Below, piece by piece: positions 1 through 64,000 of a DNA stretch of 64,000 nt. Source of the stretch: Megalonaias nervosa. Lineage: Eukaryota; Mollusca; Bivalvia; Unionida; Unionidae. The stretch is taken from NCBI GenBank assembly GCA_016617855.1, contig JAECUM010000843.1, forward strand, positions 124,001 to 188,000, written 5' to 3'. The notes beneath the pieces were generated by a model, which did no database searches, was not told the origin of the DNA, and saw only the letters and a program-made list of their open reading frames with translations. The translations under genes and the position numbers were made by a program. Numbering within the stretch: position 1 is the first letter of the stretch; each line of letters begins with the position of its first letter.

Positions 1-1880
1 TCGTAAAGGTCAGCCTGATAACAAGCTGTAACAATCAAGGTAACCCATCACGCACTGCTCCCGCAAACTAGGCCCGTTTCCAAACACTTTTAAATGGACA
101 ACATACTTAAGTGTTAATTTTTTCCTGATAAAACTTTACTCAAGTCCAATTGAAAATCCATTTGACAATATTCTGATGCACTTGATGATAATGACACATG
201 TTCTTCTTCAATATGTATTGATTGGAATATAGTCACCATAATTTCCAGATAATGCACATAATAAGTTTGAGTTAAGCATTGTATCAAATAATAGATGTTG
301 TATGAATAATAGCCTTAAAACAAAAAATTGTACAATATACTCGTAAGACAAGGTCTATTATTTTTTGTTACATGATTTTAAAAAATTATAATTTAATTTG
401 CTTTGGAATTGTACAAGTGCCATTTCAACTACATGGTGCAAGGAACTTAACATTATGATGTCAAATTAAAGTTAATAAGGTCAGGACTGTGTGACATGAA
501 GAATGACAGTGTGACCTCAAGAATTACCATGCAACACGAAGATTGACCATCTCTTACAGGAAACATGTAATACACTGGATTTTTCTGATTCTTTGGGAAA
601 TGTATACTGTGACAAAATACACTAAACTGGTTGTAATGATGTTATCAGAAGTTCATAAGTGTGAATTATGAAGTGTTTTTATTACTATCATTTTATAATG
701 TAAATGGTTGATAACACACCCACCCACAATTTGCATAAAAGTAACGAAATTATTTTACTTATTAAACCTTTACCAGTAACAAAACCCCCAACTGCTAGTT
801 AAAATATTTAATAGCAGGCAGGTGCCCATTCTTACAAAGAGAAAATAAATGTTGCTAATGCTGGAAATGTACAGTAACCTGCCTTGGGTGTAATTAATTG
901 GTTTGTGTTAAGACAAAGTAACCTCAAGTAAAAATATCTCATTGCAGGGACAAAAATGTTGATACATATGTATAAACTGACAGATGAAAGGAATTTTTGG
1001 TAATACATTAAATTTTGCCTGAAAACAAGTTTACAGTGACCTCCTCTTCATCATTTACAAAACAATTTGTCTTTTAAAACAGTCTTCATCATGAACTTAC
1101 ATCATCCCTTAGGCAATAATTATTGACTTTTGATGAAGCTGTTTTATTAACCCAAAGTTATAATACTTGGCTGCAGATCGAGATAAATACAGCTTTTTGG
1201 CATTCATAATCCCAGTAGCAACTAAAATCAAAATTTAGGAATGTTTTATTATATGCAGTAATTTTCTGTTATTAATTTCCTGTTATAGTGCTAATATAAC
1301 AATCTATCAAGCTTAAACTGTATGAATAAAAAGAATGCACCGTGAAGGTTAAAAAATATACACCTTCTAATTTATTATATAATGTACTGACATTCAATTT
1401 AACAATCAAATAATTAAAAAGAATAAACAAAAAAATAACAAAACATGTCAATGCTTACAATAATTTTGTCTAGAAAATTCTTTGATTAAAAAAGGTGCAA
1501 ACATAAAGCAATAGTCAAACAAAATATCAGAAATATAGACAGAGAGAAAATATTTGTTGCAGTTAGACAAACAGATGGACAAATGGGTAGATATAGAAAT
1601 GTGCAAAATGGACTGACAGGCCTGAAAGGCCTATTGCCAATAATTACAAAAGTGTTATGCATAGCAACATTGTGTCCTATGAATACAGAAAACTAGTGAA
1701 TAGACATAATGTGAATCTTTTGAATTGTCATAACTGCATAATGATTCATCTCAGATATGATGTAAATCCATAAAGGGTTTAGGAAATACAAGCAGAAGAA
1801 CAAAAACTTTAAACCAAAAGACAAATTTTGTACACCTTATCAAATGAAGCATGTCCTTTAATGTGGTGTAATGTGCTCTG
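1..1880. other. No recognisable gene (3' flank or intron of the TRPM2-like gene)
   Basis: AT-rich sequence with no open frame resembling a known protein on either strand and no exon continuing the channel gene that ends, within this window, at 3761. It is probably intronic, because the last visible channel exon has a 5' splice site pointing leftwards. Confidence 0.5.
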
Positions 1881-2900
1881 TTGAATGCTGCCCAGTCATG
1901 TGGAAAAAAGTCCTGGTATGTGCTGAAGAGTACTATGTTATATGTTGAATGCTGCCCAGTCATGTGAAAAAAAGCCCAGCTATGTGCTGAAGAGTACTAT
2001 TTTATATGTTGAATGTTGCCCAGTCATGTGGAAAAAAGCCCTGCTATGTGCTGAAGAGTACTATATGTTGAATGCTGCCCAGTCACGTGGAAAAAAGCCC
2101 TGCTATGTGCTGAAGAGTACTATGTTATATGTTGAATGTTGCCCAGTCATGTGGAAAAAAAACCTGCTATGTGCTGAAGAGTACTATGTTATATACTGAA
2201 TGTTGCCCAGTCATGCGGAAAAAAGCCGTTATGTGCTGAAGAGTACTATGTTATATGTTGAATGTTGCCCAGTCATGTGGAAAAAAAACCTGCTATGTGC
2301 TGAAGAGTACTATGTTATACACTGAATGTTGCCCAGTCATGTGGAAAAACGCCCTGTTATGTGCTGAAGAGTACTATGTTATACTGTATGTTGAATGTTG
2401 CCCAGTCATGTGGAAAAAAGCCCTGCTATGTGCTGAAGAGTACTATGTTATATGTTGAATGCTGTCCAGTCATGTGGAAAAAAGCCCTGCTATGTGCTGA
2501 AAAGTGCCTGGTATTTGGTGAAAAGTACTCTGTTATGTGGTGAAGAGTGTCCTGGTATATGGTGAAGAGTACAGTGTTATGTGGTGAAAAGTACTATGTT
2601 ATATGTTGAAGACTGTCCAGTTATGTCTTAAAAAGTCCTGTAATGTCATGAAAAGTGCACCGGTAAGTGGTGAAAAGTGCCTTGGTATGTGGTGAAGAGT
2701 GGTCTGGTGTGTGGTGAAAAGTACTATGTTATGTGGTGTAAAGTACTATGTTATGTGGTGAAATGTTATGTGGTGAAAAGGACTATGTTATATGGTGAAG
2801 AATGGCAGCAAGTGCACCTTTATGTGGTGAAAAATGCTAGCCATCTTATGTGGCCACTTTTATATGATTAAAAGTCCTTTGTTATGTGGTGAAGATGGCC
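1880..2900. repeat. Minisatellite, about 64-bp unit, decaying into shorter units
   Basis: About ten copies of a 64-bp unit lie between 1880 and 2500, each containing cccagtcatgtgg and gctgaagagtactatg. From about 2500 to 2900 the array continues as shorter, degenerate units of about 23-30 bp built on atgtggtgaaaagtacta. Because 64 is not a multiple of three, the open frames across it switch frame between copies. They are by-products of the array, not genes. Confidence 0.9.
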
Positions 2901-3178
2901 TGTTTGAAGAAGAAAATAACAGAAGCAATGTGTTTTTTTAAAACATGGATCATTTTTTGTTTCAAAGCATGCTAACACTGAGTACATGTCCATATGAACA
3001 ATTATGTCATGTTCTGAAAGCATCCAAACTTCCAAAAGCAAACATGATTTCAAAAGCAAATGTGGTTTGCAATTTCGCTGGATGTTATTTTTATAAAATT
3101 TAACATGATCAATGTTGAACAAAAAGAACACTGTACTAGTATGCTTAATGCAACCAAATACCTGCTGCCATCACACAG

Positions 3179-3655
3179 TTTATAAATGGATGCAGACACT
3201 ATGCAGACACATGAAGTTATTATTGTACTCATTTTTTCTGTGATGATGAAAAATCATCAGAAGTTATACTCCAAGTGGGAGAGTGGAAATGTACATTAAA
3301 AATCCCAAGTCGCACGCTTAATTCAGGAGAGTTCGCAGGTCAGTGCTCATGATATAAACCCATTATAACACATTATGTACCCCAAAAGTTAGGCAATAAA
3401 AACACATTTATAAATGGATGCAGACACTACGCAGACACATGGAAGCGGAGTGCGAATTCACTATTGAATTTTTCTTTCTGTGATTATGGAAAATCATAAG
3501 AAGTTAAACTCCAAGTGGGAGACTGGAAATGTACATTTAAAATCCCAAGTCTCACACCTAAATCAGGCGAGTTCACAGGTCAGTGCTCATGACATAAACC
3601 CATTATAACACATTCTTGCTCTTAATGTAACCCAATGAAAGGCAATAAAAACACT
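3179..3655. repeat. Tandem duplication of a ~230-bp segment
   Basis: Two adjacent direct copies (about 3179-3405 and 3407-3655) share long blocks, such as taaatggatgcagacacta, ccaagtgggaga and ggtcagtgctcatga. They differ by scattered substitutions and a short insertion in the second copy. No coding content is seen. Confidence 0.85.
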
Positions 3656-3760
3656 TTACATCTGTCACAAACTATATATACTGAGGAATCATTCTATTAT
3701 GAAGGCAAAGGTGGGCAAAATGTGGAGGATTTTTGGTTGTGGTGTTGTCTTTTTACTTAC

Positions 3761-3823
3761 CCGTAAGTACATCATCAACTGTGCTATCAGCTGAGCACTA
3801 CTGTCAGAATGGTCCAACAGTGA
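3761..3823 (-). CDS. TRPM2-like exon f (21 codons)
   Basis: A 63-nt exon with acceptor tttctaatttatttcag on its high-coordinate side and donor gtaagtaa on its low side. It reads SLLDHSDSSAQLIAQLMMYL plus one residue. It is phase 0 and joins in frame after exon e. In TRPM2 proteins the corresponding place follows the DTL.YLY motif. The sequence itself is poorly conserved, so the call leans on phase, splice sites and position. A following exon is not visible in the remaining 3.7 kb. Confidence 0.7.
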
Positions 3824-4295
3824 CTGAAATAAATTAGAAATGCAATACATTCTAAAAATATTGTACAAGAAAATCACTGCAAATTACAGGAAATATAACT
3901 GACCTGTGCTAAATGACAAAGTTATATCCTAATGATTCTTTCAATAGAATGTGCATGGTGTTATGAATTCAATGCTGAAGTCCTTTGAAACCTGCAACAG
4001 TACTGAGTTTGGGTAACAGAAAACTTCAATTGTTTGACATCATAAACATGTGCAAATAATTTTGTTAAAACTTCACTCAAACACTTTATTATGTTTGGTG
4101 GTTTATAGGTAAATAGAGTGAAACAAAAGCACAGTTGCATACAGTATTAAGAGATTAACCTATTTTTTGTTTTATGTATTTTTTAAATAACTGAGCAAAA
4201 CATTAGCAACGAAAAAACTTTACATATATTTTATTTTATACTTTACTAGTGAAACCAGTGACTTAATAGAGTGTACAATCATTTACCATATGTAC

Positions 4296-4503
4296 TCACT
4301 TATAAGTCATGTCAAACTGCAAACAACAAAGATCCTGATCTGCTGTAGCATAGTGTGTAGATAAGGGTGTATGTTGTTTGTTCCATTGATTACTCCTAAC
4401 AAACTGCACATATCCAGATCTGCCGGCATATTTTGCAACAACAGATCTGGATCTGTGCAGTTTGCAACTGGACTCGACTTATAAGCGTGTTTTTATATAC
4501 AGT
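4296..4503. repeat. Short inverted-repeat element (MITE-like)
   Basis: About 200 bp with imperfect inverted ends: cacttataagtc on the left and gacttataagcgtg on the right. The subterminal stretches, caaactgcaaacaac with gatctgctg and cagatctggatctgtgcagtttgcaa, also mirror each other. A related end (gacttgtaagcaagtgtatacagt) occurs near 26030. No target duplication was established. Confidence 0.5.
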
Positions 4504-5495
4504 TTCCATTTGATCTATTTATTGGTACTTTATACAGTCAATAACTAAGACCAAGTTATTGTCCAGCCACTTTGCTGTAGGAATGAATCTGTCCTAAAGA
4601 TCATGCCTTTAATTTAAAGAAGTTATTATTTTTGTTATATTGTTCTTAAACCTGCATGTGTAATTGAGAATAAATAGTCAGATACATACATCTATATATA
4701 ATATATAATTATTATAATAATTACTTTTTTAAATTTCACTCATCTTTTCCAACATTTAAAATTATTGTTTTTCTGAATGCAACATGCTCACATATTATCC
4801 TGTGGCAAGTTTCCGGTAAAAAAGATTTTTTTTAACAGAACAAGTTTCTTTAATGATACATTACATGAATACATCCACTACATCACAAATTCAGTCCCTC
4901 CCCTGCCACGACCAAATCTGGTAACAATAATGTCATCACTTCATTTCGTTTGTTTTAGCAACAAAAGTTCTAAAAGTCATCTGCTTGCTTGGGGAGAAAT
5001 CAAACTAAAGTGATCTGTTCTTGGATAGAGGGACACGTACCAAATCCTGTCAAATGTCAGTTACCACAGGAATGGATATGAATGCTCTTCTGTGAATGTA
5101 ATTGTAGTGATGCCTTGGGATGGTGTGCTGGTACTACCATCATATATTTAACTAATTTTGAAGAAACGTTTTCCTTCACAAATTTGTTTCTTCTTCAAAT
5201 ATTGTACCAAATGATAATTTCAAATACTGTACCAAATGATATGTCAGGAAAATAGGTATGAGGAATTGGGAATTAAACTCCCTTATCCACAGAGATGGCC
5301 CTGTCTCCTGTCTAATAGGAAATGTGAAGCAGTTTTGAGTCTTATGTGAGGTATGGGTTGTGGTTATAGTCTCATGTGAGGTATGAGTTAGGGTTATCGC
5401 ATAATTTTGTGCATGGATGCAGTTTAGAAAAGAAAATATTTTGCTTCCACAAATCTAGCAGCAGTAGAGTAACCTGTGTCATTACAAAGCTTCTG

Positions 5496-5715
5496 TGGGC
5501 CTCAGGTGGCCTAGTGGTCTAAAGTGCTCACCTTTACTGATCATTGCCATCTCTCAGGCTCAGCCAATGTATGTAAGAATGCTGCCAGAAGCTTCCTTGG
5601 AGTTGGTGGTTCTTACCGGGGCTTTCCCGGGTTCTTCCTCCACTAGTTATACTGACAACCTTGTAGATCCTATCTTGTGCTGAGAAATGGTGTCAACCCC
5701 AGAAGAAGAAGAAGA
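5496..5715 (+). mobile_element. tRNA-derived SINE with 12-bp target site duplication
   Basis: The 220-bp element is bounded by perfect direct repeats acaaagcttctg at 5484-5495 and 5716-5727. Its head contains a pol III A-box-like stretch (ggtggcctagtggtctaa), and it ends in an AGA-rich tail (agaagaagaagaagaa). Together these are the hallmarks of a retroposed tRNA-derived SINE. The short open frame inside it is not a gene. Confidence 0.85.
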
Positions 5716-6741
5716 ACAAAGCTTCTGAATGACCTGGTTAGGTAGTCTGTTGTGCTGCTGATACAGATCCTACCAAGCTGAACTGACTCCATTGTGATGG
5801 GAGGTCTCTGTGGTAAAAACTTGAGAATATCTTTTCTGGCACCCTTCCTATAGTTGAGATGACAGTTTGGAAGACTGCTAAACTAGTGGTGACTGCCCTA
5901 ACTTTGTGAGCCAATATCTATGAGAAATACAACTTGTCCTGGGTCAGTTCTTGGAGAGGTAAGAACAAGCAACAGCTCCCTCTTGCTGTCAGCTTCAGGT
6001 ACCACTTTAGAGCCCTGATGCAGATACCCTTGAACCAAAGGTCCAAAGGAGACAGCTGTTTAAAGACAAAGAACTGATTGCCTTTGTACATAAATGTCAT
6101 TGTTCTTGGCAATGAAAGCTGGGACTGTCATGAGAGAAAGCAAACCATCCGAGTGGAAATGCAGATAGTCTGTGTTGACAGATGTGTATCCCTCTGATTC
6201 TTCCTGCTCTAGCTAAAATATCATGAAACTGGTGTTGTACAAAAGCTGAATCATGGACAGTGCTTCAAAGGGTGTTTTGTTCAGTCACAACTGAACCATA
6301 TCCCATTTCTGATAAAGGGCCAATACCTTTGAGCAAGACAGATAAAAAATTGCAAGAAGGTGGGTGAGATCTTTGTTTTGGCCTCACTTCTATGATGCGG
6401 AAACATATGACATTGGGAAATAGTAGCCCTTGACTGTAACAGGATCCAACTTTACTTTTTGAAGAGCAATAGCAGAAGTTAACTACTTGTGTAACTGAAG
6501 ATTTTAATGGAGAGATCTGTATCTTTATATCATCAATGAGACATGATATTCCAACTTGGTGAGAGCAATCAGAATTACTTGACACTCTAATTTCTTCATG
6601 TTCTGCAAGACTTTCAGATGTGTTGGGAGAAAGGCATATGTGGGATCAATGACCCTGGGTTCAGAGAGAACCTGCATGATCAACTGTCTTTGCAGGCAAA
6701 CTTGTCCTGGAAATCTCACAGGTTTTGTGGAAGTAATTGAT

Positions 6742-6744
<3 letters not shown>

Positions 6745-6785
<41 letters not shown>
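6745..6785. repeat. (TA)n microsatellite
   Basis: Pure TA dinucleotide run. Another run of about 24 bp lies at 7178-7201. Both give spurious Tyr-Ile open frames on both strands. Confidence 0.95.
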
Positions 6786-6790
<5 letters not shown>

Positions 6791-7459
6791 AAAAAACAAT
6801 ACCAACACGTAAATGTGTGACCGGTTTCACTTTATTGCTTCATCTGACTGAATTCAAACTGAATTCAATATCATTGCTTACGTCATTAAAAACATTTTGT
6901 TTCTAAGTGATCGATAATATAAACAATGTGACATAAACAAGATGACCTCATACTTATATTTTTTCAACCTAATTGTCTTATTCTTGAATGAATAGTAGAC
7001 ATGGAAATATGCATATACAGCACATAATATTGATATTTTAATACACAAAAATACATAAAACTGGATCTTAAAGATACATTTATCTCTGTTGAAAACTATC
7101 ACAAACATTTATATGAATAAATAGAGATAAACAGTTTTATTAATATTTTGATTATGTATAATGCATATTTAAATAGTATATATATATATATATATATATA
7201 TTAATATATTATTGACCAATGTTCATATTTTATCAGAACTCAAGTTATATAATAATAATTTATTAAAAAATTATGGTGTGCATAATATTTATAATCATAA
7301 AATGAATAAGTATTTTATAAATAATTAATCATAATATATTCAGAATTATTTTAAAATGCCCTTTCATTTGTAAAGAATTATTAAACTTATTTTTATGATA
7401 TTAGTTTATACTTTCACAAGTCAAGTTATTCAGTAAATTAGAATAATATAAAATTATTC

Positions 7460-7876
7460 TTAACCAAATTGTAGACAGGGGACATAATTATAAAAAATAT
7501 TCAATAATAAAAGGAATAATATCTTCATTTCTATTTTTGATTTTACATTGTATGATTCAAGTTGCGTAAGAGAAGATACTTTTTGGAAAGCAGTATTAAT
7601 GATGTGAATAGAGTAATTTCTATTTAAAAAATGCTGACCTAACTCTATCAAAGATGATTTAAAAACAGTGTCATCCGAAATAATTCTTCTATATCTTTTT
7701 GCTTGACTATATGGTATCCTGTTTTTACATGATTGAGGATGACATGAAGAATATTCAACATATTGATGAATATTAGTGTTTTTAACACGAACCATGGTAG
7801 TAATGTCATTATTTTCATTTTTCACGACCTCTATGTCCAAAAATGATACTTTAGTTTTAGACACAATATAACCCAA
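7460..7876 (-). pseudogene. Penelope-like element reverse transcriptase fragment
   Basis: Seen: a minus-strand open frame containing VSFLDIEVV, then HQYVEYSSCHPQSCKNRIPY, then SQAKRYRRII, and a C-terminal segment with HFLNRNYS. Family knowledge: this order (FLDV, H.Y..Y.S.HP...K..IP..Q..R) is the C-terminal part of Penelope-like element RTs just after the catalytic core. The catalytic D-D motif, the GIY-YIG nuclease and the N-terminal fingers are absent. It is therefore a truncated, dead copy inside a channel-gene intron, and the distal end appears frameshifted near 7500. Confidence 0.75.
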
Positions 7877-7894
7877 GTTTGCCTAATATAGGTA

Positions 7895-8262
7895 AGGCTA
7901 CCAAACCTGTTAACAATATTTTTGAATTTTCTATTAGTTTTTCAGAAACTACTATTGTAATTTAGGTCAAGCTGGGATGTATATACAGACTGCGGTAAGC
8001 AAATTATTCGTTCCTGTTTTACTTTCAGTCTGTGGAATCATTTACCGTTGTTTCAGGTATAATTTGAGAGGATTTAAATTGTTCAATGGAATTACAAAGT
8101 GTTCACTGAATTTTTGAACTAAAACTCCACTTTGGGATCACTGAGGGCTCATTCAAAGACATTCTGGACTATATCATTGTGGTACATTCAAGACTGTTGG
8201 TACATCAAAACATTCAAGACCATTGGAATTTGTTCAAAACATTCTATTTGTTTTTGACTTGA
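7895..8262 (+). repeat. Dispersed ~350-bp repeat, copy 1
   Basis: The copy shares long blocks with 22155-22546 in the same orientation, for example ttaggtcaag.tgggatgtatata, aaattatt.gttcctgttttact and cattcaaagacattctg. Most differences are point changes. It has no coding potential and lies directly beside the Penelope fragment. Confidence 0.85.
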
Positions 8263-9001
8263 TCTGCATGCCATCTGTTTTTATCCATCCAGCATGAGCA
8301 TCGGACTCATATTCAACATCACTTTTGGGCTCAAAATCACTAAATGGTAATTCCAGTAACCTTTCCCAGCTCCAATAATAATCTGATAATAATCTACCCA
8401 CTTTAAAACTTTCAAAAATCATTGTTATCATTGTTATTATCAGGCAGTATTTGCCAAATGCAATTATCATCTGAAGATGAACCATGTTTGGAGTCGGCAA
8501 TTTTGAGTTTTCTAGGCAGCACATATTTTAACATGCATTTGTAAAACTTCCTCAATGAATGCAAGGTTAAAATGATCACAGAATGCTTGTTCCAAGGCAA
8601 AATGTACAAATCAAATTTAGTTCAATACCTGTTCATATCAAGCAGACGTACCTAAATATGTAAACAGTTGCCTACCTGAAAAATTATGTATGTTGATACA
8701 AGACCTCTACCAGCAGTATGGCTTATATTGCAAGATCATAATCATATTAGCATATATTCCACGAATGACCAATATCAAATCAGAAAAATGACCTGCATTG
8801 TTGAAAAAAGCTTAACCAATCATATGCAAGACCACCCCATTAATATGCATTGATCTTTCCCATTATTAAGCAGGTCAGAGATCTTACTGATACAATACAT
8901 TCCAAGTTTGATAAAAAAATTTGATTAGAAATACTGCTGTCAGAGTGATAATATGCTCTACCAATTTGATGCAAGATCACCTCATTATTATGCAACTTGT
9001 C

Positions 9002-9003
<2 letters not shown>

Positions 9004-9086
<83 letters not shown>

Positions 9087-9093
9087 TATATAT
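9004..9093. repeat. (TA)n microsatellite, ~90 bp
   Basis: Long uninterrupted AT/TA run with one G interruption near its right end. It generates artificial Tyr-Ile frames on both strands. Confidence 0.97.
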
Positions 9094-9816
9094 TCCAAGT
9101 CATATCAAAAGCAGATCAACAACCTGACTTCCAATGCAGTAACAAGCTCAGTCAATCAGATGCAAGACTGCCTCATTAAAATGCTTGGATCTTGCTTATT
9201 GTCCACCTCATTCAAAATCTTTATGATATAACCATATATTCCAAGTTTGATAAAATGGATAAAAAATATGGTTTTACCAATCAGATACATGATCACCTCA
9301 TTAATGCAACTACTCATTTTACAAGGAAAGTGTTTATTTCCATTGAAAATAATGGGTCAACACAGCTCTCACCGAATGGGTGATAAAGGGTTGAAGCCTA
9401 AACCCCACCGAATCCAAAAAGGTTGGCATGGCATATCATTGATTTATGTGAGAAAACTGCTGGGAAGAGAAGCTCGGTGGAAACCAGATGTTCTCCCCTT
9501 CTATTATCTCCTGGGTTACTTGGCCAGCTTAGGGTTTGCCTCTTTGACAGCCTTTCTCTGACCTCTTCTATCTAGTCATAGAATAAAAAATCTGAACACT
9601 GATATTTGCTATCTTACAACAGCATTGTGATAATCTTTAGCAATGTGGACATACCTGGTATATAGGGCTCCATGTTTTTTCTGGGAGCTATTTCAGGTAA
9701 CTAAAACAGGTCAATGATGTCTGTCAACAGCTTTGACTTCAGTGTAAAAGATTAGCATGTGTATATTGTAAAACAAGACAGGTTAATGTTTGGTGGGTGT
9801 CACTGCAAAAAGGCCT

Positions 9817-10230
9817 ATTCATACTTTGATTTTTAAGTTACCCCAAGAAGCAGTTTACAATGACAGCAAATAAGCTGAACTGTAGAATCTGTTTTTGGAG
9901 ACGTCTGGTCTTTTTTTGTGTGTGTAGGAGATGGTCAGACATGGAAATTTTGTACGAGTGACTGATAAATCTGGAGCAACCAATGAACTGAAGGTCAAGT
10001 CTTTCCTGGATAATATGAATGTCAATATTTTGATCTTGAAATTACCCTCCAAAGCAGTTTATGAACTGTAGAATTTGTTTTTGGAGAAGTCGGGGATATT
10101 TCTGTGTGTAAGAGATTGACAGATGTAGAAATTCTATACAAGTCCATTTATGAATCTGGGGAAGATAGAGGCCTCAAGGCTACTTCAATCAATGTACTAA
10201 AGATCAGGTCTTCCCTGGATAACATTAGAT
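9817..10230. repeat. Direct duplication, ~205-bp period
   Basis: The blocks agcagttta, gaactgtagaat.tgtttttggaga, gagat.g.cagat.tagaaatt and tcttccctggataa occur near 9850-10010 and again near 10057-10215, in the same order and about 205 bp apart. Copies are clearly diverged. A 93-codon open frame begins inside the second copy, but I recognise nothing in it. Confidence 0.65.
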
Positions 10231-11598
10231 CAATGAAAGACAATTGTGCTTTTGTAGGCATCTTCAAACTCATTAGTGGGGTGTCAATGAAACCTCTTGT
10301 AAAGGCAGTAACAAATACACTGGCAAAGCATGGTGTCTGTGATGTTGAACAAGGCTGGGAGGCTGTCTTTGCTGAACTATGGTGATCTCCAGGTGTTCAC
10401 CAAGGTCCAAAGCAGGTAAAAGGTGTCTGGAAATATGGAGTCAATGTAACTGGTGCAGAGTCATGGTCTAGGTCCAGCTGCCTTCAAATACCTACCGGCT
10501 ACTGAAAGGGTTATCACCATAGGTTGTACCAAAGTCTTATGAGACAATGTAATCTCCAGGACTAATGCAGATGGGTCACCACATCATGTCAATACTGGTC
10601 TGGTAGTCCATGTCATGAAGGAATGCTTAGTTGTGACACTTTGGACTGGGTATACTGGGAAAAAAGATCACCATATCCAGTCCTGATAGTTGAAGACAAA
10701 GTTAGTGCTGAAGCAGATGTGATCAATGACTGGATGGTATCTATTATCGAAGTCCATTACTGGTTATCCTGGGAAAGATCAATGTAACCAGAACCACAGT
10801 CTGCCTGTGATAATGAAATGACATTGACTGGTCTGGATGGGTTAGCATACCTTACAGATACTGGACCAATAGGCTGTGCCAGGCAGGGCAACATTTGGGC
10901 TCAAGTTGTGTGAGAAGCCTTTGATGGCAAGATCATCAGATTTCTTCTGGATGGGAGAGCTCTCTGCATTTAAAGATTTCATCATCAAGGCCACATACAA
11001 AATGCAAGTGATAACTGATGTTTGGAATAATCTGGCACCTATCTCTCTATCCATGGGAAGGCCACCCTAGTCTGACTTCTGCTTTGGCAAGTGGACAAAA
11101 TTTTAGTACTTTTTTGTGCTAAAAACAAATCAAAAGAGGTGGTTGACATATGTGTCACCACTAAAGACCTGGGTTTTTGTGAGGCAGTAGAAGAAAATAA
11201 AAAAGCAAGTCATATTTGCAAAGAACAATATTTTTAAAGGAAATACGCATGTTTATTAATAAGAAATTGCTGTCTGAGTAGAAAACTGAATATTCCATCG
11301 TATAAGTTCAAATTTACCATTGGACATGTTTATTATCAACTGCATTTTGTCAAAACCAAAAATTCCATTGTAAATGTCATAGTAGTGAGTTTCTGGTATT
11401 TGTCTCCACTGATTCTGCAGATTCAGTATAACCCTAACTCATTCAAATGAACTCCTGTTTAATTGAAATGTTTTGCACATCCCATGAAAAGACTTAAAAG
11501 ACTTGGTTCTATGGTATAGGTATGGAAACTCATATGGTTGTGTAAAACCTCCATGAATGTCCAAATTTTACTATCACTTGCAATATAAATGTACTTAC

Positions 11599-11733
11599 AC
11601 ATGCATACAGGTTCCAGAGTGTGTCTATACTGAGGAATTTGCTGAATGACACACCACAATCAAGAAACAGCTGAACAAAATCCACTCTGTCCTGGACCAG
11701 GGCTGTGAACATGGCATTATAAAGTGGAATGTT
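11599..11733 (-). CDS. TRPM2-like exon e
   Basis: A 135-nt, 45-codon phase 0/0 exon with acceptor ttttgtttcttacag and donor gtaagtac. It encodes NIPLYNAMFTALVQDRVDF, then VQLFLDCGVSFSKFLSIDTL, then WNLYAC. Family knowledge: the ...AL..DRVDFV.LFL..GV....F....L..LY pattern is the ankyrin-like stretch of the TRPM melastatin homology region. It joins exon d and exon f without a frame break. Confidence 0.9.
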
Positions 11734-12269
11734 CTGTAAGAAACAAAACAAGGAAACAATTGTTCTCATAAGAGTAACTTTATCATCTACATTAAGGATA
11801 TTTTTATGTGTTAATACCAGATACATTTTACTGTGTGGTCCAACAAACACCACTTGTCACAGGAAACTGACAATGGGAGGCTAGATGAACCAGCCTCTGA
11901 GATTCGATAATGGCAACATTTATTTACTTAAAGACAAGAGCATGCATAGGCTAATCTAAACAGATTTGAAAAAATGTATTGAAACAAAATGAAAATAAAA
12001 ACTTACACAGTGAGGTTAATCTTGGGTGTGAACAGACATGTAGACAGACACACAAATGGATGCCAAAGTGATGGCTATATGGAAGCTTTTGCCAAGATGG
12101 GATTGACAAAAATCAGATGTCTTGTTGTAGCATATGATCAAATACTGTATATGTAGTTTGAATTCAGAAAATTTGTGTTCTCTTACGTATTAATTTTTTT
12201 TCTGATTTTGTATTTTTTTAAACTCAGATCTCCAGAAGATGCTTTGATTCTCCATATTACTGCATCTGT

Positions 12270-12785
12270 TAAATGAAGATGTTTTATAGGTAGCAATAGC
12301 ATGGTTTAACTGAAGGTGTATTTTATAGGTAGCAATAGCATGGATTAACTGAAGGTGTGTTTTATAGGTAGCAGGATTAACTGAGGGTGTGTTCAATGGC
12401 ATGGATTAACTGAAGGTGTGGTCAATAGACAGCAATAGCATCAATTAACTTAAGATGTGGTCAATAGTTAACTGAAGGTGCATTCAAAAGGCAGGAATAG
12501 CAAGGATTAACTGAAGGTGTGGTCAACAGACAAAAATAGCATCGATTAACTCAGGGGTCTCAAACTCAAACCACCCCTGAGGGCCACATGAGGGCATTTT
12601 CGATGGCCCAAAGGCTGCACCACCTTTGTTATCTTTCATGACACTTTGTGATGTCAATCATCTTGCAGGCCACAGGCAACAGCTTGGCAGGCTGTGTGTT
12701 TGAGACCCCTGGATTAACTGGAGGTGTGGTCAATAAGAAGCAATAGCATGGATTAACTGAAGGTGTGGTCAATAGGCAGTAATAA
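12270..12785. repeat. 39-bp minisatellite (gattaactgaaggtgt family), interrupted by a MITE
   Basis: Degenerate tandem units of about 39 bp built on gattaactgaaggtgt plus ggtagcaatagcatg, roughly ten copies. The array is split by a hAT MITE at 12552-12711, whose target duplication gattaact is part of the unit itself. Confidence 0.85.
12552..12711. mobile_element. hAT-type MITE with 8-bp target duplication
   Basis: The 160-bp element starts caggggtctcaaac and ends with the exact reverse complement gtttgagacccctg. It is flanked on both sides by gattaact (12544-12551 and 12712-12719). An 8-bp duplication with CAGGGGT-type ends is diagnostic of hAT transposons. The element has no coding capacity, so it was mobilised in trans. 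Since the target word is itself part of the surrounding repeat unit, the duplication is slightly less certain than in unique sequence. Confidence 0.9.
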
Positions 12786-13146
12786 AGACACCTGACCTGC
12801 TCCACAACTCGTGATCACTCACATACTCAATAGTTAAGTCCAGTAACTTGTTTTATATAAATTGTTACAACACAAAATTATGTGGGTTATTATCTTTGTT
12901 TTTCCATTTTCAGAATGCTAAATCAAGATATTTATTTGTGACAAAGTAGTAAACATCTCTGACATGCAAGCTGGACAAAATTTTCCCTTATAACCCCACA
13001 CTGGTCATAGGTGATACGTTTTCATAGTTATAGTTAAATTACGTACAATGGTATTTCCTTCATAGCTATAGTTGAATTACATACAATGGTGTTTCATAAT
13101 TACAGTGCTGAACCAGCCTAACTGATTATGTTCATTACATGTTAGT

Positions 13147-13290
13147 GGAGCCATGGTAGCTCAGCTGGTACAGCAACAGTCTCATAATCCAAAGGTCGCA
13201 GGTTCAATACCCACCCTGGCCAGCCTGGATTGGTTGTGTTGGTGTGTCCTTGGGAAAGGCACAGCTCCCATATCCTTATCATAATATAGC
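13147..13290 (+). mobile_element. tRNA-Met-like SINE
   Basis: The head resembles an elongator tRNA-Met: tggtagctcagctggta (A box), gtctcataatcc around a CAT anticodon, and ggtcgcaggttcaatacc (B box). The downstream body includes ttggtgtgtccttgggaaaggcac, a conserved-looking SINE core. The acceptor arms pair at 6 of 7 positions, but the anticodon stem does not pair, so it is not a functional tRNA gene. Confidence 0.7.
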
Positions 13291-14006
13291 CAATAATGTT
13301 CTAAAATGTAATGTGCTATTAAAACTGAGAAAAACAAAATCAAACCATTTTATATTTTTGCATTGTCATGATTGGTTCAAGCATTTTCAATGGAAAATAT
13401 GGATTATGTTTTGTATTTTTTGAGACAAGACAAAAAGAACTAATGTATATAACTTCAGCAATAAAGTCTGTTATCAAAGACTTTCTATGTTATGAAATAA
13501 TCTCGACATTAGAACTTGCTCTAATGAGTAGTCTGCACATGTCATTACACAAATGGGTCACTGGTCACATTCGTAGATAAATTTCTTGTGATGACTGAGA
13601 CTTTACTGGCTTCAATCCATTGCTTTTTTAATACAGGTAGCATGACATCTACCACAGTTCATGGAACTGAGGTAATGATAATAATAATAATAATAATAAT
13701 AGTAATGAATTAGGACCAGTAATGTTCATAATTATAAAGAACTGTATATGAGCAGACTGACTTTTAATAACAATAAAGAAGAACAAATACCAGAAACATG
13801 CAACCATGTTTTGCAACCAGAATTCTTTATTTATGAAAGAAAAAATTAAAACATTATCATGAAGGTGTTCTTTATTAGCAAGCAATGATATGATATAACC
13901 TTATTTACCCAGAGCACTCAAGATCAGAACTGAACTTGCCACAAATACACAACTCTGACTATAGAGATATTAAAATATTTGGGGAAAATTATAATTTTCA
14001 TTACTA

Positions 14007-15603
14007 CAGTAAAACCTGTTATAAGCGACCTCTGCTATGAGTCAGCACCTGTCATTTACGACCACAATCCTAATGCATGAATCAATTTTATTATATAAAC
14101 ACTCTGTCATGAACAACCACCTGCTGAATGTGACCAGTGACCATGATGCCTGCTGAATGTGACCAGCGACCATGATGTCTTGGCAAAATATGCATTTCAA
14201 CACTGCTATGAATGACTGCACTGCAAAAAAGAGGATAAACTCCACCGACCTTTATTTAAATTTAATCCCTGTAACAATGACCACTTATACCGTTCCTAAA
14301 AAAAAAGAGGCTGGCTATTGATATATGAATTTTTTTAGGAATGCCTATAGTATTTTATAGTTTTTATTGTAAACCAAATTATATTTTATAGTTTCTATTG
14401 TAAACCAGACTAAAGTACACATAGATTATTCCTGCACTTAGCCTGGTTCATGGCCATATTGAAGTTAACACCCATATGCAGGAGTAGGACCCAGTATCCC
14501 TATGAACAACCATATCGCAAGAACAACGACGCCACTGACCTATATGTAATCATTTGTAACAAAGTGACCACTTGATTAGTAATGATTATTCTGATCAAAA
14601 AAAAAAAAAAAAAAAAAGGATTCTGGCTACCAGTGATAGATGCTACAGTCCGTAAACCAGGCTAATGTACATGTCATGAATTGCGACTGTATTGCCAAAA
14701 ATTGATGTAGTGGTCGTGTATATTGTTTGTCTTTAGAGTTAATCCATATTGCCTGGGGGTGAATAAGATTGTTGTCTATTAATCCAGCAAGAGAGAATTG
14801 TTTGTTGGATTCAATTCATAGTGTTAAAAACTTGTGATGTTTGTTGTTTTTTCTCCAATGTTACTGTGATTACATCCCAATCACCAAGCTGTCATCTATT
14901 CAAGCTGGCGCAACCGGGTTACACACTTTGTGTATAGAGTTAATCTCTGTATGTCTTCCCTGAATTAAGCCGTTCTGCTTCTGGATGATATAGCTACTTC
15001 TTTTTATTTCAATAACTGTCAGATATGCAATGCACATTATAGATTTTTTATATTTTCCCACAGCCAAGTCAAAATCATCTTTACAGTCGATATTACAACT
15101 CAGCACTAATAATGTTAACACCTAGAACCTTAATAACAATGGACAAACCTCCAACTAAGAAGAGAACAATTTTAACGCTGGAGAAAATAATTATTCTAAC
15201 TGAAAGAAGTGAAAAAGAGCAGACCACTCGCAAAATAGAGGTTCAAACATCGGTAAAACAAATTTAATGTGTTATAAAGGAAAAGGAGTAAATCAGAAAT
15301 GATTTCATATGCTAATACAAATAATGTGATCTTCAAACATAAATGTGACTTTATGTTTAATGATAGAAGAATATCTTTATTGCTATATAATTTTGTTTTC
15401 AGATGAATGCATACAATATTTTAGCAAGAATTATTAATAAAGAATAGAATATATGTACAGTGCTTGTAGCTATTTTTCATTAAATTGTTCTGAAATTGGA
15501 CCTTGGAAACGCTTTTTGTACAAACCTGTTATTAGAGACCACTTGTCTTGAGAGACCATTTTCTGTTGGCAGAAGAGGCGGTCTCTCATAACAGGTTTTA
15601 CTG
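14007..15603 (+). mobile_element. pogo/Tigger-like DNA transposon, degenerate
   Basis: The left end cagtaaaacctgttataagcgacc (14007) and the right end ggtctctcataacaggttttactg (to 15603) form imperfect inverted repeats, each flanked by TA, the target used by Tc1/mariner-pogo elements. Near 15140 a short plus-strand frame starts MDKPPTKKRTILTLEKIIIL, which matches my memory of the CENP-B-type helix-turn-helix start of Tigger transposases. The frame ends quickly and no DDE catalytic domain remains. The interior also has a ~30-bp gaccatgatg duplication near 14140 and a poly-A run at 14599. Confidence 0.7.
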
Positions 15604-16374
15604 TACATGAATTATCAAGATACAGAAAAAAAGTAATTATTTTTTAATGTCTAGATATTTATAGCAGGGACTGTATTGTGAAATGATTGATGCTTGCAGA
15701 TATAAATTTTTGCAGGTACTTTATCTGCAGACCAAGTAGGGAATCCTATTGTTAACAAAGAAGAATCATTATTCATGGAGTCTTTAAACTAATGGTTTGT
15801 AGCAAGATGAAATCCACAACTATTGGTATCCCACAATAAATAGTGAATTTGCTGTAGTTCCCACCTGGTGACTGGGTCGATATGTGTTACTTTTTCTTGC
15901 AAACAGCCGTGGAGCAATACAAAAGTGCTGCAATGCACAACTGCCAGTTTTTTTATACAGTGGTCCCCTTCTATGATTTTATGCTGTCCACACTGAACAG
16001 CTAGTCTTATAAAGAGAATGGCCTCCCCTGAGAAGAAAAAAACTGTTTTAGTGCCAAGCAATGTGGACACTGGTCAGGGGTAGCCTATCTTGAGGAGAAC
16101 GCAATGATAAAATTATACCATTCTGATACAAAGCAATGTGGCCTCTGATCAAAGGTAGCCTCTCTTAAGAGAGGCTTTTCAAGACAGAGACCAATATATT
16201 TTCATAAGTAGAAGACCTATGGATTTATTTTTCACATGTGACAAAAGACCATATTAAAAGGAAAATACAAGACTAATTTCCATCCATAACTCATACAAAG
16301 AGTCTAAGTTGTTCTTACAGTTTGCATTTACAAGTTTAAACTGCAGACATAGACATGTATTGTATGTCACTAAC

Positions 16375-16481
16375 CTTCCATTGTTCACGGTTGCTGAGTG
16401 TGAAGATTTCATTTCTGGCAATGTCAGGTCTGTTCCAGGCCAGAGCTAATGCCAGCTGTGCACTTGCATTGGATTTGTTAG
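16375..16481 (-). CDS. TRPM2-like exon d
   Basis: A 107-nt exon with acceptor cttctacatcttcag and donor gttagtga. Its first two bases complete an Ala codon with the last G of exon c. It encodes NKSNASAQLALALAWNRPDI followed by ARNEIFTLSNREQWK. The QLALALAWNRPDIARNEIF block is one of the best conserved TRPM signatures and points to the TRPM2 branch. The exon ends in phase 0 and joins exon e cleanly. Confidence 0.93.
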
Positions 16482-17224
16482 CTGAAGATGTAGAAGATGT
16501 ACATAATTCAAAGGATGCTGAATAATATCAAGATCAATCTTTCCATGCTCTTAATCAAATGAAAACATGAATTTGTTTATTTTCATGTGATTCAATTACA
16601 GTATTATGGTTTTATGAAATTTGAATATTCCTTGGTACATAAATTCACAGATAAGGAAGGGGTTCTGATATTTCCACAGAGTGATAATTTTTCATTGCGT
16701 CTTAAATTCATTGGTTTTTTAGCAGTGTCAGAATCCACAAAAGCTGGTACCTAACAAAAGAAATAGTGAATTAACAGGACATTCACATTAACTTTTTAAC
16801 ATAATCTTACATGCATACTGCATACTCCATAACGATAATACAGTAATAAATATGAATTTTGTGATATAAGTTTGCATGTATAATGCAATCTGGATAGGAG
16901 ATTTATATCACCAAGATGAGTCAGCCAACTCAACCTTATCGATCCCTTTTTTTAATTACATAAATGTAACAAAGGTGTCATCATTTTTACCACTGCAAAA
17001 AGATGAAATTTTAATTTCAGTTTTGATGTTGTAAGAATATAGAAAAATTACTGAAAATTCTTTAAAGAAACTCATTTAACTGTTTCACTGCAACAATTGT
17101 TTCTTTTCTAATGAAGCAACATAACTTACAACGGGAACTGTCGCCATTTTGTGAGTAAAAATTAGAAATTTTTGTGTTAAAAATGTCCCATTATAGTCTG
17201 GTTATTGTTTATAAATGGGTATTC

Positions 17225-17227
<3 letters not shown>

Positions 17228-17265
<38 letters not shown>

Positions 17266-17267
17266 TA
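17228..17267. repeat. (TTA)n microsatellite
   Basis: Trinucleotide TTA/ATT run of about 40 bp. A similar ATA run lies at 13676-13701. Confidence 0.95.
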
Positions 17268-18509
17268 TAAGGACTTCCTTCTGCAAGAATATTTTTCCAG
17301 GGGGTCAGAATGACTGGATTTGCAATGAATTTTGGGGTTTTTTTTCCAGATTTTCTGAGTTGTTTTGAAATTAATGGAATATTAGTATCCTTTACATAGT
17401 TTTAATTGGCTTCTGACCAATAAATACAAAAGCTTGTTAGACATGATTGAAATCTACATTATAAAAATTAAAATACATGCAGAAAATTCTAGGTCACAGT
17501 GACAGTACACTCCTTCAAAATACTGAAATAGGCATCCCACTACCCATTATACAGAGACCGACACCTGGTACGCAGTGAACAACACAGGATGACCAGTACT
17601 AATTATCCTAATCAGTGATTGGTAACTGGCAACCAGGCAAAGATTGAGCAGACAATGAAGATCTTATTGAGGAGTCTCTGACTTTAATCTGATGAACAAT
17701 CTTCCCTCAATCTGTCATCAGATCTACCAGAGATCTACTAGAGTGAGAATAAACCAGCTCTTCCCTTGTGTCAAGAAGGCAGGAATCACTATCATGTGTT
17801 GGTGACTTTTCTCCACCACTTCCTTAAATGGGGAAGTGTCTTGGACCCCTCCTCCTAAAAATGGTGGGGTCTTCCATTTATGGAGAGGAGAAAGTGGATC
17901 TCTTCTTCCTGTCCCCATCAATATGGTGACTTGATGACTTGATGCCAAGACCCATACATCACGGAACCAAAGGCAACCATAAGGACAAACATTTGTGCAT
18001 ATGTACATGGTGCATGCTAAGTGTGATGGGTACACATCCCATGCAGTCTTTTTATCACCACATTTACAAAGACCTTGAGAAAGGAAATACAAAAAAAATA
18101 AAATAAGCAATGAACTGGAACAAGAATTGGGTGAGTAATACTTATCCTAACACCTGTTACCAAGATAGGGATAGAAATAAAGTAGCACTGATTCACTTGT
18201 CAGGAACTCAAAGTCCACAAATTTAACAATAAGGGACACAGATGAACAAAAAATATGCAAGGACTTGGGTGAATATATAAAAAACAGCACGATAAAGGGT
18301 ATGATATGTCAAACAACCACACTAATGATGAAAAATTGGAGTGTTCAAGAGACAGATGAAAAGTAGATGAAGTGCAAGGAAAAAAGACAATATTCTGAAT
18401 GACATAAGTTGACTAAGGAATCAGACTGGGATCATATTGTTTTTTTGTTATTTTAGATCTCCAAATAATAATTGGAGGTGGGAACCATCTCTTTGGTCTG
18501 GGGACTAAC

Positions 18510-18648
18510 ACCAGGAACTGTATAGCAATGCAGTATTAGCAGGTTTTGTATTACTACTATTAAAACAATAATTACCTAGCACCAGGATATTGTATAGCAA
18601 TGCAATAATAGCAGGTTTTGTATTACTACTAATTAAACATTAATTACC
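18510..18648. repeat. Duplicated segment next to the exon c donor site
   Basis: Two adjacent copies share tgtatagcaatgca.ta.tagcaggttttgtattactacta followed by aattacct. On the minus strand aggtaatt is the 5' splice site of exon c, so the duplication places a second donor-like sequence about 75 bp inside the intron. Confidence 0.75.
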
Positions 18649-18720
18649 TTTAAGAAGAGCATACAGTATGGCTCTGTCAATGTCTTTGGTGTCTGCTTCA
18701 TTCAGATTGAAAACATTGAT
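18648..18720 (-). CDS. TRPM2-like exon c
   Basis: A 73-nt exon with acceptor ttatttgtttccag and donor gtaattaa. It encodes INVFNLNEADTKDIDRAILY followed by ALLK, plus one base of the next codon. Family knowledge: TRPM proteins have (L/I)(T/N)VF...........(D/E)..AIL.ALLKA at this place. It continues in frame from exon b and into exon d. Confidence 0.92.
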
Positions 18721-21233
18721 CTGGAAACAAATAATAGAAGTCGTCAATCTTTCTGCAACTATATCGCTAATATTAGTATGCAATTTTACTTTAAAAACCT
18801 GGTAAACACTTGATGCAAGCTGGAATGAAAACTAGAGAATCTGATACTTCCATGGCCAACCATGGCTAACCTTTGTACGTTTTATTACATACTTCTTCCA
18901 TGCCTCCTCACTGGCCCTCATCTTCTTCCGCCACCCCTGAGATGGGAGAAAACCATGACCCAAGGGTCTTCGTTAGATATGTGGTAACTGACAAATGGAT
19001 GAATAAATAGACAAATAGACAGATAATAGTATAGCACTATCCCCACACTTTAATACAAACTGCAATGGATATTCATGCTTTATCCCCTGTGGTACATATC
19101 CCACTCTTAAAGTATCCTTTTCAAAAGGCTATACCCTAACACTGACTGCACATCTATACATTATATAAATGTATTTAATGAGGTTCTAAAATCAAATTTC
19201 TTTTGTTCTTGTTAAATGAGCACCATTCTGCACCTAAATAATGCACAAACAGTACAACTTCATTGATCTTAACTCCTTGCTGGGGATGTTGGTGAAGGAA
19301 ATAGAAAAAAACATACTTTAATAACTTTAAGACAAATAAATAAGCTTGGGTTATACCTAATCTGCACATTTCCAAGTCAAGCACGAGGTACAAATAAACT
19401 AATAATTGAATATTTATAGGTTCCTGCATTTGTATGGGAAAATATGAACGTGTTTTTTTTCGGATGGATACTGCACGACAAGTGGAATCCTCGCCAAAGT
19501 TTTCAAAGATAATATTCCCAAGAACATTTCAAGTTGTTCCGACATTAATAATGAGAGCGTAGGACGGTTGTCAGGTTTTTAGAGTCTGTAATTAAATAAC
19601 CGTTTTTGGCATGGAAAATTCACAAAAGGATAAAATTAAGCTAACTTTATAATTTCTCATTAATAAAGGATGCAGTGAAGTGATAAATTAATTTGATATT
19701 GGTCTCTGAATAACTTAACAACAACAATGATCATAGTACATGGTTATGAAAATATCCTGGGGTATATGTGAAACTTTATTATATATTTCATAATGAGATA
19801 CTGAACTATATTGGTGGAAGAAAAATTATATCACCACAGCGGCAATAGCCCTTTCATCAACATAGTGGCAATCTCGCTTTTGGAATTACCTTCGTTGTCC
19901 ATTTTGGAAATATATCTGCCCTTACAAATGTCATTCAAATTTATATTTCCATACTTATAGCTATTTCATTTTTCTTCTTCTTTTGCTCCTTCCCTCCCCC
20001 CTCCCTCTCTCTGGATAAGCAGATCTTAAAATGTATCACAACCCTCTAGTATACATAATTTAATCAATAAGGAGGCACCATTAAAAAATGCCTATTAGTG
20101 AACTCCAAACAACATAAGCTTTAAGTATTAACTTTTAACATTTGTTTTCCACATGAAGCCTGCATATTATTAGTAACTGAATTTATATGAACAGTTAATA
20201 TTCAATATTCTGTCACAAAGTATCATATGCTTGCTATACTCTATGACAAACGGACACATTTTTTGGAAAAGCACTTGCTTGAAAATATCAATAAAATTGT
20301 TTCAGTAGTGATTCTGAATCTCAAAACAATCATAATCATGTCTGACAATGATGGAGAAATTGGGTGTTGAAGAGTGTCAACTGCAAACCGAAATTAAGTG
20401 ATGATCAAACTTTGGGTGCAGCATCTGTTACCAAACTAGACTGCAAGATTAGTCTGGACAACGAGTCATGTTTCAAATGGACAAAATAAAGAATCAAACT
20501 CCAAAGGCAAATTAACAAACATTAAAATCTTTTGTTTAAAAATGTTACACTCTGAGAATCTGTGGGATACGACCACTTCAGAAGATTCTAGAGTACCCCC
20601 ACTCCTATGTTCACAGTATCAATCCACACAAGAAATGTTTAACAAAAACAAATATCTCTTCATTTTCATTTCATCAATTCAACAAAAGATACAAATCTGA
20701 AACATTATTTGCACAAGCTCAATTTGTAAAAGGTCACTATCCTAAACTATTGTATATTCTTGGAACTTCTTTTATTGATGTAATAATGCAGCATTTATAG
20801 CATTGCCATGGAATGGACAAAATCCATGCAAATCAACTGTTTTTGCTTTCCAAAATATATAATTAAAAAATCTTTGTTATTTATGAGTAGATAAAATGAA
20901 ATATTTCTTTCCTGAAATGGAAACATTTTGTATTTTCCCTCATGATTTTGCCACTCATGACAATACAGTGATTTTCACTTCATTCATGAAATATTTCCTT
21001 ATATCTTCTCAAAATTCATTGATATCCTCTATTTATCACTTAAGTTTTCATACTTTTGCTTAACAGACAATGTGTCTGATTTTAGATTTACATAAAGCAA
21101 ATACTATGACAAAACATATGATACAGAATATATAAAAGTAATTTTAAACAATCCAATTAGGAAAGCTTGAGAATTTGAAAAGGCACTAGACATTTTGTGC
21201 AATCAAGAGCCATCATTTCTTCAGCAGACACAA

Positions 21234-21322
21234 CATAATTTGGTCACTGATTCTAGCATAATATGGTCATTGATTCTAACATTATTTGGTCACTGATTCC
21301 AGCATAATTTGGTCATTGATTC
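21234..21322. repeat. Four ~27-bp tandem units
   Basis: Four copies of a unit close to cataatttggtcactgattctag. Nothing else is recognisable in this intron stretch. Confidence 0.85.
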
Positions 21323-21951
21323 TAAATTATCACGAAAAAGGATGGTTCTCATGATTTCTGAAACATATAATTCAAATATCACAGACTGTCTCCAATTATG
21401 GTATACTTCCTCTTATTATTCATGCTAGATTAATTTTTATGATAATTACAGGTCTTGATTTTCTCCTTAATCCATAAAATGACATTGTGAAATGAAAGAT
21501 AAATTGACCTTCTTTGTTCTTTGAAGTACTTCTGAGTAGTGAGTAATTTAGACCTTGATTTTTGTGACTATTTCATGGCTAATGAAGACAATTTATAAAA
21601 TTAAATCTTTATACAGCAGTTCATCATCTTTTCTAATAATCCCATCAAGATTTTCATCTCTAGCACTCAACATTCAAACTAGATAGAAATATTGGGATAC
21701 TTCTACATTTTAAACCTAATGCCTCCCCACCTCCCTTTCTAGCATCTGTCCACCACTGTCCAGATCACTAAAATACCTAGACTTAAAACTGTGTTATGTT
21801 CCATTGATTTCATATAGTATTTGCCACTTTTGTACAAGATGCCCTCTTGCACACACCCTTCTAAAATTCTATTTTCATATAACTCAAATGTTCAATCTTA
21901 AAAAAGCCAGTTTGTTTTTCAATCCAATCTGAAAGAAGATGTGTGCCTTTC

Positions 21952-21952
<1 letters not shown>

Positions 21953-22016
<64 letters not shown>
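21953..22016. repeat. (TA)n microsatellite
   Basis: Pure TA run next to copy 2 of the dispersed 350-bp repeat. Confidence 0.96.
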
Positions 22017-22019
<3 letters not shown>

Positions 22020-22154
22020 GTATATTTAATTTATATTTTGTGCTTGTCCTTTGTTCTTGATTGCAGGTAGAGTTTTGGCCTACCTGAGTTTTGTCATTTG
22101 TTTTAAATACATTTATTAAAAATTGAGTTCATGGCCAAACCTTGATTACATGTT

Positions 22155-22546
22155 TGGTATGTTGTTAAAAGCAAACTTGTTTACTGTATTTTCAAATTTT
22201 TCATTAGTTTTCTCAGCAAATACTATTGCAACTTAGGTCAAGTTGGGATGTATATAATGACTGTGGTAAACAAATTATTTGTTCCTGTTTTACTGTCAGT
22301 CTATGGAATCATTCACTGTTGTTTCAGATTTAATTTGAGAGGAATGATCTATTTAAATTGCTCAACTGAATTACAAAGTGCTCATTCAATTTTTGGACTA
22401 AAATTCTACTTTGGTATCAATGAGGACTCATTCAAAGACATTCTGAACTATATCTTTGTAGTACATTCAAAACTCTTGGTACATCAAAACATTCAAGACT
22501 ATTGGAATTCATTCAAGACATTCGATACTTTTGGACTTGTGATAAA
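22155..22546 (+). repeat. Dispersed ~350-bp repeat, copy 2
   Basis: Direct-orientation relative of 7895-8262. Its 3' side continues into a tail (gctggtttcgcttcttgctgttattttcaaccatagaatcataatc) that ends in a (TA)n run at 22699. Similar tails end at about 27730 and about 60200, suggesting one transposable family with a conserved 3' terminus. A 115-codon open frame in this copy is broken in copy 1 and looks fortuitous. Confidence 0.8.
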
Positions 22547-22695
22547 ACATTTAGGATTATTTGGGGATTTAATTCACAAAACTATAAATGCATAATAAAT
22601 TTTCTCTTTGTATTCTAGGGAAATATATTATTTGTTGATTATTACTAAACATGCTGGTTTCGCTTCTTGCTGTTATTTTCAACCATAGAATCATA

Positions 22696-22698
<3 letters not shown>

Positions 22699-22760
<62 letters not shown>
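22699..22760. repeat. (TA)n microsatellite
   Basis: TA run immediately after the conserved tail of the dispersed repeat. It may be the element's own simple-repeat tail. Confidence 0.95.
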
Positions 22761-22764
<4 letters not shown>

Positions 22765-23098
22765 CTACTAGACTACTGTCAGATCTTGAAACGCAAATAT
22801 TTTTTCTGGCAAGTGATGTAAGTAAAGTTCTTTCTTTTAAGATCCTAAAGATAAAATGGAACATGATTTGTTATTTTCTAATTAAGTTCTCTGACACATG
22901 CATATTAAAATCATGTGCTACAAAAGAAAGTACAAAAGAAACATATTTCCACTGATATTCTTCACACTAACTCACAGTTCAATCTAGTTGCCAAAATCAG
23001 CTGTATGTTTTACCAACTTCATTTGTACCAAAAAAACATAATACATTTTCATTTTTTTAAAAATCTTTTTATTCCCATTACTTTAAATTTATCACTTT

Positions 23099-23099
<1 letters not shown>

Positions 23100-23170
<71 letters not shown>
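23100..23170. repeat. (TA)n microsatellite followed by (CA)n
   Basis: About 70 bp of TA followed by a short acacacacacac tract. Confidence 0.95.
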
Positions 23171-23173
<3 letters not shown>

Positions 23174-24501
23174 GACACACACACACACACCTATATGCTT
23201 TTAATTAATAGTACTGATGACAGCATTTTGAATTGGTGTTGTACTACTTTCTGAAAATGTTAATACACATGCATTTACTTGGTTTATACATACAAATTCT
23301 GGTTACAAGACAGTAAGCTTGTCTAACACTGCATACAGAATGATCCAATTAACAAATGGCATACTTAAAGTGTGTTGGATTAAGGAGCACACTTCTTTCA
23401 TAGAGTTGATGTATATCCTATCATCATTTCTGAAGAATGAACAACAGACTTGATAAAGCATTGCATCAGGATTTTATGGATCATTCAGTGAATTTAGATT
23501 TGTTTTTTATGTAAACTTAAGGCATTCACCATCAAATCTGCTTGCTTCCATGATGCAAGACAATAAATCCATGATTATATACAGGAATGTCTTTCAACAC
23601 ATTTTAAAGCTGACCTCAGTTTTTCTTGATAAAATTCTGACCTCAGGAAAAAAGAGCGTGGTTCAACATCAGTAGTCATCATGATATACTCCAGATGTCT
23701 TGATCAAAGCAAATCAGTACCTGATATACTCCAGGTGTTTTAATCAAAGCAAATCAGTACCTCAATGCATGCATATGTATATTGGTGAATAAATAAGCGT
23801 AAGATTGATTATCCTACTTTTATCATCATGCTTTTTTAATTGTCATTCCTTGGCTTTCTTTGAAATTCTTTTGACCTTGAACACAGGCATTCATAGGTAC
23901 ACAATAGAAAGTATTTGTATTTTGTAAATATGTTACAAAATCAGTTTTAATATCTTAATATTTAGCACCGCATTATTTAACAGTTTCCACAGAAACTAAG
24001 CTATTTGGTATAAATTCAACATATGGAATTTTAGAGCAAAAAACATTGTTATATTTGAACTGTTCCAGACCATGTGAGATTTATTAAAGAAAAATAAAAC
24101 AAACAGAATATACAGAAAATTGTTACTGACTTTAAGTTTTTAATTTAACACTTTGCTCAAAACAAAAAAACTTGTTATGCCTATGTTGGGTGTAACTTGG
24201 ACAATCTGGGCCAAATAATTAAGAAAATTTAAATTTTCTCAATGATAAATTGAGAAAATTCAAAGCATGACTGATTTGGCAAGAAAGCGGAAGCTCACTT
24301 TAACTGCATACTGAAAAGCATGTAATTTGTTCATGATTTTTACACATTCTTGGTACAACTGTGGTTGCCATGGCAATCATTTCATTCCCTGCATGTTGAA
24401 ATGAAATATACCTATTACCCATCCACTGTCCACAACAAATTTTCACTATAAAGAAAGTTTTTACTGCACAAGGAATAAACTCAAAAGAGGTGCCAAATTA
24501 C

Positions 24502-24895
24502 TGACTTGAAGATAAATCCTGTGCAAATTAGGCCATCCAACCTCCATACTGACTTGAACATAAATCCTGTGCAAATTAGGCAGTTGAACCTCCACTCTGA
24601 ATTGAAGATAAATCCTGTGCAAATTTGGCAGTTCAACATCCACACTGATGTGAAGGATACATCCTATGCAAATTAGGCAGTTCAACCTCCATACTGACTT
24701 GAAGGATAAATACTGAGCAAATTAGGCAGTTCAACCTCCACACTGAGTTGAAATATAAATTGTGTGCAAACTGGGCAGTTCAACATTCACACTGACTTGA
24801 AGGATAAATCATGTTCAAATTATGAAGTTCGACCTCCACACTGACTTGAAAAATAAATTGTGTGCAAATTAGGAGATTCAACCTATACACTGATG
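24502..24895. repeat. 48-50-bp minisatellite, about eight copies
   Basis: Units of 48-50 bp built on tgacttgaagataaatcctgtgcaaattaggcagttcaacctccacac are repeated head to tail with substitutions. The 74-codon minus-strand frame across part of it simply reads the repeat and is not a gene. Confidence 0.9.
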
Positions 24896-26497
24896 TACAG
24901 TAAAAGGTATAAAACATTTTCTTGCCACAGTTATATGGTATTAAAAAATTTGATGGATGTTTCTTTTACACTGAATTATTTACATTAAAAACATTGTGTC
25001 ATATCAGGGCTGTTCCATTTAAACATACATGGTACCCAGGAAAGGCAGTTTTTAAAATAAATATATGCCAGGGTACTTTGATTTCACAGAGTTCATATTA
25101 AAATGATAAGAAATTTCTAAACTGCATTATGGGTGAGTACCCTCTTTAGAAGTGCCGTCCCTGGGTCTCATGCATGTTTTTTTATGGAACAGACCTCATT
25201 CAATAAGCAACATTTTCTTCAAAATAAAGAATTTTCAATTCTGAAAGCTGTTATATTCTCTGCATTAGAGATCCTCAAAATCTACCCTATTTTTTTTTAT
25301 AGTTGCAAGACAGCTCTAGTCAAATAAAACTGTTTGAAAACAATTTCATTTTTTTTTATTATTACAAAGCACAAAATGAGACATTGATGCCTTATTTATT
25401 TTATATCATCTTAAACATACACTGAAAAGTCAATATTGGCTTGATTTGACAGATACCATTTTAGAACCTGAATGGCATAACTTAGATTTGGTTCATTAGC
25501 ACTATCCATTATTTAATCTGACCTGAAAATCTGGATACATGTGTTTTCTGTCAAAGCATTTTGTATATAAACAGTAAACACTCCCAATGAATGTTAATGA
25601 TAGACCTGACATTTCATTAAGGTTACTAAAGGATCTGAATTAGCCTTCAAATAATACTAAGATGATCTGTTGCCTAAATTACCATAATTTTATATACAAC
25701 TGAGTATCCAGATGCCAGCCTTTTAATTGTCAATTTTGCAGTTTGCAAAACAAACCAAACAAATCTGGCAAAAAATTAAACATTTGGCAAATATTTCTAG
25801 CAAAAGCAAAAACTTTTTACACAACTTTTCTGGCAATCTGCCTGTTTTCAAAGGCAACTGCAAACTGCACAGACCAAGATATGCCATTATATAATGCACC
25901 AGCAGACTTGAGTCTATGCAGTTTGTTAGGGCTAATCAGTAGAACAAGCAACAAAAACCCTAAACTGCCAGAGCATTATGCAACTGAAAAAAAAAAAAAA
26001 TCAGGGTCTATATTGTTTGCCATTGGACCTGACTTGTAAGCAAGTGTATACAGTATGCTATAGGTATGGAAATAGATGTTCCTGAGAAAATGAAATCAAG
26101 TAGTAAGCCATACAATAAACAAAAATTACAAATATCTCTAGAAGTAACTTAGAAATCATGCTACTAGGAACAATTTTATTTATTTGCTGATGTACTTTTT
26201 TGGTAGCACAGAAAATTGATAAAGACACAGATATCCATTTTTGTGTCAGGATTTGTGAAATTTTGTAATTACAGTTGGATTATATTTAAATTAGTACATT
26301 AAAAAACTGATACACTAAAATACTCTTTGCAGAAGGACAACTTCCCAAAATTTTTAACAATGAAAAAATTATTTTTTAGTGCTCACACTTATTGTCAGAT
26401 GCAAACCTGCAAAGAACCCAAAGCCACATGCCAAGAATGTACTGTAATAGGGATTTCATACAGCTGCATATTTACTGATGCATGGAACTGATTGTAA

Positions 26498-26549
26498 ACA
26501 CACACACACGCACACATGCACGCACGCATGCAAGCACACACACACACAT
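26498..26549. repeat. (CA)n-rich microsatellite beside exon b
   Basis: Interrupted CA/CG repeat about 27 bp inside the intron downstream of the exon b donor. It produces Cys-Val frames on the minus strand. Confidence 0.93.
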
Positions 26550-26575
26550 GAAAACAATGACAGAAAATTGTATAC

Positions 26576-26732
26576 CATCTTTCTTTTGTTAGCAAGTATA
26601 TCTTTCAGCTGTCGAACACATTCTCCAATTTGTTCCTCTTTGTTGCTGTCTTTTGCCTTCCATTCAAATACATTTCCTGCTTTCTCCTTCAATTTATCAT
26701 CGAAGTCTGGAGGAAATTTGGATTTCTCTTCA
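26576..26732 (-). CDS. TRPM2-like exon b
   Basis: A 157-nt exon with acceptor attttatttatttccag and donor gtatacaa. Its first base completes an Asp codon with exon a, and it ends in phase 0. It encodes EEKSKFPPDFDDKLKEKAGN, then the charged stretch EEQIGECVRQLKDILANKRK. In TRPM2-type proteins this is the variable linker after the SLOG domain, ending just before the conserved (L/I).VF block of exon c. Similarity alone would be weak; phase and splice sites make the case. Confidence 0.85.
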
Positions 26733-27986
26733 CTGGAAATAAATAAAATAGGCATAAACAATGGATCATAATGTACATGTGAATGTTATTTCCAAATATA
26801 AACGGTCACATTTTAAAACCTGCATCAGCATAAACGTATAAGGGTGTAACTAATATTTATATATAGCCTTCACAGATATAATGTGTTATGCATACCTATA
26901 TTTGTAACTCCTGGTATATAATTTTATCTATTTTTATAATTCTTATTCATTGCTCTGATGTGTACAGAATATCTTTATTTCAATCTGGCCTATGTGACTT
27001 AAGATTAGTATTACATAGCATCTATAAATAGATGTTTACGTATGTGTTGACAATTAGTAATAATAATCCTAATAATAAGACCTAAAATGGCACCTATGGC
27101 ATAGTTTCTCAGTGACTGATAGGATATCAATGTTTCAAGAATCATTCTTTCGCTTCCCATTGGTTGTGCTAGATTATGTGAATGTGCTTAATTCGGCATA
27201 AAATCAATAGTGATTGTCACATGGGGTCTATTGTGAAGTACAGTCGCAATATACATTGTATATAAGGAGAAAGTTAAGCAATCAGATTCATTCCGATTTT
27301 TGAAGTCATTCACACTTACTGTCTTCCTGATGTAACTCTGCAAACATATTTTACGTTGTACTGAAATATTTTTTGAGAGGAAAAACATTTGCTTGGACAG
27401 TTCAGTGGAAGCAGAAAGTGCTCTTTATTTGGACTATAATATTATGCTGGAACTGTTAAAAATTATTCAAACAAATTCTGGACAACACCATCTTGACAAC
27501 GACATGGTTCTTAAATTTCCAGTATTGAAATTTATAAGGAACTTTTCATTCATTTAGGACTTTCATAGACCATCATAAAGACTAGTTTGGATTTACTTCA
27601 TAATTCTGTAAGTTCCTCTCACATTTTTCATTTATAACTTTCATAGTCAAATTGTTTGTTGAGTTTTATAAAACTTGTTGATTTTGCTTCTTTTCTGTTA
27701 CTTAAGTTTGTGACCATAGAGTCATAACAAATGTATGGGTGTAACTAATATTTATACATAGCCCTCACAGAGATAATGTAATAATAATAATAATAACCCT
27801 CACAGAGATAATGTAATAATAATAATAATAATAATAATAATGCTTTATTTATAGAGGGTGACTCATTAGTCAAGGACTATTCTCCCTTGAGGCCCTCTTA
27901 AGGAGAGTTTAACAATGCACATTATATGAAGATAGCAATAATTACTGTTTATTTTAACATGTTTAGTATTAAAATACTAAATTCCA

Positions 27987-30868
27987 TTATCTATTAGAAA
28001 CACATACATGCTCATGATATCTCTTCTTAAATACTCTAATATTTTCAGCAGATTTTACATGTAGTGGAAGCTTGTTCCACAGAACTGCACCAGAGTATTG
28101 GAAGCTCTTTTTAAATTGCTTTGTTCTTGGTTTTGGTGCTAGAAGGTTTCCATGTGATATTGATCTCAACTGGTATTGTGTTGAAAAAGGCCTGAATAAG
28201 TCCTAAAGATACTCTGGTTCAGTTCCATGTAGACATTTATATAAAAGAACTGCCTTTTGAAAATCTATCCTGTCATATATTGTGAACCATTTGAGTTCTG
28301 TAAATAATGCTTTTGAGGGATGATCAACAGACGCATCTAAAATTATGCGTGCTGCTCGTTTCTGAAGTTTACAAATCCTGTCAAGCTCAGATTTAGCACA
28401 GTTTCCCCAAACATTTGAACAATAATCCATTGTTGGAAGAATATATGACTTGTAATACAGATTGCAAGTTTCCATAGGTAAATATTTCTTGATTCTGCTG
28501 AGTAGGGCAATTTTGGATGACAGTGTTTTACAAAGCTTATCAGTATGGTCATTCCATAATAAACTATTATCTATGGACACACCTACAAACTTTTCATGTT
28601 TGACATTTTCTAACAGATGATTATTTATTGCAAGAGATAGTTCTTGGTTCCCTGACTTGTGTAGCTTTTGTGATGTCCCCAAAATCATACATTTTGTTTT
28701 ACCTTCATTATTTACCATCCTATTTTGTTGTGCCCAGTTTTGGACTCTAATAAGGCCCGAGTTTAATCTCATTTGGATAACTTGGTATCTGAACTAAATG
28801 TATACAAGGTTGCATTGTCTGCAAACAAATCTGTATTTGTGGATTCATTATTTAATGGTAGATCATTGATATAGATAAGGAAGAGGAGAGGGCCTAAAAC
28901 TGAGCCTTCAGGGACACTTGAATGAATAGTGCAAGTTTGAGAGCTAATATTGCCAATGCTTACTTGTTGAGACCTTCGGTTTAGGTATGATCTAAACCAG
29001 TTTAAAGAAGGGTTGTCGAAACTGTAGCAGTTCAACTTTTGCAGCAGAATTTCATGATCAACAAGATCAAAGGCTTTCTTGAAGTCAAGGAAAACAATCC
29101 CAGCCATATGTCCATTATCCATTTCCTTCTGCCAAAGATCAATTAATTTGGTAAGTTCTGTTTGGCATGAATGGTACTTTCTAAATCATGATTGCGCTTC
29201 ATGAAATAGAGAGAATGTTTCAAAAAATTTATAGACCTGAATGGCTACATGCTTTTCAAATAATTTTGACAACACAGGTAGAATTGATATTGGTCTGTAA
29301 TTTCCTGGATCCTCCTTTTCTCCTTCTTAAAGATAGGTGTAACCTTTGCACATTTCAGTGTTTCTGGAAAATTACCACTCATTATACTTAAGTTTATGAT
29401 ATACATTAATGACTTTGTTATTACTCTTGCAGCAATTTTAAGAATTTGTGGACCAATACCATCCAATCCAGAGGATTTATTAATATTCACCTTAATTAGC
29501 ATATCAAAAACATCAGCTTCATTAACATTAGCTATTGAAAAATAATTTATCAACAGGAATTTTAGCTCTTATAAATGATAGAAGAGCATCATGTTAAATT
29601 GGGATGTTAGTCTGGTTCTGAATACTGTTACTGTAGATGTTATGAAGAAATTGTTGAACATTTCCACAATGTCTTGTACAGATGTTGCTATATCCTCATT
29701 GTGCTTAAGTCTAGCGGGAAAACAACTGTTCTTGGGTGGGTTCAGCTCTTTTAGATGCTTCCACAATGACTTGGTACTCTTACTTTCTTCAATAGCCTGT
29801 TTATAGTAGTTCTCTTTTGCCTTATCTATCAGGTGCCTAGCTTTATTCCTCCATTTTCTATAGATTTCATGTCTTTTTTCTTATGGAAATTATCTCTTAG
29901 GTGCCTAGCCTCACTGATCTCTGGGGTAATCCACTTGGGTGTAATTTGGTGTTTAACCCTTTTTTGTTTTAATTTGAGCATGCTTGTCTAAGGCTGCATT
30001 GAACATCCAATACCATTTGTCTAAGGCAGTGTTGACATCAGCTATATTGCAAACTGATTGGAAGGGTTTGCAAACTAAATCATTTAAGAACATTTCCTCA
30101 TCAAATTGTTTTAAGTCCCTGTATTGAATTTCAATGTGTTGACCATTTTTAGATGATTTCGAAAGATGTCTAGTTATACAGACTGGGTAGTGGTCACTCA
30201 GTGCGTACACTGGCACATTAATTTCACTTATGTTTTCAGGTTTATTAGTATAGACATGATCAATGATAGTAGCACTTTTATCTATTACTCTAGTTGGGGT
30301 GTTAATTAATTGAGTAAAGTTATAAGTTTCAAAGTTACTTATCCATGTTAATGGTGGGGTTTTCATGTAGTCAATGTTAAAATCACCTAATATGATAGTT
30401 TCTAAATCTTCCTTTAGTAATCCCTTTTGAATTTGCACCTCAAAATCTATCAATCCGATCAGCTGTGGAACTAGGTGGCCTGTAAACTGAACATAAGAGT
30501 ATTGGTTTTGATTGTGCAAGGGTTACCTCAATCCAGATACTCTCTACCCCAATATTCTCTTGATCAATACGTCTATTATAACTAATGGAACTGTCTACAC
30601 AGAGAAGAATACCCTCACACCCCATGGATTCCCTATCTTTTCTTTCAAAGTTGAACCCCTGTATTTGGAGAGCCAAATCATCAATAGCATCTGAAAGAAA
30701 GGTTTCATATAGACCAAGAATAATGACTGATCTAGTCTGCTGTAATATTAACTTAATTTCATTCAGTTTAGGGAGGATGTGTTGAATATTTAGGTTGATT
30801 ACTTGCAGACTTCTTTTGAGGAGGCCAAAGTCATGACAATTTTGATCAGAGGATTGATTTTCAGACAT
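27987..30868 (-). pseudogene. LINE ORF2: APE endonuclease and reverse transcriptase (broken)
   Basis: The N-terminal part (30868 to about 29953) is an apurinic-type endonuclease: LQVINLNIQ at the start, SVYRPP, then LGDFNID, and LSDHYPV near its end. It is frameshifted around 30450. The RT part (about 29553 to 28203) shows KSSGLDGIGP, then LDFKKAFDLVDHEILL, VPEGSVLGPLLFLIYINDLP and FADNATLY. The usual catalytic FADD is FADN here, and the usual PQGSVLGP is PEGSVLGP, so the polymerase should be inactive. The C-terminal segment (FQYSGAVLWNKLP, 28169-27987) is typical of CR1/L2-group ORF2 ends. Further frame breaks lie near 29553, 29240 and 28200. Confidence 0.9.
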
Positions 30869-30877
30869 GGTGGTATG

Positions 30878-33800
30878 CTATGTATTGTTTTTAGGCTTGA
30901 CCGATTTCTTTACACCTTGATTATTTACATAAACACATGAAGAAGATAACATACAAGATCCATCTGTTGCACTATGACCACAAGGAGTGGATACATGAGA
31001 ATGTTCAATATGAGACTGATTTACATACCTACAAGAAGACATTGATATATTAGACAGTTGAGGAGCCTCAGATGGAGAAGTAACTTGAACAGTATCACAT
31101 AGTTATTTACGTGTTAACAAGTTCCACTTTGTACACAAATCATAGTACCTGAAACCTGTTCATAGAATTATAATTATTACATTGAAAAGTATACACATAT
31201 TCTAATGCATTTTGTTGCTGGATATCAGTTGCACAGGCCTGTAAATCATTGCCTTCTACCTACTGGTATGTGCACAACTTTTGCTTATGTCCTAGTTCAT
31301 TACAAAGATGGCAGTGAATCTGTTTTCCATGCAGACACTGCTGTGTTACATGACCATGCTCTCCACAATACAAGCAGTTTTCTGACTCATGCCTAACCCC
31401 TTTTATAAGTCTTATGTACTGGTCTATATTCTCAAGGAACAAGGCAGTACCTCTGTTGGACAAGTGGATTCGGTCTCGTTGGTATAATTGTTGGTGCACT
31501 CGATTATCTTTGAAGAAGGTCCTGTATTGCGGAACAAAGAGTATTTGGAAATTCTCACACAATGTACTTAAGGTATCATTTAGTGGAGTCATAGGTACAT
31601 CCCTTCTTGGCAGTAGACCTGAGATGATTATTTTACACTCTGTGTTTTTGGACCTGATGGCATACAACAAGCTTTCATAATCATCCTCAATGCCCTTTAA
31701 AGATTGGCCATTACTGTAATTATTGCTACCAATGAAAAGAATTACAGTATGATATAGTGACATATCCATTTCCAATATTTTTTCTGTAATAGTATTAATA
31801 GTTGCACCTCTGTGGGTTTTTACGTCAGTTTTATATAATCCTCTTGTTCTTACTCTTTTGATTATTGATGATCCTATGAGAAGAGATCTATCTTTAATTA
31901 TGTTGCTGATTTTGACAAGTGGGGGCTTCAGATGTACTGCATAGACTTCTTGATTTCCATGACTGAACTGACTGAGAGTTTGGTGACTGCTGTATTTAGT
32001 ATTTGTATTTAATTTAGCTTCATGCTATGGGTAATTGGAGGTTGTCTTTTGAGCAGTTCCTTCTGTACCTGGATTTGATGTTGAGTGAGACACATGATGG
32101 TCAGTGTTTACAGTATGTGCATTAGTTGTTTTTTGGCTCTGCCCATCTGATACCTGAAGAAGAGACTCATCCTGTTTAATTGGTGAGGTTGCATCTGTTT
32201 GTGTGTATATTGATTTTTTTCTAATAGCTGGTTTTGGTATGGTCTGAGTGCCCTGACATGCTCTTGTGTTTTTGGTCCTTTGACATGTCTGTGTATTGTA
32301 TTGTCTGGGTTTCCTGGTACACTTTTTTGTACCTGGTTTATCCATTTGAATGTTGTGTAGACTCTTTGATTTTAATGCAAAGAGAACTTGTTCTAACCTT
32401 TCTACTTGGGCCTGGAGATTACCTATCATTACTGAACACTGCATGGAGGTGCAAGTCTGGTTATGGATTCCATAGAACTCAAAGGAATTTGTTACCCCTA
32501 TCATAAACTGGTGTAGTCCACAGTGATTGCAATCTGGCTTACTTCATGTAAAGCTGTGTTACTGTTGACTAGATTTTGAGATCTGTGGGCTTCAGGGATG
32601 GATGTTGAAGCCCTTGGCTGAGAGGTATGTTACGTGTTTAGGCTCTTACAAAAAGTAAGAAGAAAAGAGTGAAGACAACAAGCTTTGTAAAATTTAACAA
32701 ATAATTTATTTCCCTAAAAAATAAGGTAAAAATGAGAAAAAGAACTTACAGTTTTACGAATCAAATCCAAAATTAATCCAAGAATTAAAAAACAGAAATC
32801 CTATTATTAAAAACTCCTAAATGAATCTGAGTTCGAGTCCCGATGAAATTCAAAATGGAAGGCGATGACGTCTGTTGCAACCTTCAAAGTATTGTTGTAT
32901 CAACAGTTCCTTGTTGAATCACAGAAAATAATATTCCAGTTTTGAATTCTGAATAAATTTCAGTGAATGTCTTTGTCCAAGAATTCTGTATGAGCACTTG
33001 TACATTTCCAGGGAAAAGAATCTCACTAATTCCATAAAATAGAATTTCAACTGACCATTGTCACAACAAAACACCTTTAAGTGTCAAAGGTTTAGAGCCC
33101 GGACTGAACTATCTTCTATCAAGACAACAGTTAAACACCAATTTAAGACTATACACCAATTTAAGATGCAAAACAGATTCCCGTATGAGGGTCACATGGT
33201 CATCCTTCCAGAACAACATAGAAGCTTTTTACATGCCTAACATCACATACTCCCAGTATGGAATTAACTGAAATCAATGGTTCTTACTCTTGGAACGAAT
33301 TAAAAAAAAAAAATTTTAAAAGTTGTTTACCTGATTTCTTAATCAAGGTCAGCAACTAGATAGAGTGGTTCTACTACTGGTTGTTTAACAGTAAAATAAA
33401 AAAAGGTCAGGTCAAACAGAACTGAATTAATTTTCTGGACAATTTCAAATCCAGTAAATAAAGTTACATTACAATAACATGTAATGAATTTTAAAACAAT
33501 TTAAAAATAACAAACAAATAATTAAATTACATATACATAACAGGTAATTAATTTCAAACTAGTGTTATCTTCCATTTGCTGACAGGTGTTGATAAAATAA
33601 TTTACCCATTCTGTACAGCCTGGCTCTTGTACATGAATTTTACCAGTTGTTATGTAGAGAGTTACTGTGGCAGAATCTGTATCTGTGGATTTATAGATCA
33701 GTCCATTATGTGAGTGTCCCTGCTGGAAGTGTAGATTCTCATCCAAGAATTTCTTAATTGTTGGAATCTTTTTCGAGTCAGCTGTGATTGTTATACTCTG

Positions 33801-33935
33801 CATATTATGATGGATTTTAAGAAAGCTTGGAACTAAAGAGGAGGAGTCAGCCATGTTTGATTTTGGTGTTACACAATCTTGGTAGGTTGAATCTATTTCA
33901 AGTGAATAATTCTGTTCAGTATTGAGTGTGTCCAT
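30878..33935 (-). pseudogene. LINE ORF1: SGNH-esterase-like and CCHC zinc-knuckle protein (interrupted)
   Basis: The start at 33935 opens an N-terminal domain to 33522 with TVTLYITTGKIHVQEPG, a pattern I associate with ORF1 of invertebrate CR1-type LINEs. Between 33521 and 32505 no frame is open, so an insertion is possible. The frame resumes at 32504 with a Gln/Thr-rich low-complexity part containing a short coiled stretch (IGNLQAQVERLEQVLFAL). After a TAG at 32025 come LLIGSSIIKRV, FIGSNN and DRIHLSNRG, the blocks of an SGNH hydrolase. Two zinc knuckles follow: CLYCGEHGHVTQQC and CHLCNELGHKQKLC. The tail ends with TAG at 30878, ten bases before ORF2. Confidence 0.8.
32505..33521. other. Non-coding gap inside LINE ORF1, probable insertion
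   Basis: About 1 kb with no open frame on the LINE strand separates the two ORF1 parts. The ends near 32627 (tgttacgtgtttaggc) and 33235 (gcctaacatcaca) are roughly inverted, hinting at a TG...CA-bounded insertion, but I found no target duplication. Confidence 0.4.
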
Positions 33936-34254
33936 ATTCTTATACCATTTAAGAGATCCTCTTGGGTAAATCCTGAAAATGAATCTGATGAATCTGATTT
34001 GAAAAATGAGTAGATCTACTGAGACAGTGAAGAAGTGGCCATATTTGTTTTACTGTTCTTTTGTCTGAACATGCAAAAGTGCAAATATGTACTTATATCC
34101 ACAGATTGAGCTTACTAAGTTACCCTGACACTTTATGCACAGCCTAAATTAGTTGCTGGTAGCACTTAGAACTAGTATATTTTCTTCTGTACAGCTGTAT
34201 TTCCAAATGTTTCAGGAGCTGGTTAAGAGTCTCATACTATGGCAGCCATTTTGT

Positions 34255-34940
34255 CAAGGAGTGAACTAATATTTATACATAGCCTTTACAGACATAATGT
34301 AAGGGTATAACTAATATTTATACATAGCCTTTACAGACATAATGTAAGGGTATAACTAATATTTATACATAGCCTTTACAGACATAATGTAAGGGTATAA
34401 CTAATATTTATACATAGCCTGCACAGACATAATGTAAGGGTATAACTAATATTTATACACAGCCTTCACAGACATAATGTAAGGGTGTGATTAATATTTA
34501 TACATAGCCTTTACAGACATAATGTAAGGGTGTTACATAGCCTTCACAGATATAATGTTAGGGTGTAACTAATATTTATACACAGCCTTCACAGACATAA
34601 TGTAAGGGTGTTACATAGCCTTCAAAGACATAATGTAAGGTTGAAACTAATATTTATACATAGCCTTCACAGACATAATGTAAGGGTGTTACATAGCCTT
34701 CACAGATATAATGTTAGGGTGTAACTAATATTTATACATAGCCTTCACAGACATAATGTAAGGGTTTTACATAGCCTTCACAGACATAATGTAATGTTGA
34801 AACTAATATTTATACACAGCCTTCGCAGATATAATGTAAGGGTATAACTAATATTTATATAAGGGTGTTATTTATACACAGCCTTTGCAGATATAATGTT
34901 AGGGTGTAACTAATATTTATACACAGCCTTCACAGAGATA
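34255..34940. repeat. 45-bp satellite array (taagggtataactaatatttatacatagcc...)
   Basis: About fifteen head-to-tail copies, full or shortened, of a 45-bp unit containing aactaatatttatacatagcc and cacagacataatgtaaggg. Single or partial units with the same core occur at about 26845-26885 and about 27734-27815, the latter touching the LINE 3' end. Confidence 0.92.
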
Positions 34941-35900
34941 TGAAGGCATTAAGGAAAGTTAATTTTAAACTTCCCAAGTAATGAATGATACTGAGGATTA
35001 TTATTATGTGAAAAGTTGCATTCTCAAAATTTTGTCATGTTGTCTGGCAATGACCATAATGTTTGGAGACTTCTGACTTCAAACTCATAATCTGACAAAT
35101 GAGATCAATGGCATAATCTGAGGTTCAAAATAACAATGATTCTGCCATAATCAGAATGGTTGGCATCTATGTATCAGCATATTCTATAAGAGCCTTTCAG
35201 TTGATCTTAGGGGTCACACTAATCAGAGTATGACAGTCAAACAGTCATACCCACAATGCTTTGCAGAAAATTACCTTGAACAGCTCTGAATGTCATCAGC
35301 TACAAAATTCACTTCCAAAGAAAGTAGAATTCATTCAACTGTAAACATTAACTGTTGACCTTTCCTTTTATCTGGTCAAAAATTAGTATTTTAAATTTGA
35401 TGAACTATTTTTCAGAAAATGATGATGTACCAATTTGACTACTTTGAAATTTGTCTTGTTTTATAAGGAAAAGGATATTACTATTGCACAGCTTGTTCTG
35501 TCTAGGAATTTTCAAGATGGTGGAAATAAATCTGGGCTGTGATGACAATGCACAGATAAGTCCACTGTGCTCTATATTAACTGTGAACATCAAATTTCTT
35601 GCATGCTATTCAATATGCATTTAGTTACTAATATCAAGTAAAATGTTCTGAATAAATATCAGACATTGATAATGGACAAGATTTTCTTGCCAAACTTCTA
35701 TATGGCACTCCCCAGTAAACAAAACAAATGCTGCAAGATTTTCTTTCAGTGAGATAACTATCATTAAAAAGGAAAGTCCTTGTTCCAGCTGACACACATT
35801 ATGTGTATTTCTAACACAACCAACAAACAAATGTTTTAATTCAGTACATAATGTTTTCATTATTGAATCCAGCCAACTTTCCATTACACATAAGACTTAC

Positions 35901-36066
35901 TCATCTTTGACTTTTGACGACTGATATCCAAAAGCGATGAAGTCTGCTGCTCGACCAGATCCCTGCAATGCCAGAACTGGAATATCTTCACTGACTGATT
36001 TCCAGACCGTTTTCATCGTGTTAACTCCTCCTTCAACCACTATCTTCACCACTGGCAAATCCACAC
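35901..36066 (-). CDS. TRPM2-like exon a (SLOG domain end)
   Basis: A 166-nt exon with acceptor tttcatgcatgtag and donor gtaagtct. It begins with two bases completing a Gly/x codon and ends with two bases carried into exon b. It encodes VDLPVVKIVVEGGVNTMKTV, then ALQGSGRAADFIAFGYQ. Family knowledge: VP.V..V.EGG..T...V......P.....GSGRAAD..A is the last part of the TRPM SLOG (LSDAT) nucleotide-binding-like domain. The previous exon should carry the HTHFILVD-type block. I did not find it between here and 64000, so it may lie beyond the viral element or outside the window. Confidence 0.93.
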
Positions 36067-39000
36067 CTACATGCATGAAAGACATAAGAAATTAGAAACA
36101 GATAAGGGGTAACCCATGTTTGATGAATACCTGAGGACTACTGATGACAAACTATTTAACATACAGAGTGCATAGATTTCAAACTCATTTGGACTTCAAT
36201 CAGTTTATAATTAAAGGAATAAATTCACTAAATCCCAAGCTGTATAACTCAGTTTCAGTGAATATGTAAAATACAACACAGCAAATTCAAATTTAAACAT
36301 CTTCATTTGGCATCTACTAATTAGCGTTACAAGCAAAAATATTTCTGCAGTCAGATGTTCTTCAAATACAGTAGGTACAATATTGCACAATTTTACATAT
36401 CACTGATTTTTCTTGTGTTTCTTTTGATGAAAATGCAGGAATAAAATCATCCTGATCATCAATGCATGTGAGAAAGTATCTATTAATCCCAACCAGATGC
36501 TCATTCAACTCCACAATATGACTGGACAAAACATGTACAACAGTTTAACCACTATGTCCCACTTCCCTGAGCTAAAAATATCATACGAAACAATGCACAA
36601 CCACTATGTCTCACTTCCCTGAGCTAAAAATATCATACGAAACAATGCACATGACCCCTCCTGTTACAGATCAAGTCCCTCCTGTATTCTAAGTGTTGTG
36701 TATTGGACTTGTGAAAAAAACAAAATAGATCAACTGTGTTGACCTAATTTCCTCGTCAAAACCTTGAGTAATGACATGTCATGCTTATTATAAACCTTAT
36801 GAAAGACAACCATAATAAACTGTCTTGACCCAGCTAGGGCACTATTTGTAGATCTGTCATCTTTGAAAAGATGTCTCCTTACTTGTCTAAAAAGCTAGAC
36901 AATAAATTTTCTGTACACTGCCAAGTACATGACACATGAATAGGGAACAATATTGCATATATTTCCGTTCATTTTGTATTTTAATTAGAACTCACTAGTC
37001 CTTCATGAATAATAATGAGATATTTGTGTGTTTCATGTCTCCTGCTGATACATCCTAATGCATGAGTTGATAAACATACAGACTGGTACCCAAGCATCTG
37101 TTTGACAATGAGGCAAATGGAGGGGATTACAAACTTATTAATGTGCCTAACTGAATATTCTTCACCCTTAATGCAAGGTGATTATTATTTCAAGGAAATA
37201 ATTTAGAAATGTGCATGCTGCTGATTCCACTGGTATATGGACTGGTTATCTTCTGTAATTATAATGCATCCATTGTAGTGTGACACAAACTAATTATTGA
37301 ACTTAAAGCTGCTGTTTTAAGAGATAAAAACTGTAGTTACAGAAAAACAGAAAATATCTGGTATTTTATCTTGGTATATAACAGGACCTAGAGAAACTTT
37401 TGCCTTGAATGAAATGGAATCAGAAATTTTAGTAAACAAAGAGACCAATTTTAACTGAAGTATGAACTATTTAGAGAGACTAAACACAGAAATTATAATT
37501 TTGAAATAGTGTTGGTGTATTTCTTATGTTTTTGCAATTGGTTAAAACATTTTCAAATTTTCAAATAATGTATGACCCTTGTGTGCAAGTTGGTGCAAGT
37601 GGGACTGGACACTGCCAAGTGAAATTTTTATAGCCACTTGTGTTGCGCCCATGTCTGAGAAAATGGGTACTTTTAGCCATGTGCAAGGATATAATGAACA
37701 AGGGCATTGCCTGTAGATAATTGGAGAAAAAAAATTAAAAAGGCATCCTAGCTAAATACAAAGTTAGACTTTTGATACTACTGTAAATTTACTATTTTTC
37801 ATGGGGTATCAATTTTTGTGGAATCTGTGTAAGCTGCAACCACAAATTTATTTACGTAAGTTTGATATTTACCTACTCTAATGGGACTATTATTCATCAA
37901 ACTAAAAGGAATTCAAGGAAAATACTGTATTTCATGTATTTTTGCATACCATCTAATTTTTCAAACAGAGTCTAGCTATAAAATAATAGTTATTTAAATG
38001 TATCCTATTTTTTCATACATAACATGTTGCATTTTTCAGAAAAACCTTTAAATTATTGTACATAAAAGTTCTACTAAGAAGATTTGTCAACGTGTTAAAA
38101 TTGGGAAGGTTCTCATTTCAAACAGCTTTGAAAATATGCCAAGGTACGATTTAGATATGTCCAATCATAAAAGTATTGTTTTGCTAAATGCATCATATAA
38201 ATGGTGTTTAACTTTGGGTAAATTCTTAGTGAGGCAAATAATAATGAAAAGAGATTAAGAAATAAAAGAATCACTATTTATAATTGCACAGAAAGGTCAT
38301 TTATCATTTTATTTATTAATTTTTAACCATAATTTTATGTTTTTTTGCTTGAATCAAGAAGAGAAGTTCACATTTCAAATGGCTTTGAAAAAATTCTGAT
38401 GTACAATTTAGATACGTCAAACTACATATGTATTTTTCTGAGCATGTGTTTGGTATAATCCCAAATGCAAAACAACTGTTTGTTGCCTCAACTGAAACTT
38501 ATCCAATTGGTTATTAACTTCCCATAAATTTGTAACTGAGACATCAAATAATGAAACAGGAGATTAAGAAATCAAAGAATCACCATTTATAATTCATTTC
38601 ATTCTTTTATTACTTTTTAACAAAATATTTTGAAATTTTCTTTATTTGAATCAAGAAGTTCACATTTCAAATGGCTTTGAAAAAATACCAATGCACAGTA
38701 TAGACAGGTCAAACTATGATTACATTATTTGCCGAGAATATGTTTCATATAACACTAAATGAAAAACATAACTATTTGTTGCCTCAATTAAAACTGCCCC
38801 GAACTATCTGTTAATTTCGCGTATCACAATGAATAATGAAACAGGAGATCAAGAAATAAAGAAAAAATCATGCAGAAAGGCCTCTAATCATCTCTTGTTG
38901 AAATGGCAATTCTGTTAATTGAGAATCTACTTTCATGTATTGATCAAACCTTATTTGTCTTCTTTATTGGTGAGAAAATACAATGATTGATGCACAAAAT

Positions 39001-39744
39001 CTCTTTCTGTCATTCCAATATGTACTGCTGCATGTTTATTAATAACTGGAAAAAGGCCTTTACTGTAAATATCCTTAAATATTATTGTTAATTTGCTCTT
39101 TATAGTCACTGTAACAAAGCACCAGGTACAATTTAGAATGAGTTCAGAAGCCCTCTGATGTTTTCTTATCCAACAAAAATTATATCTCAGTGCATTCTAA
39201 AGTGAAAACCACAGATCATTGGTCAATTAGTCTTATTGTTTCATTATAGCCATACAAATACAAAATATAAAAGCCTTGTCATTTTCTACTGTAAATCTGA
39301 AAGCCACTGACTTTGTTAAATTGATTCGTATATACAGTATACTATCTTTTAAGTGCTTGTGCTGTTTTGACTGGGCTATAATTAACATTTTATTGTGAAT
39401 CTATTCTACCATACACCCCTCTATTATTATCTTTATTGGCGAGTACAAATGACAGGTGATGCATATTATTGCTTGTCCTTATAATATCTGCGGAGTGGAC
39501 AATGACCTTGATAGCACTTTGACAGATTTTCATTTCCCTAAAGATAGCTTTATTTCCCTATTGGTAACCTTGCTGAATTGACCTCTTCTGTTGAATCTTG
39601 TCCTCTGTCTGGTTTCAACTGGAATAACCTGGCCAAAGGTCTAAGCATATTTAATTAGCATGTAAATTACATACCCATGTGATTGTTGTGACAATGTATA
39701 TCATAATTAAAACAAGAATGAATCATTGATTCAGAGGTGTTAAT

Positions 39745-39782
<38 letters not shown>

Positions 39783-39941
39783 GTCACCTAGTACGTGAGG
39801 AAGTTAACAATCGTCAGGTACTGAAAATACAGATTACAATCAACCTAAAACCTTTCTTTCTTCTCTTTCTCCAAAAGCTACATATAAAAACCACCCTGAA
39901 TAAATATAGTTTTGCACACTGATACAACATTGTTTCATCTT

Positions 39942-39978
<37 letters not shown>

Positions 39979-40908
39979 TACACACAGATGCACTGACTAC
40001 AAACAAGTTTTACTGAGTTTTTATCATAATTTTATGAGGTTACTGTTGCTGTAAGAATACAAGTTACACAAAAACATGGGCTCATATCATTGTGTACAAT
40101 TTAGCAATAACTAATGCCCATAAATAATACAGTTTCAGCCCATCTTAATCATTTTGCCAACATAACACACCATTACAGCTACTAAGAAGTATGCTCTAAA
40201 TGCAGATGAGCTTGCAAACTGAGACATTATCGTTTCAGCCCTCTCTTTCTATTTCTCTCTCTTTCATTCACTAATAAAAAAAGATTTTTAATCACTTTTA
40301 TTTTTATTGTAATTGGATTCTTGAGTTGGGAGCAGAATGAGACCAAAAATTATGTTTATTTTGTACATTAGTACCATTCAGTTTTCAAGTATCACGTATT
40401 CCGTAGACCTTCAGATACGATCCCTTTATTTTTCGTAAAGGGTCAGTACCACAAGATGAGAATTATTTACTTTACATATAATTTTTCATACTCTAAAATT
40501 AATAAATATTTTTCTTGTACAAAAAATGACATGAAATATAGTAAGACCTTTAAATACTGAATGCTGAAAAGGATATTTTTGACTGATAAATTAGCAGAAT
40601 ACTGGATAAATGATCAGTACCATTTTCATTGGGGACAAACTAGGAACCGTTACATGTCTTTTGGTGAATCCCAATTTAGTGAAAACCACATATTATATGG
40701 GGAATTAGTGACAAGATTTTAAATATGTTCATCGTTGCAGCCAGATGGCAGTTCATCTAACCAGGCATCCAACAATCTTATAGATATATTATCCTCCAAT
40801 GGGTGAAAACTCCACTCCATTTGTCACTTTCTTAATTTTTCCATTCATTTTGCATATTGGTGCCAGCACTGACTAAAAGTTGAAAAGAACCCGACATTTT
40901 CTCCCAAC
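36067..40908. other. No gene; intronic or 5'-flanking DNA with tandem repeats
   Basis: No coding exon was recognised on either strand. It contains a two-copy 53-bp duplication at 36547-36651 (cttccctgagctaaaaatatc), the three-copy repeat at 38104-38880, a (TA)n run at 39746-39779 and a (CT)n(CA)n run at 39941-39977. Confidence 0.6.
38104..38880. repeat. Three tandem copies of a ~250-bp unit
   Basis: The blocks cacatttcaaa.ggctttgaaaa, ttagata.gtc.aa and caaataatgaaacaggagattaagaaat recur three times in the same order. The second and third copies are most alike. No open frame spans a unit. Confidence 0.8.
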
Positions 40909-41175
40909 AGCAGCAGGCAGGGTGAACCCTACAACTTTTTCCTGACCTTATTTTACAAAAATAAAGGTTCCTACAGGGGCTGAAAAATAAGGTCAATAAT
41001 GCTAAACCAAACCTTCTAACTTTTATTATTACCATATAGTTTGAAAAAACGGATAATAAATCATTTTAGTTAGTTCATTTTTGTTATTATTTTTGACTTT
41101 TTGTTTTTTATTTTATAGTGCGTTTAGTTTACTCGCGGGTCACTCAATTTTTGTCGTTCACCCTGCCTGCTGCTG
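40908..41175 (+). repeat. Left terminal inverted repeat
   Basis: 268 bp, reverse-complementary to 56413-56681 with scattered mismatches (I judge 85-90% identity by eye). It begins cagcagcaggcagggtgaac and ends gttcaccctgcctgctgctg, so the repeat unit itself has inverted ends of 20 bp. Confidence 0.95.
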
Positions 41176-41208
41176 TAAATTAAACAGCCAGTATAAATAT
41201 TATTAATA

Positions 41209-42345
41209 ATGGTCGTTATAGGCGAACCTCACTCTGCTAGATTAGCAAGAGAGCGATTAGAGGCAATTAGAAAATATTTACCTGTTCGTGATTCTATTAA
41301 ACGACAATTACAAGAACGTCAGGAATCTCATGTTGAATTTGAAGAGGATACAAAACAATTATTTAAACCTATTACAGAGACAACTAAACCTCTTCTTCCA
41401 GTATCTGAGAAAATTGCAGAGGCAACTGGAAAAATAGCAGAAAGAAAAAAGAAAACAAAAAAGATTCTACGAGAACTTCCATCTGAAATAGCTGCTGCTC
41501 AACCAATGTAAGAAATACTTGAAGGTATTGATCAAGCTCGTGCTGAAATAGGTGATATAAAAGATCATATACCAGAATCAGAAAAAGAACCAGAAGCAAG
41601 AGCCAGGGTTAATTTAGTTGATAAGTTTACTGAAGAATCTATTAATTTTATTAGAAAAGCTGATGATCTAAAATTAATTGAGACTGCTGTAAGAGATTAT
41701 TATAATCGAAAACGATTTTTAAAATCTGACTTCGCTGATGATCCCGTAAATGAGGATACTTGGCACAAATGGATATATCATATACGCTATAACGTTAATC
41801 AAGTTCGAAGCAACGATTCAAATTTTATTGACTATAAAAATAAGATAAAGAACTATATTGCACAACAACAACGATCACCAATACTATTACCACCACTAAC
41901 ACAATAACAATTATCGCCATGACAACCACAACCAGTCAGAACAATAAGTGAGAAAAAACGGCTAGAGGCTCCCATTAGTACAGAAGACGATGATGACTGG
42001 TGGAAAGAACAAAGGGAAAGAGAAAAAGAAGAAAAAAGGAGAAAAAAAAGAGAAAAAGAAGAAGAAGAAGAGAGAGAAAAATATCCTTCTTTGGATTTTA
42101 TAAAACCTTATACTGGAAGCGGTCTTTCTACTGGAGGCGATCTTACTCTATGTCCTAATAACGTCCTTGCTGATGTTGATCGACTAGAAATTCTCATCGA
42201 AGGAAAACGAGCTGGTAATAATTCTCCAGAAATAATTAATGAAGCAGCCGATATTTGCAGACGGTTATTTACAGGCGGTATCATGGACGTTGATGTTTAT
42301 CAGTCTCTTATTAACGAAATTGCCGATGACTACTACAGTGACTGA
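41209..42345 (+). pseudogene. Unknown charged, probably coiled viral protein (three in-frame stops)
   Basis: One reading frame of about 378 codons starting just inside the left inverted repeat, interrupted by TAA 41509, TAA 41905 and TGA 41920. The frame does not shift. The first part is rich in Lys, Glu and Arg with heptad-like spacing; the middle is Gln/Pro-rich; then comes a highly charged Lys/Glu run and a C-terminal part with YTGSGLSTGGDL. I do not recognise the family. First position on the capsid strand and a low-complexity charged nature would suit a core or scaffold role, but that is inference. All three stops are compatible with single C-to-T changes in CAA or CGA codons. Confidence 0.65.
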
Positions 42346-42376
42346 GTACGTAATTAAATACAATTACTATAATAAA

Positions 42377-42844
42377 ATGATTGTACATAGTACTCAACGT
42401 GGACCAACCATGGTCAGGGTAATAAATTCACGATTACCAGTATACAAGACAACCTACGGAGATGGACTAGGTGATGTTGTTCAAGGTCTATTTAAAAGGA
42501 TAGCCCCAAAAGCAATACCGATCGCAAAGCAACTGGGAATGAAAGCTATTGATGTTGTTCATGAAAAAGGTATTGGTGCTGTGGGTAATCTCGCTGGTAA
42601 AGCATTTTCAGCGATCAAAGATAGACTAGCACGATTAATACGACGAAAACCTCAACCACCAGTAAAATTACCTAGTACTGAAGTAATGACTCCAAATGTC
42701 AGTAAAAAAATAAATCAGGTTGCTAATCAAAAATTAGCGGAGTTAGCTGATGTACCAATGTCAGAAAAAGAAAAAAATATAACCGCTAGTCAGATAGCAG
42801 GAAGTGGTCTCACTTCCCGAAGTGGTCTTCGTTTTAGACAATAA
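42377..42844 (+). CDS. Basic minor virion protein, adenovirus pX/pVI-like
   Basis: 155 codons if started at ATG 42377; ATG 42410 is an alternative start and gives MVRVINSRLPVYKTTYGDGL. Next comes GDVVQGLFKRI and a long amphipathic, Ala/Lys/Arg-rich helical part, then RLARLIRRKPQPP. Near the C-terminus IAGSG fits the adenain cleavage pattern (M/I/L)-X-G-X-G. Family knowledge: small basic, membrane-active or core precursors cleaved by the viral protease occur at this place in adenoviruses and Polinton-like viruses. The assignment is by pattern and position, not a strong homology. The frame is intact. It sits 14 bp before the major capsid gene. Confidence 0.6.
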   Translation: MIVHSTQRGPTMVRVINSRLPVYKTTYGDGLGDVVQGLFKRIAPKAIPIAKQLGMKAIDVVHEKGIGAVGNLAGKAFSAIKDRLARLIRRKPQPPVKLPSTEVMTPNVSKKINQVANQKLAELADVPMSEKEKNITASQIAGSGLTSRSGLRFRQ

Positions 42845-42858
42845 TAATTATAATAAAG

Positions 42859-44250
42859 ATGTTCAAGCGCATATCTGATCCAGCATTTGACATGGACGCA
42901 CCGGTACTCAAGGATGAGTCTGTGCGTGATTATCAATATTATTCTTATGACGCTCGAATTCCAGATCAGCATGGACGAATTGAACTACAAGTTCAGGATA
43001 CAAGTAGGTATTTCTTACCCGCTGAGGCGCTTACTGAAGTAGAAGGTAAAATTTTTAAAGCGGATAATACTGAATACGATAATAATGTTGCTTTTGGTTT
43101 TGTTAATAATGGTATTATGGCGTTATTTGACAGCGCCACTTATATGATTGATGGTAAAAATATTGAATCAATTCAGAAGGACGTTGATGTTGCTATAACG
43201 ATATTAGGTCTAGCACGATATAGCGACGATTATTCAAGATCAGCTGGTCCATCAATGATGTTTGTAAAGGACACTTCTGATCACCCGGATCATAAAAATG
43301 TAACTACAGGTAACGTAAGAAACGCTTTAGGAACCGCAGAAACTCCTGCAGTAATATCAATGAACGCAAATTTCAACTTAGGATTTGCATCACGTAAAAC
43401 AATGTTGAAAGATAGAATGTTTTCATGTGCAATTCCACTTTCACACATATTTGGATTTTGCAGAAATGTCAGAAAAGTTATTTTTGGAGCCAAACATACG
43501 GTTGTACTTGTATGAGAAGCCACGGACGATGATGCAATATGGCACGTTAGAGGAGCTGATGATCCTGCAACTGTGGCACTTCATGGTAAAGTAGTATTAA
43601 CCAAACTTTCATTGTGGATGCCAGTGATGACTCCAACAATACCTGAAGAAGATCGGTTACTTGCTTTTATGAGTCAAGATGGTAAATCAATGTTGTCATG
43701 GTTAACAATGACCACAGATGCTGTTCAGAGTGCAATTAATGGTTTATTTACATTGCAAATAGCCTCTCAACAGGGAATAGCCGCACCACGACATATATTC
43801 ATTGCGCTTCAGGATAATACACATGTAGGTAATCAAACAAAAAGTTTAATGATATTTGACAAACTTGGTGTTTCTGAGGTTTCGTTAAGAATAAATGGAC
43901 ATCAAGAACCATCCGAGGATATATTACTGAATTTCAATCAAAATCATGTAGCACGTGCATATCATCGATTAATGACGTTCATGGGCCGTGATCAAAATAT
44001 TGATACTGGTTTACAAATATCACAATTGGATTTTACAACCCTATATCCGATTTATTACTTTTCGCTCGAACATTTAGATTTAACCAGACAGTCAGTAGTC
44101 GACATACATTTTCGAGCTCGTGTTAACAGAAATATTGTAGATATTCCTAATTACATAGCAATTGTTGTCACACTCAGCGATAAATCAATGTTACTTGAAG
44201 GTGCTGGTGGACGAATGAGAGTCGTTGATGCTCCAGTAGAAAACATATAA
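42859..44250 (+). pseudogene. Major capsid protein, double jelly-roll (one in-frame TGA)
   Basis: About 463 codons in one frame from ATG 42859, interrupted only by TGA at 43513 (codon 219). The N-terminal half shows ISDPAFDMDAPVL, YFLPAEALTEVEGKIF and ALFDSATYMIDGKNI; the C-terminal half shows FMSQDGKSMLSW and ITTLYPIYYFSLEH-like beta-rich text ending in a jelly-roll strand pattern. I assign it as the Polinton/adintovirus hexon-type capsid protein from length, position beside the protease and the strand pattern of two successive domains. The protein would form trimeric capsomers of an icosahedral virion. TGA would arise from CGA by one change, and CGA is used often for Arg in this element. 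An internal ATG at 43573 is not a true start. Confidence 0.85.
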
Positions 44251-44273
44251 TTAGATCGTTTATGAATATTATA

Positions 44274-44732
44274 ATGTCATATAATCATGTTAGTGTTAGT
44301 CTGACTCTTGGTCAGATTAAAAGGATACAATCAGCATCAAAAAATGACTGTGGATTAAAAATATTGCTAAAGAAAGAGCAGATGAGCGGCTCAAATAAAT
44401 TATCTCTTACAGAACGTCAGCTAAGTCATTTCAATGAAGCCAAAAAATCAAATAAAGGTATAAAACTTAATCTTTCTGCGGGTGCCATTAAAGACATCGT
44501 TAAGACAGGTGGTATATTTCCACTTCTTGCAGCTATACCAGCATTAATAGCCGCTGCAGCCCCAGCTGTTGCAAAAGCAGCTGCATTAGGCGCTGTTGGA
44601 ACCGCTGCTGGAATGGCATTAAAGAAAGCAACCGGACAGGGAATCAAAAAAAAGGGAAGGGGTCTAAGATTGCCAGGGACTCCACATTCGTGGTACGGAA
44701 AAGGCCTAAGATTACCAGGGGCAATTTACTAA
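44274..44732 (+). CDS. Hydrophobic minor virion protein with GLRLPG repeats
   Basis: 152 codons from ATG 44274; an ATG 12 nt upstream is also in frame. The N-terminus has VSLTLGQIKRIQSA and a Ser/Lys-rich middle. A hydrophobic Ala/Ile/Pro-rich segment of about 40 residues (FPLLAAIPALIAAAAPAVAK) follows, then a basic C-terminus with GLRLPG twice. Family knowledge: I have seen this arrangement (a QxKKxQ.A-type start, an Ala-rich hydrophobic centre and a basic tail) beside the capsid and protease genes of animal Polinton-like elements, where a membrane-active minor capsid role is suspected. The function is not proven. The frame is intact, and the 3' end abuts the protease start by 8 nt. Confidence 0.65.
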   Translation: MSYNHVSVSLTLGQIKRIQSASKNDCGLKILLKKEQMSGSNKLSLTERQLSHFNEAKKSNKGIKLNLSAGAIKDIVKTGGIFPLLAAIPALIAAAAPAVAKAAALGAVGTAAGMALKKATGQGIKKKGRGLRLPGTPHSWYGKGLRLPGAIY

Positions 44733-44740
44733 TATCTCCT

Positions 44741-45154
44741 ATGTCCAATTTTGATTTACTAGATGCTGCTAAAAAATTAAAAATAAAAAATTTCAGAGGA
44801 GTTTTTATGCGTGATCAATTACCAAAACAACCAAACAATATTGAAACCGGTATTATTAATCTCGATAAAAACTCTGGTCCAGGCACACATTGGGTTGGAT
44901 ATGCAATTGATCCACGTGGAATTATTTATTTTGATTCATATGGACTAGCTCCACCAAAAGAATTCTTAAAGTATGTTAGCGGCGATCAAAGTACTCCAAT
45001 ATGGTATTCAACGTTACCAACACAAACATTAACTGATCCACCAATATGTGGTCGAGAAGTACTTAACGTACTTGATGCTGTATCAAAATCAACAAAACCA
45101 CCTCACAAAGTTGTGTATGAATATACTACGTTGTCACATTTAAACAGACATTAG
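44741..45154 (+). CDS. Adenain-like cysteine protease (maturation protease)
   Basis: 137 codons from ATG 44741, chosen over the in-frame upstream ATG at 44690 because that one overlaps the previous gene and adds a tail unlike the family. It contains GTHWVGYAID (catalytic His), IIYFDSYGLAPP (catalytic acidic residue) and DPPICGREVL (catalytic Cys), in the order of C5/adenain proteases. A Gln before the Cys (QTLTDPPIC) could serve the oxyanion role. It would cleave capsid precursors at (M/I/L)XGX-G-type sites, one of which is seen in the pX-like protein. The frame is intact. The C-terminus after the Cys is less typical than the usual CGYYCL pattern. Confidence 0.88.
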   Translation: MSNFDLLDAAKKLKIKNFRGVFMRDQLPKQPNNIETGIINLDKNSGPGTHWVGYAIDPRGIIYFDSYGLAPPKEFLKYVSGDQSTPIWYSTLPTQTLTDPPICGREVLNVLDAVSKSTKPPHKVVYEYTTLSHLNRH

Positions 45155-45162
45155 TAAATATA

Positions 45163-46230
45163 ATGGTGGACATTTACGGAAGATCTTCTCGTGGTAAAGC
45201 TCAGCAGCAAGCTGATTTATCTAAATACGCAACTGTCGATCAGCTCAGAAATGAGATTGATGACTTATTAAACATAACCAGTGTTGATCAAAATGAAGTA
45301 GTTGTTTTTCAGGATAAGGAAGGACGATTAAAAACTAGTAATATACAACTGCCAGATGTACTTATATGAGTTCCTAATGCGGTTGTTAATAATATAGTTA
45401 CTTTTACTGATCAGGGTAAAATACAAGATTCTGGTACGTCAGTCAGCGATTATATTAAGAAAGCTGGTGATTCGTTCACAGGTAGTATTATTATGAATCA
45501 AAATAAAATTATAGACCTTGGAAACCCAACCGCAGATACAGACGCCGCAACAGAGAAATATGTCGACGATCAAGAATCTAAGTACGTATTGGCCAACGGC
45601 GGTATAATGCGTGCATTTCTCAATATGAATAACAACGGCATTAATAATCTTAGAACACCAGAATATGATTTTGATGCTGCGACGAAGAAATATGTAGACG
45701 ATAGCAACATTCCTATAACAACTTCGCTAGCTACAATCAATAATGAAATAACTACACTCAATGGTACTTTTACTAGACATGTACAAACGTTTTTAAATTT
45801 TCATAGAAACATAAACAAATCTGTACATGAATTTTTTGGTGATCCACCAACCGTTGATATCAAACTAGCCGACGTTAACATGAAACTCAATGATATTGTC
45901 AGTGGAATACCTAATATTATTCAAAAAACTAATCTGATTAAAATTCCACACGGACAAATTAAAAATATCGTGTACACAGTAGCATCAGAATCATCAACAT
46001 GGGCACCACAAAATAACACACTCGAACATACCGCAGAAGTAACTGGGTTATACAGGTTATCTATATACGGTTTAGAAATTACTGCTGCCACTTCATTATC
46101 ACCGAATGTATATCATAATCCTCTATTGGTGATGCTAACCAAGAATATCAAAGAAATCTTTACGTTAATATCAACGGAAATACCTCCGAGATGTTACTGG
46201 TGGTGCCTAGAATTCGTATCTGAAACTTAA
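45163..46230 (+). pseudogene. Fibre-like protein with phage tail-fibre repeats (one in-frame TGA)
   Basis: 355 codons in one frame, broken by TGA 45367 at codon 69. Two clear repeats, LGNPTADTDAATEKYVDD and LRTPEYDFDAATKKYVDD, follow the L..P....DAAT.KYVD pattern known from bacteriophage tail-fibre shafts. The N-terminal segment would be the virion anchor. The C-terminal about 90 residues (NIVYTVASESSTWAP onward, ending in WWCLEFVSET) are beta-rich with no repeat and could be the receptor-binding head. It follows the protease by 8 nt. A fibre at the capsid vertex is known in some adintoviruses; the assignment to fibre is from repeat type and gene order. Confidence 0.75.
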
Positions 46231-46251
46231 TTAAATGACGTTGTTAGTATA

Positions 46252-46326
46252 ATGAATCAAAACCAAGGATCTCAGTCTCGCATCGACGTTCAATGTTACA
46301 GATGCAATCAGGTATGTGAGCGTTGA
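46252..46326 (+). other. Small Cys-containing open frame before the membrane protein
   Basis: 24 codons, ATG 46252 to TGA 46324, reading MNQNQGSQSRIDVQCYRCNQ followed by VCER. It overlaps the start region of the next gene in another frame, so it may be the original N-terminus cut off by a frameshift, or a short upstream frame. The CxxC pair and the following Cys could bind metal. Confidence 0.35.
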
Positions 46327-46358
46327 CTAAACTAAAGGATTTTATCGACTATTATAAC

Positions 46359-46796
46359 ATGAAAATAAAAAAATACAAAAGGCGTATAGTTGTCATTGAT
46401 GTAGTTGTTTACTCGGTTTCTGCTGTTATTGCTGGAACAGGATTATTATTATCAACATTGACGATGACAGCACCTGCTGTTATAACCATCATTGTTTCGG
46501 CATCAACGACTATTGCTGGTGTTCTCGGTATTATAGCTAAAAAGATAGATACTTGTACAAATGCTAAATTGCACGATTATATGATTAAATTACATACAGT
46601 GGCAGAGGCATGCTCTAAACTATCTTTGTATATTTCTTCGTGTGTTAGTGATGGTGAAATATCCGATACTGAATTCGCGATGATGATGAAAACCTATGAT
46701 GATGCATTTAAGGTGATCGCTAATGATTTTAACGAATTAAATAACAATGATAATAATAATGACAGACAGGGAGTTACTTCAGCAGATCGTCACTAA
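46359..46796 (+). CDS. Two-helix membrane protein with DGEISDTEF motif
   Basis: 145 codons from ATG 46359. A basic N-terminus (KIKKYKRR) leads into two hydrophobic segments, about residues 9-35 and 38-60, separated by a short polar turn (VVVYSVSAVIAGTGLLLSTL, then APAVITIIVSASTTIAGVLG). An alpha-helical C-terminus follows with SSCVSDGEISDTEFAMMMKT. I do not know the family by name. The layout of two membrane helices followed by a soluble helical tail resembles SLATT-type or holin-like proteins, and I recall related proteins from cnidarian Polinton-like elements. The 3' end overlaps the next gene's start by 38 nt in another frame. Confidence 0.6.
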   Translation: MKIKKYKRRIVVIDVVVYSVSAVIAGTGLLLSTLTMTAPAVITIIVSASTTIAGVLGIIAKKIDTCTNAKLHDYMIKLHTVAEACSKLSLYISSCVSDGEISDTEFAMMMKTYDDAFKVIANDFNELNNNDNNNDRQGVTSADRH

Positions 46797-48122
46797 TACG
46801 ACTCCGTCAAAAACTACTATGATATCGTTAAGTTCGACCAATCCTGAATTTAGTGTCAATTTTCCAACATCAATTCCTGCAAAGGAAATAGCATTAGCAC
46901 AATTGCGAGTTTATTATAGCTGGCCAAATATTAGATCAAAACCATTTGGTGGACTACAACCAAATAATTCATTAGTATTCGCTAATAAGAATAAGCCTGA
47001 TGGAACTCCTGATTGGCAAGTAGTTGCTATTCCAACGGGCAGTTATCAAATAGAACAGATTAATGATGAGTTCCAACGTAGAATTAAATCTATTACAGGA
47101 AAAGAATCAAAAATAGCAATTACTGTTTACGAACCAACATTATCGGCGGTGATTGAAATAAATTCCCCTGATTTTTCTGTAGATATTTATCAAAGTTCGA
47201 TTAGATCAGTATTAGGATGGCCTGATGTTCCACCAGTTTATCAAGGACCACGAGAACCAACCAAAAACGAATTTCTCATGATGGAAAAAAGATTTATAAA
47301 AATTCCCGATTAGAGAAAAATGTTCCCATGGACCGTCAATAAATTTTTTATTAATAACGCTGAAAGTATTCCTGATCTGAAAGAAATTTACACAGAGGGA
47401 CCTCCAGAATGGCTTTTTAGTAAAATACCTATCACTGCTGTAAATAAAGTGATGAATGATGAATTTAATTATTTTTTCAATATTATTAAAAATCATATTA
47501 CTAACTAATACAACATTACAGCAACGACACAAAAGAAATTATCCTTGAAGGAATTCGACACTTAAATCTAATACTGTATGATTTTAATTATCTTAAACAT
47601 ATTCTAACTAGAAATGTATATTATTATCTTGAATCAACGATTGTCCCTGATGATGCTAAAAAAACAATAGTAAATAATCTTTTACGTGAAGTAAAAATTC
47701 CTAATTTTATTAATATCGATGAATATTTTCCCGGAATAATTGAATCATGGAGAAAAATAACCCCATCATCAACCATTCTTAAATATAATAATGATCCACA
47801 TGGTGGAGGCCGCCATATCTCACCTGATATTGTTAATATAACATCAACGATCGCGGTCAATCTAGTATGTGACATAATTGATGACAGCTATCAAGTAGAT
47901 CTTTCAAAGTCTAACCAGGCCCAACAGGGGTATATATTCTATTCATTTAGCCCTCAAGTACCACCCGGGTGGTTAATTGTATCTGAGCCAATTAATCCAA
48001 TTTATCTACGTGTACATAATCCATTATTGTCAAGAATAAATTTCAAACTTACTGACCAGACAGGATACATTTTGGATCTAAGACAAGAATCACTTAATAT
48101 TAATTTGTATATACGCTCGTAG
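46759..48122 (+). pseudogene. Penton-like minor capsid protein (two stops and a frameshift)
   Basis: About 455 codons from ATG 46759 to TAG 48120, broken by TAG 47311, TAA 47506 and a frameshift near 47530. The N-terminal part shows TSIPAKEIALAQLRVYYSWP, IPTGSYQIEQIND and RSVLGWPDVPP. The C-terminal part is a jelly-roll-like domain: HGGGRHISPDIVNITS, then YSFSPQVPPGWLI and KLTDQTGYILDLRQESLNIN. Family knowledge: both blocks occur in animal Polinton/adintovirus proteins regarded as the penton-like minor capsid protein; whether as one chain here is inferred from the shared strand, spacing and the second copy at 56.7 kb. The last 200 codons have no ATG, which hides this domain from simple gene finding. 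Confidence 0.72.
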
Positions 48123-48796
48123 AATGTCTGAGTAAATAATCAGGGGGAAAAAAATAATCAGATTCTGAAATAATCTTATGGGTAGTTTACTAATCAAAAT
48201 TAATAAAATCTGAATAATAATCAATTCCTATGATTAAAGCAACTGTATATATAATAAAGCGAGATAACTCCGCTATCTCTCTCCGCGGAGTAAATTAAAC
48301 GATTATTTCCCCTTATGTACTACGTCGTTACCTGTACAAACCCAGTTGTACATACGTATATATTAGCTTGATCGAACAAAGCGTATTAGTCCGTCTGTCT
48401 GTTAATCCTTACAGGCTTGTTAAAAACCAACCTGTTTGATATATCCCTGCCCTATAATGTGAACAGTGTTGTATTCTGATAGTAATTTTAAAACCTTAAA
48501 ACGAAAAATATATGTGTATAAAGGCCGTACTGGAACAGGATGTACTTTATCGATTTTGTGTGGGCTTGGCTGACGTATGATTCAGATTGGCATGTATATT
48601 ACCTGTGTCTGTAATTTAAATTATTTCGTTTATATATACGAGTGGTAATATATTTTAATCGTTTTATATATACGAGTGGTGAATATATTTTAATAAAATC
48701 ATAAATTTCTTGATTTATTTAGAAAATGTAATACTCTCTCGTGTTAGTTATAACTATATAGTAATTTCTTGAACATATATATTCAACCGAATGTCA

Positions 48797-49007
48797 TAGC
48801 TCAGTGCAAGAATATTTGGATTCTGGTGCTGAAGGTCTGTCGTTCGATTCCCATGGCCGCGGGGGTGGGTATATGGTCCAAGGGTTGCCAATTTTATTAA
48901 GATTGGGGGGCACCGCCCTGAGGTTTCATGAACCCCTCACCACGTCACGCCACGTGGTGAGTGCATTTTGCACTTACCCCGGGTTTGGTGGGGGGTTATA
49001 TGAAACC
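48797..49007 (+). mobile_element. tRNA-derived SINE-like sequence with hairpin
   Basis: An A-box-like tagctcagtgc at 48797 and a B-box gttcgattccc at 48842 are correctly spaced for a pol III internal promoter. Downstream, 48922-49007 folds back on itself: ggtttcatgaacccctcaccac pairs with ggtggggggttatatgaaacc. No clear target duplication or tail was identified. Confidence 0.5.
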
Positions 49008-49093
49008 GCAATGCCTAGACAGTCCTCTGAATTTCTAATATTTTGTTTCGATTAGGAATTCGCTGGGGGATGTGTCTATGCAAGGTACCCCCT

Positions 49094-49310
49094 AAAATAA
49101 TCAGTAGCATGCCTGAGCTCTCTACCTCATTTGAAAGACCCCCACAAGGAAACATTCAGAAAGAATGCTAGCCAATAGAAACAGAACATGGGGTGCCAAT
49201 AACGGTCATAAGAAAGACATCATCATGCAAAAAAAGGACTCCATGAAAGACACAAAGGCTATCAGGGGGCAAAGTGACGGGTAACCGCTTAGGATGCTAC
49301 TGATTATTTT
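49094..49310. mobile_element. MITE with ~24-bp inverted ends inside the provirus
   Basis: The left end aaaataatcagtagcatgcc and the right end ggatgctactgattatttt are inverted repeats over about 24 bp with two or three differences. It is about 217 bp long with no open frame. It must have inserted after, or travelled with, the viral element. Confidence 0.7.
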
Positions 49311-49476
49311 TTATATTTTTAATAATAATAATAATAATAATTATATAAAGACCAAGTCAGTTAACACAAAGTCAGTCAACTTTAAAACTTGAAAGGCCAA
49401 ACATCAAGGTCAAAAGTCAAAGTTAAAAACTTGAATGTCAATTATTTTTTATTTTAAAGAAATATTTATATATATA

Positions 49477-49887
49477 ATGAACCAAGAAAACATTAATGAT
49501 ATTATTTCTGCTATTAAAAAATTAAAACATAACGGAATAAATCTCTCTGATAATCTCGATCCTGAAAAAATATTATGCGATTATGAAATATTAAAACAAC
49601 GAAAATTTGAAAATAAATACACACTGCCTTCCAATTATAAATTCGTAAAATTAATCTATCAGCCTATGTTAGAATCCTTGGCAATGGTAAATGAAAAACA
49701 GGTAAAGCTATTTGCGCCTCTTGCACGTTCGATCAAAAATATCAGATGCGAACTATCTCGTGAATACGAGGAAAAGAAGTTTGTGGACAATCGTGTAATG
49801 CAATTAAGAAAAATTATGTTATTTGATTCTGTCAAAAATGAGAGTGACACTGAGAGCGACAATGAAGGTACCCATGGCAAAATATAG
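49477..49887 (+). CDS. Unknown small acidic-tailed protein
   Basis: 136 codons from ATG 49477, preferred because the 14 upstream in-frame codons are AT-rich low-complexity sequence. It reads MNQENINDIISAIKKLKHNG, then a Lys-rich predicted helical body, and ends in an acidic Ser/Asp/Glu tail (ESDTESDNEG). No domain was recognised. It lies just before two convergent minus-strand genes. The intact frame, codon use like the neighbours and position inside the provirus favour a real viral gene. Confidence 0.55.
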   Translation: MNQENINDIISAIKKLKHNGINLSDNLDPEKILCDYEILKQRKFENKYTLPSNYKFVKLIYQPMLESLAMVNEKQVKLFAPLARSIKNIRCELSREYEEKKFVDNRVMQLRKIMLFDSVKNESDTESDNEGTHGKI

Positions 49888-49937
49888 AGTCGAACTATAT
49901 ACAGTAAAAAAAATATTTATTTATTAAGAGTACAGAG

Positions 49938-50558
49938 TTAGATATATTCAAATATTATCGGCTGATCATATTTTATTGAAAATGTAGATTTTTGTATATG
50001 ATCAGCTACATGTTTTATTGATTGTGGATGTATGCTAAAATGTTTTGCAGCCGCATACATTGATGGGAAAGTTATTTCTTGGTCTGTTTCTACATTTATG
50101 GATATAATAGCTCTCTTTTTAAATACTTTTCATTTTCCAGTATTTCCAAGTGCAGAATTCTGACTTTGTGTAATAGATTGCAGGTTAGATAGATTATTAT
50201 TCTGGGAATCTCCATCAATGTGATCAATTATGAGTCCATTTCTAACTACTCCACGAAAACATTCGAATATGAATACATGTGATAAGTATTTTTTTCCCCT
50301 AGCAACAGTAAATATAAAATAACCTTTATTATTAAGACTACCGACTGGTTTTTTCAATCTGCAGTGTCTGATTTAACCATCTCGGGATGCTTCATAATTT
50401 GTATATACTGGTTGTTTAACAAATTCGTGTTTATTACGAAATGCTTCTTTTCTTAATTCTCTTATAAAGTTTTTGTCGATATCATCATCGTGGGTCTGAT
50501 TTGTTTGATTCATTATATATAAATTACATTTGTTTAAATCATTATTTGTCTGATTCAT
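49938..50558 (-). pseudogene. HNH endonuclease with C-terminal helix-turn-helix (two in-frame stops)
   Basis: One minus-strand frame of about 206 codons from ATG 50558, broken by TAA at 50373 and TGA at 50130. The core shows HVFIFECFRGVVRNGLIIDH and DGDSQNNNLSNLQSITQSQN, the phage-type HNH fold (H...EC..G......IDHIDGD..NN...NL). After the TGA the same frame continues with a module reading FPSMYAAAKHFSIHPQSIKH, typical of the NUMOD/IENR helix-turn-helix of homing endonucleases. It could be a free-standing homing-type nuclease parasitising the virus or a viral recombination nuclease. Both stops need only one C-to-T change from CAA or CGA. Confidence 0.8.
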
Positions 50559-50572
50559 TTTATATAATAACA

Positions 50573-50902
50573 TTATTTGTCTAAATCATTGTTTCGAAAT
50601 CTGGTCAGATAATCTTCTACGGTTTGTATAGGAGATTTACCTGACGATGTATTATTTTTTTTGTCATAATATCGTTTTAATTCCCTGTATTTTTTCTGCC
50701 ACATTTTAAACACAATTGAGTTTTTCCTCTGACTCCAACACCACATTGCACACATGGTATTGGTCCTGTACTTCCATTTTTGATACTTTGCGCATGATTT
50801 CCACAGTATTTGTTCACGCACGATTTATTACAAGGAGAAGTATGTCCAATTTTAAGCCAAGCACATTTGTTCTTTGTTTCAAGCGTTATATATATATACT
50901 AA
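50573..50902 (-). pseudogene. Cys-rich zinc-binding protein (start missing, probable frameshift)
   Basis: A frame open from about 50902 to TAA 50677 carries KCAWLKIGHTSPCNKSCVNK, YCGNHAQSIKNG, PCVQCGVGVRGKTQLCLKCG: several CxxC or CxxxC pairs plus His, which fits two zinc sites. No ATG is present in this frame. After 50690 a different frame, ending at 50573 (SPIQTVEDYLTRFRNNDLDK), looks like its natural C-terminus, so a frameshift is likely. I recall similar Cys-rich proteins in animal Polinton-like elements but know no function. It is divergent from the polymerase gene, whose start at 50933 is only about 30 bp away. Confidence 0.6.
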
Positions 50903-50932
50903 AATTTTAATTTAAATATTTGTCTTAATTAT

Positions 50933-53900
50933 ATGAACGAATTATCGGCAACTGAACCTAAAAGAGCTAGATTTGATCTTGAGAGACTATCAGAATATAA
51001 ATTTAGTACTTTGATGCAAGATCTGGCATTAACGGATGAGGATATAACCGAACGTGTCCGTGAAGCCAAGAATGAATTTCGTAATAATGGTGCTGCTCAT
51101 GTATGGTCAACATTCAGAATCGGAAATGTTACTAATATAATGAATGACAAACGAGGAAAAGCAATTATTACTCACCTTGATGATCAAAAATATTTTATTT
51201 TAATAAAATTTATTGTAAATACAGAAGAAAATACTTGGATTATTCGTGACAAGCGTGATCCAGTACGCATACAGTCAGGAAATAATATTGTTCTTTTGAG
51301 TAATAAATCTAAACCCGGAATACTAACCGGTGTTGACAAATTATATTATGAACGTGCATATCCAGTTACTGCGGTTGTATATGCAATATATCCGCTGAAT
51401 AATAAACCTGACGTCAATAATCTTAAGCCGATGAGACTGTCAGAGTCAAGAATAAACTGTGTAGCTGAACGAGTTACAGAACATTTCATAAACGCGATAC
51501 GTGGTAATGGTTTAACAGATTTACGACGTAAAAAAATAAATACATGGGCAGAATCAGTTAAAGATACTGGAGCATCTATTAAAGATGTTGCTGATCTAGA
51601 AAAGAAATTAAGATTTCCAATAACAGTGAAGACGCTGACAGGAGAGATTTTATATAAACCAAAATACATACAAAATGGAGCTCCTATAGATATTATTGAT
51701 CATAATTCGCATGCATGGACCTCAGCAGTAACAATATTTCCACGAGATAGAGCGGTTAAATTTTATGATGGATATATATTTGATTTTATCAAAAATATCA
51801 GTAAAAGTGACCCTGTATCCGTTTGGTTATTTCAAAGTTCAGAATATGATTATTACGATCAATTTGTACGGCCTAATGGTGATATTTACCGTACAGAATC
51901 TCTTAATGTAGAAATGGAACATCTTGCACTGAAATATACTTCAGACGATGTCAAAGTTAGACAGTTATTAAATAATTGTTTTACAGTTCCATCTGTAGCG
52001 GCTCATTTCGCTCAGGAGAAAAATTTATGGAAACCAACACGATCGGAATTTCTTGAAGATATCCAGAAAAGCTGCGTAGAATATGGACACGGAGGATTGT
52101 GGAATACTAAATATAAGTATAATGACGTTATATCCGTTGATATGGTAGCGTGTTATCCTGGAAGTTTTCTTGGATACGGAGAATGTTCTGAATACTTTAA
52201 GAGATTCGGACATCTATCACACAAGATGACCAGGGTTGCGATAAACGGACATTTACCAGAATTTGACTTAACCGGATTTGCTCATGTAGAATCATTTGAG
52301 TTTGCAGAAAATCTCCATCCGATTACCTAAGTTTGGTTTGGAAGACATTTTTCAGAAAAATGTTGGGTTCCAATAGTACTATTGCGATATATGCTTGATG
52401 TTGGAATTTTAATATCTTTACAGGTGAGTGAGGCAATTATATCGTATCAGTCACAGAAGCAAGTTTGGTTACCAGAACCGGATAGATTTAATATCAATGA
52501 TGCCAGGAAAGAATTTCCTGATCTTAATGAAGATGACATTATTAAAATTACTAATAATATACGTAAATGCAGGGACGAGCACGATGAAAAACTTGCAAAA
52601 GATCTTGGTAGAGAGATAATTGGTAAATTTACTCAAGGAGGAGCATATGATCATAAAAGACACTGTACAAGATTGATTATGGACGATGCTGAACTCGATT
52701 TTATAATCGCTGATACAACGGAAAAAAAACACATTTATAAATCGGAGTAATGCTTATTTGTCAGACGGAACCAAACTAGGTACAATTGTGAGTTATCTTG
52801 ATGGTGACTCACCGCAATTTACTCATTTAAGATCATCTATGTTGGCATATGTTTCTATAAATCTAATGTCTATGATAAATAGATTTCCTTGTGATGCTGT
52901 CAGAGTAGCAACGGATTCGTTTTATATAAATAAAAAATATACAGATTTGTTAAAACCGTTACTTGGTAATGGTGAATGGGGATCATGGAGAATAAAACAA
53001 GAAAATATACTTAGTTATTCTGAATCTGCCGACGTTGAAATTAAGGAAATATATTACAAAAATAATAATCAAGTATCAAAGTCATTATCACCATCTGTAT
53101 ATGATCCTGTGGCTAGACATAAAACTGTTTATCTTAACGGATGCGGTGGTTCAGGTAAAACAACGCGTGTGATTAAATTATTATGAATAATAATTCAGAT
53201 ATAATTGTTTTGACACCGAAACATAAACTCGCCAGGGAGATAAAAGAGCGAGGAGTAAAATCATGTACATATCATAGTTTCTTCAGATAATGTGGAGACA
53301 CATGGACTCCTGAGCGAATGGGTGAGAAATATATACCTAAATATATTATATGGGACGAGATATGCACGGTGTCGTTAGATTATTATGAAGAAATAAATGA
53401 TGACCATAGAACTATTGATGAACCGCTAAGGAGTTTAAAAGATTAATCAGACTACAGCCGGATAAAATACAATGTGAAATAATGCGAGGAGTAATTCCAG
53501 AGACTTCTATGAATGATTTTCTACATTTATGGAATCCCGCTGATTTAATAGTTGCAAGTAGAAAGATAGTTCGTGATGAACTACAGGATAAATTATTTCT
53601 GTTACATAAAGAAAAGTTTTCAGATCTACCTGTACCTTTGTGTTATCGCCCAGCAGATACTCGACGACAGAATATTGATGTTGAAATTCCTGGTGGTGGA
53701 ATACAGAATCTTGTCTTGAATGATATTATTTTAGTCGATATTAATAATGTTGAGAATGCGCTGAGTATGAATAAATCACCGTGGACGTTAGGATACGCTA
53801 TAACTATTCACTCGTCACAGGGGTTAACTATTTCTGATACAAATATCTGGATTATAGATGATCGGATCAAATGGTCAAATTTAGTCTATCTCACAGTTTC

Positions 53901-54314
53901 TCGAGTTAGAAGAATATCTCAACTACATAGGGTTATTATGAATTTTACAGAAAATAATAATCAAACTGTTAATAATGACGTAATAAGAAAAGAACTATCT
54001 GGTTATAAACAATGTGACAAAAAACAAATCGTGACTTTGATATTGAGACTGAATTTATTATAACACTAAAACAGCGACAGAATAATCATTGTGCAAGCTG
54101 TAACTGTAATATGTTATGGCAATATTCGAATAATAATCCAAGACAATTTACCGTAGACAGAATTAATAGTGATCTTGGTCATACACGTGATAATGTGATG
54201 CTGACCTGTCTTGAATGCAATCGACGTAGAGGTTCTGGTTATGTAATTGTATGTGGTGGTAATTGTGTGTCTTTAGGAATTACCTGTAATTGTTCACATA
54301 CAAATCCACGTTGA
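50933..54314 (+). pseudogene. PolB DNA polymerase-SF1 helicase-HNH nuclease fusion (multiply broken)
   Basis: One gene of roughly 1,100 codons over four frame segments. The N-terminal part (50933-52330) runs from a charged start to polymerase motif A, SVDMVACYPGS. After TAA 52328 the frame continues to 52750. Following a frameshift, 52758-53186 has SYLDGDSPQFTHLRSSMLAY and motif C-like VRVATDSFYI, then Walker A NGCGGSGKTTR. After a frameshift at 53183, CTYHSFFR and Walker B-like YIIWDEICTV follow, with a TAA at 53287. The segment that should hold SF1 motif III appears deleted near 53370. After another shift (about 53430), HSSQGLTI and YLTVSRVRR are helicase motifs V and VI. A last shift near 54020 leads to CASCN, VDRINSDLGHTRDN and CLECNRRRG, a zinc HNH nuclease. 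It would replicate the provirus. Confidence 0.82.
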
Positions 54315-55211
54315 GGGGCTGTAGAATCTAATCTATAGATTGGAGGTCTACCTGTGGATCTAACTACACTAGAAATTGTATGTGTAGTCACATTCCAGAT
54401 AGGATCAGTTGCTCTTTTTTTACCACCTTCAAGTTCGCCAGGTTCATATAAATATCTTACAGTTACATTACCTAATACTGGTTGAGGTTGTTGTCTGTCA
54501 TCGCTACGGGGTATATATTTTTTTGTAATCGCATTAGAAGGTTTCATGGAAGTTGAACGAGTAATTTCGTTATTTAACGCAACTATCACACTTGGTAACC
54601 TTGCAACCCATTCACGAGATCTCTCACCGGACTTAAAGTCAGTAGATATTTCCTTTGCGTATTGGTATCCAAATAACCGCTCGGCAAGTGTTCGATTAAA
54701 TCGTTCAACAATTGCCTGATCACGATGAATTTCAGTATGTCCTCGTCTGCTTTTAACGTCTTCATCAACGATAATACTGCACCAAGAAATTCTTTGCCAG
54801 GATCAACCTGTAATAATTGTGGCCATCGCAAAGGTCCTCGCTGATAAATTCGTTCAAACGCAGATGCAACTTCAGATGCTGTCTTTGTTGATAATGGTTC
54901 CGCTTCTTTATATCTACTTGCAACATCAACGACAGTTAATGCGTATTTGTATGTGCGTGATTGACGTTTACCAATTTTAATGGCATCGTGTGGTAAAAAT
55001 AAAATATCTGCTTGATGAACTTCATTAGGGACGCTGACATCAAAATGTGCATATTGAATTTTTTAGGTGGTGGTAGATAAATTTGCCATATTGCCTGTCG
55101 TGCTAACCACGCTGCAGCAACAGAACGTGAAACTTTTGCTGCTTCAGATAATTTAGTAATCGCTGATCTACCTCTCCAATATCCTCTTGGGCTATAATAA
55201 ATGGATTCCAT
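54239..55211 (-). pseudogene. Polinton integrase, retroviral rve/DDE type (two frameshifts)
   Basis: Three frame segments on the minus strand. From ATG 55211: IYYSPRGYWRGRSAITKLSE and ARQAIWQIYLPPP, the typical Polinton integrase start. After a shift near 55060: HQADILFLPHD, YALTVVDVASRYKEAEPL (first catalytic Asp) and LLQVDPGKEF (second Asp). After a second shift near 54775: HRDQAIVERFNRTL (catalytic Glu), REWVARLP, then the C-terminal part with PGELEGGKKRATDPIW and GFVCEQLQVIP. All three D-D-E residues survive, split over two frames. It would insert the viral DNA into the host genome. It ends tail-to-tail with the polymerase fusion gene, whose 3' end overlaps it. Confidence 0.92.
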
Positions 55212-55227
55212 TATAATATTTATATAA

Positions 55228-55728
55228 TTAATTACCAGCCCCTAACATTATTTTACTTTTCATGGCAGATTTTACTAGAAAACTAGCTAATTTATCTCTG
55301 ACAGATTTATTAGGTATAGAATTTAATGCATGAATCAATTTTACATCTGCGAGATGCCTTTGTTGTAAATCTTTACTTTTATACGCAACGTCATGAACAT
55401 GACAAGCTTGATCAATCTTATTTATTGGATACTCTCCTGATCTTGGTTGATCTTGATCATCAAGTCGGATATCAAGTCGAGTTCCAGGACCACAATAATT
55501 ATATCCAGGAAGATGTTTCTCACCGGGGTATTTAGCCCATGGAGTTCCTGGTAATTTTCCTAATAAAGCGGCAATATCTCCACCTGTCTTTGTTTTGACA
55601 AATTTGTATTTCTTCGTGCCACATTTTACACATTTGCCCGTCAGAGCACGTCGTTTATTCTTCGTTGTTATTGTAGTTAATTCAGCAGTAGGTGTAGTCG
55701 CTCTACACCGAACACAATATAGATCCAT
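55228..55728 (-). CDS. Zinc ribbon plus parvovirus-type phospholipase A2 protein
   Basis: 166 codons from ATG 55728, preferred over upstream codons because MDLYCVRC begins the zinc ribbon (CVRC ... CVKCG, residues about 4-42) and because the opposite gene starts 12 bp away. The C-terminal part holds the PLA2 signature: PGYNYCGPGT (Ca2+-binding loop) and IDQACHVHDVAYKS (catalytic His-Asp), followed by RHLADVKLIHAL. Family knowledge: this PLA2 type occurs in parvovirus VP1, where it opens endosomal membranes, and in some adintoviruses. The frame is intact with all key residues. Penetration of host membranes is the likely role. Confidence 0.9.
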   Translation of the reverse strand: MDLYCVRCRATTPTAELTTITTKNKRRALTGKCVKCGTKKYKFVKTKTGGDIAALLGKLPGTPWAKYPGEKHLPGYNYCGPGTRLDIRLDDQDQPRSGEYPINKIDQACHVHDVAYKSKDLQQRHLADVKLIHALNSIPNKSVRDKLASFLVKSAMKSKIMLGAGN

Positions 55729-55740
55729 ATTATTTATTAT
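55729..55740. promoter_or_regulatory. 12-bp divergent intergenic region (shared promoter)
   Basis: Only attatttattat separates the start codons of the PLA2 gene and the packaging ATPase gene. Promoter elements for either gene must therefore lie here or inside the opposite coding sequence. The TATT motifs are TATA-like, but no initiator is provable. Confidence 0.5.
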
Positions 55741-56409
55741 ATGGATATAATTGACTTTTCGGCGACACGAAAACAGGAGCCAGTAAAGCATCACCCAGCA
55801 TTACCAGATTCGATAAGGATGATTATAATAGGTCCATCTGGATCGGGTAAAACACAACTATTACTAAATTTAATAATGCGATGGTTAAAATGGAGTAAAC
55901 TGTATTTAGTAGCACCATCTGTAGATGATCAACACTGTTACGAAGTACTTAAAGATTTTAATGAAAAAGCGAAATTGCTGAATGAAGACGGTGATGATGT
56001 TGTTGACTTTATCACCGATATTGATGAGGCTCCATCTGTAGATGACCTAGATGGATTTATTAGTAATTTAGTGGTGTACGATGACGTTATGTTGGATAAG
56101 CAGACGAATCCAGCTAGAATATTTTCTCGAGGTAGACACAAGAATACAGATGTTATATACGTCACTCAGCGTTACACACAAATACCTAAAGTGATCAGAG
56201 ACAACTGCAATATTTTGGTTGTGTTTAATGGAGTAGATAATTATACTTTACAGAATATTTACTATACTTGGTGTTCAGGAGATATAGATATGATTAAATT
56301 TAAAAACTTTTTTGCTCAAGCACAAGCTGTTCCGTTTGGTTTTATTACAATAAATCTACATGATCCAAGATCCAGATATCGTATAGATCTAGATAAAATC
56401 TTTGGTTAA
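55741..56409 (+). CDS. FtsK/HerA-type genome-packaging ATPase (A32-like)
   Basis: 222 codons, complete and unbroken. Walker A IIIGPSGSGKTQ lies near residue 30, a Walker B-like LVVYDDVML near residue 117, and the following IYVTQRYTQIPKVIRDNCN contains the sensor Gln region. This is the A32-like packaging ATPase of Polintons, virophages and large DNA viruses, which pumps DNA into the preformed capsid. It starts 12 bp from the divergent PLA2 gene and ends 4 bp before the right inverted repeat, so it is the last gene of the element. It is the best preserved core gene here. Confidence 0.95.
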   Translation: MDIIDFSATRKQEPVKHHPALPDSIRMIIIGPSGSGKTQLLLNLIMRWLKWSKLYLVAPSVDDQHCYEVLKDFNEKAKLLNEDGDDVVDFITDIDEAPSVDDLDGFISNLVVYDDVMLDKQTNPARIFSRGRHKNTDVIYVTQRYTQIPKVIRDNCNILVVFNGVDNYTLQNIYYTWCSGDIDMIKFKNFFAQAQAVPFGFITINLHDPRSRYRIDLDKIFG

Positions 56410-56412
56410 TTA

Positions 56413-56681
56413 CAGCAGCAGGCAGGGTGGCCGACAAAAATTGAGTGACCCGCGAGTAAACTAAACGCATTATAACATAAAAAACAAAGATTCAAAAATA
56501 AAATAACAAAAATGAGCTAACCCAAACGATTTATTATTCGTTTTTCAAACTATACGGTAATAATAAAAGTTAGGAGGTTCGGTTTAGCGTTATTGACATT
56601 ATTTTTCAGCCCCTGTAGGAACCTTTATTTTATGAAAAACTTGCTCGAAACCAATTTGTAAGGTTCACCCTGCCTGCTGCT
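56413..56681 (-). repeat. Right terminal inverted repeat
   Basis: 269 bp, inverted relative to the left repeat. The inner end is cagcagcaggcagggtgg and the outer end is gttcaccctgcctgctgct. Shared internal blocks include attgagtgacccgcgagtaa and cagcccctgtaggaaccttt. A few bases beyond the inner end also mirror the left side (gtaa.ttaa). Confidence 0.95.
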
Positions 56682-57603
56682 CAAAAATAGAATTGCTATA
56701 GGAAATAAAATATTTCCCGATATAGCAGATGATTTGCGTTATTCCCCCAGACCAGTAGAAAAGAAATTAAATATAGATTTTATTAAATCATTCAGAAATA
56801 TAATTGTGCCTGAGTATATATTAACACGCAATAATATACTAAATCTGTTTACGAGCCTAACACAATATTACGACAAAGATATAAAACAGTAAATAATTGA
56901 AAATATTAATGATCTAACGCATGTTCTCTTGGACCTGAAAGACGTCAACGAAGTTATATTTGCAAATATAAAAATCTACCATGAATTAGAACTGTTATTT
57001 GAAAAACATTATAGAATATCATTTAGTGAACAGAGTGATAACGTACTTTTGCCTGAACTTGAATTCGATAAAGGGAATCCAATCGGCTAAATAGTTAATG
57101 ATCATTTTCCAAGGGTTCTCGAATCATGGAAAAGATTAAATACACCGCCAGGTATACCCAGACACAACAACGATTCCTACGGTGGAGGTCGTCGTATCTC
57201 ACCTGGTATTGTAAATATCATATCAACGATCGCAGTCAATCTTGTATGTGATGTAATATGTGATGTAATAGATGGCAGTTATCAAGTAGATCTTGAAAAA
57301 TCTAACCAAGCTCAACAAGGATACATCTTATATTCATTTACCCCTCAAGTCCCACCAGGATATTTAATTACGGCAGGACCAATTAATGTTGTTTATTTGC
57401 GATGTCATAATCCGCTATTTTCTCACCCATGCGACAGAGAAATCTAGCTGTTTTGCTAACCTTACTTTTCTTATCTCAGTCTGGTTATCTCAGTCCGGTT
57501 GTCTCGGTCTAGTTGTCCACGCGCTAGGGACTACTTTTAAAAAATAAACCTTTGTTGTCTTCTGCTATGCCTGACGTAGTTGTTCTAAAATCAAACAACA
57601 GCG

Positions 57604-57640
<37 letters not shown>

Positions 57641-57782
57641 ACAAACAAATATATAACAAAACAACATAGTAATTTAAGGACTCTCCATTTTTGAGAAAAC
57701 ACCATACAAGACATTTCGAGAGAGACAGACAGACACATGCACGTACACGATGTTGAGCTTTTTGGTATAAAATAGGTCGTTC

Positions 57783-57990
57783 CACACAGCATAATCAGTT
57801 TTATCCTATCTGCAAGCCTGACTCAGTACATTTTCAGGTCAGCGTCATTAAATGTAGCTAAAGCTACCTAACTATTTTTGAATACTTCGTGTGAAACAAA
57901 TTATATACTATTAGCTACATTTAATGACGATGACCTGAAAATTGACTGTGCTACAGACAGGATAAAATTCTCAATGCTGTGCGAAATGCA
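57783..57990. repeat. Fold-back element, ~85-bp arms
   Basis: The left arm includes cacagcataatcagttttatcct and tcaggtcagcgtcattaaatgtagcta; the right arm has tagctacatttaatgacgatgacctga and aggataaaattctcaatgctgtg. The two arms are inverted over most of their length around a ~40-bp loop. Confidence 0.85.
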
Positions 57991-58867
57991 CTATGACAGA
58001 AAACACTGATCTATGCACATAGCCTATAGACCTATGCACTTCATATTCTTCCAAAGCTGTTAACAACTACAGAAAACTTAGTAACAGCCAGAAATGTGTT
58101 ATGTCAAACATGCTTTATTCTATTTTTGTTAAGCATCTCCATTGCGCCCCAGTTGAATCAAAAATATACCTAAAATATTTAATGACAAATAATGCACTTA
58201 CCAGCCAGAAGGAATCATTTATCCGTCGACACATTAATCCGTAAGAAAATTTCACTGTAACACTTGCCATATTTCAAAGAGAGAAAAATAAATTTTCAAC
58301 GAATCAGTGAACTTGAAAGTTTAGCACATGGTTATCAGCTGGGTCCGTATTTGGAGGGTCTTTTATACATGGAGGTACTTTTACAATCAATATTAATTAC
58401 AACACAAGTATGTCACAAACAGTTTCACCTCCTCTAAAGATAGTGATAGTGACACGGATCTCTAATTACCCGCGAATAACCCAAGCACGGACACTCATGC
58501 TACATGTATTTACACTACAACAGGGCTGTGGGCCGAGTACAGTTTCATTATGTACAATTTAATTTTCTAAATTGGAACTAATGAAAATGAAACATTTTCT
58601 TGTAATAAATATTAAGTATTTATTGTTAATTTCATATAACATCCATATATTAAATGTGATGATACCTAAAAACTATGCAACGTTTAATGTTGTTATTTTG
58701 TTTTGACTCACGCATAAAAACTGTGTACTTCGGATGACACGTCACGCCACAGTCCTCATTAACATATTTGTATTAATGCACCGCATGTAAACATTGGCGC
58801 GTGAACTATATTGAACAAGTAACGGTATTCTTTCTTACTTTAAAGGATAATATTGGGTGAGAAAAAG

Positions 58868-59015
58868 AATCTACGTTGGGATTTGGACCAAGACAAGGAA
58901 ATCCCAGTCGCGGGGTTACATTATATGTCTCCCCACTCGTCAAGCCTCGTGGGGAGACAAATAATGTAACCCCTTGACTGGGATTTCCTTGTCTCGGTCC
59001 AAACCCCAACATAGA
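58868..59015. repeat. Near-perfect long hairpin
   Basis: Arms of about 65 bp: ggaaatcccagtcgcggggttacatta and gtctccccac on the left mirror gtggggagac and taatgtaaccccttgactgggatttcc on the right. The loop is only about 13 bases. It has no coding content and is MITE-like. Confidence 0.9.
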
Positions 59016-59159
59016 TTCTATATGTCAAGGATACATTTCAAACTTACTGACCAGATGGGACACCTTCTGGATTTGAGGAATGAGGTTTTGGTTATTAATC
59101 TGTATGTGCGTTTGTAGAATAATACAACAGTTAACGAAAACATATTATTACAGTTGTAT

Positions 59160-59480
59160 GTGATAGAGATCAGGTTCAAATTCTTACACTGAATCTGATT
59201 CAGAATCAATATTATAATCAGAATAAAAAATAATCTGATTTTGAATAAATATTATCAGAATCTGAGTAAATATTATTATCAGAATAAATATTATAATCTG
59301 ATTCTGAATAAATATTATTATCAGAATATAAATATCAGAATAAATATTATAATCTGAATAAATATTATAATCTGAGTAAATATTATTATCAGAATAAATA
59401 TTATAATCTGAGTAAATATTATTATCACGAATAAAAATTAATCAGATTCTAAGTAAATATTATAATCAGAGTAAATATTG
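59160..59480. repeat. AATCTGATTCTGA/AATAAATATTAT simple-repeat region
   Basis: Irregular tandem repetition of aatctgattctgaataaatatta and tatcagaataaatattat. It begins about 40 bases after the second penton stop. Similar aataatcagattctgaaataa sequence follows the first penton stop near 48140, supporting homology of the flanking viral DNA too. Confidence 0.8.
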
Positions 59481-59614
59481 TTATTGTTGGAGCGTTTGGA
59501 TATTGAGACAAAAAAGACAAACATGGAAACTAATTTCTTTGAAAAGTATTAGGCGTGTTTCTGAAACTGGTCTACTGCTTCGCAGCAAGTTACTGTAGCT
59601 GAGTTGATAAAGTG

Positions 59615-59657
<43 letters not shown>

Positions 59658-59941
59658 TACATACACTTTACTTTGGAACATGAGGTTATGAGTTCGTACA
59701 CACTGGCGGCAAAGTGCCTTCTTTTACAGGGTTGTTTTTACCTGTAGATTTATGTTTGGTATAAGTTGAATTTTTTAACTTGAATATTGCTTACAAATAT
59801 CAACATGCCATTCATCAAAATATTAAATTTGGTTAGCATTTTAGCATTAGTTTAAGACTAAAATTGGTGAAAAAGTTTTTCAAATGTAATCAGAATAATA
59901 AAAACATTCATGGAAGAAGCATACTGATGTAGATTCCACAT

Positions 59942-60012
<71 letters not shown>

Positions 60013-61034
60013 GAAGCTAGAGTTGCCATCTGCAATTAATATTTGTAAATTGGATTTAGTGGAAGTCATGGTATTTATTCCTCCTCCTCCTCCTCCTCTC
60101 TCTCTCTCTAAAAAAAAAATATTCTAAATTTGTGTATTGGATGTTACTTAAATTGTTGGTTTCACTTCATTCTGTTACTTATTTTTAAGACCTAAAATCG
60201 TAACACTTCTTACAGACCTATTAAATAGATAATTGCAAGCAGGAGTGATATTTTGCACAATGTTTCTTAGATACAATATCAAGCCTGTAGAACGTTTTGA
60301 AGTTTTGTGTAAATTGCGCTATAAAATTTATATGGGAAGTAATCGATCTGAATGTTTCCCGCACACTTGGCACAGTTACCTCCCTTTTCCTGTGTAATAC
60401 AAGCGTTATTACTATGTAAAGTTCGGGTGCATCTGTCGGGTGTAACTAAATAAAGAAGGAAAGACAGAAAGGCAGAAAGACAGGCAGAACAAGTCCGTTT
60501 AAATTTATAATAAGTGATTTTCTTTGGACTTAAAGATAAATGATAACCATAGGTATATAATATTATTAAATAATCGCAATCACATTAATTAATAAATGTA
60601 GCGAAGATTTCCATTGGTCAGAACGTAACAATGTGATCAGGCCAAGCAGCATTTATTTCCGTACAAACTGTATGGAGAAGTAATTTAAAGCAACTTCTAT
60701 AAACAGACTCAGGTGGAAAGTAACTAATGTAAACAGTGTAACGGCATACACACGGCGTGCCTGTAAAATGAAATAAAAATGTTGGTGGGTTTATGTCGTA
60801 TTTTCAAATTTGAATAAATTAATCATGAAATAATCAAATAACGTATTTTTGTCTGAAAATAAATCATTCTTTGTATGACAGAATTTTATATAAATCTGCA
60901 GACAAATAATGTTGCATATACACTAGATCATGGTCTTTCACTGCTGCTAATTACAAATTAAAATAAAAGTTAAACTATTGATAAATGGATACATGGATTT
61001 TAAGGATGAGGGTTCAAACAATAAAAATTGGACC

Positions 61035-61150
61035 CGTAATACTACAACGTAAGACGCCAACCCTGATAGTTACGATGTGGGGATGGGGTATGTCGGATAT
61101 AGATCCACTCTATCCCCCATCGTAACTGTCAATGTTGATGTTTTAGTGTG
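61035..61150. repeat. Imperfect hairpin element
   Basis: gccaaccctgatagttacgatg.ggggat on the left mirrors atcccccatcgtaactgtcaatgttg on the right across about 115 bp. It is a probable MITE remnant. Confidence 0.65.
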
Positions 61151-62546
61151 ACTCTTTGACCCCATTACTATAAACATTTATTGATAGTCTTAATTTCATT
61201 TGTATGTAGCCACTTTAGGTGGCCTAACCTTTAAATGAACCAAAAGAAAATGAATTTGAAGAAGCGAAAAATGATTACTCACGAGTCTAAATAATTCTGT
61301 AATGAAACAACCAAGACACACCTGATATCATCCATGAAATCATCAGTCCAAGAGTCATTTGTATGTCCAACAGAACAACGCATCCTTTGCTTTGAATATT
61401 GAGCTTCTACTCAGAACATGTGACAGTTTATACAGAATATTAAAACCATGTTGTAGAATGTTGCAGAATGTTGAAAACATTATATCGTGTACCATTGGTG
61501 GAATTGCTTGTTTGATGTTGACGTTATCTCTTACGTTTAGTGATTGAGAATCCCCTGTTATAAAGACAGCTTCGTAGCAGAAGCCCTCAACAAAAATTCT
61601 TACGCCTAAATAAGGCAATAAAACTGATACGAAATTTCTTTCATAAAGCAAACGAAAAATAAGAGAATTCCAAAAATCATAAATAATTGCAAGAGTTTGT
61701 AGTTTTTTCTGAGTTTATCATGGTATAATCTGTCAGTTACCGACGACTCAGTGTATTCGGCAACTAACAGCTTATATCACGAGAAATTCAGCAAAAACTC
61801 TTAAATAACTGCACTTTTTAAAATATCACATATTTGGAGCATCCTGGAATTCAATCATTATAAATCTTAATCAGATATAGACAAGTGGGCATATCAAAAC
61901 TTTTTTCATGATGAGAGTAAGCCTATGTTGTCTAAAAAACACAAACTGTAATTTGAAGCAGCATGATGATGTGATGGTGGTTCAAGTGATAATCCAGACA
62001 ATCATACAATGAACGACGTATAAAATATTCAACCAACCTGCCCCAAAAACGAAATAAACAATTGTTTTCGATTGAGTTGTTCCTATAACATAAGATAAGA
62101 GAATGACTCATATTTGTATTGTTCTGTATTTAATTAAGTTGGTTATTGACTGAGTATCAGATCATACTGGACCCTTGTCGTGTGCAGTAGAATGCTCCAA
62201 CAAGTTCGAGCATTCTGTAACACATGGCATTTGGTCCAATGTTTTTCTATACTCAGTTAATAAATCTTTCCATATATATTTTCTTACTCTAGTTGATCCA
62301 TGACATCATTAAAAAGCCTGTTTTTTTTTTTTTTTTTTCTATGAATCTACCTTGATAAATCCTTTTTGAGTATCACTTATGATTTGGTGTAATAAAATCT
62401 TTAGATCATATCTACAATAGCTCCAGAAACAAATTTATATTCAACGTTTTAAAGAGGAAATAGGTCTTACATTTTAACGTATCTCCTGTATTTTTCTTCC
62501 TTTGGTAAACATGTCATGACACCGAGTCTGAAATATATGAATGTCT

Positions 62547-62600
62547 TCCTAGAGTATAGAGTATTCCTAGAGTATAGAGTATTCCTAGAGTATATCCATA
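62547..62600. repeat. 18-bp unit repeated three times
   Basis: cctagagtatagagtatt occurs twice in tandem, preceded and followed by partial units. Confidence 0.85.
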
Positions 62601-64000
62601 ATTTATTGGTCTGCTTAGAAATCCACGAAGATCCTCCCAAAAGAATTCATAGAACTGTGTATCGAATCCACCAGAACCTGCATATTTTCCATCTGCTTCA
62701 AAGAAATACTGTATTCATAAATTATAAGCAGACCCTCGCACGATTCTTTTCAGTCTTGACCGAGTTGAATACTACGATTCGAATTGTAAAGCATAATTTT
62801 TAGTTCAAGATTTACAAAGTAAATTGTACTCCTCATAACTTTGGATGCTAATTTCACCTTCAGAGTATTTGTACTAATATTTCCTATATTAATTCCTTTA
62901 TTTTTTCCCCGTGTCTCTTTTGTTTTCCTAATAAAGTAACCTATAGTTATTCCAAAGTAAAACATCTAATGAGTCGTCATTATTGACCCCTAAGGATCAT
63001 TCTTCTATAGTATCAGTTACGCACGTTGAATCAAATCAATATATTCAGTGTTCATCGATAATTGGGCATTAAATTTGCAGTACCTTTCTGACATTGAAAA
63101 AAGTAAACAAATCAAAAACATCGTAAAATAATAGTTGAGTGATCAGTCTTACACATTTCTAAATACTTGAATGGGATGTATTCGTACGAATGTCATCAGA
63201 TCCATGAATATAGTGGAATTATAGCCATATGAATTCACCAGAGTTATTGCATTGACATTAACTGAGATATATACAATAATAATATTGACTGTGATTCTCA
63301 ATTCAAAATTATTTTTTAAGAATATAGAAACCCCACATCTATTAACAGAACAATGACTAAATATACGAATTTAGGAGCCAACTATATTCCATCGTTTTTT
63401 ATGCTACGAGTTCTTGGAAACATACTATATACATATTCTTACGTTTTCAAAGAAAATGTCTCTTCATTTAAATACCGAAGATAACAAACCTCTACCATTC
63501 ATAAATAAAACTTGCACGTTGTTGTCCTTGCAAAAACCAGTTATTTTGCATATACATATTCTTGTACGGGAATAAAGGATGCAATTATCGTACTGTAACG
63601 TGGTCGAGGTGGAATTGTTTCCGTTTGGATTACTTTGTGGAAAGTCAAACAGAACTAATACTTATGTGCAAAAAGTTGGTATTATGAATTCTGATTTATA
63701 TGTCGAGTTTTGTGTAATATTACAAATGTGGACAAACTTGAGAGAGAGAGAGAGAGAGAGAGAGGAGATGAAGAATATCAAGGGCACAGTGTGTGAGACT
63801 AATGTCAAATGTTAATATATGAATGTACATTAGTGTATGCAATGAAAGGGAGAGAAATAAATGAATATAAAGATGATCGGTTATTGTCCAGATAACTCAA
63901 CAAATAATTTTATTTTTTAGTTAACAACTAATTAGTTAATGAATAATTAATAACAGTGAAAACATCACACTGCCTAAAATAACTATGTACTTAATGAAAG

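Follow-up and report, generated by a model that had tools for sequence, protein, structure and literature searches.

To our knowledge, the PolB of canonical Polinton/Maverick elements and of adintoviruses carries no helicase. A gene in a 64-kb stretch of the genome of the bivalve Megalonaias nervosa (all 64,000 nucleotides, referred to as the window) was read from its letters alone as a Polinton PolB fused to an SF1 helicase and a zinc HNH nuclease, which raises the question of whether such a chain exists outside a decayed locus and what kind of element carries it. We conclude, with a probability of about 0.83, that a Polinton-like (Tlr-type) element, present in abundance in this genome, left a now-dead copy of its replication gene at this locus, and that the gene is a member of the Tlr1-like helicase / pPolB-S1H kind. 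All of the motifs on which the original prediction was built were located as claimed. The motif A Asp codon lies at 52139-52141 of the window and that of motif C (RVATDS) at 52914-52916, the Walker A Lys codon (53157-53159) follows 81 codons past the motif C Asp in the same frame, helicase motifs V and VI fall inside 53422-54063, and a CxxC..VDR..GH..N..CxxCN pattern is found inside 54018-54314. The gene itself is broken. When the uninterrupted copy described below (protein P0001) was used as a tblastn query, the window copy was recovered in five pieces spread over three frames (50903-52726, 52722-53180, 53177-53440, 53431-54024 and 54018-54311). An in-frame stop interrupts it near 52.33 kb, and near 53.38 kb it has lost about 40 codons, helicase motif III among them. 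The broken window pieces gave no Pfam match for polymerase, helicase or HNH, and scans of the window with Rfam (gathering scores) and for tRNAs returned no matches. The features of the fusion gene and of the element around it are collected in Table 1.

Table 1. Features of the element and of its fusion gene, in window coordinates.
Feature	Position	Strand	Remarks
Left terminal inverted repeat	40909..41178		75-92% complementary to 56410-56681
Major capsid protein gene	42838..44250	+	One in-frame stop; double-jelly-roll
Possible adenovirus-type cysteine protease	44504..45154	+	Pfam Peptidase_C5 E 0.032, under cut-off
Free-standing second HNH_3 endonuclease ORF beside the fusion gene	50130-50372	-	Pfam 2.7e-12
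Short zinc-ribbon-like ORF, divergent from the fusion gene	50677-50898	-	Pfam DZR E 0.069
Remnant of the fused polymerase-helicase-HNH gene	50903..54314	+	tblastn of P0001, 61-95% identity
OTU-like cysteine protease domain	51323..51718	+	P0001 residues 141-272; Cys186, His267/His270
Exonuclease-less protein-primed-type PolB palm	52070..53048	+	Motifs A, B, C
SF1 helicase	53090..53940	+	Approximate limits; motif III deleted here
C-terminal zinc HNH-like domain	54018..54314	+	PHROG endonuclease VII family 2.3e-10 in P0001; residue pattern in relatives
rve integrase gene, broken	54239..55062	-	Pfam rve 1.2e-7, 32.3 bits vs cut-off 32.6
DUF5679 and phospholipase A2-like (PLA2-like, PF08398) in one ORF	55228-55800	-	Pfam 1.6e-10 and 3.1e-12
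A32-type packaging ATPase, open frame	55723..56409	+	Pfam Pox_A32 9.5e-13
Right terminal inverted repeat	56410..56681		Pairs with left arm 40909..41178

Less broken relatives, which the original prediction had proposed to seek by translated search, were found in the same genome. A search of its 2.19 Gb (54,709 contigs) with the piece between motif C and Walker A gave at least 150 matches (the best 150 of 15,425 candidates), and in these 150 the frames reached at least 1000 aa in 8 and at least 700 aa in 32 cases, with a median of 492. Sixteen copies were fetched for their long frames, a selection that favours intact copies. In one of them, L009, the whole gene is open as one stop-to-stop frame of 1189 aa, with its first Met at residue 11; the longest frame in 200 mononucleotide shuffles of the same stretch was 169 aa. 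The full 1189-residue span is present in this one copy of the 16 and in one frame among the best 150 matches. The longest frames of the 16 copies reach the HNH end in five cases, end at residues 1060-1131 before the HNH in seven, and end earlier in four. In L011, L012, L017 and L023 the frame terminates within residues 1106-1131, in or next to a stretch of consecutive Asn codons (read in L012) just upstream of the HNH, which may reflect a hotspot for slippage or a fault in the assembly.

Outside this genome, a protein search recovered 40 proteins of similar length at E <= 0.01 and 36-64% identity, from 7,993 scored candidates that shared most words with the query. The search returned relatives of at least 0.55 of the query length; among these there was no intact relative with polymerase, helicase and HNH as separate genes, the case that had been named as refuting the fusion, and shorter separate-gene relatives lie outside its reach. 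Of 11 proteins recovered by a profile search, 7 had been found before, and no relative turned up in viral contigs, which were scanned with two pieces of the window, with the entire protein and with the alignment. P0001 and 27 of the relatives were aligned (28 rows, 42-68% identity to P0001), leaving out 12 proteins shorter than 1000 aa and P0027. Helicase motif II is present in 27 of the 28 rows, the exception being P0035, an Elysia crispata (sea slug) protein that is without part of the helicase, and the HNH pattern is likewise present in 27, the exception (P0004) ending before the HNH. An insert of about 100 residues separates helicase motifs Ia and II at the same position in P0026 and P0043.

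These data bear on the possibility that a canonical exonuclease-bearing Polinton PolB lies beside separate helicase and HNH genes and that their fusion is an artefact of a decayed locus. Such an explanation would account for a window copy in five stretches and for the 7 of 16 long frames that break before the HNH, but it is scarcely credible given the uninterrupted frame of L009, the presence of palm, helicase and HNH within one predicted protein in 26 of the 28 aligned rows, and the absence of the exonuclease carboxylates described below; for palm plus helicase, L009 and the relatives refute it. The joining by misreading of an HNH gene and a separate helicase gene is also rejected on the L009 frame. 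The claim that one chain in this capsid-encoding element joins a palm of PolB type to an SF1 helicase and an HNH-like terminus is borne out by L009 and by the relatives. The fusion architecture is real, conserved and under purifying selection: pooled Nei-Gojobori dN/dS among the 16 long-frame copies, from pairs that are not independent of one another, was 0.30 for the N-terminal part (78 pairs), 0.24 for the OTU-like domain, 0.15 for the palm and 0.19 for the helicase (120 pairs each).

The chain consists, in order, of an N-terminal domain, an OTU-like protease, an exonuclease-less palm of the protein-primed PolB type, a Pif1/RecD2-like SF1 helicase and a zinc HNH-like domain. About 390 conserved residues, passed over in the original prediction, precede the motif-bearing part. 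Within them, Cys186 and His267 are found in 28 of 28 rows and His270 in 27, and Foldseek gave weak matches of the OTU-like domain to OTU/PRO-DUB structures (E 0.86-1.1). In the palm, Asp413 of motif A, Lys575 (motif B, assigned by eye) and Asp671 of motif C are invariant in the 28 rows, and so is Ala669, which replaces the first Asp of motif C. Residues 273-390 contain no invariant or near-invariant Asp or Glu in the alignment, and His270 is separated from the motif A Asp by 143 residues. Because the carboxylates are absent and the intervening segment is this short, the exonuclease is, as judged from the alignment, lost or reduced. A remnant of its fold may persist, given that the VIA alignments begin at phi29 residue 54. 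Thus, the predicted union of a Polinton PolB with a helicase holds for the fusion and fails for the canonical Polinton PolB, which is ruled out by the missing exonuclease residues.

The polymerase part proved hard to recognize. It had no match in sequence-profile libraries (Pfam, PHROG) or in PDB sequence searches, and only a fold search recognized the palm. The full-length structure model is poor in the palm, and the structures matched to it identify the helicase; the palm was recovered by modelling residues 135-735 separately before the fold search. With the two models together, both predicted folds are shown, a PolB-type palm and an SF1 helicase. The fold searches singled out no exonuclease, terminal-protein or HNH fold, and provided no evidence against them either. 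On the whole protein, Pfam gave helicase-type matches, no polymerase and an HNH at only E 0.26, and the HNH-like domain was matched by the PHROG endonuclease VII family (2.3e-10 in P0001). The proposed profile check accordingly came out positive for helicase and nuclease, contrary to the refuting outcome of no helicase or HNH match, and negative for the polymerase. Since Pfam reports helicase-type matches and no polymerase, standard annotation would score such elements as polymerase-less.

The HNH-like domain differs from the rest of the chain in showing weaker constraint (dN/dS 0.45, 15 pairs). All 27 rows that have the column carry Arg at the position of the first His, which makes cleavage by this domain doubtful. 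The original prediction spoke of a self-sufficient replisome with its own nuclease; the single chain stands, the Arg substitution and the dN/dS value cast doubt on the nuclease, and the remainder is inference. The HNH might instead have entered the 3' end of the gene as a selfish homing endonuclease and lie outside the replication machine, an explanation that we hold at slightly less than even odds. It fits with the weaker constraint, with the loss of only the HNH end in 7 of the 16 long frames, and with the accessible part of PMC11071308, where the endonuclease domains of Tlr1-like proteins are ascribed to invasions. On the other hand, 27 of 28 rows retain the pattern residues, at 42-68% identity to P0001, a long persistence for a useless domain, and the Arg makes cleavage doubtful. 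A homing-type origin combined with a dispensable role is the likelier account of the HNH.

The fusion gene lies within an element of about 15.8 kb bounded by inverted repeats. In five other copies, where end stretches were fetched at the distance predicted from the fusion gene, similar repeats occur at the predicted ends in nine of ten stretches (one of the nine partial). A 15-base motif flanks each terminal repeat in inverted copies on its outer and inner side. By eye, no target-site duplication of 5-6 bp was seen in the four copies having both flanks (the window, C13344, C362 and C31797), whose ends are decayed and whose outer boundary is uncertain. The element carries the Polinton hallmark trio of a DJR capsid, an A32 ATPase and an rve integrase, the last a broken piece 0.3 bits under the Pfam cut-off. 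The capsid gene matches Pfam DJR-like_dom (PF21738) in two pieces (E 1.1e-4 and 1.9e-6), one of them below the cut-off. The ATPase has 49 homologues, the best at 91% identity, and two of them come from the freshwater mussel Sinanodonta woodiana (77% identity over 37% of the query and 56% over 59%). Beyond the right repeat, 57091-57447 (+) aligns with the ORF at 47505-48122 at 64% identity over 110 alignment columns, and a further copy of the element, whole or fragmentary, therefore appears to adjoin. In the host DNA to the left, frames at 28203-32543 (-) resemble by eye a non-LTR retroelement, with reverse transcriptase and endonuclease parts.

No canonical PolB was found in the element, either as a Pfam match in 20 element pieces or as another long frame between the terminal repeats in the frame lists, and the fused gene is without the exonuclease carboxylates; for these reasons the element is called Polinton-like or Tlr-type. 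The fusion protein could nevertheless be cargo, a captured host or bacterial protein unrelated to replication of the element. We regard this as very unlikely: its sole support is the missing Pfam polymerase match, and against it stand the lack of any other polymerase in the 20 pieces, in a scan that would also miss a second polymerase of the fusion type, and the constancy of the neighbours, with the zinc-ribbon ORF kept in 16, the HNH_3 ORF in 15 and the integrase in 14 of 16 fetched loci. The HNH_3 exception is L009, whose fetched stretch stops too early to include this ORF, and the integrase is missing from L012 and L018.

The most likely route of action of the chain, by analogy with known families, would be the copying of a linear element from its terminal repeats. 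A protein primer would start synthesis at the repeats, with the OTU-like protease perhaps freeing the priming part of the chain. The palm would then extend from the primer while the SF1 helicase, in an enzyme now without its exonuclease, unwinds the duplex in front of the palm. As for the HNH, it would be an old but dispensable addition, either a homing-type nuclease or a DNA-binding remnant.

The suggestion that this architecture is little described did not survive comparison with the literature: the accessible portions of PMC11071308 and PMC12721341 already describe a Tlr1-like helicase, or pPolB-S1H fusion, with a GIY-YIG or HNH domain. In what is available of PMC11071308, a 2024 preprint, Tlr1-like helicases comprise a vOTU, a protein-primed palm whose motif C lacks its first Asp, a C-terminal SF1 helicase and a GIY-YIG or HNH end; they are carried by PLVs and transpovirons, their exonuclease domain is lost, and exonuclease and helicase are seen as being in a compensatory relation. 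The mussel protein shares with those of Tetrahymena Tlr1, TvV-S1, other PLVs and transpovirons the exonuclease-less palm without the first Asp of DTD, the SF1 helicase C-terminal to it in one chain and the type of nuclease end, and with the vOTU a Cys and His before the palm, with an OTU-like match as weak as noted above. By these features, rather than by a tree, the fusion gene is assigned to the Tlr1-like helicase / pPolB-S1H kind already described; the relatives from the protein and profile searches include none named as a Tlr1 or transpoviron protein. The combination of the fusion with rve integrase and capsid genes is likewise reported for Tetrahymena Tlr1 in that portion of the preprint. 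The difference lies in the carriers, which in the text available there are PLVs of protists, an algal virus and transpovirons, and here are elements in the genome of a bivalve, with at least 150 copies, and also in Elysia.

Other known systems match in part. With canonical Polintons/Mavericks and adintoviruses the element shares the DJR capsid, A32 ATPase, rve integrase, terminal inverted repeats and a size of about 15.8 kb, and with some Polintons a PLA2-like gene (lipases are reported in Polintons in the accessible text of PMC4642659). The PolB of the canonical elements keeps its exonuclease, according to the part of PMC11071308 at hand, whereas here an exonuclease-less palm is fused to S1H. 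Mavirus pPolB, in the same part, has the vOTU-palm order and has lost most of its exonuclease, but its helicase is a separate SF3 gene. The helicase-PolB of OmPLV from the dinoflagellate Oxyrrhis marina also joins an SF1 helicase and a protein-primed PolB in one chain; in the available text of PMC12721341, which mentions the Tlr1 type as well, it differs in being helicase-first, in keeping the exonuclease and in having no terminal HNH mentioned. Cryptophyte PLVs have SF1-GIY-YIG and HNH-helicase fusions, and an association of PLV-like elements with insect viruses is also reported (accessible part of PMC12220804); PLV-type elements are therefore not wholly new to animals. Our literature search, which screened listed titles and abstract openings, covered few subscription papers and so is not proof of absence, found no report of the fusion protein in an animal genome.

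We consider it somewhat more probable than a coin toss that a molluscan Polinton-type lineage swapped its exonuclease-bearing PolB for a Tlr1-type chain of protease, palm, SF1 helicase and HNH, and multiplied with it to 150 copies or more in a single genome. Were this true, polymerase-helicase fusions would extend beyond protist PLVs and transpovirons, and animal Polintons 'without a detectable polymerase' may hide a Tlr1-type chain. If the arrangement is common in molluscs, the replacement of PolB by a PolB-helicase fusion would be open to study in animals, with many copies and readable selection. The triple fusion itself has been known since 2024. It is the animal setting that merits further attention: what is less expected in comparison with the known carriers is an animal element that combines the fusion with a Polinton-type capsid, ATPase, rve integrase and terminal inverted repeats.
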